The translations under genes were made by a program, and so were the position numbers. Under the pieces are notes generated by a model, which did no database searches, was not told the origin of the DNA, and saw only the letters and a program-made list of their open reading frames with translations. Source: Siphonodentalium dalli (lineage: Eukaryota > Mollusca > Scaphopoda > Gadilida > Siphonodentaliidae). From it: a stretch of 64,000 nt of DNA. Location: contig CP136067.1 of assembly GCA_032622095.1 (NCBI GenBank), positions 78,456,705-78,520,704 on the forward strand, in the 5' to 3' direction. Shown here in pieces: positions 1 through 64,000 of the stretch (its first letter is position 1; the number at the start of each line of letters is the position of its first letter).

Positions 1-1506
1 TATCGTTTGGAAAAATTTATATTTGAGCTATCATAATCTATTTTCTAAGTCTGAAAATTCCAACCGATTTATAGTCAACACTCGATCGGTCTATGACTAG
101 TAGAATCCAATTGTTGAAAACCTTACCAAGATGAGTGAAACAATAGCACCAACCCCTTCCATCTGCCGCTCGCCCTTGATGAAAGCAACTGATTATCCTG
201 AGGCCCATTTAATCTAAATACAAATATCCAACAATCGATAACAGTAAGCGTATAACGTCGGCCAATAAAGCGAATGCGAATAACAATCTATAACATAATA
301 TCGTTTTTTTTTTTGCAGTTGGCTCACCATATATACATTAACCGTCGATGTGATGAATTCTACCCGTAAAACAGTTTGCGATTACAAAACGTGTACCGGT
401 ACGGGTAGCTACCGTACGCGTACCTTACCCGTACCGGTTTGAAATAGCAAACTCGCTAATATCTTAGTTTAGTTATGTTACCTAGCAATTAACCTAAAAG
501 CTTTTTGTCAATAAACCAAGGAATTCCCAATTCTAAGCAAAATTGTCATGTCTCGAACCAGCAACACCATTGACAAATTCAGGCTATAAAATATAAGTTA
601 CGTTTTTTATAATTAATGTAACATATATTTACCTACATATTCAACCTATTTTCTGATGCAATGGTCATGTCGAACTAGAGGTTTTGATCAATATTCCACA
701 TATGAAGTATCATAGAGTTAGAACAATATGTTTCAAAAATAGAATTATACCCCGTGTTCATGTGTTTACAAGTATAGAGAAAGTCGTACTCGCACAAGTC
801 AGTCACTCATAGACGTGTAGAATCACATGACATGTGACGTGGGGTTACAATCACTATGGCGCAATCGCTTGAAGGGGAATTTGTCTAATGTTTACATTTG
901 TTTGAACGTGTTTAAATGCGTCGTTTGAACGATGCTGAAAGTTGCGGCGATGGACAACAATATCATAGTGAAATAAAACTTGAGAAAAATAATAAGTATT
1001 GTCTTGACATTTGTAGTTTTGTTTTGTGTCAGTAAAGGGGTGGTAACAGTCGGCATAATATATTGCGGTGGATGCTCTACTGGCAGGCCTTTTTACACAT
1101 CGCAGATCGAACTGTCATGCATAATATAACATCCAATCCTGTCGAATATGGGCTTTAATACCAATGTGTATGGATCAGGTTTCGGGTGTGAACGAGTGGA
1201 AATCGTATTAGTAAATCTGGAGAAGATGTCCCGATGACTTACATATATACCGTGACGGGTGTTTTTTTTCTTCTATCAGTGCATGCATGCTATGTCGTAA
1301 ACTCCAAGTAAAACTAGCCGCTTTCGTGGTATGTTCTATACAACTAAAGCTGAAACCGTTGTGATATAGAAAAAAAGCTGAATAAATACCAAAAAAACTA
1401 ACAATAAACAAAGCGTGAGCATTGTCATTTACTTTATAATTACTAATTTACATTTATCGACGACCTCAATCGTAGCCTATACTCCGCGCGGATAGATATG
1501 TAAATT
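1..1506. other. AT-rich non-coding stretch
   Basis: No gene is visible. Frames are short and base composition is low-GC throughout, apart from the palindromic island at 393-438 listed separately. A run of T lies near 304-315. Stops are frequent in all frames. Confidence 0.6.
393..438. repeat. nested GTACCG palindrome island
   Basis: A 46-bp GC-rich island sits in AT-rich DNA. ACCGGTACGGGTA at 395-407 is the exact reverse complement of TACCCGTACCGGT at 426-438. GTACCGGTAC at 393-402 is itself a perfect palindrome, and the 18 bases between the arms are also rich in GTAC/CGTACG. The DNA could fold into a 13-bp-stem hairpin. Function is unknown. Confidence 0.75.
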
Positions 1507-1510
1507 TTAA

Positions 1511-1883
1511 AGTGATGTGAATTTAACACTCCGCTAGGATGTTAAAATAGAAATGGAGAATAATCTTGCTCAAAGCAATTATTTTATTTAATCGTATAAT
1601 CCAAATTTACAACACAAAAAGTCATTCTTATATAATAATTAAATGCATTGAGTCTCGATGGCGAGACCATTTGCGTTAGTTTATTGCCGATTGTTGCGTC
1701 TCGAATCGAGACGTAAATATTTACAATTGAGTGTAGTTCAGACGATATTTTCTGTGGAGTGGCATGGTTGATTTCTTTGAGATATTCGGCGATGTTAGTA
1801 GAATGCTACATTCCCCCAAATGGCATAGCGCCTGAATACTAATTTATCAGTTTCGCGCACCCGAATAAGTCCATAATATGTCT
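1511..1883 (+). mobile_element. TTAA-flanked non-autonomous element, copy a
   Basis: This 373-bp segment shares its length with 47748-48085: both begin AGTGATGTGAA and end ATAATATGTCT. Each is bordered on both sides by TTAA (here 1507-1510 and 1884-1887). Shared internal blocks include AATAATCTTGCTCAAAG and GTAAATATTTACAATTG. TTAA duplication is typical of piggyBac-like transposition, but no clear terminal inverted repeat is visible, so the superfamily is open. The boundaries are well supported because the second copy has an empty-site counterpart. It contains no transposase; the frames inside are chance. Confidence 0.75.
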
Positions 1884-1887
1884 TTAA

Positions 1888-2400
1888 CGAATTATTGTAC
1901 CCCAGAAGAAAAGAGGGACTATACCAAATCAACTTGTTTCCGCCTATATCCATCTGTCCATCTCTCCGCCCGTCTTGCATCGGCCTGGGAATATACTTAT
2001 ATCGTCCATGGCTTATCGGATCTGCAGGAGCGCTTCAAAAGAAAACAAGATGTTGCACCAACGTCGTTGTCGATATTTTCTGTTATAGAGTTGTCCTTCT
2101 TTGTTTCTATGAAATTAATGATATTCTGTCTGTAGGCGGATATATCTCCGAAGTCCGCACTGGTATATCATGGATCTCAACAAATTGTCTTATGGAAGAT
2201 TCTCATTTGGAATGCTTTAAAAGTAAAACAAGAGTTTGTACCAAGGACGATTTTTACAGTTGTCATTCTTTGTTTACCCAGAAAATAGTTGTTACCGTTC
2301 TCCTGAATATCTCAGGCAGGTAGGATGTCAAAGAAATCAGGCTGGTGATGTTCGTATTTCCCAATTTTAGCTATACTCTTCTTTGTTTCGTTTAAATGTT
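1888..2400 (+). repeat. diverged dispersed repeat, + orientation
   Basis: This stretch has no supported gene. Blocks such as AGTTGTCCTTCTTTGTTTC (about 2088) and AGTTGTCATTCTTTGTTTAC (about 2258) recur internally and reappear in opposite orientation around 3340-3360. The phrase CCATGGCTTATCGGATC (2008) resembles the complement of 3538-3556. I read it as old repeat DNA whose partner is at 3190-3650. The two overlapping frames at 1878-2323 are not convincing as protein. Confidence 0.45.
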
Positions 2401-2436
2401 GGTTCCGTCCTGCCCATGTTTCAATTTGGCACCGTG
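2401..2436 (+). repeat. left arm of 36-bp perfect inverted repeat
   Basis: GGTTCCGTCCTGCCCATG and the following 18 bases (ending GGCACCGTG) match the reverse complement of 3152-3187 exactly over 36 bp. A poly-G tract (about 2442-2454) follows directly. The identity contrasts with the decayed surroundings. Confidence 0.85.
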
Positions 2437-2707
2437 AGATGGGGGGGGGGGGGTGCCAGCAGCCGTGTTACATATCTCTTGTTTTTTTTGTGATAAACCC
2501 GTTAACTTTAAGGAACCAGAGTATTAATAGCGCGTGATATTAAGCATTTTTTAGTTTCCGTAAGTTTATTCATCGATTAGTGGAGAAAAGCTTCTCATAT
2601 ATAAGTTCTCTAATTCCCGTTGTTGATCTGCATACTGCATAGCTCACTCTTATATCAAACTCATATGCCTATATCATTGCCTGGGATTCTCAATAACAAG
2701 AGGTTGC

Positions 2708-3151
2708 ACCCGAGTACTGGAATACCAATTCCAATTCAATTTAATATACTTTTACACCAAATATGGTCAAGTGTATACATACATAATATAGAAACATAAT
2801 TTATAACAGTGTATTGAAAGAACATGTACATGTATTCATAAGACACAGTATGTCGCACATAATATTGTAGTTATATATATTTATATATATATTTGTATTG
2901 ATTTTGGAATTTTTTTGTCCTATTGGGAATTTGCATTTGTCTGGTCGCGTATTCTGTCTAGCAGTTGGTCACTAGGTTGCCAGTTTCCCTTTTTGGCAAG
3001 TCCGTGGTAGACAAACTGGGCAATTGATTTTAATACTTTTGGTTGTGAGCATGTCATTATTTGTTTAAATTGGGCTATTCCATCTAACTCTTGGATGTCT
3101 TTCGGTAGTTGTTTAAAGAGAGATTGACGTTCGTTTGATAGTAACGACCCC
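2708..3151 (-). mobile_element. 3' end of a CR1/L2-type LINE, 5'-truncated
   Basis: On the minus strand, 3151 to 2920 encodes a frame with NERQSLFKQLPKDI, then GIAQFKQIMTC and VLKSIAQFVYHGLAKK. This arrangement (short helix, F..LM, then a basic helix before the stop) resembles the last residues of CR1/L2-like reverse transcriptases. About 200 bp of untranslated DNA follows, with the phrase CTTGACCATATTTGGTGT, then a TTGAATTGGAATTGG tail near 2708-2740. That is the usual CR1-like ending: a short tandem repeat in place of poly-A. Everything upstream of about 3151, including the catalytic core, is missing; the frame continues to 3375 only by chance through non-LINE sequence. The family assignment is by pattern memory, with no alignment run. 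Confidence 0.55.
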
Positions 3152-3187
3152 CACGGTGCCAAATTGAAACATGGGCAGGACGGAACC
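3152..3187 (-). repeat. right arm of 36-bp perfect inverted repeat
   Basis: CACGGTGCCAAATTGAAAC and the rest of this block are the exact reverse complement of 2401-2436. The arm abuts the 5' truncation point of the LINE fragment at 2708-3151. Confidence 0.85.
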
Positions 3188-3189
3188 AA

Positions 3190-3650
3190 AATTAAAAATA
3201 AACAAAAGATAAATAACTCGAAAAGGGAAGGTACAAAAATCACCAACGTTTCACTGAGAGGCCTTGTGAAGGTCAAAGAACCAAAGGTAAGATATATGAG
3301 CAGACGGACAAAAATAAAACAATGTTTCCACATGTAAACAAAGAAAGATAACTCTAGAGTAGAAAACGTTAACATCTGAATCCATGGCTGGGGTATATGT
3401 GCCCTGACGGACAGAATACCGCTATTTCTATATTAGCAAATAATGATAACTCTGGAATGGGAAACGCGAACAAATGCATTGCCCTCTCTTTTGAATGAAG
3501 TCATGATGTCCAACATTCGTACCAAATTTAATTCAGGTCCGATAACCCATGGCTGACATATATGCTTGGAAGGACGGACAGGTGGACAAAGTCCATTGCA
3601 TTGTATGTTAACACAAGAGGACAAAGTCAGAAGCTACAACATCGACAATG
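3190..3650 (-). repeat. diverged dispersed repeat, minus orientation
   Basis: No gene. CATGTAAACAAAGAAAGATAA (3332-3352 region) and CCAAATTTAATTCAGGTCCG (3522) are reversed relatives of 1888-2400. The block ends with a GGACGGACAGGTGGACA phrase of the kind found in short dispersed elements. Confidence 0.4.
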
Positions 3651-5250
3651 CAGCAAATTGAAGATATTGGAAAATACTTTTTCTGCCAACAAACAGTAGT
3701 GATCTTGTGGAACAATTTATCAGATTTCGTTGTTAGTGTTGGAACTTTAACCGATTTTAAAAGGATGATTGACTCCTATCTATATACGATACAAATAGTA
3801 CTTTTATTTTTGATACCCCATTTTGTGATATTGTATTACATTTACTGCAATACTACCTAGGACTATATAAGTCGAACGATTTGTTCCTTATTAAATTGAT
3901 ATTGAGTATGTATACCCTAATTTTTCTTTAAAAATTGGGATATAATTATGTCATCGTAAACATAAAATCTTCATAACGTACAAACAACACCGTTTACAAC
4001 ATGAGCAGAATGACAGTTGTAATATCACAAATATTATACAGTATATAGTACATGCACATTTGGAATTTTCCAGCATTTTAATAGTTTTAAAATAGCTAAC
4101 CAATCACTCTATCAATCTCTCGTTGGATTCCATAGCTGTAATCAAGGGCAAGCCAAACAAAATCCGACACACAGTTCCTTGGTTTATCGATCAAACTTTC
4201 CAAGTTGAATCGCCAAAGAATTTACCAAGCAAATGTGAATGTCAGAAAGAAATATGGAAGCGAACGGTATACCCGTCAATCATATTAAAGTCGGTGATAA
4301 CAGAACGCCCACTTAGTGAACGGACATAGATAGCTCTGTTATTCACACGAACACCGGGAACACCGATATATCGATCACACTACTCGTCTAAGTGTTTGGG
4401 AATAACTTTCATAGATTACTTCAAGTATGAAAAATGAGCCAATTTTCCAACAGATAATCAGAAATAAAATGCGCCAGAGAACTAGACATCCCTATTAAAC
4501 TAGCGTGACAGTTGCTACATTCCCTGCTTAGGTAGTCTAGTGTGGATGCCGTGTTCCATCGACTTTATATCAAAGAACACGGTCCCGCTTGAAGGGCCAT
4601 TGGTAGAACGAGTATTTTAGTGCAAAGTCGTCCCATGCCCCATATATTATTATTATTATTTTTTTTTTTTTGACACTACACATTTGACTAACATGTTAAA
4701 TGTGATATGATATACATGTATATGGTATTGTTTGTCTTGGTCTTCTACCGTGCTTTCAACTTTCCAAACAACAGTAAACCGAACTCTCTTTGTTTTATTA
4801 ATCAGGTACAAGTGAAAAATAACGCTTTTTATGGTACATGCTACAAAAAGAAGTGCACAGTTGATGGAAAAATTAGGTTACTTCCCGAAGTGATATCTAT
4901 ATAAAGACTGTAATACGTATAACATATATTTAATTAATCACAGGAGAGAGTCAGTCCCAAATTGTCATTTCCACTATACACAGATCAATATGGGGAGGAG
5001 GCTCAACAGTATACAGCCATATCGAAGTTATATTATCAAAATAGGTAATAAAACGCCATGCATTTTCAAAGCACGCTTCAAAATCTGTGATATTGTGGCT
5101 GCGTGGTCAATATTGGTTCGTCCCTACTTTTTTGGTACTATCTACATCCTCACATCGAGGACTGTATGTTGTTATGTACCACAATCAATGTTCACATATT
5201 CCCACATATATAAGCGACATAAACACTATTTATTTTTACCATATCATTAA
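3651..5250. other. no gene seen; simple AT-rich DNA
   Basis: The stretch has short frames only (longest about 85 codons, low GC, no recognisable motif). A TTATTATTATT tract followed by poly-T lies at 4647-4670. I found no repeat shared with the rest of the window. Confidence 0.5.
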
Positions 5251-5251
5251 A

Positions 5252-5330
5252 TCAATCAATCAATCAATCAAAGTTTATGATTGTATACGGTACCACCATT
5301 ATATTGTCAAGTGTACAGTTCAAACGAAAA
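5252..5330 (-). mobile_element. LINE 3' tail, minus strand
   Basis: AATCAATCAATCAATCAA at 5251-5269 is followed by a GTTTATGATTGTATACGGTAC block and TTGTCAAGTGTACAG. Read on the minus strand this is an untranslated LINE end closing in TTGATTGATTGATTG. It matches in layout the tails at 51094-51200, 52955-53090 and 61480-61622, but is more diverged. No coding part is attached. Confidence 0.6.
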
Positions 5331-6290
5331 TAAAACAGATTATAATAAATTATGTAGCATATTATCTAACAACATTTAACATACTTCTTGTGTTGTTATA
5401 TACATGTTGAATGAAGTTTTGCCTATACCTATCCCGCATCAAACACGTGTGGTTTCGAGCCAAACTATTTGTGTTTATTTCTTGTTTCTTGGACTCTTCT
5501 GATGAGTTCGTCACTTTGTTGCCATGCAGGCCAGGATTGAAGAGAGCAATACCCCCCCCCCCCCCAATCAAAAAAAAGTTTATATATATAGACGACTGCT
5601 CTGATTCGTATTACTGTTAGCAAAAGTGTCTGATTCCATAAAACTTAACGTGCGTTTGTAGCATGCGGGATAGAAGAAATGTCCGATGCGTTGATGTTAT
5701 CTCCACGAAGGGCCATCATGGATTGTCCACTTTTATCAAAGAGTCCAATTGGAGGTACATCTTGGCGCCTTAAATCTGCATGGCACGTATGGTATAGATG
5801 CCGATATTTATCTAGCGTCACACCATCCTACCAAAGCTGGGATCATTTCGAATTTGGAATCGAAACAACCTTTGTGCAGCCGAACCAATGCCAGGGGACA
5901 ATGAGTTACGCGAGAGGGCCATAAATCATGGGGGTATAGCTGTCGAAACCTCCCAGTCCAGATGGTTCTCTGATGTAGTAGAACAAAGGCTCAAACACGC
6001 GTGGATAGAGGAGACTCTAGTCTAAGCCTAGGCGATATCAATCATCATTTCTGAAGGTGATCAAAATTAATGAGTATTTTACCCTCCCTAATAACAGAGA
6101 TAAAAAATCCGATTTCTTTCAGAGTGGAAAACCGAAAACTAAAGCGTTTTCCGTTTCTCAAATAGAACTCATACCATATATGCGTGAAGCTCTTGGTTTC
6201 CTTCCTGGGTTAGAAAAATACCAGCCAAAGCATCGCTCTTCGATAGAGAAACTGTTTGTTCTAACGAAAATCGTTTGTAATATAGAGCAA
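5331..6290. other. no gene seen; one moderately GC-rich patch
   Basis: Poly-C occurs at about 5552-5565. The patch 5640-5930 is richer in GC than its surroundings and holds an 81-codon + frame starting at 5679, but I recognise no domain and no convincing splice sites, so I do not call it coding. Confidence 0.4.
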
Positions 6291-6350
6291 CTAGCTGAAA
6301 CAGACTCTCGAAGGGAGCCTTTATTCAGCGTCGGAGGGTCCTGTGGCCAT
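6291..6350 (-). mobile_element. 3' terminus fragment of Helitron family 2
   Basis: Read on the minus strand, the end is hairpin-like (AGGCTCCC then GAGAGTCT), a seven-base spacer GTTTCAG and CTAG at 6294-6291, followed by T. The same block, including CTGTGGCC and CAGC-TCGGAG, is seen at 12337-12400. Homology fades near 6350, so only about 60 bp of the element remains. Confidence 0.6.
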
Positions 6351-6855
6351 TGAATTAAGATATTCGGCTTCTTTATCTTTAGCATGTAATTATATAGACA
6401 GTTCCATTCCTAGATAGTGTAAATTACGATCGTTTATGTCAGTTTGTGCTTTAAGATTGCAAACAGGTGAAAAAACTGATATACATGAATGAGATTTTCA
6501 ATGCATATAAAATCAATAACTCGAATGTTCTGATTGTTTGCGACTCGTAATCTTCCGCAGTCAAGTTGAACCTATAGTAAGGTGTGGGTTTCCTTTTGTC
6601 GCATTCTTGTCAAAAGAGGGCAATAAATTCATGAAATAGTTATATACAGATTGCACACAATTGCAGTGTAAAACGTTGACCATATTTAGCCTGAGAATGT
6701 AAGATTTAGCCTTCTTTCTGGAGCAGTCAAAGTCTGTATATAAATAGCTCAGATATTTAAATGGCTCTTCTTTATCATGTGAACTCGACAAAAGCGAGGA
6801 AATACAAGGTTCGATTTTATCAAAATATTATCGTTATCCTAATTATGAGATTTTC
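6351..6855. other. no gene seen
   Basis: This is AT-rich DNA with short frames on both strands. A 76-codon minus frame at 6561-6791 has no motif that I recognise. Confidence 0.45.
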
Positions 6856-6857
6856 GC

Positions 6858-6990
6858 TGTCGATAGAACGCGGTGGTTCGCACTAGGCATACATGTATAC
6901 GATTGTTGTACTCGACGTTATAGAACGCGGTGGTTCTCACTATATAGGCATTCATGTACGGTTGTTGTACTCGACGTTATACATACATTC
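6858..6990 (+). repeat. two-copy tandem repeat of about 64 bp
   Basis: TAGAACGCGGTGGTTC occurs at about 6863 and again at about 6921. Each occurrence is followed by CACTA, CAT.CATGTA and TTGTTGTACTCGACGTTAT. The second copy carries a few substitutions. Confidence 0.7.
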
Positions 6991-6999
6991 AAGCTGATC

Positions 7000-7394
7000 C
7001 AGGACAGGCTGGGCCTATATATATGCAAAACAGACGATGGTGAATCCGCCACTTGGACCTTCGGTTTCAAATTTAAACTATATATTTAGCTGTAAGGTGG
7101 CGGTTTAACCCGGGTTTAATCTGGAGAGGACGGATATGAACAAGTTTGGCATATGGTTTGCATACATGTATGAGAACATCGAATGTGGATCCGGTCCGAC
7201 AATTTCTGCTGGATAATATCCCCTTTTCGACTTAAAATTTGCAGCCGATTTGGGTGTCCGGTTTATAACAAATTTGGTACGCGGATATCGACGGATAACT
7301 CACATGGAAGTGCAGTTCAAGTCCAAATATCTTTGACAGCATGACGCCCCCTTTCGACTTAGAATTTGCTTATTACTTTTATGTCTGGGTGACA
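7000..7394 (+). repeat. dispersed repeat related to 59555-60000
   Basis: No gene. The phrases ACAAGTTTGGCATATGG, GGTCCGACAATTTCTGCTGGA and CTTTTCGACTTAAAATTTG match the style of 59580-59970 (CCGGTGAGATAATTTCTGCTG, CTTTTCGGCTAAAACTTTG). I infer one old family of repeated 'target phrase' units. It ends where a Helitron starts at 7395. Confidence 0.45.
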
Positions 7395-7434
7395 TCTCAT
7401 ATATATTTTGAAGACCTCTGTCTGTATGTTTGTT

Positions 7435-7474
<40 letters not shown>

Positions 7475-7924
7475 ATTAATACAAATCTACGATTCTCGAC
7501 CGATCGGGACGAAACTTGGTACGTGTGTGTAGTTTGACCAGGCGGTGAACGTTGTCGTATTTGCGAGCCCGTGCGGCGCCCGCTTCGCGCATGCGCAGAC
7601 GAGATATCGGAAACGGGTGGAGCTATCGACTTGAAATTTGCTATGTGAATGTATCTTGCCCCGGATACGAATTTTATCGGGTCGCCGAGCCCGTGCGACA
7701 CCAGCTTCGCGCATGCGCAGACGAGATCTCGGAAACGGATGGAGCTATCGACTTGAAATTTGCTATGTGAATGTATCTTGCCCCGGATACGAATTTTATC
7801 GGGTCGCCGAGTCCGTGCGACTCCAGCTTCGCGCATGCGCAGACCAGATCTCGGAAACGGGTAGAGCTATCGACTTGAAATTTTGTTTTTGAATAGCCCG
7901 GACAACGTCGGGCTCATCGGCTAG
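7395..7924 (+). mobile_element. Helitron family 1, element A (array 1)
   Basis: This 530-bp non-autonomous Helitron begins TCTCATATATATTTTG after an A. It then runs through a TGTTTG/TGTCTG microsatellite (about 7428-7476) and ends with the hairpin GCCCGGACAACGTCGGGC, seven bases, and CTAG at 7921-7924. Its body is three tandem units of about 121 bp, each holding CTTCGCGCATGCGCAGAC and GAGCTATCGACTTGAAATTTG. The next element starts immediately at 7925 with no host base between. Frames across the body are repeat translations, not protein. Confidence 0.8.
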
Positions 7925-8878
7925 TCTATTATATATTTGGGAAGATCTGTGTGTGTGTGTGTGTCTGTCTGTGTGTGTGTTCGCGATGGACTCGAAAACG
8001 ACCCACCCGATTTCGATGAAACTTGGTATGTGGGGATATTTTCTGTCGGGAAGTAGCATAGGCCTATTAATTTTCAGATCCGAGGTCAACTTTTCACGTG
8101 CCGAGGTCAAATCTGTTTTTACGCTGTGTTACGGGACTTTCATTTGAGTTCGGTGCTTACAAATCGATTCGAAACAGCGCGAATAATTAAATGCCAGTCA
8201 TAATAATGACACTGTGAGAATCTTTCGTGTTTCCTCTTTCCAACGATATATAATGCGTATGTATCCGTTTTAGTTATCTGCCTCAATTATCAAGAAGAAG
8301 TGGTACTATCTTCCATCAGGATAAAAACAATGCGTAACTTCTATGACGTCGTTAGAGTTCATAACGTTAGATCACGTTAACGCTTAACCGGCCGATGCAT
8401 TTGACTGTTTCAGACGTCTTTGCGATATCTCGGGCACCGATGGTAATTTATCTTTACGTTGAAACTTGATAATTAATGAGCGTGTGTGTATGAGGCGCGT
8501 TTATATACTTGAGTGGAAATCAAATCGGGTTAAAAGGTCAAATCGGGTAAAACCGGATGGATTTCGACGGGTACTTTTGTTCGGGCAGTGTTTTGGACGG
8601 GTCAAATCGTGACCCCACTTGACCTTGGCCTTCAAAATAGACAATTCAAGGTCAAACCCCGGATACTTGAGTGGAAATCAAATCGGGTTAAACTGGCGGA
8701 TTTTTACGGACGAAATTTGATGCATAGGGTATCTCGGTATCCGCTGGGCCGATTTCCCGGTATCCGCTGGGCCGATTTCCACCATTTTTGGGGTGTTGGT
8801 GTTTGACCCCACCTGACATTGACCTTCAAAATGGTCAATTCAAGGTCAAAGCCCGGACGAAGTCGGGTCACCTTCTAG
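7925..8878 (+). mobile_element. Helitron family 1, element B (array 1)
   Basis: At 954 bp this is the longest copy. It starts TCTATTATATATTTGG, has a TG/TCTG microsatellite about 25 bp in, and ends CCCGGACGAAGTCGGG, TCACCTT, CTAG. The centre (8130-8460) is non-repetitive and is shared with minus-strand copies at 17560-17760 and 63780-64000. The last 370 bp repeats GGATACTTGAGTGGAAATC and carries AAGGTCAA motifs. It is joined without a gap to A and C. Confidence 0.85.
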
Positions 8879-9487
8879 TCTATTATATATTTTGAAAGAT
8901 CTGTGTGTGTGTGTGTGTATCTGTCTGTGTGTAATCGATGGACTCGAAAATGGCCCAGCCGATTTCGATGAAACTTGGTATGTGGGGGTATTTTCGGGTC
9001 AGGAGTAACATAGGCCTATTGATTTTCAGATCCGAGGTCAACTTTTCACGTGCCGAGGTCAAATCTGTTTTTACGCCGTTTAGCGCTAATATATTTCAGT
9101 TCGGTGCTCACAAAGTTTCTACCTTAATTATCGGGAAGAACGCAGGACCATGCTTCGCTCATCGAAAATCATTGCGTAAATATATTACGCCATCAACATA
9201 TCGTGACGTGATCGCGTTAACTCTTATCCGGCCGATGTCGCGTTAACTCATCACCGGCCGAGGTATCCGCAAATGACATTGGGCTATATATCTCAGAAAC
9301 GGGTGGAGCTATCGACTTGAAATTTGGTATGTGAATGTATCTTGCCCCGGATACGAATTGTATCGGGTCGCCGAGCCCGTGCGACGCCAGCTTCGCGCAT
9401 GCGCAGACCAGATCTCGGAAACGGGTGGAGCAATCGACTTGAAATTTGTTTTTTGAATAGCCCGGACGAAGTCGGGTCACCTTCTAG
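8879..9487 (+). mobile_element. Helitron family 1, element C (array 1), chimeric
   Basis: This 609-bp copy has a left part (8879-9245) that matches the left part of element B, including TCAGATCCGAGGTCAAC and TTTTCACGTGCCGAGG. Its right part (about 9290-9475) matches the 121-bp repeat of element A, with CTTCGCGCATGCGCAGAC. Ends are canonical (TCTATTATA start; CCCGGACGAAGTCGGG and CTAG end). I infer that template switching or recombination between family members built it. Confidence 0.8.
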
Positions 9488-10092
9488 TCTATTATATATT
9501 TTGGAAGATCTGTCTGTGTGTCTGTCTGTGTGTTCGCGATGAAATCGAAAACGGCCCACCCGATTTCGATGAAACTTGGTATGTGGGGGTATTTTTGGCC
9601 GGGGCGAACATAGGCATATTAATTTGTCCGTGCGACGTGACATTGACCTTGAAATCGGGTCATTTCAAGGTCAAACGCCCGAATATCACGGGATTTCGAT
9701 GAAACTTGGTATGTGGGGGTACTTTCTTATGGCGAGTCTCATAAGCATATTCATTTGCCCGTGCGACGTGACCTTGACCTTTAAATCGGGTAACTTCAAG
9801 GTCAAATCGCCAATTTTGATGGGATTTCGACGAAATTTGATACGTGGGGTTACTTTTGTCCACTAATTGTTTTGGACGGGTCCAATCGTGACCCCGACCA
9901 GACCTTGACCTTCAAAATGATCAATTCAAGGTCAAATCGGGTAAAATCGGATGGATTTCGACGGGCACGTTTGTCGGGTACTTTTGCCCGGGCAGTGTTT
10001 TTGGACTGGTCAAATCGTGACCCCACTTGACCTTGACCTTCAAAATGGCCAATTCAAGGTCAAAGCCCGGACGAAGTCGGGTCACCTTCTAG
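9488..10092 (+). mobile_element. Helitron family 1, element D (array 1 end)
   Basis: This 605-bp copy closes array 1; CTAG at 10089-10092 is followed by T and a short TA run. The body is about four subrepeats of 125-130 bp, each with GATTTCGATGAAACTTGG, a TGACCTTGACCTT motif and TTCAAGGTCAA. It belongs to the same subfamily as 15470-17309. Confidence 0.85.
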
Positions 10093-10179
10093 TATATATA
10101 TAACTAAGTTATATTTGTTTGATTGCTGTCAAATGTTGGAATGTGGATTATTCACATATATAAAGTTATCACATATTCA

Positions 10180-10537
10180 GCCCCTAAACCGACCTCATAT
10201 TGTCTAGTAAGACACGCGTGTATTATCGGCACGCGCTGTGACGTACATGGTGTCGATGTCAATGACGGAACTTTATTATTATGTAAATTATAATATAATT
10301 ATGACATTCGATTAGTGTTGGGTTATTTAGTGTTGACTGTGAGATAAACATGGGTGATGGTGGTTGAACAATGTTGTCAACATGAAAAGACACATTTAAA
10401 ATGGAACTCTATTTTTTTTTCTTGAAGGTGACTTTACTTCCTCTTTGGCAATCCTTGTTAATTTGTTTTAACCCAGCCGTTTTGAGGTCGTTTTATCTTG
10501 CTAAAATGTGATTATGTGATAAAATGGATATCAAAAC
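10180..10537 (+). repeat. dispersed repeat R2, copy 1
   Basis: Strong similarity to 45535-45905, including TATTATCGGCACGCGC, GTTGGGTTATTTAGTG and CATGAAAAGACACATTTAAA with spacing nearly unchanged. No protein-coding frame is conserved between the copies. The right end abuts the palindromic element at 10538. Confidence 0.75.
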
Positions 10538-10656
10538 GTCGCAATTCTATACGCAATTTATTAACCTCGTCTACTAAATTCTATTCTAGCCTCGCTAAAG
10601 CTCGGTTCGAATCGAATTTAGTGCACTCGGTTAATAAATTCGTATAGAATTGCGAC
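10538..10656. mobile_element. palindromic MITE (Pal-A), uninterrupted copy
   Basis: A nearly full-length palindrome of about 119 bp. The left arm starts GTCGCAATTCTATACG and the right arm ends CGTATAGAATTGCGAC. The arms meet near 10597 (CTAAAG) and differ at about ten positions. TTAA at 10631-10634 is the empty equivalent of the site interrupted at 47748. No coding content; it would form a long hairpin. Confidence 0.75.
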
Positions 10657-11280
10657 TCATTAGATATTCTCTATATACAGGTTGACCTTGAGTTCGAAAA
10701 TGGGTCCGGTGCAGCCATTTCCAAGTGGGTAATTCTCCTTTTCAACTTTTCAGATTACTTGGGTATATGATAATTTATTATAGTTATTAGAATTGTATAA
10801 TATTGTTGCAGTGATGCAATGTTTTAGCATAGTGTAAATCGACCTTGCCCAATGCCGATGGCTCACAACGTAGTGTATCTGAAGCACAAACAATGGTGAT
10901 ATATATTATATCACATGAAACCCCTATAATATCATTGAAAAATCCATTAGATATTTCCTTATCTCTCACTTGTGAGTAATATCTGAATGTCTGAGAGCGG
11001 TAATCACAAATAAGCGCGTGCTTACTTTACATTCATTAGGCGGATTAATACTATTTTAAAAAGCCGCACATGACACCAAAACCAGACAATACAAAATGAG
11101 TATTTGTTCATCAAAGTAAAATTCTTGTCCAACTTCGTTGCAATAACTAAAATAGACACAAAACGTTGTAAATGTATACATTTTTAAGCTACTTTTGGGG
11201 ATTTTGTTCTGTTGAAAGGCATAGTTTTTTCATGTGATATTCAAGATCTTCAACTCGTTATGTTGGGATATATATACGAT
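10657..11280. other. no gene seen
   Basis: The phrase GATATTCTCTATATACAGG just right of the palindrome recurs at 13900-13915 and 48120 next to other palindromes. Otherwise the region is AT-rich with no repeat or frame of note. Confidence 0.45.
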
Positions 11281-11441
11281 AATAGCATATTGTGTTTTGT
11301 GATGTGTTTTATCTTAATGAGTTAGAAGTATGATTTTTCGCGAGGCTCTGCCGCGAGGTTCTGCCGCGAGGCTCTGCCGAGCGAAAAATCTTACTTCTAA
11401 CGAGTTGAGATAAAACTCATCTCAAAACACACTATGCTATT
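11281..11441. mobile_element. foldback MITE with three core repeats
   Basis: The left arm 11281-11341 and right arm 11381-11441 are imperfect reverse complements over about 60 bp (TTAGAAGTATGATTTTTCGC against GCGAAAAATCTTACTTCTAA at the inner ends). Between the arms lie three tandem copies of about 14 bp, GCGAGGCTCTGCC. The GC-rich core contrasts with AT-rich arms. No frame is present. Confidence 0.75.
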
Positions 11442-11889
11442 GTTGTACTTATCTTATGCCAACTGACACTATCATTTTTTGTCAAATTAAGCAAAATTTA
11501 TGACAGTTTTGAGACAAAAATAACCTACATTTTGGTCACATCGAAGAGTAATTTGGTAATTTCGAAGAGCAATTCCCGTTACGCATGAATACGCAGTTAC
11601 AGTATATGTGATGAGGTCGTGAATTTATGGAACATTGGGGTGATTTGTCAGCAATAAACAAGATATAAGTGCTGATTTAATATGAATCGATGTTCATAAA
11701 TCGGAACTGTGGTATTCTTTCAATCAAATGTCAATGTTCTCCAAACAAAAAGCAAAGTCTTTCAAACTGTCATAGTTCAGAATTCGCTAGATTGAAAATA
11801 ACCATGCAAGTTCTGAGAAAAGTTTACATCGTAAATTTGTCAAATTTTGTGCGGTGCAAGCAGAATAGTGAAAGCTAAAATTTAATCCT
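11442..11889. other. no gene seen
   Basis: ATTTTGGTCACATCGAAGAG and a partial second phrase, TAATTTCGAAGAGCAATT, form a weak two-copy repeat near 11533-11575. Frames are short. Confidence 0.4.
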
Positions 11890-12060
11890 ATTAGCAGGGT
11901 GTGGGTAGTAAAAGTAAAAAAAATTGCAGGAAGGTATGCCGTTTTTTTGCATCTGGCATTTTCGGGGACCCACCACCCCCAAACCTGCAAAAAAATAATG
12001 TTTTAGTCCCAAATTTTGACACCCACCCCCCCCCCCCCCCCAAATTCACTAAAATTTGTC
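11890..12060 (+). repeat. dispersed repeat R3 (GACACCCACC family), copy 1
   Basis: GGACCCACCACCCCCAAACC followed by ATTTTGACACCCACCC and a C-tract. The same order (GGACCCACCCCCGACCCC, then TTTTGACACCCACCCC) is seen at 23620-23770 and in part at 25290-25370. An upstream block with TATGCCGTTTTTTTGC matches TATGCTATTTTTTTGC. The family is not recognised. Confidence 0.6.
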
Positions 12061-12191
12061 TAAAATCTCATAAAACTCTACTGATATCACTCTTATGACT
12101 GGGAATTATCTCAATTAGTTCAAATAAGAGTTTAACCTGTTTCAGAAGATGTTTTAATTGAAACAAAAAGTTTTATAAATTGCTGATCATC

Positions 12192-12940
12192 TGTAAACCT
12201 AGGTCATTGTGCAGAATACACAAAATTTCACAATTTCTAACTCTTTCCTGATTAGTCTGTCAACCAGCCCATTATCTAACATATTCCATACAACTTATGT
12301 TAGTCTACTGGAGCAACTTAGTTATATTATACTAAACTAGCTGAAACAGGCTCCCTTTGGGAGCCTATATAGTCAGCATCGGAGATACCTGTGGCCCCCT
12401 TTGTTGGACTTCGCACACATTTTGATCTTAGACAGACCCTTCACTTACTACCAGCGGCCCCTTTGTGCACTTCAAGCACATTTGGTCATTGAAACATTTT
12501 TAGTTATATATATTGTTTTAATATACTTTTAAAGATTGAATTCCTTGCTTAATTTAACAAAACCAATTTTATTTTATTTCTTTAAATTAAATTTTTGGAA
12601 AAACTAATACCATTATAACATCCGCCATGGTACCCCGAGTCACCACACCAAATTCGGTTGAACTCGGTCCAGGGGTCTGAGAGAAAACTCCGGACAGATC
12701 CTACTCGTTTATATAAATAGATGACAAGCAGTCACAGCACTACACCAGACTTGGATACTTTCGGTCTTGTGAGAGATCATCTGAGTTGAAAGACATGCAA
12801 ATAATTCTCTGATTGGATTGATGCACTGATGACAGATATGTTCTACCCATTTATAGTCACATTAATGTTTGAGACAGTTGCTCGCTCTTTTTCCATGCAC
12901 ACAATGATCTAGGCATTAGTTGCATCAGTACAAGTTTACT
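12192..12940 (+). repeat. local tandem duplication, copy 1 (interrupted)
   Basis: 12192-12336 plus 12722-12938 (about 362 bp together) match 12947-13313 at roughly 80-85% by eye. Shared phrases are GATTAGTCTGTCAACCAGCC and TAGTCACATTAATGTTTGAG. A 385-bp Helitron splits this copy at 12337-12721. Confidence 0.85.
12337..12721 (-). mobile_element. Helitron family 2, complete, with known empty site
   Basis: On the minus strand the element starts TCTATTTATATAAACG at 12721 and ends with the perfect hairpin AGGCTCCCAAAGGGAGCCT, spacer GTTTCAG, and CTAG at 12340-12337. It lies exactly between A12336 and T12722. The second copy of the surrounding duplication reads AATAAATGACAAACAG at 13083-13098, with A13088 and T13089 joined, so the ends are verified without a database. 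At 385 bp with no frame of note it is non-autonomous. The 5' part carries CCAAATTCGGTTGAACTC and a GGTCTGAGAGAA phrase shared with 32740-32800. Confidence 0.9.
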
Positions 12941-12946
12941 TATATA

Positions 12947-13313
12947 TGTAAACTTAGGTCATTGTACAGGATACACACAATTCCATAATTTCTAACCATT
13001 TCCCGATTAGTCTGTCAACCAGCCCATTATCTAGCATTATGCCGTAACACTTTTGTTAGACTACTGGAGCAACCTCTGTTATAATAAATGACAAACAGTC
13101 ACTATGCCATACTTGGATATTTTAGGTGTTGTGAGAGTAACAGATCATATGAGTTGATAGACATGCAAATATTTCACTGATTGGCTTGATGCACTGATGA
13201 ACAGTGTGATGACAGTTATATTCTAGCCATTGATAGTCACATTAATGTTTGAGGCAGTTGCTCTTTTTCCAGGCACACAATGATCTTGGCTTTAGTTACA
13301 TCAAGACAAGTTT
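12947..13313 (+). repeat. local tandem duplication, copy 2 (empty site)
   Basis: This is the uninterrupted partner of 12192-12938. It retains the pre-insertion A|T at 13088/13089. Divergence from copy 1 shows that the duplication is old. No coding frame spans either copy. Confidence 0.85.
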
Positions 13314-13318
13314 ATATA

Positions 13319-13774
13319 TTTCAGTTTTACATTTATCGAAGCTTCTTTCCGAAGGGTGTCGGGAGGAGGTTTTTCACCCCACCGCCCCATATGCAACATG
13401 CCATATAGCTTAATGTCATATCTCATAAGGCCCATATGAGGTCCCAGTAACATAAATATGGTGTTTTTGCAGTTATAAATTCTTATAATATGTTTTAAAC
13501 TGTTACAAATGCCATATAAGGGCACAAAAGGTCTTTCGTAAAAAAATTGCTACATTACTATTTTATTCCACTTGTATGCATTATATATTCGTTTATACCA
13601 TCCGAAATGCTAAAGTAGATGTGACCCAATTTCGAGGCGAGAGTTTTTGTTGATACGTCGCTAAGGCAGCAACGTCGTGAGGTGAATGGTCACGTTGCCC
13701 ATAGTCCTTTATTGGAGTATAATACACATATGTAAGATTGCTAAAATTTAATACACAGTATAACATCAAACCGG
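13319..13774. other. no gene seen
   Basis: Mixed AT-rich DNA. A 74-codon minus frame at 13301-13525 has no motif. CGAGAGTTTTTGTTGATACG near 13640 is unassigned. Confidence 0.4.
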
Positions 13775-13885
13775 TATAAGATAAAAGATTTTATGAAACT
13801 CGTTTGATACATTTGATTCACAACTCGTCTATACGACGCGTTGTGAATCAAATTGATCAAACTCGTTTCATAAAAGCTTATATCC
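13775..13885. mobile_element. palindromic MITE (Pal-B)
   Basis: The left arm (TTTATGAAACTCGTTTGATA, then TTTGATTCACAACTCG) pairs with the right arm (CGCGTTGTGAATCAAATTGA, then AAACTCGTTTCATAAAAG) around a short loop near 13827-13836. It is followed by GGAGATTCTCTATATATT, the phrase that also follows Pal-A. The arms are about 45 bp. No coding content. Confidence 0.7.
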
Positions 13886-14254
13886 CAACATAACTCGTTG
13901 GAGATTCTCTATATATTAAAATATAATGGAATCGAAGTTTGATGCAATATTTTTCTCCGCAATTTAATTTTCTTGACTATAAAAAATAACCATTTCAAAA
14001 TCCACCATTCCAGGGAACGTATGACCAAGCGGCATATATATGGTCGCATTTGTATTGCTGTGTTGTGGGTGCTGCACACTGTATATATGCATACGTGCTA
14101 CGAATTTCATCATTTGTTTCAGTAATTTTCGTGTATTATTTGCCTGGTATGCTATTAAAGCGGGAGATTGGCTGGAGAACATTTATTATCTGTTGTAAAA
14201 CGTTAGGGTATTTTTAAGTCAGAATATCTACTGAAATCATTTCAGTTTGTATGT

Positions 14255-14510
14255 GTATACCCATACCATATAGTATGGTGCACATAGTGCCGACGTCCTG
14301 ATTGACCACTCGCCATTCGTCTGGTCGTCTGTCTGTCTGTCTGTCTAGCCGTCTGCACGTAGACGCTTTACTTATGGTGCGGTAACTCAAATTTGTATCC
14401 GATCGGAACCAAATTTGGTATGTGATAATTTCAGCCCACAATACAGATCGAGTTCGAATATGAGTTTGATCCGATTTTTTTAACGGAGTTATGGCCCTTT
14501 GTTTCGAAAA
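14255..14510 (+). repeat. dispersed repeat R4, copy 1
   Basis: Matches 19445-19675. The shared phrases are GACGTC.GGATTGACC, a GTCTGTCTGTC microsatellite, TTTAC.CATGGTGCG, and TCCGATCGGAACCAAATTT with CAGCCCA.AATACAGAT. The layout (microsatellite, then GGAACCAAATTTGGTA, then GGAGTTATGGCCC) also recalls 59555-60000. I see no protein. Confidence 0.7.
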
Positions 14511-15430
14511 AACAAATTAATGTTTAAAGATTAACCTTGAATGTTATGGATTTTAGCGTCCAAGCTGAATATATAGCTAATCACTATCTCCAAGGTATGG
14601 ATTAAACATCTGTCGATCGTGATCCGCCTCTCGTTTCATCGTGCATTTTATACAAAGAAGTGCAACGGAAGCACTGCTGCAGTACGAACAATTATGGAAT
14701 TCCAGTAAAAAGACCCTAAAGTTATAACTGTAACTTTTACGGCACCATTTCATGTCTGAAATTGGGGGACTCCACCCGCTTCTGTTGAATTCGTTAGCCG
14801 ACGTCGTGTTATGGCGAGAGTTTTTTGCAACACATAAATCAAGTTCTTTATAAAAGTCAATCAGCATGTCCGCTTCATGGTAGTGCGAGCGCCGCTCATT
14901 TCTTTTAACCGCGGCATTGTGATTCTCTCGTGTGCTCTTCCGAGCATGAGAAAATCATTTGGAAATTCCATTCAAACGAAAAAAGACGTAAATCATGGGC
15001 AACCCAACAAAAACTGGGTAATCTCTTTTCAAACAGTTGTGCAATGCTCCCAATGGTTCGCATTCTGATTACTTAGCCAGGGCATATATAACAATTCCCT
15101 GGCTTTCAATTGCAGACGGAGAACTTAGCGTGATATATGTTTTTTTTTCTTAGCGAGTAATCTTGGCTTTCCTCGCTCCTTTCCTCCAGAGTTCTGATCC
15201 GATTAGTGTAGATTTAGAGTTTTTCTTACTCTCTGACAGCGAGTTGAGACGCGACAGATGATGAATTCTGAATCGGTCTGCTTTGTTGCCTCTTTTCTAC
15301 GAAGACACTTTGAGGGTGCGTTTACAGAAAGTAGTGAGCCTCTTTATTCTTACTTACTATATCAGAAAAATTAGCGACAAATATTCTCTACTATAGTTAC
15401 ATGTGTTACATGCTGCATGAAACGATCAAA
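14511..15430. other. no recognised gene
   Basis: A 96-codon minus frame (14577-14867) in slightly GC-richer DNA includes a HNCSYCS...CIKC cysteine pattern, but nothing supports it as a domain. TA-rich DNA from 15433 leads into the Helitron array. Confidence 0.4.
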
Positions 15431-15469
15431 ACTATATATATATATATTATATATATATATATATATATA

Positions 15470-16083
15470 TCTATTATATATTTTGAAAGATCTGTGTGTG
15501 TATCTGTCTGTGTGTGTGTGTGTAATCGATGGACTCGAAAATGGCCCAGCCGATTTCGATGAAACTTGGTATGTGCGGGTATTTTCGGCCGGGGACGAAC
15601 ATAGGCATATTAATTTGTCCGTGCGACGTGACATTGACCTTGAATTCGGGTCATTTCAAGGTCAAACGCCCGAATATCACGGGATTTCGACGAAACTTGG
15701 TATGTGGGGGTACTTTCTTATGGCGAGTCTCATAAGCATATTCATTTGCCCGTGCGACGTGACCTTGACCTTGAAATCGGGTAACTTCAAGGTCAAATCG
15801 CCAATTTTGATGGGATTTCGACGAAATTTGATACGTGGGGTTACTTTTGTCCACTGATTGTTTTGGACGGGTACAATCGTGACCCCGACCAGACCTTGAC
15901 CTTCAAAATTATCAATTCAAGGTCAAATCGGGTAAAACCGGATGGATTTCGACGGGCACGTTTGTCGGGTACTTTTGTCCGGGCAGTGTTTTTGGACTGG
16001 TCAAATCGTGACCCCACTTGACCTTGACCTTCAAAATGGCCAATTCAAGGTCAAAGCCCGGACGAAGTCGGGTCACCTTCTAG
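15470..16083 (+). mobile_element. Helitron family 1, element E (array 2)
   Basis: 614 bp, inserted in a TA microsatellite (15433-15469) so that A precedes TCTATTATA. The microsatellite TGTGTGTATCTGTCTG follows, then four subrepeats with TGACCTTGACCTTGA and TTCAAGGTCAAA. It ends CCCGGACGAAGTCGGG, TCACCTT, CTAG at 16080-16083. It joins element F directly. Confidence 0.9.
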
Positions 16084-16691
16084 TCTATTATATATTTTGG
16101 AAGATCTGTGTGTGTGTGTGTGTCTGTGTGTTCGCGATGAACTCGAAAACGGCCGACCCGATTTCGATGAAACTTGGTATGTGGGGGTATTTTCGGCCGG
16201 GGACGAACATAGGCATATTAATTTGTCCGTGCGACGTCACCTTGACCTTGAAATCGGGTCATTTCAAGGTCAAACGCCCGAATATCACGGGATTTCGATG
16301 AAACTTGGTATGTGGGGGTACTTTCTTATGGCGAGTCTCATAAGCATATTCATTTGCCCGTGCGACGTGACCTTGACCTTGAAATCGGGTAACATCAAGG
16401 TCAAATCGCCAATTTTGATGGGATTTCGACGAAATTTGATACGTGGGGTTACTTTTGTCCACTGATTGTTTTGGACGGGTACAATCGTGACCCCGACCAG
16501 ACCTTGACCTTCAAAATGATCAATTCAAGGTCAAATCGGGTAAAACCGGATGGATTTCGACGGGCACGTTTGTCGGGTACTTTTGTCCGGGCAGTGTTTT
16601 TGGACTGGTCAAATCGTGACCCCACTTGACCTTGACCTTCAAAATGGCCAATTCAAGGTCAAAGCCCGGACGAAGTCGGGTCACCTTCTAG
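16084..16691 (+). mobile_element. Helitron family 1, element F (array 2)
   Basis: 608 bp, almost identical to element G, differing mainly in the TG/TCTG tract near the 5' end. Subrepeats start near 16157, 16289, 16423 and 16550. A long frame (16097-16465) runs through repeats and recurs in G because the DNA is duplicated; it is not evidence of protein. Confidence 0.9.
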
Positions 16692-17309
16692 TCTATTATA
16701 TATTTTGGAAGATCTGTGTGTCTGTGTGTGTGTGTGTGTGTCTGTGTGTTCGCGATGAACTCGAAAACGGCCGACCCGATTTCGATGAAACTTGGTATGT
16801 GGGGGTATTTTCGGCCGGGGACGAACATAGGCATATTAATTTGTCCGTGCGACGTCACCTTGACCTTGAAATCGGGTCATTTCAAGGTCAAACGCCCGAA
16901 TATCACGGGATTTCGATGAAACTTGGTATGTGGGGGTACTTTCTTATGGCGAGTCTCATAAGCATATTCATTTGCCCGTGCGACGTGACCTTGACCTTGA
17001 AATCGGGTAACATCAAGGTCAAATCGCCAATTTTGATGGGATTTCGACGAAATTTGATACGTGGGGTTACTTTTGTCCACCGATTGTTTTGGACGGGTCA
17101 AATCGTGACCCCGACCAGACCTTGACCTTCAAAATGATCAATTCAAGGTCAAATCGGGTAAAACCGGATGGATTTCGACGGGCACGTTTGTCGGGTACTT
17201 TTGTCCGGGCAGTGTTTTTGGACTGGTCAAATCGTGACCCCACTTGACATTGACCTTCAAAATGGACAATTCAAGGTCAAAGCCCGGACGAAGTCGGGTC
17301 ACCTTCTAG
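16692..17309 (+). mobile_element. Helitron family 1, element G (array 2 end)
   Basis: 618 bp. It ends CTAG at 17306-17309, followed by T and an 18-bp TA run, across which the minus-strand element H begins. Near-identity with F indicates recent formation or homogenisation. The 191-codon frame starting at 16550 crosses the F/G junction and is an artefact of the repeat. Confidence 0.9.
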
Positions 17310-17327
17310 TATATATATATATATATA

Positions 17328-17972
17328 CTAGAAGGTGACCCGACTTCGTCCGGGCTTTGACCTTGAATTGACCATTTTGAAGGTCAAGGTCAGGTGGGGT
17401 CAAACACCAAAACCCCATAAATGGTGGAAATCGGCCCAGCGGATACCGGGAAATCGGCCCAGCGGATACCGAGATACCATATGCATCAAATTTCGTCCGT
17501 AAAAATCCGCCAGTTTAACCCGATTTGATTTCCACTCAAGTATATAAACGCGCCTCATATACACACGCTCATTAATTATCAAGTTTCAACGTAAAGATAA
17601 ATTACCAGATAACTAAAACGGATACATACGCATTATATATCGTTGGAAAGAGGAAACACGAAAGATTCTCACAGTGTCATTATTATGACTGGCATTTTAT
17701 CATTCGCGCTGTTTCGAATCGATTTGTAAGCACCGAACTCAAATGAAAGTCCCGTAACACAGCGTAAAAACAGATTTGACATCGGATCTGAAAATTAATA
17801 TGCCTATGCCACTTCCCGACCGATAGTACCCTCACATACGAAGTTTCATCGAAATCGGGTCGGTCGTTTTCGAGTTCATCGCTCACACACACACATACAG
17901 ACACCACACACACACACACACCCTCACACACACACACACACCCTCACACACACACAGAAAGATCTTCCAAAA

Positions 17973-17984
<12 letters not shown>
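17328..17984 (-). mobile_element. Helitron family 1, element H, inverted
   Basis: About 657 bp on the minus strand. The 3' CTAG lies at 17331-17328 and the hairpin CCCGGACGAAGTCGGG just inside it. The body matches element B (GGCCGATTTCC, GGATACTTGAGTGG counterpart, then the 8150-8300 unique block in reverse). The 5' end has merged into a TA run near 17984, so the initial TC is not preserved. Confidence 0.8.
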
Positions 17985-18007
<23 letters not shown>

Positions 18008-18008
18008 A

Positions 18009-18668
18009 CTAGCAGGTGGACCCGACTTCGTCGGGCTGTTTCCCCTCTGCTTTTCGGCGAATTGCGCGATTTTTCCTTGAATTGTCCATTTGAATGTCCA
18101 TTTTGAAGGTCAAGGTCAGGTGGGGTCACGATTTGACCCGCCCAAAACACTGCCCGGACAAAGGTACCCGACAAAAGTACCCGTCGAAATCCATCCGGTT
18201 TTACCCGATTTGACCTCGAATTGATCATTTTGAAGGTCAAGGTCAGGTCGGGGTCACGACTCGACCCGTCCAAAACACTCGGTGGACAAAAGTAACCATA
18301 CGTATCAAAGTTCGTAGAAATCCCATCAAAATTCGCGATTTGACCTTGAATTGACCCGATTTCAAGGTCAAGGTCACGTCGGACGGGCAAACGAATAGGC
18401 TTACGACACCCCCCATACGAAAGTATCCCTAGACACTAATTTTCATCGAAATCCCGCGATACTCGGGCGTTCGACCTTGAAATGACCCGATGTCAAGGTC
18501 AAGGTCACGTCACACGGGCAAATTAATAGGCCACTCCCCGGCCGAAAGTACCCCCACATACCAAGTTTCATCGAAATCGGCTCATCCGTTTTCGAGTCCA
18601 TCGCGAACACACAGACAGACACACACACACACACACACACACACAGATTTCCCAAAATATATAATAGA
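18009..18668 (-). mobile_element. Helitron family 1, element I, inverted
   Basis: 660 bp on the minus strand. It starts TCTATTATATATTTTG at 18668 (A before it) and ends with the bulge-free hairpin CCCGACGAAGTCGGG, spacer and CTAG at 18012-18009. It is separated from H by a TA run. The body is a diverged version of the D-G subrepeats with many AAGGTCAAGGTCA motifs. Confidence 0.85.
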
Positions 18669-19444
18669 TTTACCGCCTCCCCCAAGCTTAGTATATCAAC
18701 GTGATACCACAGCCCCCCTGGAAAAAAATACTAAGATACCAATATAGATTATAGTAGTATATTATTAGTGCTCGAAAATTTTGATTTTATAACTAGGTCA
18801 AAGGCCTCTGAGCGGACAGGGACTTTGACGACCCGATTTCTTCGGCAGATTTCGGTAGTTTTCGATACGATACCTCGACTTTGCTTCGCTCAATTTCGCC
18901 GAGCTATATGTCAAAATAAAGTGAATTTTATTGCCAATAAGACACTGATGGATATTTTGACTGAAATGATCGATTTCTAGAATTTATTAGGGTATTGATA
19001 GTTGGTATGGTTTTAGCCAAAATCTATCTTTTGAACCTTGTCACTAGTATAGTCTATATTGGTATTTTAGTATTTTTGTTCCAGTTTCACGTGCGTGATA
19101 CCCCCTGATATTGAGTTATATACAGCTAGGGAGACCGACTTTAAAGTATGCCCGTGTTGTTTCCGGCCAAAGGCCGGTTATGATGTTCGGACTGACAGTT
19201 TGCTGGTCCCTTCACCCTTTCTTGATGTGACCGCCACGCCCACCGTTGACTTCGATCAGGATCAAAGGCAATCCTTTTAGTCGTTCCCATTTTAAAGTTG
19301 GACAAATTACCATTTAAACACTCAATCGCAATGCAGAATTGGGCGTGTCAAGCATCCAACACACAAAGGCGGGCGATGGGTCGATCATCAGACCATGAAA
19401 ATTGTTCTTCTCTTGGGGTGAATGTTTATGTTTTATGTGTTCCC
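18669..19444. other. no recognised gene
   Basis: A 61-codon + frame at 19095-19280 (with KVCPCC and TDSLLVPSP) lies in GC-richer DNA and could be a fossil fragment of a protein, but I cannot name it and see no splice sites of quality. GGCCAAAGGCCGG near 19167 is a small palindrome. Confidence 0.35.
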
Positions 19445-19675
19445 ATACCATAGTATATTAAATATTATAGTGTCGACGTCAGGATTGACCCCTCGTTGTT
19501 CGCCCGTCGGTCGGTCTGTCCGTCTGTCCGCCCGCCCGTCCGTTGACACTTTACGCATGGTGCGATAAACTCAAACAATTTCTATCCGATCGGAACCAAA
19601 TTTTGTAGATAAGTTTCTCAGCCCAAAATACAGATTGAGTTCGAATATGGGTTTGGTCCTATTTGTTCACGCCCC
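19445..19675 (+). repeat. dispersed repeat R4, copy 2
   Basis: Partner of 14255-14510. It has GTCAGGATTGACC, a GTCTGTCCGTCTGTCCG tract, CATGGTGCGATAAACTC and CCGATCGGAACCAAATTTT. A C-tract closes it at about 19672-19682. Confidence 0.7.
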
Positions 19676-20046
19676 CCCCCCCGTATGATGTATGATTAGA
19701 ATGTAATGTGTTGTACATGAATGACCAAAGGATATGCCAGTGCGTGTATATACATATTGTTTATTACATGAGCTTTTTTGATTGATAACATTTTATTCTC
19801 AAACTGTTATATACACAGCATTAGAGAACACAATAATGACGCCTCCCGACCTGCCTCAGACAATTTATTTGCGTACAAATTTATATATAATCTAGAATGA
19901 AATTGAAATTGCACGGCAATTTCGGTACTTCCATGTTCACCAGTGACGGAAAATTGTGTCATCTGATAAAGCGTAAGTTGTCAGTAGACACACATGAGTA
20001 TGGTGATACTATATAGATCATAGTAATAATCGGCAACCACATATTC

Positions 20047-22170
20047 TACCCACCAAATTTCATCAAAATCTGCACCAAATACATTTTGAGATACATACCC
20101 ACACGCCAGTTCTCCCAAACCGGAAGTGAAATCCGTAACCTATATATATATATCGTTATACAGCGCAGAATCTGATGCACATAATGCAAAAAGTCCCAAC
20201 TCAATAACTCAAGTCGTTCTGGTTTTCGTATAAATTTGGTTCTCGTTTTATTCTTCGACCAGTAGCGAACTTTTTTAACGGAAGTGCGATCCCTATCATT
20301 CTTCAGTATTTGATAACACACATACAGGCGCAAATAATGAAAAAGTCCGAACCCGATATCTCAAACCGTTTCGGAGGAGATACATTAACAATAATAAAAC
20401 AGATATAAAGAACGTTGATTCCTAAGGTCAAGGTCAGATAAAATTTCCTATTAGTGCATCGACTGCATATGCTCAATGGCTATGCAGGTACAAAACTTCA
20501 AATCAATTGGATTGGATAAAGAGCGTCGTTTTCTCCTTCGACCAGTAGGGAACATTTTAACCTTAAGTGCGATCCATATCATTTTTCAGTATTTTATAAC
20601 ACACATTAAGGCGCAAATAATGAAAAAGTCCGAACCTGATACCTCAAGCCGTTTCGGAGGAGATACGTTAACAATAATAAAACAGATAAAGAGCGTTGTT
20701 TCCTAAGGCCAAGGTCAGACGAAAACCCTATTAGTCCGTCGACTGCGTATGCTCAATGGCTATGCAGGTACAAAACTTCAAATCAATTGGCCAAGCCGTT
20801 TTGCCGATATAAGAAATCAAACCTCGATTTTGCGAGTCATTCTGGTGGCGCGAAAACCCCCAAAAAAACCAGGTTTTTAAGCAGCCATAACTCCAGAAGT
20901 TTAAGTCCGATTTTTAAAATTCGAGTTCAATAGTGATACGCGGCGACTAAAGATGATACCCCAAAAAATTCATCAAAATCAGCGCCAAAATATTTTTAGG
21001 ATACAAACCCACACGCCAGTTCTCCCAAACCGGAAGTGAAATCCGTAACCTATATATATCGTTATAGAGCGCATATTTTGATGCACATAATGCTAAAAGT
21101 CCCAACTCAATATCTCAAGCCGTTCTGGATTTCCCATAAAGAACGTTGTTTTATCATTCGACCAGTAGCGAACTTTTTAACCGGAAGTGCGACCCTTATC
21201 ATTTTTCAGTATTTTATAACACACATACAGATGCAAATAATGAAAAAAGTCCGAACCCGATTTCTCAAGCCGTTTCGGAGGAGATAAGTTAACAATAATA
21301 AAACAGACGAAGAGCGTTTTTTCCTAAGGTTAAGGTCAAACGAAATTCCCTATTAGTCCATCGACTGCATATGCTCAATGGCTATGCAGGTACAAAACTT
21401 CAAATCAATTGGCCAAGCTGTTTTGACGATATAAGAAATCAAACCTCGATTTTGCAAGTCATTCTGGTGGCGCGAAAATCCCAAAAGCAGCCATAGATAC
21501 ATACCCACACGCCTGTTCTCCCAAACCGGAAGTGAAACCCGTAACCTATATAAATCGTTATAGAGCGCAGAACTTGATGCACATAATGCAAAAAGTCCCA
21601 ACTCAATATCTCAAGCCGTTCTGGATTTCATTTAAAGAGCGTTATTTTATTCTTCGACCAGTAGCTCACTTTTAAACCGGAAGTGCGAACCATATCATTT
21701 TATAAGTTTATCATATATAGTTTATATATAGTTTATAACACACATACAGGCGCAAATAATGAAAAAAGTCCGAACCAGATATCTCAAGCCGTTTCGGAGG
21801 AGATACGTTAACAATAATAAAACAGATGGAGAGCGTTGTTTCCTAAGGTCAAGGTCATACGAAAGTCCCTAATAGTGCATCGACTGCGTATTATCAATGG
21901 CTATGCGGGTACGAAATTTCAAATCAATTGGCCAAGCCGTTTCGAATATATAAGAAATAAAACCTCGATTTTGCAAGTCATTCTGGTGGCCCGAACATCA
22001 GGAAAATGGCGATAACTGCGAAGGTCAAGGTCGGTCGAAATTCTCAATAGGCTATTTTACTAAAACTTCCAAAGTTATATACTGAAACCGAAAACATCAG
22101 GTGAATTTGTCCAGCCGTTCCTGAGATATAAGCATGTTATTGGAATAATAATAATAAAAAGAAGAATAAA
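20047..22170 (+). repeat. four-unit diverged array of about 0.5-kb units
   Basis: Four unequal units share the same order of phrases: CCAAACCGGAAGTGAAATCC (20117, 21027, 21530), TTCGACCAGTAG (about 20256, 20537, 21158, 21654), GAAAAAGTCCGAACC (about 20338, 20620), TTCGGAGGAGATA with AACAATAATAAAACAGA, CAAGGTCA, and ATGGCTATGCAGGTACAAAA (about 20477, 20758, 21378). The second unit lacks its first half. The array closes at 22140-22235 in AATAATAATAAT tracts. This could be a satellite or nested insertions of one short retroelement. No protein is encoded. Confidence 0.75.
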
Positions 22171-22239
22171 AACCTGCAGAAGAATTACAGTATAATAACA
22201 CTTCCAGAAGATGCAAATAATAATAATAATCGTAGATTT

Positions 22240-22596
22240 ATGGACAGGCCGAGAGAGCGCCTATTTATAAACACATGCGCCGAGCCATGCCGGCTAGATT
22301 ACATAACTATACATGAATACATGGATAATCTGAAAGAAATATGCAAAACTAAAGTCAGACACTCCATAGTTCGTTGCTTCACCCGAATATGGGGGACGTG
22401 TAACACGTTTGACACACCCGTTGCATACGCCCATTATTGGTATACACATGTAACCCAAGCAAAGTGGAACCAATATCCCCTTTTTCGAAATTCCCGTGAT
22501 GTTGAAGATCTATATAGAATTTTATTGAGATGCGATGAACCGTGGTTAGCTTTAAATATTTATGCAAATGGACAACAACTCAACATATACAGATAA
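22240..22596 (+). other. 118-codon frame, function unknown, probably chance
   Basis: An uninterrupted frame from ATG at 22240 encodes 118 residues with a plausible composition (several W, C and Y; no low-complexity). It follows directly after the 20047-22170 array. I recognise no domain, and there is no promoter or clear splice signal. It could be a fragment of an unrecognised mobile-element protein. Treat as hypothetical. Confidence 0.15.
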
Positions 22597-23270
22597 AAAC
22601 CCGGAGTAGATCTTGAATACAATTCAAACTTTACCTGCCATCTTGTGTTTTCGGTTATTTCAAATGCGATATATGTGAGGTGCACATTGTTTCCATTAAC
22701 TTTATTCATCAGAATTAGAAGACTTATTCCTTTTCTTGGATATTGATATTTCGTCCGATAGGCGGCGCAGCTGCACGCTTGCGAAAGAGAAATTAAAATT
22801 TTATGACAATCATCTCGAGACTGTGCGAGTAAATCGACTTCGCGATGAAACCTCGTTTATCATCTTGACTTGTAAAATCACATGAACATTGGTTAATCAG
22901 GTTATATCTCGGTATCGCTGCCATTTACCAGAATAATCCTGGACGGGGTCGAAACAAATGCTAACCCTGTGATAATTAAGAACGCGAACGAGGTGATCAG
23001 AAACATAGCTTCACCATGCCAAGTGCTAAGTGTTCACACATATCTGCTGAGTGAGATGGTGTTTTGGATCCAGTATAGCTCTAGCCATATATCGACATCG
23101 ATATATAGAGATTTTGAATACAACATAACATTGCATACAAGCGAGAGAAATACACACCGGAACTCTATTGGCACCCAAATTATAATATACCTTTCGTTGA
23201 ACTCCTAACAATATCTTTTCGATTTCACATAATAAACTTATTCCTGTATTTAATATCAGCATTCAAACTC
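22597..23270. other. no gene seen
   Basis: AT-rich DNA; ATATCGACATCGATATAT near 23087 is a small palindrome. Overlapping frames on both strands at 23000-23260 lack motifs. Confidence 0.45.
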
Positions 23271-23274
23271 AGAA

Positions 23275-23395
23275 ATCAGATGCCGTTATTGTTTATTATG
23301 TTGTTTATATTGTTGTTGTTGTTGTTGTACGTATTGTCGACTGGGCTGTCCATGTGATAACCAAATAAACAAAAGATAGATAATTGATTGATTGT
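23275..23395 (+). mobile_element. probable LINE 3' tail, + strand
   Basis: A TTGTTGTTGTTGTTGT tract, then AACCAAATAAACAAAAGATA and ATTGATTGATTG. The polyadenylation-like AATAAA followed by a TTGA repeat matches the layout of the LINE tails at 61480-61622. No coding part is attached. Confidence 0.45.
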
Positions 23396-23619
23396 ATATA
23401 TGGTGTTTGAATTACACTTAAACTTTAATTTATATGATATATTTATAAGATAGTTATGATGACGAGATAATTATGAGGACAGATGATGAAATTTATATAC
23501 GCATTAATGTCGACATTTATTTTATTGCATATATACTTATATTGTACAGTGCACCTTATATATAATGTACACATATACATATCTTCGTAATATGTGAATT
23601 TATGTAATATATACGGGAG

Positions 23620-23770
23620 GGGGGGGTCGGAACAAATTTCCAGACACGTATGCTATTTTTTTGCCGATGACCACTTTTTGGACCCACCCCCGACCCCAAA
23701 TTTGTTTGTATTTCATAGAGTTTTTTCCAGCCATGTTTTGACACCCACCCCTTTGTGGAACGCAAAACAC
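23620..23770 (+). repeat. dispersed repeat R3, copy 2
   Basis: Holds TTTTTTTGCCGATGACC, GGACCCACCCCCGACCCC and GTTTTGACACCCACCCC in the same order and spacing as 11930-12050. Opposing frames here are translations of the repeat. Confidence 0.6.
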
Positions 23771-24474
23771 AAACATACAGAGAAACCAGGACCAAACCTC
23801 CTACATTGAGATTCAGTGAATCTATAGTAATGAACAGCAGGACTGGTCTCTAGCAGTATATTCTTGACTGCAGTGGATTTTGTCCCTAGAAACATGAGTC
23901 AAACACTTACAGATGTAAATGTTGCAGATAACATGGCAGTTCAGTCAGACAGACTCTGACCAAGTAGACCACACTGCATTTTTGTTAAATATCATATTTC
24001 CACAGCTCTGCAGTCAATTTATTTTAAAGCTTAGTATATGAATAGAGCATGGCTTGGAGTTGACTGTGCAAATGTAGTGGCCAGTGGGAAGTGTGTAGTT
24101 CATGAGCCGAAGGCGAGTGAACTACACCATTGCCACTACATTCGCGTAGTCAACGACAAGATATGCTCTAATCATTATATTAAATCGAACATTTATAGAC
24201 AAACTGACGTTCTAACATTTATATACCATCGAACATTTTATTGCTAAACTGAAGTCATTGTATTGTGTCCAGATTGCATTCAATTTCCTTCTCGTCACAA
24301 AACCTATTAAGCAGCTTAATTTCCGAGTGGATAACCGGTCACTGACACAGCGCGCATGGTTAATCATAATTAATAGTCACTGTTTTAGTGTCAAATATGT
24401 GTGGTAATCCTTTTTAGAGACCTTTTTAGTTTTTGTGTTTTGTTATGGAAATTTATAAAAAATATGATGTCTAT
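23771..24474. other. no gene seen; one inverted motif
   Basis: GTAGTGGCCAGTGGGAAGTG at about 24073 pairs loosely with CACCATTGCCACTACATTCG at about 24126; around 24060-24150 this is an imperfect foldback (AGTTGACTGTGCAAATGTAG against CTACATTCGCGTAGTCAACG). It is probably another short MITE. Confidence 0.4.
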
Positions 24475-24585
24475 ACACCAGGTAGGTGATATTGCTCTAC
24501 ACCAGATATGTGATTTTGTTTTACACCAGATAGGTGATATTGTTTTACACCAGATAGGTGATTGTATTATATCAGATAGGTTAAA
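24475..24585 (+). repeat. 24-bp tandem repeat, about five copies
   Basis: The unit is ACACCAGATAGGTGATATTG plus four bases, starting at about 24475, 24499, 24523 and 24547, with a degenerate fifth copy. As the unit is a multiple of three, the + frame reads HQIGDIVL repeatedly; this is a product of the repeat. Confidence 0.8.
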
Positions 24586-25289
24586 TTATTATATGCTAAG
24601 TGCCACACGGAGTCATTAGACATTACTAAAACATGTTTATCGCACATATAGCAATACACTAGAGCACACAGGAGCACCAATGGGAAATCAAAGAAAGTTA
24701 ATGTTATGATTGATTCCAATAGATTCAGATTGGTCAGGATTGGTTAGGAATTTTATAACGTTCACAGTTTATCTTGTATGAATTCAGGAATCTTGTATGA
24801 GTTCAGAAAAGGCATTATTTCGATTGGACTGCTCAAGTGTAGCATGTGAGAGTAAAGCATATAATACAAAAAAACCTACACATTTAGTAGAAACCTGTAT
24901 TAACTCATTCATGATATTGTGAATTATTACCATTTTCTATCTCTTTTGTCATATATGAGATAATTGTGTTATCCACTCACAAGTCTAGGTATGTTACATG
25001 TTTTTTTCTTTATACATCAGTGTATACATCAGTGTTTAATGTCCATGTTTGACCAGATTTGGCATTAAATTCATTTCTTTAAAGTTATCCTCATTTGATG
25101 TTAATTACATAGAATACTGCATGGGCGATTCAGCTGCATTAAGAATACTTTCCCTTGTCCTAAACAGGCACAAACCAACATCCAATGGCCCTAGTGTTGC
25201 TGCAGTTGCTTATTATTGATTTATTAGTGTTACAAACCAGTTCAAACTAGTAAAAATCCAATAAAAGGTGTGAGGACAAAAATAATTTT

Positions 25290-25370
25290 GTCACGGAAAA
25301 AATTGCTTTGGGCTTATTTTGACACCCACCACCCCCAGCCTAGGTGTCGGAAATCCCCCCCTGATATATA
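25290..25370 (+). repeat. dispersed repeat R3, partial copy 3
   Basis: TATTTTGACACCCACCACCC matches the right part of R3 (11890-12060, 23620-23770). The left part is not recognised here. Confidence 0.5.
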
Positions 25371-25380
25371 GAGAACAAAA

Positions 25381-26489
25381 CATGACATAGCATGGCTTTG
25401 TCGGTAGGATATTTGATTAAACATGTATAGTGTTTTGTTAAAGTAATATTGTCCTTGTGCGCACTGGCAGTGACGTGTTGTCGATGGTTTTAGTACCTTT
25501 CAAAAGAAATGTGACAACAGTTGTACATCATGGCTCCAGCTTGATCGATTGCCGTTTGGATGGTCACAATCGTTCGCCAAATATTCGATTGGCTGTTAAA
25601 AGGTGATTGCTATTTCGGCAGAAATGCTTATCTTATTCCAGATTAATCGCGGTGAATGTTTATATGCATGGTCGTTCACATAAAATGTGCGTTACTGTAG
25701 TCTTTTTAATAATAAGTCTTTTTCTTCAATCCGCCCACTAACTTAAGATGCGAACACATGCCCAGAAATTCCTGCACAGTTAGATTTCTGACACAGCATT
25801 CAGTGTTATAAAGTAGCTCTTCCCCCTCCTGCGGATCAGCGTTCTAGTCGACTGAAAGTTTTGATGAAGAAGTAGCATATAGTAAGTTAATTAATACATA
25901 CGCGAGCACACCGTCGGGTCCCATGTACGATCCACCTTGACTTCATTATCCAGTCCCATTGATGTGAGAATTCAAGAAATTACCGTCTTGAGCGTGTAAA
26001 GATATTCATTAATACAGAACCACTTTTTAAGATTGAATTTGTTTAACCTATTTATTTGTTTGGCACGATGTACTCCCTACTTTGTGATGAAAAACATAGC
26101 AAACTGGCTTACTTTGCGGAGCTAACATTATTATTATAAAGTCTACTCCTTCGGAACCAATTGAGCCAGAAAACTGAGTGTATATATATCAGACTTGTTG
26201 GGAGTTTGATATTACATGTATATGCATGCAACAGTGTTGTCCCTTGCAATGCATGTCTTAAATATGTTTGTAATAAAGCAACAATGACATATCCTTACAT
26301 ACAATTCAAAATCCATCAGATGTACATGTCCTATCGGACGTAATCGGTGCCGTTGTATTATACCATATAGTATATATAATATGAGCCCGGTTGAAAGTAA
26401 CCAAAAGTTTTATATTTTGTTTTGCGATCAGTTAACAAATTTACATCAGAATTTAGTTATATACTCTTTATCACTGCCAAAGATTATAG
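25381..26489. other. no gene seen
   Basis: Non-repetitive AT-rich DNA with short frames only; no shared repeat was found in the window. Confidence 0.45.
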
Positions 26490-27400
26490 AGTCCATATGC
26501 CTAACCTCTATGGTGCCCCAGTTCTACCCCTGTTATATAGACGGTGCCAGTTGTGAATATTTAAAGTGTATGGTTTCCCGTTATACAAATACGTCGTACC
26601 ATGGATATATAACTATATATAAATCAGTTCGGTGAAGTCGGCGACACTTATTTTAGAAGTTTGACGCCCCTTCTCCAACCTCCATTCATGACTTGAACAG
26701 CACCATTTTGGGAACTTTATACCACGCCATTTGATTCATCGTATCAGTGATGCGCTTACATATATATATGTTTGTAGGAAAATATTTTATCAATTTTGTT
26801 CTCCCCGATCCCAATTACTCACACAAATGGTTCCACTTCGAAAATTTTAATTACACCTTTGTCTATAGCTAAGTTTGGAGGAAATCCGTGATCAAATTGT
26901 TCTATCAATTGCTGTGGTCCCCCCTCAACCCCCATCCATGACTTTGACGGTGCCACTTTGGTAACTTTGAATCATGCCATAGATGCATGGCAATATCTTA
27001 TTTTATAACTCTGGTGGCAATCGGCGGCAAAAAAAGTTTCTATCAATTGTATGCCCCTACTCCAGTTCCCATTCCTGTCTTGGGCGGCGCCACCTATGTA
27101 TCTTTAAACCACACCATTAGATCCATATATCATATATATATGACCATGCATATATGATTGGCATAAATCGACGACAAAAAGGTTTATATCACTCCAACGA
27201 AATCTCTAAGTCCGGCGGCGCGGCTTATGTATATATATTTCCGCAATCCGCATGTCATGGAGAATATCAGATGACAGTTTCGTGGAATTCGACAACAAGA
27301 ATTGTCATGAGATTTGGTGCCCCCTCCCTTTTTGTCCTCTGACACAGACAACGTCACGTTTGAAACGTTTAAGCGGCGCCGTTATCTTCCTAGTAAAATT
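26490..27400 (+). repeat. diverged array with GCCCC/GGCGCCAC phrases
   Basis: About four or five old units repeat the order TATCAATTG, a GCCCC pyrimidine-rich phrase (CCAACCTCCATTCATGACTT, CAACCCCCATCCATGACTTT, CCAGTTCCCATTCCTGTCTT), then GACGGTGCCAC or GGGCGGCGCCACC, then TTTAAACCA.GCCATT. Starts are near 26500, 26660, 26925, 27050 and 27320, so spacing is irregular. No reading frame survives across units. Confidence 0.55.
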
Positions 27401-28883
27401 AAACCCATTTTAGACCCCTTTACAGCTCTCTGGATGCCCCTAGCTGTTCAGTTAATATATAACGTTCAGATAGTCATAAAGACAGACATACGCAACTATA
27501 TATATATCTAACATACGTGTATTTGGTTTCAAATTAATGCCCGATGAAAGTTTAAACAGACATTTAAGCAGAGCTTTCGGACCAAGGCATTTAACCTACA
27601 CTATTCAGCTGCATTTGTCACTTGAAACTTTCATCGAATTTGACACATGTAGCTGAATATTGTAAATTTCTTTTGATGAAGCAATGAAGAAGGACTTGGG
27701 CTGAAAGTTATGTTTAATCCTTTCATTACGCGAGCTGCGTTGGTGCAGCAGTTCATTATATTATATATGCCAGTCTCCCATATATATATCTATATATATA
27801 TAGGGAGCATCGGATATATAAGAGAATGAGCTGGCTTACAAGGTCAAGGTAAATATTGTTAGGCCAATGTATTATCATATATATGCGAGGCTCCACATGT
27901 GAGACTCGCATATACAAGAGAATGCATTGGTACAGTGTTTTCGCAAAATGTCTGGAAGCTCCAGTCATGGAAGGGTTAAATGAGCGTTGGCACTTTATTG
28001 ACGACCCTGGTCCACATTTGGCAATGAATTTATATGATCACCATGGGTTAGACTGACATCCATATATACAGTGAGCATGTGTCATATACATGTATACGAA
28101 GTAATATCGCCTTGATTGCCAGTATATGGTGGTAAAACTTGGCTGCAATTAGATATCCCACTAGAAACAAGATGGTTGGGCGAGTTTTGTTATCGATATG
28201 CAGGCGCTGAAAAAGGAGCAATGTTTTATTTATTAGAACATGCATATACATGTACTTCCTAAAAAAAAACCTCAATAATAACAGTTTTCAGTATGACAGT
28301 TTAATTTCGATGTTTCAAATCATAACACATTTGATTGTGATAGTTTGTTATAGACTATTCATATTATAAGAAATCTTTTCAGATTAATATATATCAATTG
28401 TTCACGCACACATTTTTCACAGTATACTTGGTCAGTGCTTCCATCATTGTGATTCGTTTATTGTGTCCTCTATATATATATATTAATGATGTTATATTTT
28501 ACCAAGACTACTCCGCGTGTGTGGCTTTCACTACATACATAAGTGTACATTATCCAGGAATCAAGTTAATACTGGTAGCTCCAAAAATTGAAACAATATT
28601 ATCCCTATAGATGGATCGTCCATGACTCGGTAGAGAAATATAAACAATAATCAGTGAAGCATTTAGCCGAACATTACCTTCATGCCATGAAACCGATATG
28701 ACCGATGGGCCGTCCTGTCAAATTATAGCAAAATTTGGAAGTGCATGTTCGTGAATACAACTTCGTTGGAATTTGCTCTGTGAATCGTTCGTGGACGGAA
28801 GGCGCTGCTGTTAGAGTATCATAGTTCTGACAGTCCTTCAATCAGTCGAAGTGAGTATAGGATGTCTTACCTTACAGTATCAA
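27401..28883. other. no gene; contains a 36-bp palindrome
   Basis: The only structured part is 27880-27916, where TATATGCGAGGCTCCACATG pairs with CATGTGAGACTCGCATATA (two mismatches). A related phrase, AAGAGAATGAGCTGGC, occurs on its left and AAGAGAATGCATTGG on its right, suggesting an old local duplication around 27815-27935. Confidence 0.45.
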
Positions 28884-29153
28884 TCATATGATTGCCAGAA
28901 ACATGTGTTTTCTTGTTGTTTCTTCTTGTTTTAGAGATAACTTGAGACCCGCAGGGAGAGATTTGTGCAGACAACCCCGCGCCGTGAGTTCCTTGTCATG
29001 TGTTACGATCATCAGCGGCGTTAGGCTGACGCGTTTATTGAATGCCCATGCGTCTCGTCGCATCACATCGTGCTGGATTAGTAAACGGTCGGCCCACCCT
29101 CGTGCGAACATAACCACGACCAAGACTATGAATCGCACAGTGTATTTAGCCAT
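28884..29153 (-). CDS. candidate small secreted protein, unknown family
   Basis: From an ATG at 29153, the minus strand reads MAKYTVRFIVLVVVMFARGW and continues for about 89 residues to a stop at 28884. The first 20 residues look like a signal peptide: a short basic start, a hydrophobic core FIVLVVVMFA and small residues after it. The rest is charged, with one cysteine (RGCLHK) and no transmembrane segment. Local GC content is higher than in the flanks. It may be a first exon instead: AAGGTAAGA at about 28868 on the minus strand, just past the stop, is a fair donor. Against it, the opposite strand also shows splice-like signals (TTCTTGTTTTAG before 28935 and GCCGTGAGT near 28982), so orientation is uncertain. 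I do not recognise the protein. Confidence 0.3.
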   Translation of the reverse strand: MAKYTVRFIVLVVVMFARGWADRLLIQHDVMRRDAWAFNKRVSLTPLMIVTHDKELTARGCLHKSLPAGLKLSLKQEETTRKHMFLAII

Positions 29154-29189
29154 CATTCCAAAATCCATGCGTTTGTCCATGCAAGTCAA

Positions 29190-29600
29190 TGTTCAAATCG
29201 GATGTAAAATGAACAATGTGTGTATATAGGATTGGCAGAATAGCAATATGTATAGTGGTGATTCTTCCCATAGTACAGGCATAGTGTCCTTAATGTAGCA
29301 AGCTGAACGTCAGCCTCACGTCGTATCGCTCCCATATCGGTTATGATAATTTTACTTACATTCAATATATACACGAACAGAACATATAAGAATACAACTA
29401 TGAAACAAGTCTTCCCGTCCCCTATGTTTGCATATGTTTGGAAGATGGCCGAATAGACTGCATGGGATATGGAAAATGTTATAACTATCGTGTGCAGCTA
29501 TAACCATACTGTTCGCGCTGCTATGGCTACAAATAAAAGGGTATGATTTGACATATTGTAGGTTATGGTCGTTTCAGTAGTTATAGCCCACACAGCAAAT
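29190..29600. other. no gene seen
   Basis: AT-rich DNA between the candidate secreted-protein frame and the AGAACCAA cluster; no repeat or frame stands out. Confidence 0.4.
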
Positions 29601-29639
29601 AATGTGGGGAACCAGATAAGCTTAGTTGGTTCTACAAAC

Positions 29640-30230
29640 TGACCCACTGGCAGAACCAACATAGTTGGTTCTTCACGGTCGAAGAACCAATTGGTTCTTT
29701 ACACATTTATTGAAGAACCAAACAAAGAACCAATTGGTTTTTGGTTGTAGAAGAACCAAATGGTTGACGAAGAACCAAAGAAGAATTTTTTTTTTGACAT
29801 CATTGAAGAACCAAATGAAGAACCAAATTTGTTATCAAGAACCAAGATTTTGGTGCTACAACTGTGTTACAATTACTACAATTACCAAACTGTCCCAGTG
29901 GCGGAACCACTCAGCTATTTAGTTCTTCACATGAATCAGTTGGTTCCACATAAATTGTCTTGGTTCTTCGCGAAGAACCAAATCATTTTGATCAATTGTC
30001 TTGGTTCTTCGCGAAGAACCTAATTATCAGGGGCAATTCCAAGAACCAAGAAGCCCAATTTGGTTCTTCGCGAACCCATCTGGTTCTTCGGGAAGAACCA
30101 GATGGGATCCTCATGGAGAACCAAATCTGATAATAGCGAAGAACCACATCGGTTTTCCGTCAAGAGCCATCTGGTTCTTCGCAGAGAACCGATTTCCTTT
30201 TTCGTAATGGACAAATGCATATCTAAGAAT
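29640..30230. repeat. AGAACCAA/TTGGTTCT palindrome cluster
   Basis: Dozens of AGAACCAA or its complement occur in both orientations at irregular spacing. They pair into hairpins: TTGGTTCTTCGCGAAGAACC occurs at 29960 and 30001 within perfect or near-perfect palindromes, and CATCTGGTTCTTC at about 30078 pairs with GAAGAACCAGATG. The cluster is not a simple tandem array because orientation alternates. The block ATTTTGGTGCTACAACTGTG (29853) resembles 32346-32372, right after the foldback element, so both may be parts of one larger element. Frames through the cluster are artefacts. Confidence 0.8.
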
Positions 30231-30535
30231 TTCACTCCTCTATAGCTAGCAAACAATCGGAAACCAAACGTATCACAAACTTAGAGGTGTAGGAAACCGA
30301 TCATTCTGGATGTTTCCATAGTCGACGTGACTGTTCTCGAACTGTTCAAATAATGGTGTGAAATATCGATTGCAAAAGTTACGAAACCGATAACAGAAGT
30401 ATAAGTATGCCAATAAATATATAATAAATATGATTAAATTCCTTACATAATCTACTTCTTGGTAAAATTAAATTGTTATCAAAAATGTATCAAGAAAGAT
30501 ATTAAAAAATAAAAACTATGGGAAACATAATTTTT

Positions 30536-32345
30536 TTACCTACAATCACTGCTGTTTTTGGTTCTTTGGAATTGATAAACAAGAGGAACGTCTGGAGAAC
30601 GAAAATTGGAAAAACGGAATTTTTACAACTAAACTTCAATCACCATCGTCGTCTTAGACATCATCGTCGTCATAGTCATCATCATTATCATCATTCATCG
30701 CTGTCTGCATCGTAGTCATCAACATTGTCATCATATCATCATCATCGCTGCCGTCGTTGTCATAATCATCACTGTCGTCACGGTTGTCATCACCATCGCT
30801 TTCGTCGTAGTCATCATCATCGATGTCCACGTAGTCATCATCGTCGCGTCGTAGTCACCTTCATCTATACCGTCGTCGTAGTCATCATCATCTTTATCGT
30901 CGTCGTCATCATCATCATCATCGCTGTCGTCATCATTGTAATCACCATCGTCGCAGTCGTCTTGTCACCATCAAAGCTGCTGTTGTCGTAATCATCATCA
31001 TTATCATCGTCGATATCGTCGTCGTGGTCATGATTATCATCGCTGTCGTCGTAGTCATCATCATGATCGCAGTCGTCGTGGTAATCACCATCATCCCTGT
31101 CGCTGTCGTAGTCATCATCATCTCTGCCGTTGTCGTAGTCATCATCATCGTTGTCGTCGTCGTGGTTATCATTATCATCGCTGTCGTCGTGGTCATCATC
31201 ATCATCATTACTGTCGTCGTCGTCATCATCATTGCTGTCGTCGTCGTCATCATCATTACTGTCGTCGTCGTCGTCATCATCATTGCTGTCGTGGTCAAAG
31301 TAATACATAGATGACATTGTTGACGATAACGACGAAAACGAGGACGGCTTATATGCGTGCGGATGGTGAAGATGATAGCGATGATGGTGACGACGACAAC
31401 AACTATATATACGACAACTTCGACGGTGATCGTAATTTACACAGATGGCGTCGATGAAGTCGACGACGACGATAATGATGATGATAATGATGACGATGTC
31501 GACATCGATGTCTATTATAATGATGTTGACCATGTTGCTACACGACGACGCGGATGATGGTAATAATTAGGATGATGCTGGCATGCTGCCAATAGCGGAG
31601 ATGATGACGACGACGGTGATAATGGTAATACTTAGGATGATGCTGGCATGCTGCCAATAGCGGAGATGATTATGATTACAACGACGACGATGATTATGAT
31701 GACGACGATGATCATGACGACAACGACGACAGCGGTAATTATGATAACGAACAGCGAGTATGATGACTACGATGACAACATCGATGATGAGATGATGATG
31801 GTGACTACAACGACAACCTCGATGATTATGATGATGACTACCACGACAACGATGATAATGATGATGACTTAGACGACGACGGCGATGATGATGGTTACTT
31901 CGACGATGACAGCAATGATGATGATGACTACGACCGTACGACGACGTCAGCGATGACGATGACTTCGACGACAGCGATGATGTTGATGACTACAACGACA
32001 GCGATTATGACAACGGCTATTATGATAAGTACGACGACAGCGATGATCATGATGATGATGACGACGAAGACGACAGCGATGATAATGACTACGACGACGA
32101 TGATGACGGTGACTACGACGAAGATAGAGATGTGATGGTGATGATGATAATGGTGATGACTACGATGACGACAGCGATGATGATGACGACGGCGTTGACG
32201 ATGACGATTGCGATGGCAATGAAGATGCTTACGGTGATTACGTTTACATGACAATGACGACGAAAACGACGACGATGATTGACGTTTAGTTGCAAATAAT
32301 AATTCTTCAATTCTCAAGAAACAAAACAGCAGTAACTGTAGGTAA
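30536..32345. mobile_element. 1.8-kb foldback element with trinucleotide arms
   Basis: The outer ends are inverted repeats of about 40 bp: TTACCTACAATCACTGCTGT (30536) pairs with ACAGCAGTAACTGTAGGTAA (ending 32345), and a matching GGAATTGA/TCAATTC closes the block. A second inverted pair lies inside: ACAACTAAACTTCAATCACC at 30625 and its counterpart ending GTTTAGTTGC at 32294. Between them the left arm (30640-31300) is TCATCATCGTCGTCGTAGTC-like and the right arm (31360-32270) is the complement, GACTACGACGACGATGATGA-like, so the element can fold on itself. The layout recalls foldback (FB-type) transposons, whose long inverted repeats are made of tandem units. The Asp-, Thr-, Val- and His-rich frames (up to 222 codons) are translations of the repeat. 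Confidence 0.75.
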
Positions 32346-32395
32346 TTTTGGTTCTACAATTGTGTTTGAAGCACGAAGAACCAACTACTGGTCGC

Positions 32396-32831
32396 TAGGC
32401 GTCTGATGACCCTGTGTGCGTTTCGCGCACATTTGTACCTATAAGTATTGACATAAGTTCATATTCGACTTATTTTATTCTGAAATACGCCAAGCCCATA
32501 GTGGACTTATACCCGCTATTCCGTTGCATGGCCCGGGCCACAACGAAAACACATAATGTAAAGAGCCTACATCTGGTCTGCAAATAGGTTCATATTGCAC
32601 TGAAATATTCATATATATTTGATTCCGAAATAGGCCCATAGCGAGTTAATTTAATACATGTGATTTTTTTTTGATTTATTTAATTAAATTGTTTTAATTA
32701 AAATATTGAAAAACTAACGGCCGGGTATCCCCCATGGTATCCAGATTCACAACACCAAATTTGGTTGAAATCGGTCTGTGGGTCTGGGAGAAAAATCTGA
32801 ACAGACAGACAGATCCTACTCTCTGTTATCT
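32396..32831 (-). mobile_element. Helitron family 2-like copy, 3' end not seen
   Basis: CCATGGTATCCAGATTCACA, then CACCAAATTTGGTTGAAATC, then GGGTCTGGGAGAAAAATC and GACAGATCCTACTC, correspond to 12630-12710. TGTGCGTTTCGCGCACATTT near 32417 corresponds to TGTGCACTTCAAGCACATTT at 12474. The hairpin and CTAG end are missing or too diverged. The 5' side abuts element M at 32832 but lacks the expected GA (minus TC), so this copy is broken there as well. Confidence 0.55.
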
Positions 32832-33305
32832 TCTATTATATATTTTGGAACTTCTGTCTGTCTGTGTGTCTTATAAACTCGAAAACTGCTCGACCGATCC
32901 GACGAATTTTGTATGTAGGCCGACTTTGATCCCGGGAACTATATGGGCGGGTCCAATTTCACGCGCGACCGTGTCCTTGACCATGACCTCGCCCATATAC
33001 GCTCATATATATAGGCATCTGTCTGGACCTCGACCGATCCGACTCGAGTTTGGTACGTATACGGGCCTACTTTAATCCCGGGAACAATATGGGCGGGTCC
33101 AATTTCACGTACGGTCGTGTCCTTGACCTTGACCTCGCTCATATAGGCATGTTTCTGGACCGATCGAACATTAGTTATTTTTACTTTTTCCTAATACTTT
33201 TCAACGTTGTTCGCTCAGTATCCCGACGCTGAATATTCTGCCCAGACGGGGGCGATCACAAAGAAATCCATAAATGGCCCGGACGAAGTCGGGCAGATCA
33301 GCTAG
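32832..33305 (+). mobile_element. Helitron family 1, element M, single copy
   Basis: 474 bp, beginning TCTATTATATATTTTGG and TCTGTCTGTCTGTGTG. The body is two subrepeats of about 130 bp (CCCGGGAAC.ATATGGGCGG, AATTTCACG, GTGTCCTTGACC.TGACCTCG). The end is CCCGGACGAAGTCGGG, CAGATCAG, CTAG at 33302-33305, then T. The base before the start is T, not the usual A. The short subrepeats differ from those of elements A-I, so this is another subfamily with the same termini. Confidence 0.8.
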
Positions 33306-33798
33306 TATATAATAAACATAAAAGAGTAGGGTTTATTTGTGATGTGCGCGAAGCGCACACAGGGGCCACATGCCCCTCCGGTTCTGAATAAAGTCTGCCG
33401 AAGACCTTCAGATGAATATTGATGCAATGCATGGGAATAAATAAATCTCATACATACATTTATAGAATTTTGCCTGCCCCGTTCTACTCTATATATATAA
33501 CTTGGGACACCGCAGACATCGAGCAAGTATAGAGAGGTATAAGGAATCAACATCCCATGCATGCAGTATGTATTAAACAAATAGGATGTAATTGAAATTG
33601 GTGAAGATATGTGTGTAGCAATCCGGATATCGCTTGTCATCTCTATGCATTGTTGCACATGTGTATTATACCGTGCGTGATTTGCCAGGAGGGATAAGGT
33701 AGGTAGATTTATACAAGAGCACTGATTTACATGTTTTATACTCTGAATGAAATGTTGGGTCTCTTCTGTTAGTTCTGATTTGTCAATTTTCGAAGTAT
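33306..33798. other. no gene; one perfect hairpin
   Basis: TGTGCGCGAAGCGCACA at about 33344-33360 is a perfect 7-bp-stem hairpin with a GAA loop, followed by GGGGCCACATGCCCC. In reverse it resembles 32405-32425, placing related sequence in opposite orientation on either side of element M. Confidence 0.5.
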
Positions 33799-33935
33799 CT
33801 GTGACATACGATGATATACACAGTGACCCTGTGACATACGATGATATACACAGTGACCATGTGACATACGATGATATACAGAGTGACCCTATTTATCTGT
33901 GACATACGATGATATACACAGTGACCCTATTTATC
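33799..33935 (+). repeat. 30-bp tandem repeat, four copies
   Basis: GTGACATACGATGATATACA starts at 33801, 33831, 33861 and 33899. The first three are spaced 30 bp apart; the third and fourth also share a CTATTTATCT extension. Confidence 0.9.
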
Positions 33936-36255
33936 TGGAGCGTTTCGTGCCGCCAGTTTATACATCGAAATAAGCCAGTGTATTGCGTGTTACTTCCACA
34001 ACTCCATAACAAAACAAAATTCAAAAATAAAATAAGATGCAATACATGTATGTGCCGACACACATATGATACAATGAAATTGAACATGTTCTAATTGAGT
34101 GCAATTCGCCAATATGTATATACTAATATTGTTGTATTTTCTTGGACCACTTCGCCGCATTTATGTTCCTCGTCAGAATGCACCACAAATAACTTATCTT
34201 CATTTTTGGGCGAAACAGAATTCAACCCGCGGTGGGCCATGTGTTGAACAACAATGGGATGTCATCGTCATTTTTTTAGCATCGTTCCTCCTAAAAGGCT
34301 GTCAATTCGTCATACCAAAAATGACACCAAGATTATCATATATAGATGAACCACTTTCTAAGAGCGGCGCCCATGTACATGCATGGCTATGCATGCACTT
34401 GGTACATATATAGGATTTATCCGCGCAATTGTGTGTGACTATATAATTGGCGAATTCCACATCACGAGAGCACCATTTATATTTTGTACATATAGTCCAA
34501 CCACAAGATTGTACATATAATAATAATATTCAATAGTCGTTTACATCGTGTGTGTATCAAACTAACGTTCTTACAACAACATATCGTGCGGATGTATGCA
34601 TGCTCCTCGTATATATACAATGGAGGTTATTAACGATATACAGAGCTGCAAGCCGCTCTTTAACTTTAACGCGAATAGCCCAAAAATGGGCGCTCCTTAT
34701 TCTCTTTAGTATTCCAACCGACTCGACCCGACTTCTCTAAATTCCATTAATTGTTTATTTATCCATCTGTATAGACCCCCGCAACCGGTCCGAGATGTAA
34801 CATGTTGCTAGCAAACTACCAAATTAAGGGATCTTGTTTATTAAGTACGATATATGCATCGGTGTCAGTGAATCGGGGCGCACTAAAATAATTATAAATA
34901 GCTAACTAAACTAATTATAAAGTCTTCAGTGTGATCCCAGTTGTACGTGGGGAAAAACTGCATCGGATACATTTCGCATATAATGAACAACTATATATTG
35001 ATAATAATTACGAATAGTCACTATAGAATGTGTGTTCTTTCTATCAGTTGTCGTTTTACCATATCCATAAATTATATTTCATTTCACGTGACTATCTGAG
35101 CCTAATCCACGCTTGTTATTGGTTGCATGACATTCACTATTTTCGATAGTTGCGTCCCCAACACGACAGTGCGCTTCATAATGTTAGGACACCCATGCAC
35201 TATCGCTGGGGGGAAATCCAGAAATCTATAATAGCATGCATGCTATTCCGGGGAGGTAATTTGAAAATCATCTCCTCGCTAGGAAAGTTCACAGTTTTCT
35301 CCGAAATGTCTTCGTAATCAACAACTATATAGAGCGCAATAAATGATCATAAAGGTACTCAATCCGACCAGACGGTCCCATGTCATCAAGATACAACAAC
35401 AACGACAACGACAACAACATTTCTTCAAAATACGCTTTAGTTAAGAGAATCAATTAATTGCAAAAAATAATGGTATCAAATTTCCCAAAAAGTTTTATTT
35501 TTCAACATTTTTTGTTCAACGAAATATGGCCGTATTATCACTTGAGTATCACGAAATTTGGCCGTAGTACCACTTAATTTTAGAAGTCATGTAAGGAAGG
35601 GCACTGCACGCGGGATTTGCATGCAGTCGATGAATCTACCACGCGCGGACTATAACTATAATCACGAAAAGCAGAATGATGCCACTTACTGCGAGTGTTA
35701 AGCATTTTGAATGGGACTATTTTATCACAAACGGACTCGCAGTCGTCAATTGTGCGAAAACGTTGATTTACGACTACCATTAGCTATTCGTAATGCTTAG
35801 TATAGTAGTAATCAGTTTTAACTTTAAGATGCGAAAGATGTCTATTGATGTCGAATTTGACGTTGGCAAGTCGAATATTTGTCGCTGAAACAGGCATTCT
35901 GATTGACCAAGAGCTGCTAACTTTAGATTTCGATTCACCAGCATCGGCAGCTGAAGCGTGCACACATTTTGAATGGAGCACGGTATCATTGACAACGAGC
36001 GTAAATTACGTAACCGCACTGCTAGGTGCCGCTTAATCGAGTCAACCGGGACGTTGTTTTATATAGACGCGGTTAACAGGAAGCTATACTGGTGTTGTTA
36101 TGGGTAACCACAAGGAATTCACGTATCAATATATTTGATGCATCGCAAAAAGGATATCTCATTTCGTAGCATGTAATGTCGATACAAATCCCTTTGGTGC
36201 AGTTTCTTTTAAATTTCTTGGTGGACTGAATTGGAATAGATAAACTAACCCTGTT
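33936..36255. other. no supported gene
   Basis: Frames of 60-104 codons occur on both strands (for example 34099-34413 plus and 35580-36019 minus) with no recognisable motif. CATTTTGAATGG occurs at 35703 and 35967 in a loosely similar context, hinting at an old duplication. An ACAACAACGACAACGACAAC tract lies at about 35393. Confidence 0.4.
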
Positions 36256-36752
36256 TCGAATCAAGCCAGCTCGCTCACAAAGTGTTTTCATGCTCGAATC
36301 AAGCCAGCTCGCTCACAAAGTGTTTTCATGCTCGAATCAAGCCGGCTCGCTCACAAACTGTTTTCATGCTCGAATCAAGCCGGTTCGCTCACAAACTGTT
36401 TTCATGCTCGAATCAAGCCGGCTCGCTCACAAACAGTTTTCATGCTCGAATCAAGCCGGCTCGCTCACAAACTGTATTCACGCTCGAATCAAGGCGGTTC
36501 GCTCACAACCTGTTTTCATGCTCGAATCAAGCCGGCTCGCTCACAAACTGTATTCATGCTCGAATCAAGCCGGCTCGCTCACAAACTGCATTCATACTCG
36601 AATCAAGCCGTTCGCTCACAAACTTTTTTCATACTCGAATCAAGCCGGCTCGCTCACAAACTGTATTCATGCTCGAATCAAGCCGGCTCGCTCACAAACT
36701 GTATTCATGCTCGAATCAAGCCGGCTCGCTCACAACCTGTGTTCATGCTCGA
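36256..36752 (+). repeat. 38-bp satellite, about 13 copies
   Basis: The unit reads GCTCGAATCAAGCCGGCTCG then CTCACAAACTGTTTTCAT, repeated head to tail with no spacers. Variants are a CCAGCTCG start in the first two copies, a CGGTTCG variant, and a 1-2 bp deletion near 36608. As 38 is not a multiple of three, all three + frames cycle through the same 38-residue sequence and none has a stop, giving three overlapping frames of 163-170 codons. This is a tandem repeat with no gene evidence. Confidence 0.95.
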
Positions 36753-38193
36753 ATCCTCGAATATCCAACTCAACAGAGTAAGTTTATTTCCTAAATATAG
36801 AGCGAAGAGATACAATTGAAAAAGACTACCGTATATCGCCCGCGCTGTCAGTCACAACAACTATCATCATCCTGGCAACCCCTAGCGTAGATGTGATGAT
36901 TAATGCATATATTTATATTACTAACATAATTGTGTACACGTTTGGCGATAAGAGATAGATGAGAGTAGATATGGTCCATGTTCCTGAATTAATTTCATTA
37001 AAGAGAGATGGGTAAATATATGTCACGAATTAGTAAATTGTGATATTAAGTCAGGTTACTGTCGATGTTGTTTCTACAATGTGTACAAGAGTCGTTGCAA
37101 TTTGCACTCAGTCGGTTTATTTGTGTATTTAGATTTGGTCGTCGACCTATTCCCGAGATGTGTGCAACACGTGTCTGGTCGGGGTCCATTCGCCGTTACC
37201 ACATTTATCTGCAAATTATTCATCATCTACATCTGCCAATTTGTAATATTCGATAATGAATAATAATCCAAAACCACATACAACAGGTTAAACACCGCGA
37301 GGTTCGTAACGATGAGACTCGTGTGATGCACCAAAGGCTTCCTAACGATCCCCGTCCCGTGGTCCATTCACTCCGACCCTTTATACATATCCCTGGTTTT
37401 ACAAGTGGCTGTTCTAAGCCTTGAGATTCACTGTAGTACCGACCCGATGCTCCCAGCAGGGCACTGACAGCCAATATATCACTCTAGGATGCTTCGGTGG
37501 TCGACTTTTTATCCCCGTTCTTTGATGTGGAAAAAATTTACATATTTAAACTGCGGCGTTTGTCAGAAACAAAATTTGCGTTGGATTCCCATTTTTCAAT
37601 GTTAGTCGCACATTTAAAACACATATATTAAAAAGATTCTTTCATGCAGATAGCAACATATGAGTTCATATCCTCTACATTTGAAGGCTGCGTCGCGGGT
37701 TCATTCGGGTCTGGTTACCGTCATGCCGCTGTGATAGCAAATGGCCGACAACGAACCCTGAAACACAACGGAAGCATCTCAATAAAGCTGGCATTTCCAG
37801 CGACGTCTTGTTCTCCCCGCACTACCAACGGCTCGTAAAATATGATACCGGGACCCATTTGTTCACAAAACAGGATCCAAATGAGAGAATAAGCCAGGTT
37901 TATCGAATACTAATCACTCAGTTAATATTTTGCCGTCAGTAAGGTTAGATTAAAGCTAATGGTTGAGGGTTGTTACCAAAACACGGACGGGAGAATGAAT
38001 AATCACCCTACACACATTAGACCACGTTAACGACATTAGGTTTCAGCCCATTTCTTTCCGTAAGTTGATTTATTACCTGATTCGGGGGTTTTCTAAACGA
38101 TATATAACAAATTTCGTCACATAGAACAGGCTTATAAAGGGAACGGACTGGACGCGTTTAACTAGCGTCAAAGTACAGTACTGCAGTTCTCAG
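36753..38193. other. no supported gene; GC-richer islands
   Basis: GC-richer patches at 37300-37480 and 37650-37840 stand out from the background. The second follows a fair acceptor (TTCTTTCATGCAG at 37637-37649) and stays open to 37838, but has no good donor and no recognised motif. Confidence 0.4.
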
Positions 38194-38428
38194 AATATGT
38201 ATTTCTGTGTTCTGGCTTAATGCACAACTGGAGAGTATTTGGCATACGGAAAAGTATTCAGATATGCTACAGTTATATTCGTTGGCCAGAGCTTATCCGC
38301 CGAGGCAGTTTCTAATTGTTAAATGGTACGGCACGATTCGCCCGGCGGAGGTAGCTATTTATCGTACTCAGAACCAGTTATATGGCACAGTGACTAAAGC
38401 GTGGATACACGTATTTACTCAGTCGAAG
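38194..38428 (+). CDS. candidate internal exon, unknown protein
   Basis: An open frame of about 78 codons (with LESIWHTEKYSDMLQLYSLA and KAWIHVFTQSK) lies between an acceptor-like CTGCAGTTCTCAG (ending 38193) and a strong donor-like CGAAG|GTGAGT (38429). The 235-bp length suits an animal exon. Composition is richer in GC than the flanks (GCCGAGGCAG, CGCCCGGCGGAGG). I recognise no domain, and no partner exon could be linked, so this may be a chance frame or a relic of a mobile-element protein. Confidence 0.22.
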
Positions 38429-38459
38429 GTGAGTGGATTGTATTTTAAAGAACGCTGAG

Positions 38460-40539
38460 TGTCTAGAATTACTGCTGAGTTCTTTTGTACATGGGACCGT
38501 AGATGTTGAAAAACGATTTGGGAGGTGACAATTTCAAACATCAGAAACTTTTTTTTGGTTCTGGAATACATTGTTATTCGCCACTGAACTCGGGCTTAAA
38601 TGTTGAGCAGCAATAACAACTTTTGAAAAATGCCAATATAAATTGGTATTTTATTTGGTGAAAAAACATTAATTAAGTTTGGGGTTATGGTTTTCTCACA
38701 AAACCACATTGACTTTTGACCAATACGTGACTGGACTCGAACATGTACCTATATATGCATGCATTATCCGTTTGTTTGAACTTCCTTGAATGTATTCCAA
38801 GTACCCATGAAACATGAACATTGGATGTCAAGTATTGTGACTTCAGCCATGCCTTATTTGCTGAGCTCGTTTATTTGGATACGATCTCCGTTTTCCATAT
38901 AGCACCGCCACATATACACACATACGACAGCGTCTTATGAAGGCAATGTCACATATTAACTTTTTCAAATGTATTTATCGGTTTGTTCTGAACTTGCACA
39001 TTCATTAACTGTGATATGTTCGAATAATAATTGGGACCACATTATATCAATCGATCTAAACTGGGGAAATATATCAAGTATACCGGAATCACATTCTAAT
39101 ACTTCGAATCCTGTAAAACGGTTGAGTTAGAAGTTTTTAAATGGATAGTGTCGCATAATATTTTCCTCGTGTCATACGGTCTTAGAATACAAAAATCGAT
39201 GTAATCACAATATATACATTAATGCGGAAAACACAAATATTAGACACAGCTTACATACTTGCGATGAAGTGATTTCTAGCTATGATATATCTTTTTTAGT
39301 ATAATTTTCAATCCATTGTCATGGTACATTCCCAAGTTATAAAAATGCATCAGCTGTTTTTAACTTTCCACGATGGAGTCAGACAAGCGTTGTGTATTTG
39401 TCATTGTATTAAGAACAAAACGATGACAAAGAACGCTCTCAGTTACTGCATACTATAACTATATTTTTTTTTCTGAGACGCTTATTTCTATGACGTCATT
39501 TAGTTGTTCCAATTCATATATAGTCAGTGCGTCAGCATTTCACATATTTGTCTTAAATATGTTGGCCCGTAACGTGACAAAAATCATTTACTTGTCAGTT
39601 GCACTGTCATTAAAATTCGTGAATGACTAAAACAGTGATAACCATTTTCAGATTTCATTGACGACTGGTGTTCCTTTGCGTAACTCTTGTTGATTATTAT
39701 ACAACACATGTTCCATAGAATTGGAAAACGCTCTAAGTTGTGAAATGAATAAGTTTATCCCGTCACGTCAATTAACCGCATCTATATATATATATATATG
39801 TTTCTTGCCGCATTTCTCCACGTAGATGGACTCCAGTTTGGAGTAAATATCCGCATTATATCCAGTATATATTATATATATATATTTAATTTGTTGTCCC
39901 TTAAAAACGCAGATATAGTTTTCAAAATATAGTTGGTGGTTTATGTAAAGCCACTTATGCGTTTCTGTCCGCATTAAACATTTCAATCTTTTGAACAACA
40001 AAAGGGGCGCACTATATATTTTTACAGATTTTGAACGTGTACGCAGTCGGAACCTAAAAGCTTTGCGAATATGTGAATATGCTTCAAGTTAGACATATTT
40101 TGGTTTGGCTTTTACAGATATTAACGTCATTGAATTCACACAGACATAATTCATATATATTTTATTATATTTTTGCGTATGTCGAAGTTTAATTTCGAAC
40201 AAAGCTGTACTGGACAGCTGTATATGCCTGGACTATTTCCACTCACACGAGCCGTGTCACGGGGCGTGGATCTGCTGTCTGACAAGGACTACCCCCTCCC
40301 AGAAAAACGTTCGTATATGTCTCATTTATCAGAATGTTTCATCTGTATCAATGTAATTTCTCCTTGTATATTATAAAACATGTCTCGCCCTCGACCATCT
40401 AGTTTACGAATGTCCAGTACATGTAGCTCGCCCATTAACCCTGTATTTTTTGTGACGATAAGATGAGAGATGTGACCTGTAGGATGTTCTAAAGGAAAGT
40501 GTTGACGGACGCATGCATGACATGCATGCACTTGAATAT
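38460..40539. other. no gene seen
   Basis: AT-rich DNA. TA runs lie at 39782-39798 and 39867-39885. AACGCTCT-type phrases occur at about 39432 and 39728. Confidence 0.45.
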
Positions 40540-41060
40540 GTCAAGTCGAGCTACAAATGGGCGGACCGCACCCATATTAAATTTTGACCAACATATTCGT
40601 GTCAGTAAGCCATATACCAAATTTGAAAACAACCAGATAATTAAATAAAAAATAATCGGTAAATTCTAAGTATAGAAAGGGCATAACTCCGGTCGAAATG
40701 GGTGGACAAAACCCAAGTTAGAATTTGCCCTATATTTTCATGTGAGCAAGTCATATGCAAAATTTGAAAGCAATCAGGTATCTAACATCATCATCCCGAA
40801 ACCAAAATATTCGGAAAAGGGGCAATAACTCCGGTAAAATGGATGGACCGCATGCACCCATATTCAAATTTGACCTATATATGTTCATGTCAGTAATCAA
40901 TACACAAATAGTGATAACAATCGGATAACTAAAATTAAAGTTATCTTCTCCAAAACAACATAATCGGAAAATATTAAGTCGACAAGGACCATAACTCTGG
41001 TAAAACGTGTTGCTCTCTCATAAAATCGAATTTATCTCTGTCGTAAATCATAAGTGGACC
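40540..41060 (+). repeat. diverged tandem repeat of about 140 bp
   Basis: Three to four old units repeat the order GGACCGCACCCATATT.AAATTTGACC, TCATGTCAGTAA, a CAAATTTGAAA.CAATC phrase, AATCGGAAAA and GGGCATAACTCCGGT (about 40677, 40817, 40988). It contains no coding frame. Confidence 0.65.
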
Positions 41061-41519
41061 AGCTTTTATTGGAGTCCAGAACGGCGAAGAAAGACGGATA
41101 CTTTGTGTTCATTCTTCATAATAAATCTAAATTTCTCATAATTCGTCATATCTGACAAATGAGGGAACTTCGTCATTATGTACTTAAACTGTGATTCACG
41201 AATACCTACCTATATGTAGGCCATGAACGTAAATTATATACATCGCTGTATACATTCTGACATAAAATGAAATTCTGTCTCAATTTGTTTCCAATTACAC
41301 ACAGTACGCAATCCATATGTATCGAACTATCTTGATCATCGGAACGTGAGAAATCATGTTGACCTAATCAGACGTAATCACTAAAAGCGATCAGCAGAAT
41401 AATTGGGCGCGCTTTTCAAAGTCCAGCCGAATTGCACTGAAGCCATACAGTCATTTATACCGACCACATTATCGCTGCTAATTGCTTGGCAACATTATAA
41501 TGGACTGATTTAATGTGCT
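41061..41519. other. no gene seen
   Basis: Low-complexity AT-rich DNA upstream of the LINE fragment, with no repeat identified. Confidence 0.4.
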
Positions 41520-43060
41520 GCGTGGGCTAGTCTAAAATTCTCGGCAGATTTTGTGAAAATAAATATGAATACACTCAGCTTTTTATGGGAATAAATCAAG
41601 ATTACGATATGTTGTATTTCACCGAAACCCGCATCGATGCAGCATATCCCAGCAGTATTATACAGCTTGGTGGGTTCTCTGATCCTGTGAGATATGACGG
41701 TTCGAGCCATGGAGGAGTAATCGCGGTTTATTGTGATGATCATCTCGTCTTCGAGTGTATACCCTCTCTCGAATTCGATTATTCAACGCTGTGGTTGAAG
41801 ATGAATTCCAGTGCCTCCCGCTATCTATTGTGTTTCTCGTATCGTTCTGATCAATATTATACTGAGAGGTACTGGGAGCTGATTGCCCAGTCCATATCGA
41901 ATGCATTTGACTTTAATATCACTATGATTCTAACTGCATGGCTAGAAACTATCTCGTTTTAAAGTCTGCGAAACGTCATTGAAATCACCAACCAGAGTTA
42001 CCTCGACAACATCGCATTGTGGATGACAATGTTACATGTCAATCCGAAGTGATTGACTTTCGGAGATCCATATTAGATCACCGTGCGGTCATTTCGGTAA
42101 TTAAAATATGACTCCAAAATAATGTCCCCTTCTCTCGGCTTGTCAGGATTTATGACAGAGGCAATTTAGAAGAAGATATAAGCTCATTTAGGACCCAGAG
42201 TGGCTACACCCTATATATCGAAACAGCACCCGACATATAGACCCCGCGACTGATATATTTACCTCCAAATTTATCGAATTTATATGGACCAAACTGTGCC
42301 CCAATCAAAAGTATTGATAAGACATAAAGACAAAAATTGGTTCACTTCAGAAATGAGAACGATAATTCGGAAAAGAGATAGACTGCGATTGATGAGAGAG
42401 GCAATTTAGTATTTGATGACCACACAAAGCGGCCATGCTCAACGGTGCAATTCATCACCAATATTCACCCACAAATGTAGTAACATAACAAACACTGAAA
42501 TCACTATCGATGACATAATTTCTGCTATTGGGACCTTGAAACCTAGTAAGATATCTAGTCACGGTGAATTACAGTTAAAATGATCCAATATATACAAGCC
42601 CAGTCATAGCCACCCCCTTAAAGCGATATTTAAAAAATCGTTCGAGCTTTGTGTATTCCCACCACAGTGGAAGCAGGCACATGCATGTTATCCCTATAAT
42701 TACAAGAACAATGACAAAAAATCCCTTACTCGTATGTACTTGCTTTTTTTAGTGCTAACCATGCATCACTTGATGACTACGCGTAAACTATTTGAAGATC
42801 TGGATAGAGTTTCTTATTGGTCGAAAAAATGGTTGGTTACCCTTTGCGAGTCATAGACTACTTCAGAAATGAGGCCCACTTCAAATCGAGTTTCATTCCA
42901 TCCACGATCGCTGAATGGAATCTATCATGCAAAACCACTACCGACAACAACAAACTTGATGACCCCTCATCAGAACCAACCAACGACGAAATCATAAGTA
43001 ACATCTATAGAACATTATGTAAAAAACCAAAACGTGACCATTGTCTGAAAAATATTTCTT
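41520..43060 (+). pseudogene. decayed CR1/L2-like LINE (EN plus partial RT)
   Basis: This is a non-LTR retrotransposon polyprotein in pieces. 41585-41962 encodes an AP-endonuclease-like N-terminus: YFTETRIDA, then HGGVIAVYCDD and TLWLKMN, then LLCFSYRSDQYY, the expected order for this domain. A frame shift follows the TETRID-bearing segment, and the DH catalytic pair appears in RSILDHRAVISVIK (about 42060-42105). 42499-42705 resembles the start of the reverse transcriptase: ITIDDIISAIGTLKPSKISS, an internal stop, then FKKSFELCVFPPQWKQAHA. The central palm with its YADD-type motif is missing. The thumb follows in DLDRVSYWSKKWLVT (about 42795-42840), then the C-terminal phrase FKSSFIPSTIAEWN (about 42880-42920). 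It is clearly dead: at least two stops, several frame shifts and a large deletion. Domain calls rest on pattern memory, not alignment. Confidence 0.75.
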
Positions 43061-44671
43061 GTTTGTTGTGGTGCACTTCAGTGCAACACTAAATGTGCGC
43101 CTGTTTGGACAGTACAATAATTTATCTCATCGACAGACCGTTTCTCATATTTATCATAAATCTCAAATTATAGTTTCTCTTATCCCCCCCCCCAACTGCA
43201 CGCAAGAGCATAGCCTCCCCAATAGCCACACTTAAACAGCACATTCTGCAATAAACCCGAATTAAAACCATCATTTATACTTATATTTATTAGCAACCGA
43301 TGCCAGGGGAGAGGATCTCCGATAAGTTCAGGAAATTTGTGCTCCGATCATCTGTGTCCATATTATATATTGTGGGTTACAAAAGATATGTTCAAATCAA
43401 ATCAATCATGCTGGCAAATTTGATGATGAAGATTATAAGTCGCGTTAATACTATACAGGAAACCATAAACTATATATCGTGTGTGATTTGGGCGCCCGAC
43501 CAAAACTCAAACTATGATAAAACAGCCCCTTTTACAAGACGATATCAGACTATCAAAATATTATTCCACGAATGGGCTCAAAGTTGTATCTCATTATTTT
43601 CTGGCTCCATAAACTTTCAATAATTGCATGGCTTGATAGTGTAAATCGCACGGGACATATACTCGAATATTGAATTCGGCCGGTGTTCATACGAGTCTGC
43701 TTCACTGTCAACTATATGCCTTGTACTAAATTCAATTCATTTTTATTCTGATCGTCATAATATAGACATTTCAGAATATGCTGTATTCGACGGTGTATAA
43801 ATACGCGTTCACTACCGCTTCTAGCGATTGGACGGAGTGTATATAGGGTTCCTACTTGTGTATCCTTGGTAACTATGTACTACGTAAATATCCCTTTGTA
43901 TCATGTAGATGGGGCTAGATGTCGATGTTGTTACTTGTAATACATATGAACGACCAAATACAAGTTACAATAAAACAGGTTGAAAGCAATGAAAATGTTG
44001 AATTGTTGACACGAAGCTGTTTTTAATCCTCCACATCTGTTGAATATAGGCAAGCGGGACATACTACGGAATTTTGCTGGTTTTATGATTACATCTAATC
44101 ATACCGAGGTGTTATGGATTCGATTACATCACAAACTTTATCAGCTAGTCCAAGACACCCCCGTTTTGGACATTTATATGTGATCATATATCTCGAACAA
44201 GCAACCGATGAACAACTGAAAAGTTGTTGGTCAACACGAGTCACAATGTCATGGCATCCATGCACAATCACAACATTACCACAATGTTGTTATACACAGT
44301 AAACAACTTTCGATTGACTATATAGAAATGAGTGATGTCCGCCCGTCCCTCGGTTGAGCCGTCCGTCCGAAACATTTGTTTATCAGAGTATGTGGTTTAT
44401 TCACATTAAAATACAGGTCAAGTTATGCCCATTTTTCGTTTGTTGTCCACCACGGAGGTTTCGTATTGCGTCCATATTGAAACGCGTAATTGGAAAAGAT
44501 AACTGTTTTATGCAATAAAATGGTGCCTAGGTGTCGCTTACCATATGTTCCACATCAGTCGGTGAGTATCGCTACTCATGTCTATTGGCTACTTACCCTA
44601 AATGCAAAAATTGTCTCACATTAAATTACCAGAGTACTACGACTTGTATCCTGCAAAATCTCGTCTAACGC
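43061..44671. other. no supported gene; possible LINE 3' remnant
   Basis: 43061-43240 may continue the LINE C-terminus in another frame (FVVVHFSATLNVRLF), but the match is weak. A C-tract lies at 43185-43193. The 107-codon + frame at 43300-43623 has no recognised motif. Confidence 0.35.
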
Positions 44672-44762
44672 ATGGCTATATATACTAAGGAAATTTAACT
44701 GTAACAGTTATAAACACAGTGTGTGAGCAAATCTTTATAAATTCCCTTAGTATATACAGCCA
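44672..44762. mobile_element. foldback MITE
   Basis: GGCTATATATACTAAGGAAA at 44674 pairs with TTCCCTTAGTATATACAGCC ending at 44762, with about 45 bp between the arms. Two mismatches. No coding content. Confidence 0.65.
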
Positions 44763-45534
44763 AACAAACTCCAAATATTTTAGAACGTTTGACCGTTGCA
44801 TATTCATTCATATCCATTTATATCCAAACAACTAAAAATATCTGTTTATTCACTGGTATCAATATCTATAATTAAATTCAATATAAATATTAATATAATC
44901 AGGAAACTATAGTGAAATACTTCAAGTCTTTATATAGCCATTACTGCTTGTATTCTGTCAGTCAGGGGTGCCGGGTAGACGGCCATCATTGGCCACGGCA
45001 CTCCACACAATACATATACAAATTGACATGTATTATAATGTATAATGTATTGTATTGTGGAATAAAATATTATCCTTATCCTTATCCATGTCTACAAAAA
45101 CTACATTTATATCCCAATATGTGCACTTGTTTCGGAAAATCATGTACAGGCCCGAATAACCTGGGGATTTACCATAATGTTACATGACCATGCAGTCGTG
45201 TGTGAGTGTTTCACCCGATTACCAAACAACAACAAAACAGTAAAATGAAACGTAATATTAGCCAATCAGAAATTTCACTGATAAACTGTGATATCGTTTG
45301 GCTTATTGATCTGGCACCATGCGACTCACGTGTATCGCGTGAAGCCAGGTATACCTCATTTCACTTCAGTCAACATGTCGGCCTGTTTTATTGGTAATTT
45401 GTTATATATGTTATAGTTATTGTTCTGGACCACATCGACAGTTTTAAGACATACGGGAACCTTTAGCTATATGTTAGTGGGTTGTCTCAAAGACAAGTGA
45501 CTCTTTCGCGTAATTATTTTGAGAATTTGAGTCT
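44763..45534. other. no gene; possible retroelement tail
   Basis: GGGTGCCGGGTAGACGGCCA at 44968 pairs partly with TGGCCACGGCACTCC at 44990-45004. An AATAAAATATTATCC block then ends in TTATCCTTATCCTTATCC at 45070-45090, which looks like the tandem-repeat tail of a short retroelement on the + strand, perhaps from about 44960. Confidence 0.4.
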
Positions 45535-45905
45535 CTAAACCCGGCCTCATATTTTTTTTATCAAGACACACGAGTATTATCGGCACGCGCAGTGACGCAA
45601 GAGCTTAGCACAATTATACCGATCAATGTTATTATTATGTTAATTACAATTTCATTATGATATTCAATTTGCGTTGAGTTATTTAGTGCTGAATATGAGA
45701 TAAACATAGGTGATAAAGGCGGTTGAACAATTATGTCAACATGAAAAGACACATTTAAAATGGAACAAAAAGGTGTCCTTACTTCTTCTTTGGTTGTGAT
45801 AAAGAAATCAATATTAATGTTTTAACCCCAGACGTTTCGAGATCGTTTTTCCTTTCTAAAATGTTATTATGTGATCAAAAGGATCCTTAATTCTTCCCAA
45901 TTCTA
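45535..45905 (+). repeat. dispersed repeat R2, copy 2
   Basis: Partner of 10180-10537; shares ATTATCGGCACGCGCAGTGACG, GAGTTATTTAGTGCTGA and CAACATGAAAAGACACATTT. Homology ends near CCAATTCTATTAG at 45898, where copy 1 runs into the Pal-A palindrome. Confidence 0.75.
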
Positions 45906-47655
45906 TTAGTCTGTCGTTGAGGGTCAGGGTCAACATATATAGAACAAATTGGGGACGATGCGATGTTGGTGTCATGCAAAACATTGTAAATATCCACTGA
46001 ACAACATATGCAAATCAGCTCTTGGAAACATTGTTATCCAAGATGGCGTCCAACATGGTTGTCTATATTGCATCAGTTCTCGAAAAAAGGCATAATACGA
46101 TATATTGTGGCAAAGTTATACCAGTTTGTGTGAAATTAGAGTACGGATGCGAATAGAGTGACGCGGACAGAAGTTAATACAATCGCGGCAATGAAATATC
46201 TGTCAAAATGACCGAAACTCCAAGACATGCCACGATAATGGCAACATATTGGATAATCACCTTGGAGGAAAAATACGTATTGGTAATATAAAAGTATGTT
46301 TTAGTATCTTTAAATGTACATAGATAATTAATACAGATCCATCTGACGGATTTATCGGTCACTGCAGCCAAATAAAATCCAATGATTACGTCTCTAAAGT
46401 TCGGGTTTTCTGCTTATCCAACGGTCGGGCCAAAATAGAATACTTTTGGGTATGCAAAACACGAAGTGATGTTTCGCCACACGGTGTATGGTAGTTTCAT
46501 TTGACTTTGTGATTATTTATTGAATGTAACACATAAAGAGAAATGCATTTTTGTATGGTATAATGACTAGTTACATTTACGGAATGTTCTACACTCTCCG
46601 TGATAATACACCATACATATATGTCCCAATATGTATTATACTCTAAAGAAACACTCATCTCTTCAATAGATTAGCACTATATCTCACCAGATCAAAGAGA
46701 GGTACATCGTACAGTTTATGTAAGACTAATTTTCACGCTGCTATCAAACCGGTTTATTTTTTTTCAAATTACTTCAGTCGCCACTTTACAACTGGAATAT
46801 GCTACCACGCAATGCACAATATTAGTTTTCAGTATCGTTTTGTTTGAAAATATCTTAAAATACTACCCACCTACCTTTGCTACATATCAGGTGACCATCG
46901 TTTAAAGCTGTTATTACAGCGTTGAACATTCACGAAATGTTGCTATGTGTGGTTTTGTGTGCCTGTAACTGCATGTAACATTAGGGAGAAGGTGTTCTAC
47001 AGCAGTGAATTTGAAAAGTTTTATTTTGCAGATTTCAAAATAAATTATTACCGGTCATATTCGTGAGACTGCTCTGAGTACACATATTTGTGTATTTAAC
47101 TATTTGATTACACATGCAATCACACGATTCAATATAAAAAAGGACATATAAAACTGCGTTACTTTTCCTTTTCTGGGCGCCCAAAAGTCCAGATTTAACC
47201 ATTGCATGAGACCCAGCATTCGATTGATCTCCCGTCAGATTCATCAGAGAGAATTCTTACATGCATCTCTGATCAAAAGTTTCTATTATACACATGATTA
47301 TTCCTCGAATAATTCGACGAGCGTGTGTTCACTCTTATAGGACTAGCTATTAAATTTAGCACAGAATGTAAATTTCATCGGTTTTGTCCATTTTTCCCGG
47401 GGCCATTTTAGGAGAGACATTCTGCAGATATGGTTGACGACTAAGCATTGTTTGTCAATATTTAAATTTATTACGAATTTGGCATTAATTGGTTCACTTA
47501 CCACATATATTCCGTAATATACGATATGAACCGGGCGCCATCTTGAATAGAAAATTTTCCCCTATGCGGATTTTGGATATTTTCCTCAGATTCTTCACGA
47601 CAAAATGACACCATAACACCTTGTTAATGTGTTATGGGCCAATGCTTCAACGACC
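45906..47655. other. no gene seen
   Basis: Non-repetitive AT-rich DNA. Frames are under 70 codons. ATCCAAGATGGCGTCCAACA at 46037 and GGCGCCATCTTG at 47537 are short GC-rich phrases without further support. Confidence 0.45.
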
Positions 47656-47659
47656 AGAC

Positions 47660-48118
47660 TATATACGAAATTTATTACCCTCGTCCACTAATTCGATTCG
47701 AGCCTCGCTAAAGCTTGGCTCGGATCGAATTTAATGCACTCGGTTAAAGTGATGTGAAACACTCTGGTAGGGTGATCAAATAGAAATTGAGAATAATCTT
47801 GCTCAAAGTATTTATTTGTTATGAATATCCAAATTGACGAAACAAACCGTCATTCGTATATATTAATTAAATGCAATGACTCTCAATGGCGAAATCTTGA
47901 TATCGCCGATAGTTGCGTCCCGAATCGAGATGTAAATATTTACAATTGGCGTAGTTCAGACGATGTTTTCTATGGAGTGGTATGGTCGATTTGTTTGAAA
48001 TTTTCGGCAATGTTAGTATAATGGTACAATCCCCAGGTTAATAACTTATCAATTTCACGCACACGAACAAGTCCATAATATGTCTTTAATAAATTTCGTA
48101 TATAATTGCGACTCATTA
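47660..48118. mobile_element. palindromic MITE (Pal-A), interrupted copy
   Basis: 47660-47747 and 48090-48118 together match Pal-A at 10538-10656 (TATACGAAATTTATTACC, TCGAGCCTCGCTAAAGC, TGCACTCGGTTAA, then TAAATTTCGTATATAATTGC). They are split at TTAA by the element at 47748-48085. GCGACTCATTAGAGAT follows, as at 10653. This gives a nested insertion with its empty form in the same window. Confidence 0.75.
47748..48085 (+). mobile_element. TTAA-flanked non-autonomous element, copy b
   Basis: 338 bp, AGTGATGTGAA to ATAATATGTCT, bordered by TTAA at 47744-47747 and 48086-48089. It is related along its length to 1511-1883. It inserted into the TTAA of Pal-A; the uninterrupted Pal-A keeps a single TTAA at 10631-10634, so TTAA is the target-site duplication. 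Confidence 0.85.
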
Positions 48119-48252
48119 GAGATCATCTATAAGTATGCTAATTGTAAAGAATTATAGAACGGGCAAATGCAACTCCTAGATATGGAACGATAGTGACTTT
48201 GATGGAGTTGTCGTTTAAATAATATGAAATATAAGTGCTTGTTGCTGTCAGA

Positions 48253-48294
<42 letters not shown>

Positions 48295-49384
48295 TAAAAC
48301 ATTATAGTCGCCGTCGTTGTTTATCTTTCTTTTATTTTTTTTTATTTCCATTGTTTTTAATTTTGTGTTTGTTTGTTTTTTATTATTATTAATTTTGCTT
48401 TATCTGTTAATTTTGTTATAACCTGTATATGTTTGAATCTAGGTCATAAATAAACTTCATCTATAGAACCATCTTTTTTTGGCGCTTTACGGGGTATATT
48501 CCCAGATGGCCCGTGCCAGCACAAGTCTCATGTTGTCAGCTTGATTACTCAATACCTTCATCGTGATTTACGACATTATTATGTAGGCTGACAGAACTCC
48601 AAGGGAGAAGTCCGTCTGGGCGCGTGTCATCACGAGGCGACGACTCATGTATGACGTTCCCCCAGAACAAATATCACTAAACGGTGGCATAGGGGCAATA
48701 AATGAATATCAGTGGTTCTTTTGTGTCCTTTTTTGCAATACTTGCAGCGATGTAACGAAATTCAAACTCTCCCCAATCATGGAACAATAGACGGGATGAA
48801 AATCGGAGGACCGCGGGAGTCGTATGAGAAGAGCGGTTTTAATTATCATGTCAAAAAATAAAATTGATGATGTTCTCTTCGTTCGGTAATGAGTTTTAAC
48901 CTTTTTGTCGTACGGCCAATCTACTGGAATCATTCACGTTCGAAGAAAAGAGTGAAATTCTTTTCTAAGTTCCAGGCAAGCCCGCGTTGAGCATACACGG
49001 ACATAACGCGGTACGGCAATGCCATGTCAAATATTAATATAAAATGGAGTATCCACCTTTGCATATGCCCGTTCCGATTTTACACTACAATTACTATGCG
49101 TACGTGCATGGTTTTACCAGAACATAATGATATCGATTCTATACGAGCGGTATGGGAAGGTTTGGTGGTCAGATATCGACGTTTAAATCCGGCAGTTTTG
49201 ACATTTGGTCGGGCGACCAGATAAAAGGACCGCCCGTTATAAAGAGCGTTTCTGCAACTGTGTGGTTTCCTTACATTCGACCCGTATTGTTGCCGTTCTG
49301 TGACATACTAAACACTGATATCGCTCTATATGTCATAGAATGTATCTCATCAAAAGAACTTCGAAGTGGAACACAAAAGATCGT
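48119..49384. other. no supported gene; AAT microsatellite
   Basis: (TAA)n lies at about 48255-48293. The flanking poly-T/TTATT DNA resembles a retroelement tail. A GC-richer patch at 48490-48700 and a 74-codon minus frame at 48709-48933 lack motifs. Confidence 0.4.
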
Positions 49385-49460
49385 TCCGTGTTAGTCCTGT
49401 CTCGATGTGGTAAAATAAAGAGCGTTTCCTTCATTCGGAAAGTAGTAAACAGCCACAACA
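49385..49460 (+). repeat. short dispersed repeat, copy 1
   Basis: TTCCGTGTTAGTCCTGTCTC, GATGTGGTAAAAT and AAAGAGCGTTT match TCCCGTGTTAGTCTGGTCCT, GATATGGTAGAAT and ACAGAGCTTTT at 57098-57140. Confidence 0.55.
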
Positions 49461-51093
49461 CTTCTGTATATAGATGATGGAATTTATATACGATCACCAA
49501 CATGTGACACAGTCAGAAGTTGCTAGGTACAATATGACGTCCGAAGATGAAGAGTTCCAATATTGAATAACGCCATTAGAGAGCGTTCACATTTGTATGT
49601 GTTTTTTTTCTCACCGTGTTATTTCGGATGTTCTTGTGGGGTCTTCGCGAACCTGAGTGTTACGAATGTCATTGGTTGCGATTGATTTTCGTGCTTTATT
49701 CGCCTGGCAAGCTGAAATTGGCATATGACTTTTTATGTGTGTAATTTTGTATCTAATAGGATGTCGCTGGTTATCACAACTAGATATCTGGGTCTGTTTA
49801 TGGTGTACTCATCTCACATTGACTTAAAGATGTTACTCACTATCACATTTCAAAACCAATTGGATGCGAAACGAACTAGATCTGTCTAAATAGCGTCAGT
49901 CGCTGGTAAGAAGTTAGTAGAAAAGTATCAAATTAGCATTGTGATACGGTACATGTAAATATAGTTTCATTTTTCACGTTCGGTGTTTCAGAAAAGTCAA
50001 CTAATACTTGAAACATTTGTATGCCCAGGAATAATATTAACTACGTTCAATATTCCGCACAGCAAGGAGGCAAACGCTCTTAATTTAGATATATAATAAA
50101 CAAACGCTCTTTATTGATATCGGCTGTCAAATGTACCCTTTTCTCTCGTACGATCATGTATATCACCTCGATAAGTCGATATAAAGCATACACAGTCCGT
50201 ATATAAGTGTTTATGATTGTATCGACCTATACTGATTCCTGGAACTAGATAATTACACGGGCTTACTAGACCTAATTTTAGGAATTAATATTATGCTTCC
50301 ACTCTAAAATTATTTCGTGTTAAATGACGTATCGTGTCGTGTTATCTAAAGGTCAGTAAAATTAAATATATATATAAAGTCTTGCTAACTCTGCATGGAC
50401 AGCCAAGGCCAATGAGAAAGGCAGATGTTGATATTGTATATAGAACCACAAAGTAAGCGCGACAAAACAACTGCATGTGGTGTTACATAACTCAGAAAAA
50501 AAATAAGTGAGATATTTTTCCACTTCCACATAACGAGTCGCGATGTCAGATGGGGCTCCTTGTAACCCGGTTGTTCTGTTCGCGACTTTCCGTCTCACTT
50601 ATAACTCCGCGTCCCAGAAATGTCGAGTATCATCAAGATAAACTCATATGTATATAAAATGTCACATTGACAACATTCCGAAAACATATTCTACATGCCT
50701 GATACAACCGATACTGTATCCACGATGGGCTAGTTGTCGCTGCCAATAAACAAAATCCCTGTCAGGTCCGATAAATCTTGTCTTACTTGTCAGTGTGCTG
50801 CAAAAAAATAACTCTCGCATGTTCCGCTCGTCAGTATAATAACATAGAAAATATACACTGCTTAACGATCACCATGCAAACTATTTCAGTTCTTTCTCAA
50901 AAATATTATGACTCGAGCCTGGCAATTTCACGTTGTTCCTAAGAATTTGTCCAAACAGCATGATGTTATTACAGTTGTCAGTTTCTATTCTACACAACCA
51001 TGCATGCAGCCAACAGTATATATATGAATGGGTTTAAAACAAAAACAATCCTACTCGAGTAATATCATGGAATTGTCAAATAGTATAACAGTT
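49461..51093. other. no gene seen
   Basis: AT-rich DNA with AACGCTCTT phrases at about 50072 and 50102; frames are short. The 78-codon minus frame at 50362-50598 is not supported. Confidence 0.45.
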
Positions 51094-51200
51094 CGTGACC
51101 AATCAATCAATCATGTTTATTTGTACGGTACACCATATATGGTCAAATGTACATGAACACAGAATAACAAGACAAAATGGACGGATTACATGAAACAAAG
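51094..51200 (-). mobile_element. LINE 3' tail, minus strand
   Basis: AATCAATCAATCATGTTTAT, TGTACGGTACACCATATATG, GTCAAATGTACATGAAC and AAAATGGACGGATTACAT match 52958-53070 and, reversed, 61500-61622. It is a short 5'-truncated copy that ends in TGATTGATTG on the minus strand. Confidence 0.8.
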
Positions 51201-51560
51201 TTAAGTAACAACAATGATATATGGTTTAAACATATTTTATTTGCTCAATGCATATAGTATTAACATACACACAGGCAAAAGGGATGGGATGACAAGTGCT
51301 GTCACTTACAGTAACATGCTCTCCCCATTGTCAAAATACTGAATATATACAAATTAAACGCTCACAAGAGCAAGGAAATATGTTATAACAATATAGCTAT
51401 GCACAAGTAATGACAACTAATAGTAGAAAGAAATGATGGATTGTTTCACATGTTATGTATGAGAGAAAGAAGATTGATACAACAAACACGCGATTATAGA
51501 GGTACTGAAATTTAGCAAACGGTATAACAAGGATGGAGAGAGAGAGAGATATATATTGGG

Positions 51561-51563
51561 AGA

Positions 51564-51632
<69 letters not shown>
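51561..51632 (+). repeat. (AG)n microsatellite
   Basis: A nearly pure GA run of about 70 bp, preceded by a shorter impure run at 51536-51550. Confidence 0.98.
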
Positions 51633-51637
<5 letters not shown>

Positions 51638-51850
51638 ATGTGCATGGTGTCGACCGCTTTACTGGGTTCGATAAATATTTAACGTCAAGGGCGAAATATC
51701 ATCAATTATAGTCAATTCGCTTTCACGTTCTTATATTAGCTCTACACATCTCAGACGTCGAGATTGAAACGTTTTGTTTCTTTAATGAAAGATTACAGTA
51801 TTCATATCGTGACTTATATATGGGTTGCCGAACAAAAGTGTCTTGACTGA

Positions 51851-51906
51851 TATGGTATTCACATCAAAAGGTATCAAACTATTGTATCTTTTGATGTGAA
51901 TACCAA
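51851..51906. repeat. hairpin, 18-bp perfect arms
   Basis: TGGTATTCACATCAAAAG (about 51852) and CTTTTGATGTGAATACCA (ending about 51905) are exact reverse complements around a loop of about 18 bases. Neither arm belongs to a recognised repeat in the window; it may be a very small MITE. Confidence 0.8.
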
Positions 51907-52227
51907 CAATGATATATGGCGATATACGATCATATATATATGTCAATATACATATGTTTTACCGGTATATGCATATGCCTACCATAAGTTGTGATAATAT
52001 ATGTACTATGTAGATGATTGGCAAATATACCATTCATAATTGAGACTGGCAACACTGGCATGGTATCAAGTCGAAGAATCTTTGTTTATTTTTAGTTGTA
52101 CTCGATTTAAGAGATTTAAGAGTTCGTTATACTCGGTTATCAAACCCTTTCTTTTTCAATCCACAGATGACGAAGTGTGCCAGAGGCCCAGAGCCCGCAT
52201 AGTTTTTGAGTCACTATTGCATGGTCA

Positions 52228-52842
52228 TTATTTGTTTAAATAGGTTCTCGTTGTGTTGTTAACAGATTGGGTGATATGTTCTCGTAAAATAGGACACGCT
52301 AGCATATATATGAGCTCGTATGACAGAGAAGTATTCAGTAAATACGAAAAATGTTCTTCGTTGTCGATTTCATTGCATGTTTCGCAAATTCGGTCCTCTT
52401 CGTCGAGATCGAAGTAGCGTCCGCGTTTCGATGCCCAAGGTGTAGGCAACTTATTCTTAATTTTGTCAGGGATTCACGATGTTTTGGAAGAAATTAAGTT
52501 GAGATATTCTTCAAAGAAGTCATCGTTTTGAATGTTCTGTACGTTCTAAGTTTGTTCCTTGGAGGATCACATCGATTGCTATTTTTGGAAGTTTGGTGCG
52601 AATATTATTATTAAATATTTGTTTCTTAATGAGTTATCGATGAAGTCATTAATGTCGTGACGTGGGGACATGGATGTGACTAATTGTTGACATTGTGACA
52701 ACGACCTGCTCCATGAATGCAGATTAGATTCAAATAGTTGTTTGTCGGCCATAAATGCCCCAATGGTGACTTTAATTCCCAAAACGACGGAAATAACGTT
52801 CAAAACGAATATACTATAACACGACTTGACTATACTCGTCAC
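52228..52842 (-). pseudogene. C-terminal part of a second LINE (minus)
   Basis: Read on the minus strand, 52842-52579 contains FESNLHSWSRSLSQCQQL, then RHDINDFIDNSLRNKYL; after a stop and shift, 52449-52228 reads ASKRGRYFDLDEEDRICETC, then NEIDNEEHFSYLLN. The sequence of a W-containing helix, then R-x-C-x-x-C-x(n)-E-H-F, is the usual end of CR1/L2-like LINE proteins, where C..C...H...C forms a knuckle; the last cysteine appears lost. The reverse transcriptase and endonuclease are absent. The fragment is broken by at least one stop, and its own 3' tail is not obvious. Confidence 0.65.
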
Positions 52843-52954
52843 ATGGGATTGTCGTGTTTATGAATGGAGAGTAAAACACAGTCTAGTTATAACTACACCA
52901 AGGTTTGCATACAATCAACTCTCGCAAGTTGAATGTAATGAAAATTAGGTCTAG

Positions 52955-53090
52955 TTTTAATCAATCAATCAATCATGTTTATTTGTACGTTACACATACA
53001 TGGTCAAATGTACATGAACTCAGAATAACAAGACAGAATAACAAAGACAAAATGGACGGATTACATAATACAAAAGTTAAGAAGTAACAA
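52955..53090 (-). mobile_element. LINE 3' tail, minus strand
   Basis: AATCAATCAATCAATCATGT, TTATTTGTACGTTACACAT, GGTCAAATGTACATGAAC and AATGGACGGATTACATAATA match 51094-51200 closely, with a small internal duplication (AGAATAACAA). It runs straight into the 23-bp satellite. Confidence 0.8.
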
Positions 53091-53139
53091 CAATGGTATA
53101 TGGCGTACGGTGGCCCGTACGTGGCACGGCGAAACAAAC

Positions 53140-53440
53140 TTTTCAAAAGTTTTTCAATCACGGCAGAATAAACTTTTCACTCACGGCAGAATAAACTTTT
53201 TACTCACGGCAAAACATTCTTTTCATCCACGGCAAAACAAACTTTTCACTCACGGTAAAATAAACTTTTCACTCACGGCAAAACATATTTTTCACTCACG
53301 GCAAAATAAACTTTTCACTCACGGCAAAACAAACTTTTCACTCACGGCAAAATAAACTTTTCACTCACGGCAAAACAAACTTTTCACTCATGGCACAATA
53401 AACTTTTCACTCACCGCAAAACATACTTTTCACTCACGGC
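53140..53440 (+). repeat. 23-bp satellite, about 13 copies
   Basis: The unit is AAACTTTTCACTCACGGCAA plus three variable bases (AAT or AAC). Copies are 23 bp apart (for example CACGG at 53297 and 53320) without spacers. Units ending CAAAAC and CAAAATAA partly alternate, suggesting a 46-bp higher-order unit in part of the array. Confidence 0.95.
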
Positions 53441-53824
53441 TTCGTGTACCTACTAAACTATATTTGTCACTCTGAAAATCAATCCGGTTACAATCTTAGA
53501 CATCATGCACTACGACTGACAGTGGACGCCACAAAGGATATTTATAAGAATAACTGATTATTGATTGATGATGACTAAATGATTAATTGTTTTTCCATTT
53601 TTATCCTTTGTTAGATAGCCAGTCAACTTCTCCTATTATAAATATGATAATATATGGTAATATATATATGATATATATGCCCACCATAAGACTGAGTAAA
53701 ACACTGTTAGCAGCTTTTCTCTCTCACCAAATGCGGAATGCGGTAAAACATCCTTACATGTAGCCACGTGCGAATTAACTTCGAAGAGGGTTATGTTGAG
53801 TGATATGGTGCATAATATATAATA
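53441..53824. other. no gene seen
   Basis: AT-rich DNA with an ATATATATATGATATATATG stretch at about 53660, between the satellite and a minus-strand Helitron. Confidence 0.45.
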
Positions 53825-54036
53825 CTAGCAGGTGACCCGACTTCGTCCGGGTTTTGACCTTGAATTGACCATTTTGAATGTCAAGGTCAGGTCGGGGTCA
53901 CGATTTGACCCGTCCAAAACACTCCCCGGAGAAAATTACCCGTAGATATCAAATTTCGTCGAAATCCGTCCAGCAATTTTCCCGGCCATAGCTAACAGAC
54001 AAACAAACAGACAGAAGTCTCAAAATATATATTAGA
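53825..54036 (-). mobile_element. Helitron family 1, element J, 212-bp miniature
   Basis: On the minus strand it starts TCTAATATATATTTTGAG at 54036 after an A. A short TCTGTTTGTTTG microsatellite and a single AAGGTCAAAACCCGG-type subrepeat follow, and it ends CCCGGACGAAGTCGGG, spacer, CTAG at 53828-53825, then T. It is the smallest complete copy here. Confidence 0.85.
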
Positions 54037-54057
54037 TCATTTGTGGGTACCCGTTTC

Positions 54058-54436
54058 AAGGTGAAGGTCACCTCGGGCGGAAAAACAGACCTGATGAAAA
54101 TCACCCCCATTCCTAGGAACCCCTAAGTACGAATCACACAACACGCTCATGTCTGGACACAGACACAACACGCTATTGTCTGGACACATATACGCTCTTT
54201 ATCAACGACACTGCGGATACGAACGCTCTTTAACTATCACGCGATTAACCCATGAATTCCCATTTCTGTGGCGGGGGAATGGAGAAGGAGTTCTCTGACG
54301 TTCTCCAACACGGCGGTAAACACTGCCCGTGATTTTTAACCTTAGATTGGAAGTTTGAACTCAATCGGTCCAGCCGTTTTCCCGGCCATAGCTAACAGAC
54401 AGACAAACAAACAGAAGACCCAAAATATATATTAGA
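54058..54436 (-). mobile_element. Helitron family 1, element K, 3'-truncated
   Basis: The 5' end at 54436 (TCTAATATATATTTTGGG) and the following TTAGCTATGGCCGGGAAAAC match element J. An AAGGTGAAGGTCACCTCGGG phrase occurs near 54060. No hairpin or CTAG end is present, so the 3' boundary is uncertain. Confidence 0.55.
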
Positions 54437-57084
54437 TATACATGTAGCTTGGATACAATTGTCTGCCAATTTATACACCCGCTATGGTTTCGAAGATAAA
54501 AAAAAAACCCGTTACCAAGCTGGGTTGCTCGACGAGATAGTCGATATGTGTATATAATAACAGCTGAGAAGATTCATTTTAGAAATGCATCTCACGTTAC
54601 ATTTTAACGACCATAGGTCTAAATGATAAGTACATAACGTTTGCGTGGCGACACAATTTCTTCATTAAACAACTCAACCTTGGTCAAATGCCCATCGCGT
54701 GCCAGACGATAAATACGGTTCCTCACTACAAGGTTGTCGTTTTACTGCGCTCATTGAGATAGGAAATACAATGGAGTTACAAGGGGTTTAATTTCGCCCA
54801 TTAATAATGTTTTGACAAGGAATCTGACGGCGCTTTCCGGCAACCATTGTCCAATAAACGAGTGAGATCTCCGGCATCGCTGAATGCGATACGATTCATT
54901 TTATCTTCATTTCATACAGAATTGACTTGCACGACACACAAACATACACAAGACTTACAGATTTTTCGTTGCTCATATCTGGTACTGTATTCCACAGCGA
55001 ATCCTGGAAGATAATCGAAAGAGGCATCGAATGTTCAAACCGGTTGCAACAAACAACGCACCCAGCTTAAATATCGATATGTTTCAATAGTATTCGATAA
55101 TTCCATGAGTTCCTACTCTGGCTACACCCCGTAGCACCCGATCCGCTTGGCATTATCAGATCATTCTTTAAAATCACTTCTTCGAGGAAAAAAAACGCTC
55201 TTTAAAAAACGCATTTTTTAAAAATTTATTTTTTCAGTTCTGAATACCTCCGTTATTTAGTAAATTTAAATTTCTTCGCTCTTTTAAAGAATCGATTAAA
55301 ATTATTATTTCCGATTTTTATTTTGTGTTTAATTTTTGAATATCTCCGTTATTTCGTCAATATAATCATCATGTTGTGCCCGTGGTCAGTTCAGTATTAA
55401 GATTTATATAATGTAATGGTGGCCTCGATGGGCTTATGTGGTACACAATTAAGTATCTATAGTTGGTAAATACTATCCGCTATTAAGTATCTATATATGA
55501 AAATGCTATGCGGATCGGGTGCCCGTATATATCATATTCCACCCGTTCAAATTCCGGGCACACTTTGATGTTCTGTCGGGAAACTTTTTTTAACATTGAA
55601 TAAACAACGCAGGAGATATGTTTCTTTGTTAATACTTGTTTCTTAATAACCTATTTCGCAGTAGGGGTGGTCCCAGCTCGCGATTGCATGTTTTTTTTAG
55701 ACTTTTGTGAGTAGTCGATATCGCAATAAACATTGTATTATTTACCGGGATAAATTCCATGATTATAGAAGCGATGCAAATCAACATCGGCTCAATAAAG
55801 TAACCTAAATCATGTATTCTCGAGCTGGGACCTTCACTAGCTGCATGTGGAATACATAAATATGGAACATATATCAAGCAAGAAATATCTTGCCTGCACT
55901 GTTTTTTAAATGTTATAAACTTCCTTGTCAGAATATCAAAATATTCTCAGGTTTTTGAACTGGTGGAGTATGATATATACGGGTATAGACAGAGTAGATA
56001 TTCGTGACACGATATACACTAGTATAAATATAATAACTTTATTTTGAATGCGTTTTAGTCGTTATATATTACAAAAATACGCCCAATACAATTGTAATAT
56101 TCAGTCGTGATATGACCTGACGGTTGCAACGACGTTAATCTCCAACCAAACTGACAGAGTTGTAATAAATAATCAAGTGACCCCACAGCTTTCTTGAAGC
56201 GATGGTATCCCATTCGGTTAGGTGCAATTGTGCATAATGTAATATGTCATCATTGGATTCCAATTGCCCCTGTACTGGTACCGTACAGTATTCCAACCAA
56301 CCAAACTCAACCAGATGTATGCAACTTTGACATACCCATTATTCCTGTTCTCATCTTGTTTTCGTTTATTCTTATTTACACATTTCATCGGTGCCACATT
56401 GTTATTTAGTGTTGCGAGGCACCCGTTTCGAATGCTCAGTCTCAAAATCAGAAACCGAAAGCAAGCTAAATTGCTAAAATTCATATATATTGGCGCCATT
56501 AATTATTCTAACGGGTCCAAACAGTTATTATATAGTTCTCGCCAATTCACCGTCACTTAAAATCGCCCTTGGTCATTTCTGGTGCATGGGCACATACAAA
56601 CTGACCACGCGCAAAACCGGTGCCTCTCCATATTATATGGGAACATGGCTAGCATTTATGCACCCACCCCTTTGTTGAGTGTTATTATTGGCAATACATA
56701 TGTTTAAAAACTAAAATATAGGTGACACGAAGCAACAAGCTAGTTAAATTCCGGATAATCGCAAATGTCTAATCAGCGCAAAGGGTAACACGAGTCGTGT
56801 ATTATGGACACGTTTTTAAGTTTAGACGGGGACTAGTGGATTCTACGTTCAACTGAGTTATTTTCTATTGCAATTAACGCCACGTGTCGGTTTGCGCTCC
56901 AAAAATACACCTGATAATATTTTAGCTTTTGAATATTTCCCGGTATCGAAATAGGACGACAAATACTTGAACTACCTTTCTATGGACATTATATGTCCCA
57001 GAAAAACGCAGTGAAGTAATTAAATATAAAACACGGTGCTTTGGGTTCCAAACAAACAACAGCCATGTACACGCCATGGACCAG
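54437..57084. other. no supported gene
   Basis: AT-rich DNA with AACGCTCTTT phrases at 55194 and 55276 (and two more at 54186 and 54228 inside element K). GTATCTATAG.TGGTAAAT and a related TAAGTATCTATATATGAAAA form a weak repeat at 55450-55510. Frames at 56194-56560 overlap on both strands without motifs. Confidence 0.4.
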
Positions 57085-57180
57085 AACAGAGCGTCCCGTG
57101 TTAGTCTGGTCCTGATATGGTAGAATTACAGAGCTTTTTTTATTTATGTGCGAAACAATGAAAACAGCTGGGAAATGGCT
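57085..57180 (+). repeat. short dispersed repeat, copy 2
   Basis: Partner of 49385-49460, with GTCCCGTGTTAGTCTGGTCC and ATATGGTAGAATTACAGAGC, then a TTTATTTATGTG block against TTCCTTCATTCGG. Confidence 0.5.
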
Positions 57181-57577
57181 ATGACATGCAATGGCAAGTA
57201 TTTTTCAGAGCATATGAAGCCGGTATATCAATATTTTGTGCATTTGTCAACCTATCTTATATACCTCTTTCCAAATTACGTACACAAAATTTGGAAGGTC
57301 GAATGAGCCATGTCCGTTTAACCAATGGATTTCTCTATTTACCAATAAATCTGACAACATCATGATAAGTGAGAGCAGCATGAACGGAATTAACTGCAAT
57401 GATTATTACGGTACCATGCCAGAAAATTGTAAAGTCTGGATTCAAATGCCATATACTGAACGAACCAATAGTGTCTTTTGCCTTCTTTCGAAAAAAAAGA
57501 AGAAAATTAACGAAAAACGCCACAGTTGGACGAAAACGAGAAATTCGGTTTGAATAATTTATATCGGTTTCACTTAC

Positions 57578-57673
57578 ACAGATGGGGAGCATTAATTTGC
57601 CCAATTTGATGTCAGCCAGGTCATAAATCATCGTGGACTTCTCGTCGGACGACCCGCTGAGGGTGACGGCATC
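57578..57673 (-). CDS. candidate 96-bp internal exon, unknown protein
   Basis: Read on the minus strand, an acceptor-like GGTACTTCAG is followed by an open stretch of exactly 32 codons (SGSSDEKSTMIYDLADIKLG in the middle, ending LMLPIC) and then a near-consensus donor, TGT|GTAAGT. Both ends fall between codons (phase 0-0). The composition (balanced acidic and basic residues, no low complexity, GC higher than background) looks like real protein, better than any other short frame here. I could not assign a family or find the neighbouring exon in the window. If real, the gene is on the minus strand and much of this window could lie in its introns. Confidence 0.35.
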
Positions 57674-59554
57674 CTGAAGTACCGACCGTCGGGCGCTGGG
57701 CTAATTAATGCCGAGTGACGTAATTCTGGCACCACTCTCGGCCTCTCGTGACCTCTGACACAACACACGAATTACCCAAGAGACTAAGTGCCGAAGATAT
57801 CTGTCGACCAGCGCGAAAAAAGCCGACAGACATCTCAGAACCAACGACCCTTCTGATTCGAGGTTCATAAACAATTTCTTCGGTTTCAGGATTCGTTCCA
57901 AAACAATATACCTTTCGAAAATTTGGAAATCGGTGCTTCCGATATGAAGAAAGTTTTTTGTTTTGGAAAGAGTTAAAACCATAACAGTCGTTTCCTCTCG
58001 TCAGCATCCACACTAAACCCCATGAATGACTAACCGTCGTGTATTTGTTTTGTTTTTATTTGTTTGTTTATTTATCTATTGTTGTTTGTTTGTTATTTAT
58101 CTTTCCGTGGACACATGGCATCGGATAATTTCCGATTGGTTCTGTACTTCTACATCTACGATAGAACTTTGCTACTTTCTTACATACGGAATTTCGGAGA
58201 TATGTTTGAACATTTTCGCAAAAGAAGCACAAAACTTCCCACTTTTGCACACACAATACTCGCGTTATACAACAATATACTGTGCAATATGCATCCGAAT
58301 GTCTATCGAGCAATTGTCGATTATCTTATCCTGCAGACCACAATATGCCAGTTCGGAACACAAAACGAATATTACTTCGAGAAGTCACGTGTCAGTGTGT
58401 TAAAGATGGATTATATCTTTATATAACAAATTGTAGATAGCTTCCTGGGTATGAAATAATACGTATATGAGTTGGAAATTTCTGCCCGGAAACGATTCTG
58501 TCAATTAATATCGATTTTATCTCGATATTATTTTATTATGTGACAATAATAGTAACAATTAATGCGGACATATTTTTTACTATATGTAGAACTGTTAGAA
58601 CTGTTAGATATAGCGTGGTGCTTCGAACGAATGCGAGTAGCAAACTGTTTCCAATTGATTGTATCTATTGTACTATTAAGAGCGAATCAAGTAGAAAAGA
58701 CATAGAGTGTAGCATATGCTTATTGTCAATAATTAAAATAACTAAAAAAAAAACGCAAATTATAAGACGGTCGTGAATAAATATTATTTGATCATGGACG
58801 TAAACATCGCTGATTTGATAGACAGGTTTCCGGACAGGAGTCTTCGATTCATATTTATTATTTCACTCACAGAAAACTATATAAATCATGTCCCGGAAGA
58901 GATAATTCATCTTTAACATATTCGCGCGCGCATCTGATCAACGTGTTGGCCTATTTGCATCATGCGCGAAAATAGGCCGATTATATATCTTGGCGCTGAT
59001 GACTCGGACACGAAATCGACCTTTCATGTGTCCTTTTTTGTCGCCCTATTGAGAGCGTTGCCCCCTGGCGTATTGGGCGTGCATATTTAACGCAAAATTC
59101 GCTGCGTTGCAGTGCACCAATAGGGAAGAGGTGTTAGATCTGTAAGCGATTCACGACATATGGTCACTTTGCTGGCATATGGACAAACATTTTTGCTGTA
59201 GTAATTACAGGACATTGTGTAATAGTTGCATACATTTTTGAAATTGATCTCACGTTGACCCGTTATTTTGAATAAGGCTTTGCAACTTTTTGACATATAA
59301 CACCAAAGGTCTTTTGCAAGTTCGATTGCAGAAAAAGATTGTCCACAATTTGGTCATATTGCACATATGTTCACATAATGAGTAACCATTATGTTATGCA
59401 AATCAAGTTTTCATTCGGACCGAACATATTTCATTAACATAGATAAATATATTTTAAACTAATTCAAATTATGAAATGCAAACCCGACCAAAGAAAATAA
59501 AAGAGGTATTACTATACCGTAATTATTCCGCGATTTTTTTTTCTCGTGACTTTA
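57674..59554. other. no supported gene
   Basis: 57690-57880 remains GC-rich and could be intron or exon of the candidate gene at 57578; two minus frames overlap there. The two + frames of 120-125 codons at 58026-58426 are AT-rich, overlap each other, and begin in a TTTGTTTGTTTA tract, so I do not call them. Confidence 0.4.
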
Positions 59555-60180
59555 GAATTGAGCGGTGTCCGTTTACCTCACCGTCCGTCTAAATTGTGTA
59601 TATGAAACTTGGAATATTGTCTTTATATGAGATAGTTACAGTCAAGTTAAACATGTGTCCGGTCTGACCATTTATAACGGAGTTATGCCGGTTCGATATA
59701 GAATATGCTGCTTATATTTTGGTATCATCCATAACTTGAATAACATGTGGCATGATGTGCAACGTTTGGTCCGGTGAGATAATTTCTGCTGAATTGATGA
59801 CCGTGTTCGTCTTAGAATTGGCTGGTTATTTTGTTACCGGATGAAAACTTGGTATATGACCTTAATATGAGCAGCCCGGCCATGTTCAACATTAAGCTGG
59901 GTCCGACCATTTTCAACGGAGCTGTGTCCCTTTTCGGCTAAAACTTTGCCATTTGAGATGGCACATTTCGAGTTAGAATTTGGTTATGCCTGGTCCGTTG
60001 ATTTTTTTCCGGGCTATGGAAGTAAATAACTTTCTGGTTGTCCAGATTGTAACTCTAACAATGTTTAACAGAACTTCTTGATATTTGGTAAATTGTTTAC
60101 AGTTAAAAAAAACAGGCATATAGCTAAAGTTCGAATGTCATGTTCGAATGATATTTGACGGATGTGTGCCCATTTGTTTG
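59555..60180 (+). repeat. diverged dispersed repeat array
   Basis: Repeats the order ATATGAAACTTGGAATATTG or AAAACTTGGTATATGACCTT, AATATGAGCAG, a GTCCGGTCTGACCATTTATA or GTCCGACCATTTTCAACGG phrase, and CGGAGTTATGCCG or GGAGCTGTGTCCC. At least two units are seen (59600-59700, 59840-59950), related in style to 7090-7394 and 14400-14500. No coding content. Confidence 0.55.
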
Positions 60181-60224
60181 ACTTATTAATCAATCATAAT
60201 GTTTGTGTTGCTAAAAATAACTTG

Positions 60225-61280
60225 TGCAATCTTAAAACTATTTCTTGATATTTGGTGTGTGTGGTTCACAATCTTAAAACTACTTCTTGATATTTGGTGT
60301 GTGTGGTCCACAATCTTAAAACTATTTCTTGATATTTGGTGTGTGTTGTTCACAATCTTAAACTACTTCTTGATATTTGGTGTGAGTGGTTCACAATCTT
60401 AAAACTACTTCTTGATATTGGGTGTGTGTGGTTCACACTCTTAAAACTACTTCTTGATATTTGGTGTGTGGTTCACACTCTTAAAACTACTTCTTGGTAT
60501 TTTGTGTGTGTGGTTCACAATCTTAAAACTACTTCTTGATATTTGGTGTGCGTGGTTCACAATCTTAAAACTACTTCTTGATATTTGGTGTTTGTGGTTC
60601 ACAATCTTAAAACTACTTCTTGATATTTGGTGTGTGTGGTTCACAATCTTATAACTACTTCTTGATATTTGGTGTGTGTGGTTCACAATGTTAAAACTAC
60701 TTCTTGATATTTGGTGTGGTTCACAATGTTAAAAATACTTCTTGATATTTGGTGTGTGTGGTTCACAATGTTCAAACTATTTCTTGATATTTGGTGTGTG
60801 TGGTTCACAATCTTAAAGTAATTCTTGATATTTGGTGTGTGTGGTTCACAATCTTAAAACTACTTCTTGATATTTGGTGTGTGTGGTTCACACTCTTACA
60901 ACTACTTCTTGATATTTGGTGTGTGTGGTTCACATTCTTAAAACTACTTCTTGATAGTTGGTATGTGTGGTTCACAATCTTAAAACTACTTCTTGATATT
61001 TGGTGTGTGTGGTCCACAATCTTAAAACTACTTCTTGATATTTGGTGTGTGTGGTTCACAATCTTAAAACTACTTCTTGATATTTGGTGTGTGGTCCACA
61101 ATCTTAAAACTACTTCTTGATATTTGGTGTGTGTGGTCCACAATCTTAAAACTACTTCTTAATGTTTGGTGTGTGTGGTTCACAATCTTAAAACTACTTC
61201 TTAACTACTTCTTGATATTTGGTGTGTGTGTGGTTCACAATCTTAAAACTTCTTCTTGGTATTTGGTGTGTGGTTCACAT
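60225..61280 (+). repeat. 42-bp satellite, about 25 copies
   Basis: The unit is TTCTTGATATTTGGTGTGTG then TGGTTCACAATCTTAAAACTAC. Copies are head to tail at 42-bp spacing with occasional 1-4 bp indels and no spacers. As the unit is a multiple of three, several frames stay open on both strands with a 14-residue period (minus: NHTHQISRSSFKIV); this is a property of the repeat. Copy variation (TTCACA/TCCACA; ACTC/AATC) is spread along the array. Confidence 0.97.
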
Positions 61281-61479
61281 TTGAGATCACGCGTGTCATC
61301 GTCAACATAAAGCCAGCGCCACATAAAGCTCTTTTCTGGGGACGTGGGGTCAGCAACCAAGTGACGAACTGGTTAATCGAGTACAACAAAAAAGGAACAT
61401 TGCCCTATCAACATGACACCATCCTGGTTTGATGCTGGCTGATGACGTAATATCAACTCACATAATTACATTGTCATTT

Positions 61480-61622
61480 ATATACATCCATATATGTATT
61501 TGTTGCTACTTATTTTGTTCCATATTCAATGTTCTTGTCTTGTTATTCTATGTTAATGTACATTTGACCATACATGGTGTAACGTACAAATAAACTTTGA
61601 TTGATTGATTGATTGATTGATT
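61480..61622 (+). mobile_element. LINE 3' tail, + strand
   Basis: TCTTGTCTTGTTATTCTATG, AATGTACATTTGACCATACA, TGGTGTAACGTACAAATAAA, then CTTTGATTGATTGATTGATT. It is the + orientation of the family at 51094 and 52955. It closes in five TGAT repeats in place of poly-A. No LINE coding sequence is recognisable upstream (61290-61480). Confidence 0.8.
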
Positions 61623-63475
61623 ATAACTTTATTCGATGTTTGTTGAAACTTTCTAATAATGGTGTCATTAAAGATTGCTATTTTGTATCAAGCAGATCGA
61701 GAAATTGTATACGGTCAAATACTAATTAGTTTGCACATGATGCATGGTTCAACTAGTGAATATATAGCACTGGGTGGAAGCGCAGTTTGATCCCATTATT
61801 TTGCCAGTAATAAATTGTAGACAAAGACGCCAAGTATGTGTCGTTTATAAACGCATAACGTGTGATTCCAGTTAGTTCTTTTTTCGAGCTGATGTTTCAT
61901 TTTTCGGTCAGTTTACCTTTACACATTCAACGAAAGTAACACCTAACTTATATGTGGATCTGAATATTGTAAGTATTTAGTCTGATGTTCGAACCGAAAC
62001 AACCGATAACACACAGAACTCTGCATATATGCATAACATTTATAGTATAATGCCGCTGTGTTTCTTCCCCAATTTGGATATGCAGTTCATTAAATGTGAA
62101 AACCCCGGTGGAGTATTTTACTTCAGATCAATACGGTATTCTGAAGGAGGTGAATGTGATCACAAGAAAACAATCAATATCACAATTATACCTTCCAGAC
62201 TTGGATCTAATTGTGTCGGTTAGAGATAATGTAAGTGTTATTTGCGGATCGACCCTCATTCAACATCAATCTTACATTTATTGTTATCCGTGAATTTCGG
62301 GACCAATCAAATCGTCTTTAATCTTCCCTGTGTTGGACGATCCGGCGCCTAATCAGATACTGCAAAGAGAGAACTGAGATTGTATATGTATTACGTAAAC
62401 GCCCGAACATCTGTGGAAAATCGTTTAGCCATGGCGATTCCACGTGGTTTAATTTATTTCCCTTTTCCAACATCCCATTTAATTAAACCAAAAATATTGG
62501 GTGTGCATTTTATTTCGTTTCTAGTACCAAGATTTTAATATTCCGTTAGATCGAATTTTAGGTTCAAATAATCCCGACTTGGAACGAGAGTTTTTCATAG
62601 TTGGAAATTTAGTCTGCATGGTCCAGACAAGGACGGATATATTATAAAGCATATACTCGGCTCTCAGCTAATACACGATATATGGGTATTCCATAACACA
62701 TCAGAAAACTGTTCTTAAAAAGTGGACGAATTTGGTGGTTTCGTCGCTTCCTAACAAAGCTTTTAAAGGGATACTGTACCCAACTTTTGTTGGTTTCTAT
62801 ATTATCGAGAACAAGGTAACCAGATTTCCATTATTTGAAATTATGTTGAGTACGAAGTAATGTTACGGATGGCAGATTAACCGGAATGCGAAAATACAAA
62901 TTGTCGTTGTCGAGTAATTTTTGAACAGTTTTCAAGCAAATGTGTCAAATAAATGTTATATTATATGCATACTAGTCCCATGTACTCATTTCAGTTATTG
63001 TATAATCACTAGTCAGTGAGTGGCTTGAGTTTAAGCCCCGTTTCAACATATTTGTTGATACGATCATGTGTGCCACGCCTTGTCCTATGCACTATCCGTC
63101 AATTAATTTGATTACCTCTAGTACACGGACATTCGTAATTTAATGTATTGCTCCATCCATAAATTAAATTTATATCAAATTATTAACTTTGATTTAAAGA
63201 TAACATATTAACCGGAACGTTTACATAATACATCTTCGATTCAAATTACTTATTGTTCTTATATATTATCGATATTAGATCGTCGTTTTTATCGGGAATT
63301 TATTGAAAATGGCGTACAGTACCCCTTTAAAATATTTAAACACAAATAAGAGAAAGCGTATCAATTTTAGACACACGAAAAACAAAACGCATGTAATAAT
63401 ATATACTCAAGGATCGAGTGCGAATATAAAAGGTCCTCAGCCATAATTATCTCGTCCATAAATAATTATGTCAAT

Positions 63476-63480
<5 letters not shown>
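61623..63480. other. no gene seen
   Basis: AT-rich DNA without shared repeats. Frames at 62029-62293 overlap and lack motifs. ATACTGTACCCAACTTTTGTT at 62770 and GGCGTACAGTACCCCTTTAA at 63309 face each other about 540 bp apart (AAAGGGATACTGTACCC against TACAGTACCCCTTTAA), possibly the ends of another element. Confidence 0.4.
62764..63328. mobile_element. possible TIR element, about 565 bp
   Basis: TTTTAAAGGGATACTGTACC at the left and GGCGTACAGTACCCCTTTAA at the right form terminal inverted repeats of about 18 bp with two mismatches (one extra base on the left). The interior is AT-rich and non-coding. A terminal AAAGGGGTACTGTAC-type repeat is a common MITE layout, but target duplication is not clear. 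Confidence 0.45.

Positions 63481-63521
<41 letters not shown>
63481..63521 (+). repeat. (TA)n microsatellite
   Basis: About 40 bp of pure AT dinucleotide repeat, directly against the 3' end of Helitron element L. Confidence 0.97.
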
Positions 63522-63522
<1 letters not shown>

Positions 63523-64000
63523 TAGACGGTGACCCGACTTCGTCTGGGCTTTGACCTTGAATTGACCATTTTGAAGGTCAAGGTCAGGTGGGGTCAAACA
63601 ACAACACCCCAAAAATGGTGGAAATCGGCCCAGCGGATACCGGGAAATCGGCCCAGCGGATACCGAGATACCCTATGCATCAAATTTCGTCCGTAAAAAT
63701 CCGGCAGTTTAACTCGATTTGATTTCCACTCAAGTATATAAACGCGCCTCATATACACACGCTCATTAATAATCAAGTTTCAACGTGCCCGAGATATCGC
63801 CAAGACGTCTGAAACAGTCAAATGCATCGGCCGGTTAAGCGTTAACGTTATCTAACGTTATGACCTCTAACGACGTCATAGAAGTTACGCATTGTTTTTA
63901 TCCTGATGGAAGATAGTACCACTTCTTCTTGATAATTGAGGCAGATAACTAAAACGGATACATACGCATTATATATCGTTGGAAAGAGGAAACACGAAAG
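63522..64000 (-). mobile_element. Helitron family 1, element L (runs off window)
   Basis: On the minus strand the 3' end is a CCCAGACGAAGTCGGG hairpin-like block, TCACCGT, and CTAG at 63525-63522, then T and a TA run. The visible 479 bp match element B (8390-8870) in reverse, including GGATACTTGAGTGGAAATC-type and CAGACGTCTTGGCGATATC-type blocks. The 5' end lies beyond the window. Confidence 0.85.

Follow-up and report, generated by a model that had tools for sequence, protein, structure and literature searches.

Two head-to-tail arrays of exactly joined mosaic Helitrons within a single 64-kb window

Introduction

Helitrons that abut one another have been described in several organisms, and both the form of the joint and the unlikeness of the neighbours reported here are already known; exact joints are a known habit of Helitrons. 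The accounts given below follow excerpts of the cited papers. At the maize r1 locus (AF466202), two unlike Helitrons adjoin such that the CTAG of one is directly followed by the TC of the other, in a G|T joint without a host A (PMC2267711). In the excerpted text, the authors favour independent insertions, leave their order open and propose both end-insertion routes. PCR on maize lines revealed both elements, only the left element, or neither; five lines carried one or both, and the one-element lines had the left element only (PMC2267711). Tandem Helitrons in Myotis lucifugus and Bombyx mori have been attributed to a bypassed termination signal (PMC4067079), and perfect head-to-tail junctions in bat, as well as distantly related Helitrons that directly adjoin in bat and maize, are cited in PMC2267711 and PMC4067079. 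In two fungal cases of the Helitron2 type, both in PMC5148889, FoHeli composites of Fusarium possess several 5' ends and one 3' end, and a triplet of tandem copies in Metarhizium acridum has been explained either by double insertion into a 5' end or by rolling-circle replication. The excerpt of PMC4683698 contains nothing on joined Helitron copies.

The arrays described here share with the maize r1 pair the unlike bodies and the CTAG|TC joint; however, the maize pair consists of two gene-carrying plant elements, for which no hybrids are described in the excerpt, whereas the present arrays comprise four and three short, non-coding ones. Perfect junctions like those of the bat arrays are found here as well, though in bat and Bombyx the arrays were attributed to a bypassed stop. 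Circles of Helraiser display an exact 3'-to-5' end junction like the joints at this locus, but they are extrachromosomal, derive from one element and were obtained experimentally (PMC5876387). The FoHeli composites find a counterpart in the J-K element of the present window, and the Metarhizium triplet is likewise a tandem arrangement. In the excerpts of open-licence literature, no description was found of longer arrays of mixed membership that include hybrids and have a TA target on one side, which does not imply absence from print. Deciding between end insertion and rolling-circle products as the origin of such arrays is relevant to the way in which Helitrons terminate and integrate; when the members are unlike and some units are hybrids, age order and mosaic breakpoints can separate the two routes. 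Moreover, such arrays illustrate a route by which transposons could give rise to satellite-like arrays and to new non-autonomous types.

Two arrays with exact joints

The window, that is, the whole 64-kb stretch of DNA that was analysed, contains a first head-to-tail array (array 1) of four elements, A-D, whose joints were evaluated by a motif scan and a shuffle test:

7395..7924, plus strand: element A, a non-autonomous Helitron of 530 bp with divergent ends (TCTCATATA... and ...CATCGGCTAG)
7925..8878, plus strand: element B, 954 bp, of a type also seen as H and M
8879..9487, plus strand: element C, 609 bp, with B-like 5' ~240 bp and A-like 3' 187 bp
9488..10092, plus strand: element D, 605 bp, of the same type as E, F and G
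7921..7933, plus strand: exact joint A/B, CTAG followed by TCTATTATA
8875..8887, plus strand: exact joint B/C
9484..9496, plus strand: exact joint C/D

The joint 13-mer CTAGTCTATTATA occurs exactly at 7921, 8875 and 9484 in the motif scan of the window, and A-D therefore adjoin without any host base. The initial annotation had placed the joints at 7924/7925, 8878/8879 and 9487/9488 and had given lengths of 530, 954, 609 and 605 bp for A, B, C and D, respectively; all three joints lie exactly there, and the lengths are correct. Five exact copies of CTAGTCTATTATA are present in the window against 0.01 expected, and none of 100 dinucleotide shuffles reached five. When up to two mismatches are allowed, the number rises to 8 against 2.06 expected, and the extra matches, at 12328, 33302 and 40363, are taken as unrelated to the exact joints. 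The sequence TCTATTATA also occurs exactly at 31511 and 47282; as both positions are absent from the 5'-motif matches, neither was counted as an element end. At its borders, array 1 is flanked by a single host A on the left (GACA/TCTC) and a single host T on the right (CTAG/TATATA), as if the array as a whole occupied one A|T site.

The remaining two exact copies, at 16080 and 16688, are the joints of a second head-to-tail array, E-F-G (array 2, 15470-17309), which is absent from this finding in the initial annotation and is likewise flanked by a host A on the left and a host T on the right, as if filling one A|T site. Further members of the family lie next to this array and elsewhere in the window:

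15470..16083, plus strand: element E, 614 bp, unit 1 of array 2, ~110 bp of C-type at its start and the remainder D-type
16084..16691, plus strand: element F, 608 bp, middle unit of array 2, 5' part the same as G outside the GT tract and 3' part E-like
16692..17309, plus strand: element G, 618 bp, final unit of array 2, D-type
16080..16092, plus strand: exact joint E/F (motif scan and shuffle test)
16688..16700, plus strand: exact joint F/G (motif scan and shuffle test)
17310..17327, no strand: TA spacer of 18 nt between G and H, which lie tail to tail (flank inspection)
17328..17985, minus strand: element H, B-type, 5' border uncertain
18009..18668, minus strand: element I, 660 bp, a diverged D-type flanked by A and T
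32832..33305, plus strand: element L, 474 bp, a solo relative with similar ends and a 5' flank of T instead of A
53825..54436, minus strand: J-K, with two 5' ends (54436 and 54036) and one 3' end (53825)
63522..64000, minus strand: element M, B-type, truncated by the end of the window, with (TA)n at its 3' flank

The 5' ends were located by a motif scan allowing up to nine mismatches, from which 11 of 31 matches were kept, and the 5' end of A was added by eye. For the 3' ends, nine of ten matches to a CTAG-ending motif were kept (the one at 10421, with nine mismatches, was dropped), and those of A, I and L were again added by eye. The 5' border of H is uncertain because the TC expected there has been lost within a TA tract.

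Some neighbouring pairs lack an exact joint. On the minus strand, I and H are arranged head to tail with ~23 nt of TA-rich DNA separating them, G and H are likewise not exactly joined, and the second 5' end of J-K is preceded by ATGA and not by CTAG. These exceptions indicate that copies also insert beside one another within a TA tract, the exact joint being one of several results. Joints carrying host DNA elsewhere had been named by the initial annotation as a finding that would refute it, and such a case exists in part in I-H, where a TA tract lies between the members.

The stretch from 15.4 to 18.7 kb as a whole, comprising array 2 and the minus-strand elements H and I across TA tracts, forms a cluster of Helitrons set in TA microsatellite DNA.

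Helitron identity of the elements

A TC 5' end belongs to the canonical definition of Helitrons (PMC12477314, excerpt). It is present at 11 of the 12 listed 5' ends (A-G, I, J, K and L), that of H being the exception, and CTAG, a CTRR-type end, closes all 12 listed 3' ends (A-I, K, L and M); both counts are partly circular, since the ends were located with motifs that contain TC and CTAG. A 3' hairpin, CCCG...CGGG with a bulge, is situated 7 nt before CTAG in the main type. As a DNA fold it is weak (-3.3 kcal/mol, z about -0.3, for the seven main-type ends folded); A (-6.4 kcal/mol, z -2.0) and I (-6.1 kcal/mol, z -1.2) possess better-folding hairpins, and the folding covered 9 of the 12 3' ends. 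At the free ends, the host base is T after 7 of 7 3' ends and A before five of six readable 5' ends (A, E, I, J and K, but not L). The Helitron identity proposed initially is supported by the TC 5' end, the 3' hairpin, CTAG, and the host A on the left and host T on the right of each array, and the evidence supports the view that the array members are non-autonomous canonical Helitrons (TC...hairpin...CTAG) of one family. Close to their 5' ends the elements carry a GT or TCTG microsatellite, and several contain internal direct repeats, one of 122 bp in A (~2.6 copies) and one of 131 bp in D, E, F, G and I.

An autonomous Helitron1 is marked by a RepHel protein; the longest closed open frame of the window encodes 233 aa, and the elements are therefore regarded as non-autonomous. 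A Pfam scan of 3 of the 52 open frames of the window returned one sub-threshold match, to TMEM219 (E 0.0039; 17.2 bits, cut-off 27). Pattern scans of viral contigs yielded 0 copies, as did that of bacterial and archaeal contigs, where little would be expected for an apparently eukaryotic window.

Assignment to Helentron/HINE (Helitron2) elements was also considered. According to the excerpt of PMC4067079, these prefer TT or T-rich insertion sites and have been described as having subterminal inverted repeats. Such an insertion preference is not seen here: the free ends are flanked by A at the 5' side and T at the 3' side in the proportions given above, and the termini are of the TC...CTAG form.

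Mosaic bodies and signs of exchange

The bodies of array 1 were initially described as four unlike ones. This is overstated, as A-D share segments in a mosaic fashion, although array 1 is still not one element duplicated. In particular, C has its first ~240 bp in common with B (87% identity) and its 3' 187 bp in common with A (93.6% identity), and pieces of C cover 513 of the 530 bp of A, some of them only ~70% alike or consisting of microsatellite. B and D have 149 bp in common at the 5' end (83%) and are 96% identical over the last 75 bp, and the last 29 bp are identical in B, C and D. Element D is 95.3-97.4% identical to E, F and G. On these alignments the family is best described as a set of modules, the members of array 1 appearing as mosaics of one family.

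Pure duplication of a single element was rejected for array 1, since A and B have just 74 of 530 bp in common in BLAST, mostly microsatellite.

Exchange between members is suggested by an alignment of the five D-type copies (D, E, F, G and I) from which the GT tract was excluded and in which the boundaries, at columns 117 and 392, were set after the sites had been seen. F does not differ from G at any of 330 positions in columns 63-392 and then differs at 5 of 230, whereas against E it shows 13 differences in the same 330 positions and then 1 in 230. Nine sites have each of their two states represented in two or more of the five copies; along these, F matches G at the first six and E at the last three, which corresponds to one switch (exact p = 2/84). 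When all 20 E/G sites are taken, three switches are counted in F (permutation p = 0.009), two of which stem from one change private to E that breaks the run. Element E, in turn, matches C throughout the initial ~110 columns when the GT tract is set aside and is D-like thereafter, as read from the alignment by eye, and the switch falls inside a block common to both types. Judged from these patterns, F looks like a G/E hybrid and E looks like a C/D-type hybrid. Unequal exchange in an E-G pair would be expected to produce a middle unit with a G-like 5' part and an E-like 3' part; the pattern would look no different after gene conversion. The statement that simple duplication cannot explain the array needs to be divided: it holds for the making of the joints, but it misses exchange among members, to which the hybrid-like F and E point.

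In columns 118-622, which exclude the C-like 5' end of E, E differs from G at 11 of 505 positions and D from G at 12 of 504, so that G is about as distant from E, within its own array, as from D of array 1. A recent amplification of array 2 from one copy is unsupported, as E and G are as different as D and G. Over their whole length, F and G show 5 differences in 579, E and F 12 in 579, and D and F 11 in 576, counts that vary with the mask of the GT tract (three further E-F differences beside the tract appear under a different mask). When the C-like 5' end of E is left aside, the numbers are 6 of 505 for E-F and 9 of 504 for D-F; that E is nearer than D to F is put down to the E-like 3' part of F.

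Flanks and target preference

All seven free 3' ends (D, G, H, I, K, L and M) run into TAT, with at least seven of eight bases A/T. Among A|T sites on both strands outside the elements, 835 of 12260 (6.8%) show the same TAT/A+T-rich pattern, and the binomial probability of seven TAT-rich 3' flanks out of seven is 7e-9, for a pattern picked after looking and for at most six independent flanks, since the ends of G and H border the same TA tract. No such uniformity is seen in the 5' flanks: their last eight bases contain 3 (A), 4 (I), 6 (L, K and J) or 8 (E and H) A/T bases. The target preference hence seems to lie on the 3' side.

The 5' end of the elements themselves, TCTATTATATA, resembles a TAT-rich tract except at the second base. 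The likeness to the preferred tract is loose, because the flank at the joint reads TCTAT and not TATAT; nevertheless, this end may act as a target.

Origin of the arrays

Three origins had been proposed initially: rolling-circle read-through, joining of circles with perfectly abutted ends, and repeated insertion at element ends. The last fits best for unlike members, and pure read-through of one element is insufficient for array 1. On balance, we think it probable that the joints arose by consecutive insertion at element ends and that the arrays were then reshaped by exchange between neighbours. A new copy inserting exactly at the end of a resident copy would create an exact joint of unlike members. 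The simplest target would be the A|T at which the host A meets the first T of the resident, as insertion at this canonical site would give CTAG|TC without a host base; insertion at the 3' end of the resident would instead need G|T. Both routes were put forward for the maize pair (PMC2267711). Array 1 would not have been made by duplicating one element, given how little A and B share. The B- and D-types are also represented away from array 1, in different surroundings (H, M, I and E-G), which is consistent with independent movement, and RepHel would have been supplied from elsewhere. The solo element L, with T at its 5' flank, stands against this reading, as do the three neighbouring pairs that lack an exact joint (I-H, G-H and J-K).

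The direction of growth can be addressed more tentatively. Since the sites favoured by the family consist of A|T with a TAT-rich tract after it, and TCTATTATATA resembles such a tract, a resident copy may offer a suitable target at its 5' end, and repeated use of this end would let arrays grow leftwards, the newest unit being placed at the left. Homologous exchange between joined neighbours would then generate hybrids and could have enlarged array 2 from two units to three. The full conjecture, that the 5' end mimics the family's own preferred target, that copies thereby become landing pads from which arrays extend to the left, and that joined copies exchange into chimeric Helitrons with working ends, is one we regard as rather unlikely in its entirety. 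The maize precedent, as far as the excerpt goes, does not favour the leftward A|T direction, because lines with the left element only would fit the G|T route directly, whereas the A|T route would need clean excision.

A possible but doubtful alternative is that the arrays are rolling-circle concatemers, formed from circles with exactly joined ends or after a missed 3' stop and integrated once at a single A|T site; differing bodies would then reflect template switching or the formation of circles from elements that were joined beforehand. Helraiser circles with their precise junctions are able to serve as donors, rolling-circle arrays of truncated Helitrons are described second-hand in the excerpt of PMC8268682, each array lies within one A|T site, and F and G are nearly identical, all of which agrees with such an origin. 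However, a single circle yields like units and those of array 1 are unlike, E and G are no closer than copies from different arrays, and bypass from a solo copy would be expected to carry host DNA.

We consider it still more unlikely that recombination was the main process, with one old joint spread and shuffled between arrays by unequal exchange or gene conversion and only few joint-forming events. The hybrid-like F and E, the presence in C of parts of B and A, and the identical 3' termini of B, C and D would be accounted for; but the A/B joint seems to need its own joining event, as the two bodies have so little in common beyond microsatellite, and B- and D-types are found outside array 1.

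That repeats were collapsed or wrongly joined in assembly is highly improbable: such repeats are hard to assemble, but neighbours differ in body and in GT-tract length, the same joint is found in two separate arrays, and joints of this form have been reported in maize lines examined by PCR (PMC2267711, excerpt).

Other features of the window

An open frame at 41531-41962, which by eye looks like part of a LINE endonuclease, had no Pfam match at E 0.01. Between the two arrays, at 12189-13319, lie diverged local duplications comprising five repeat pairs of 36-94 nt that are 83-91% alike.
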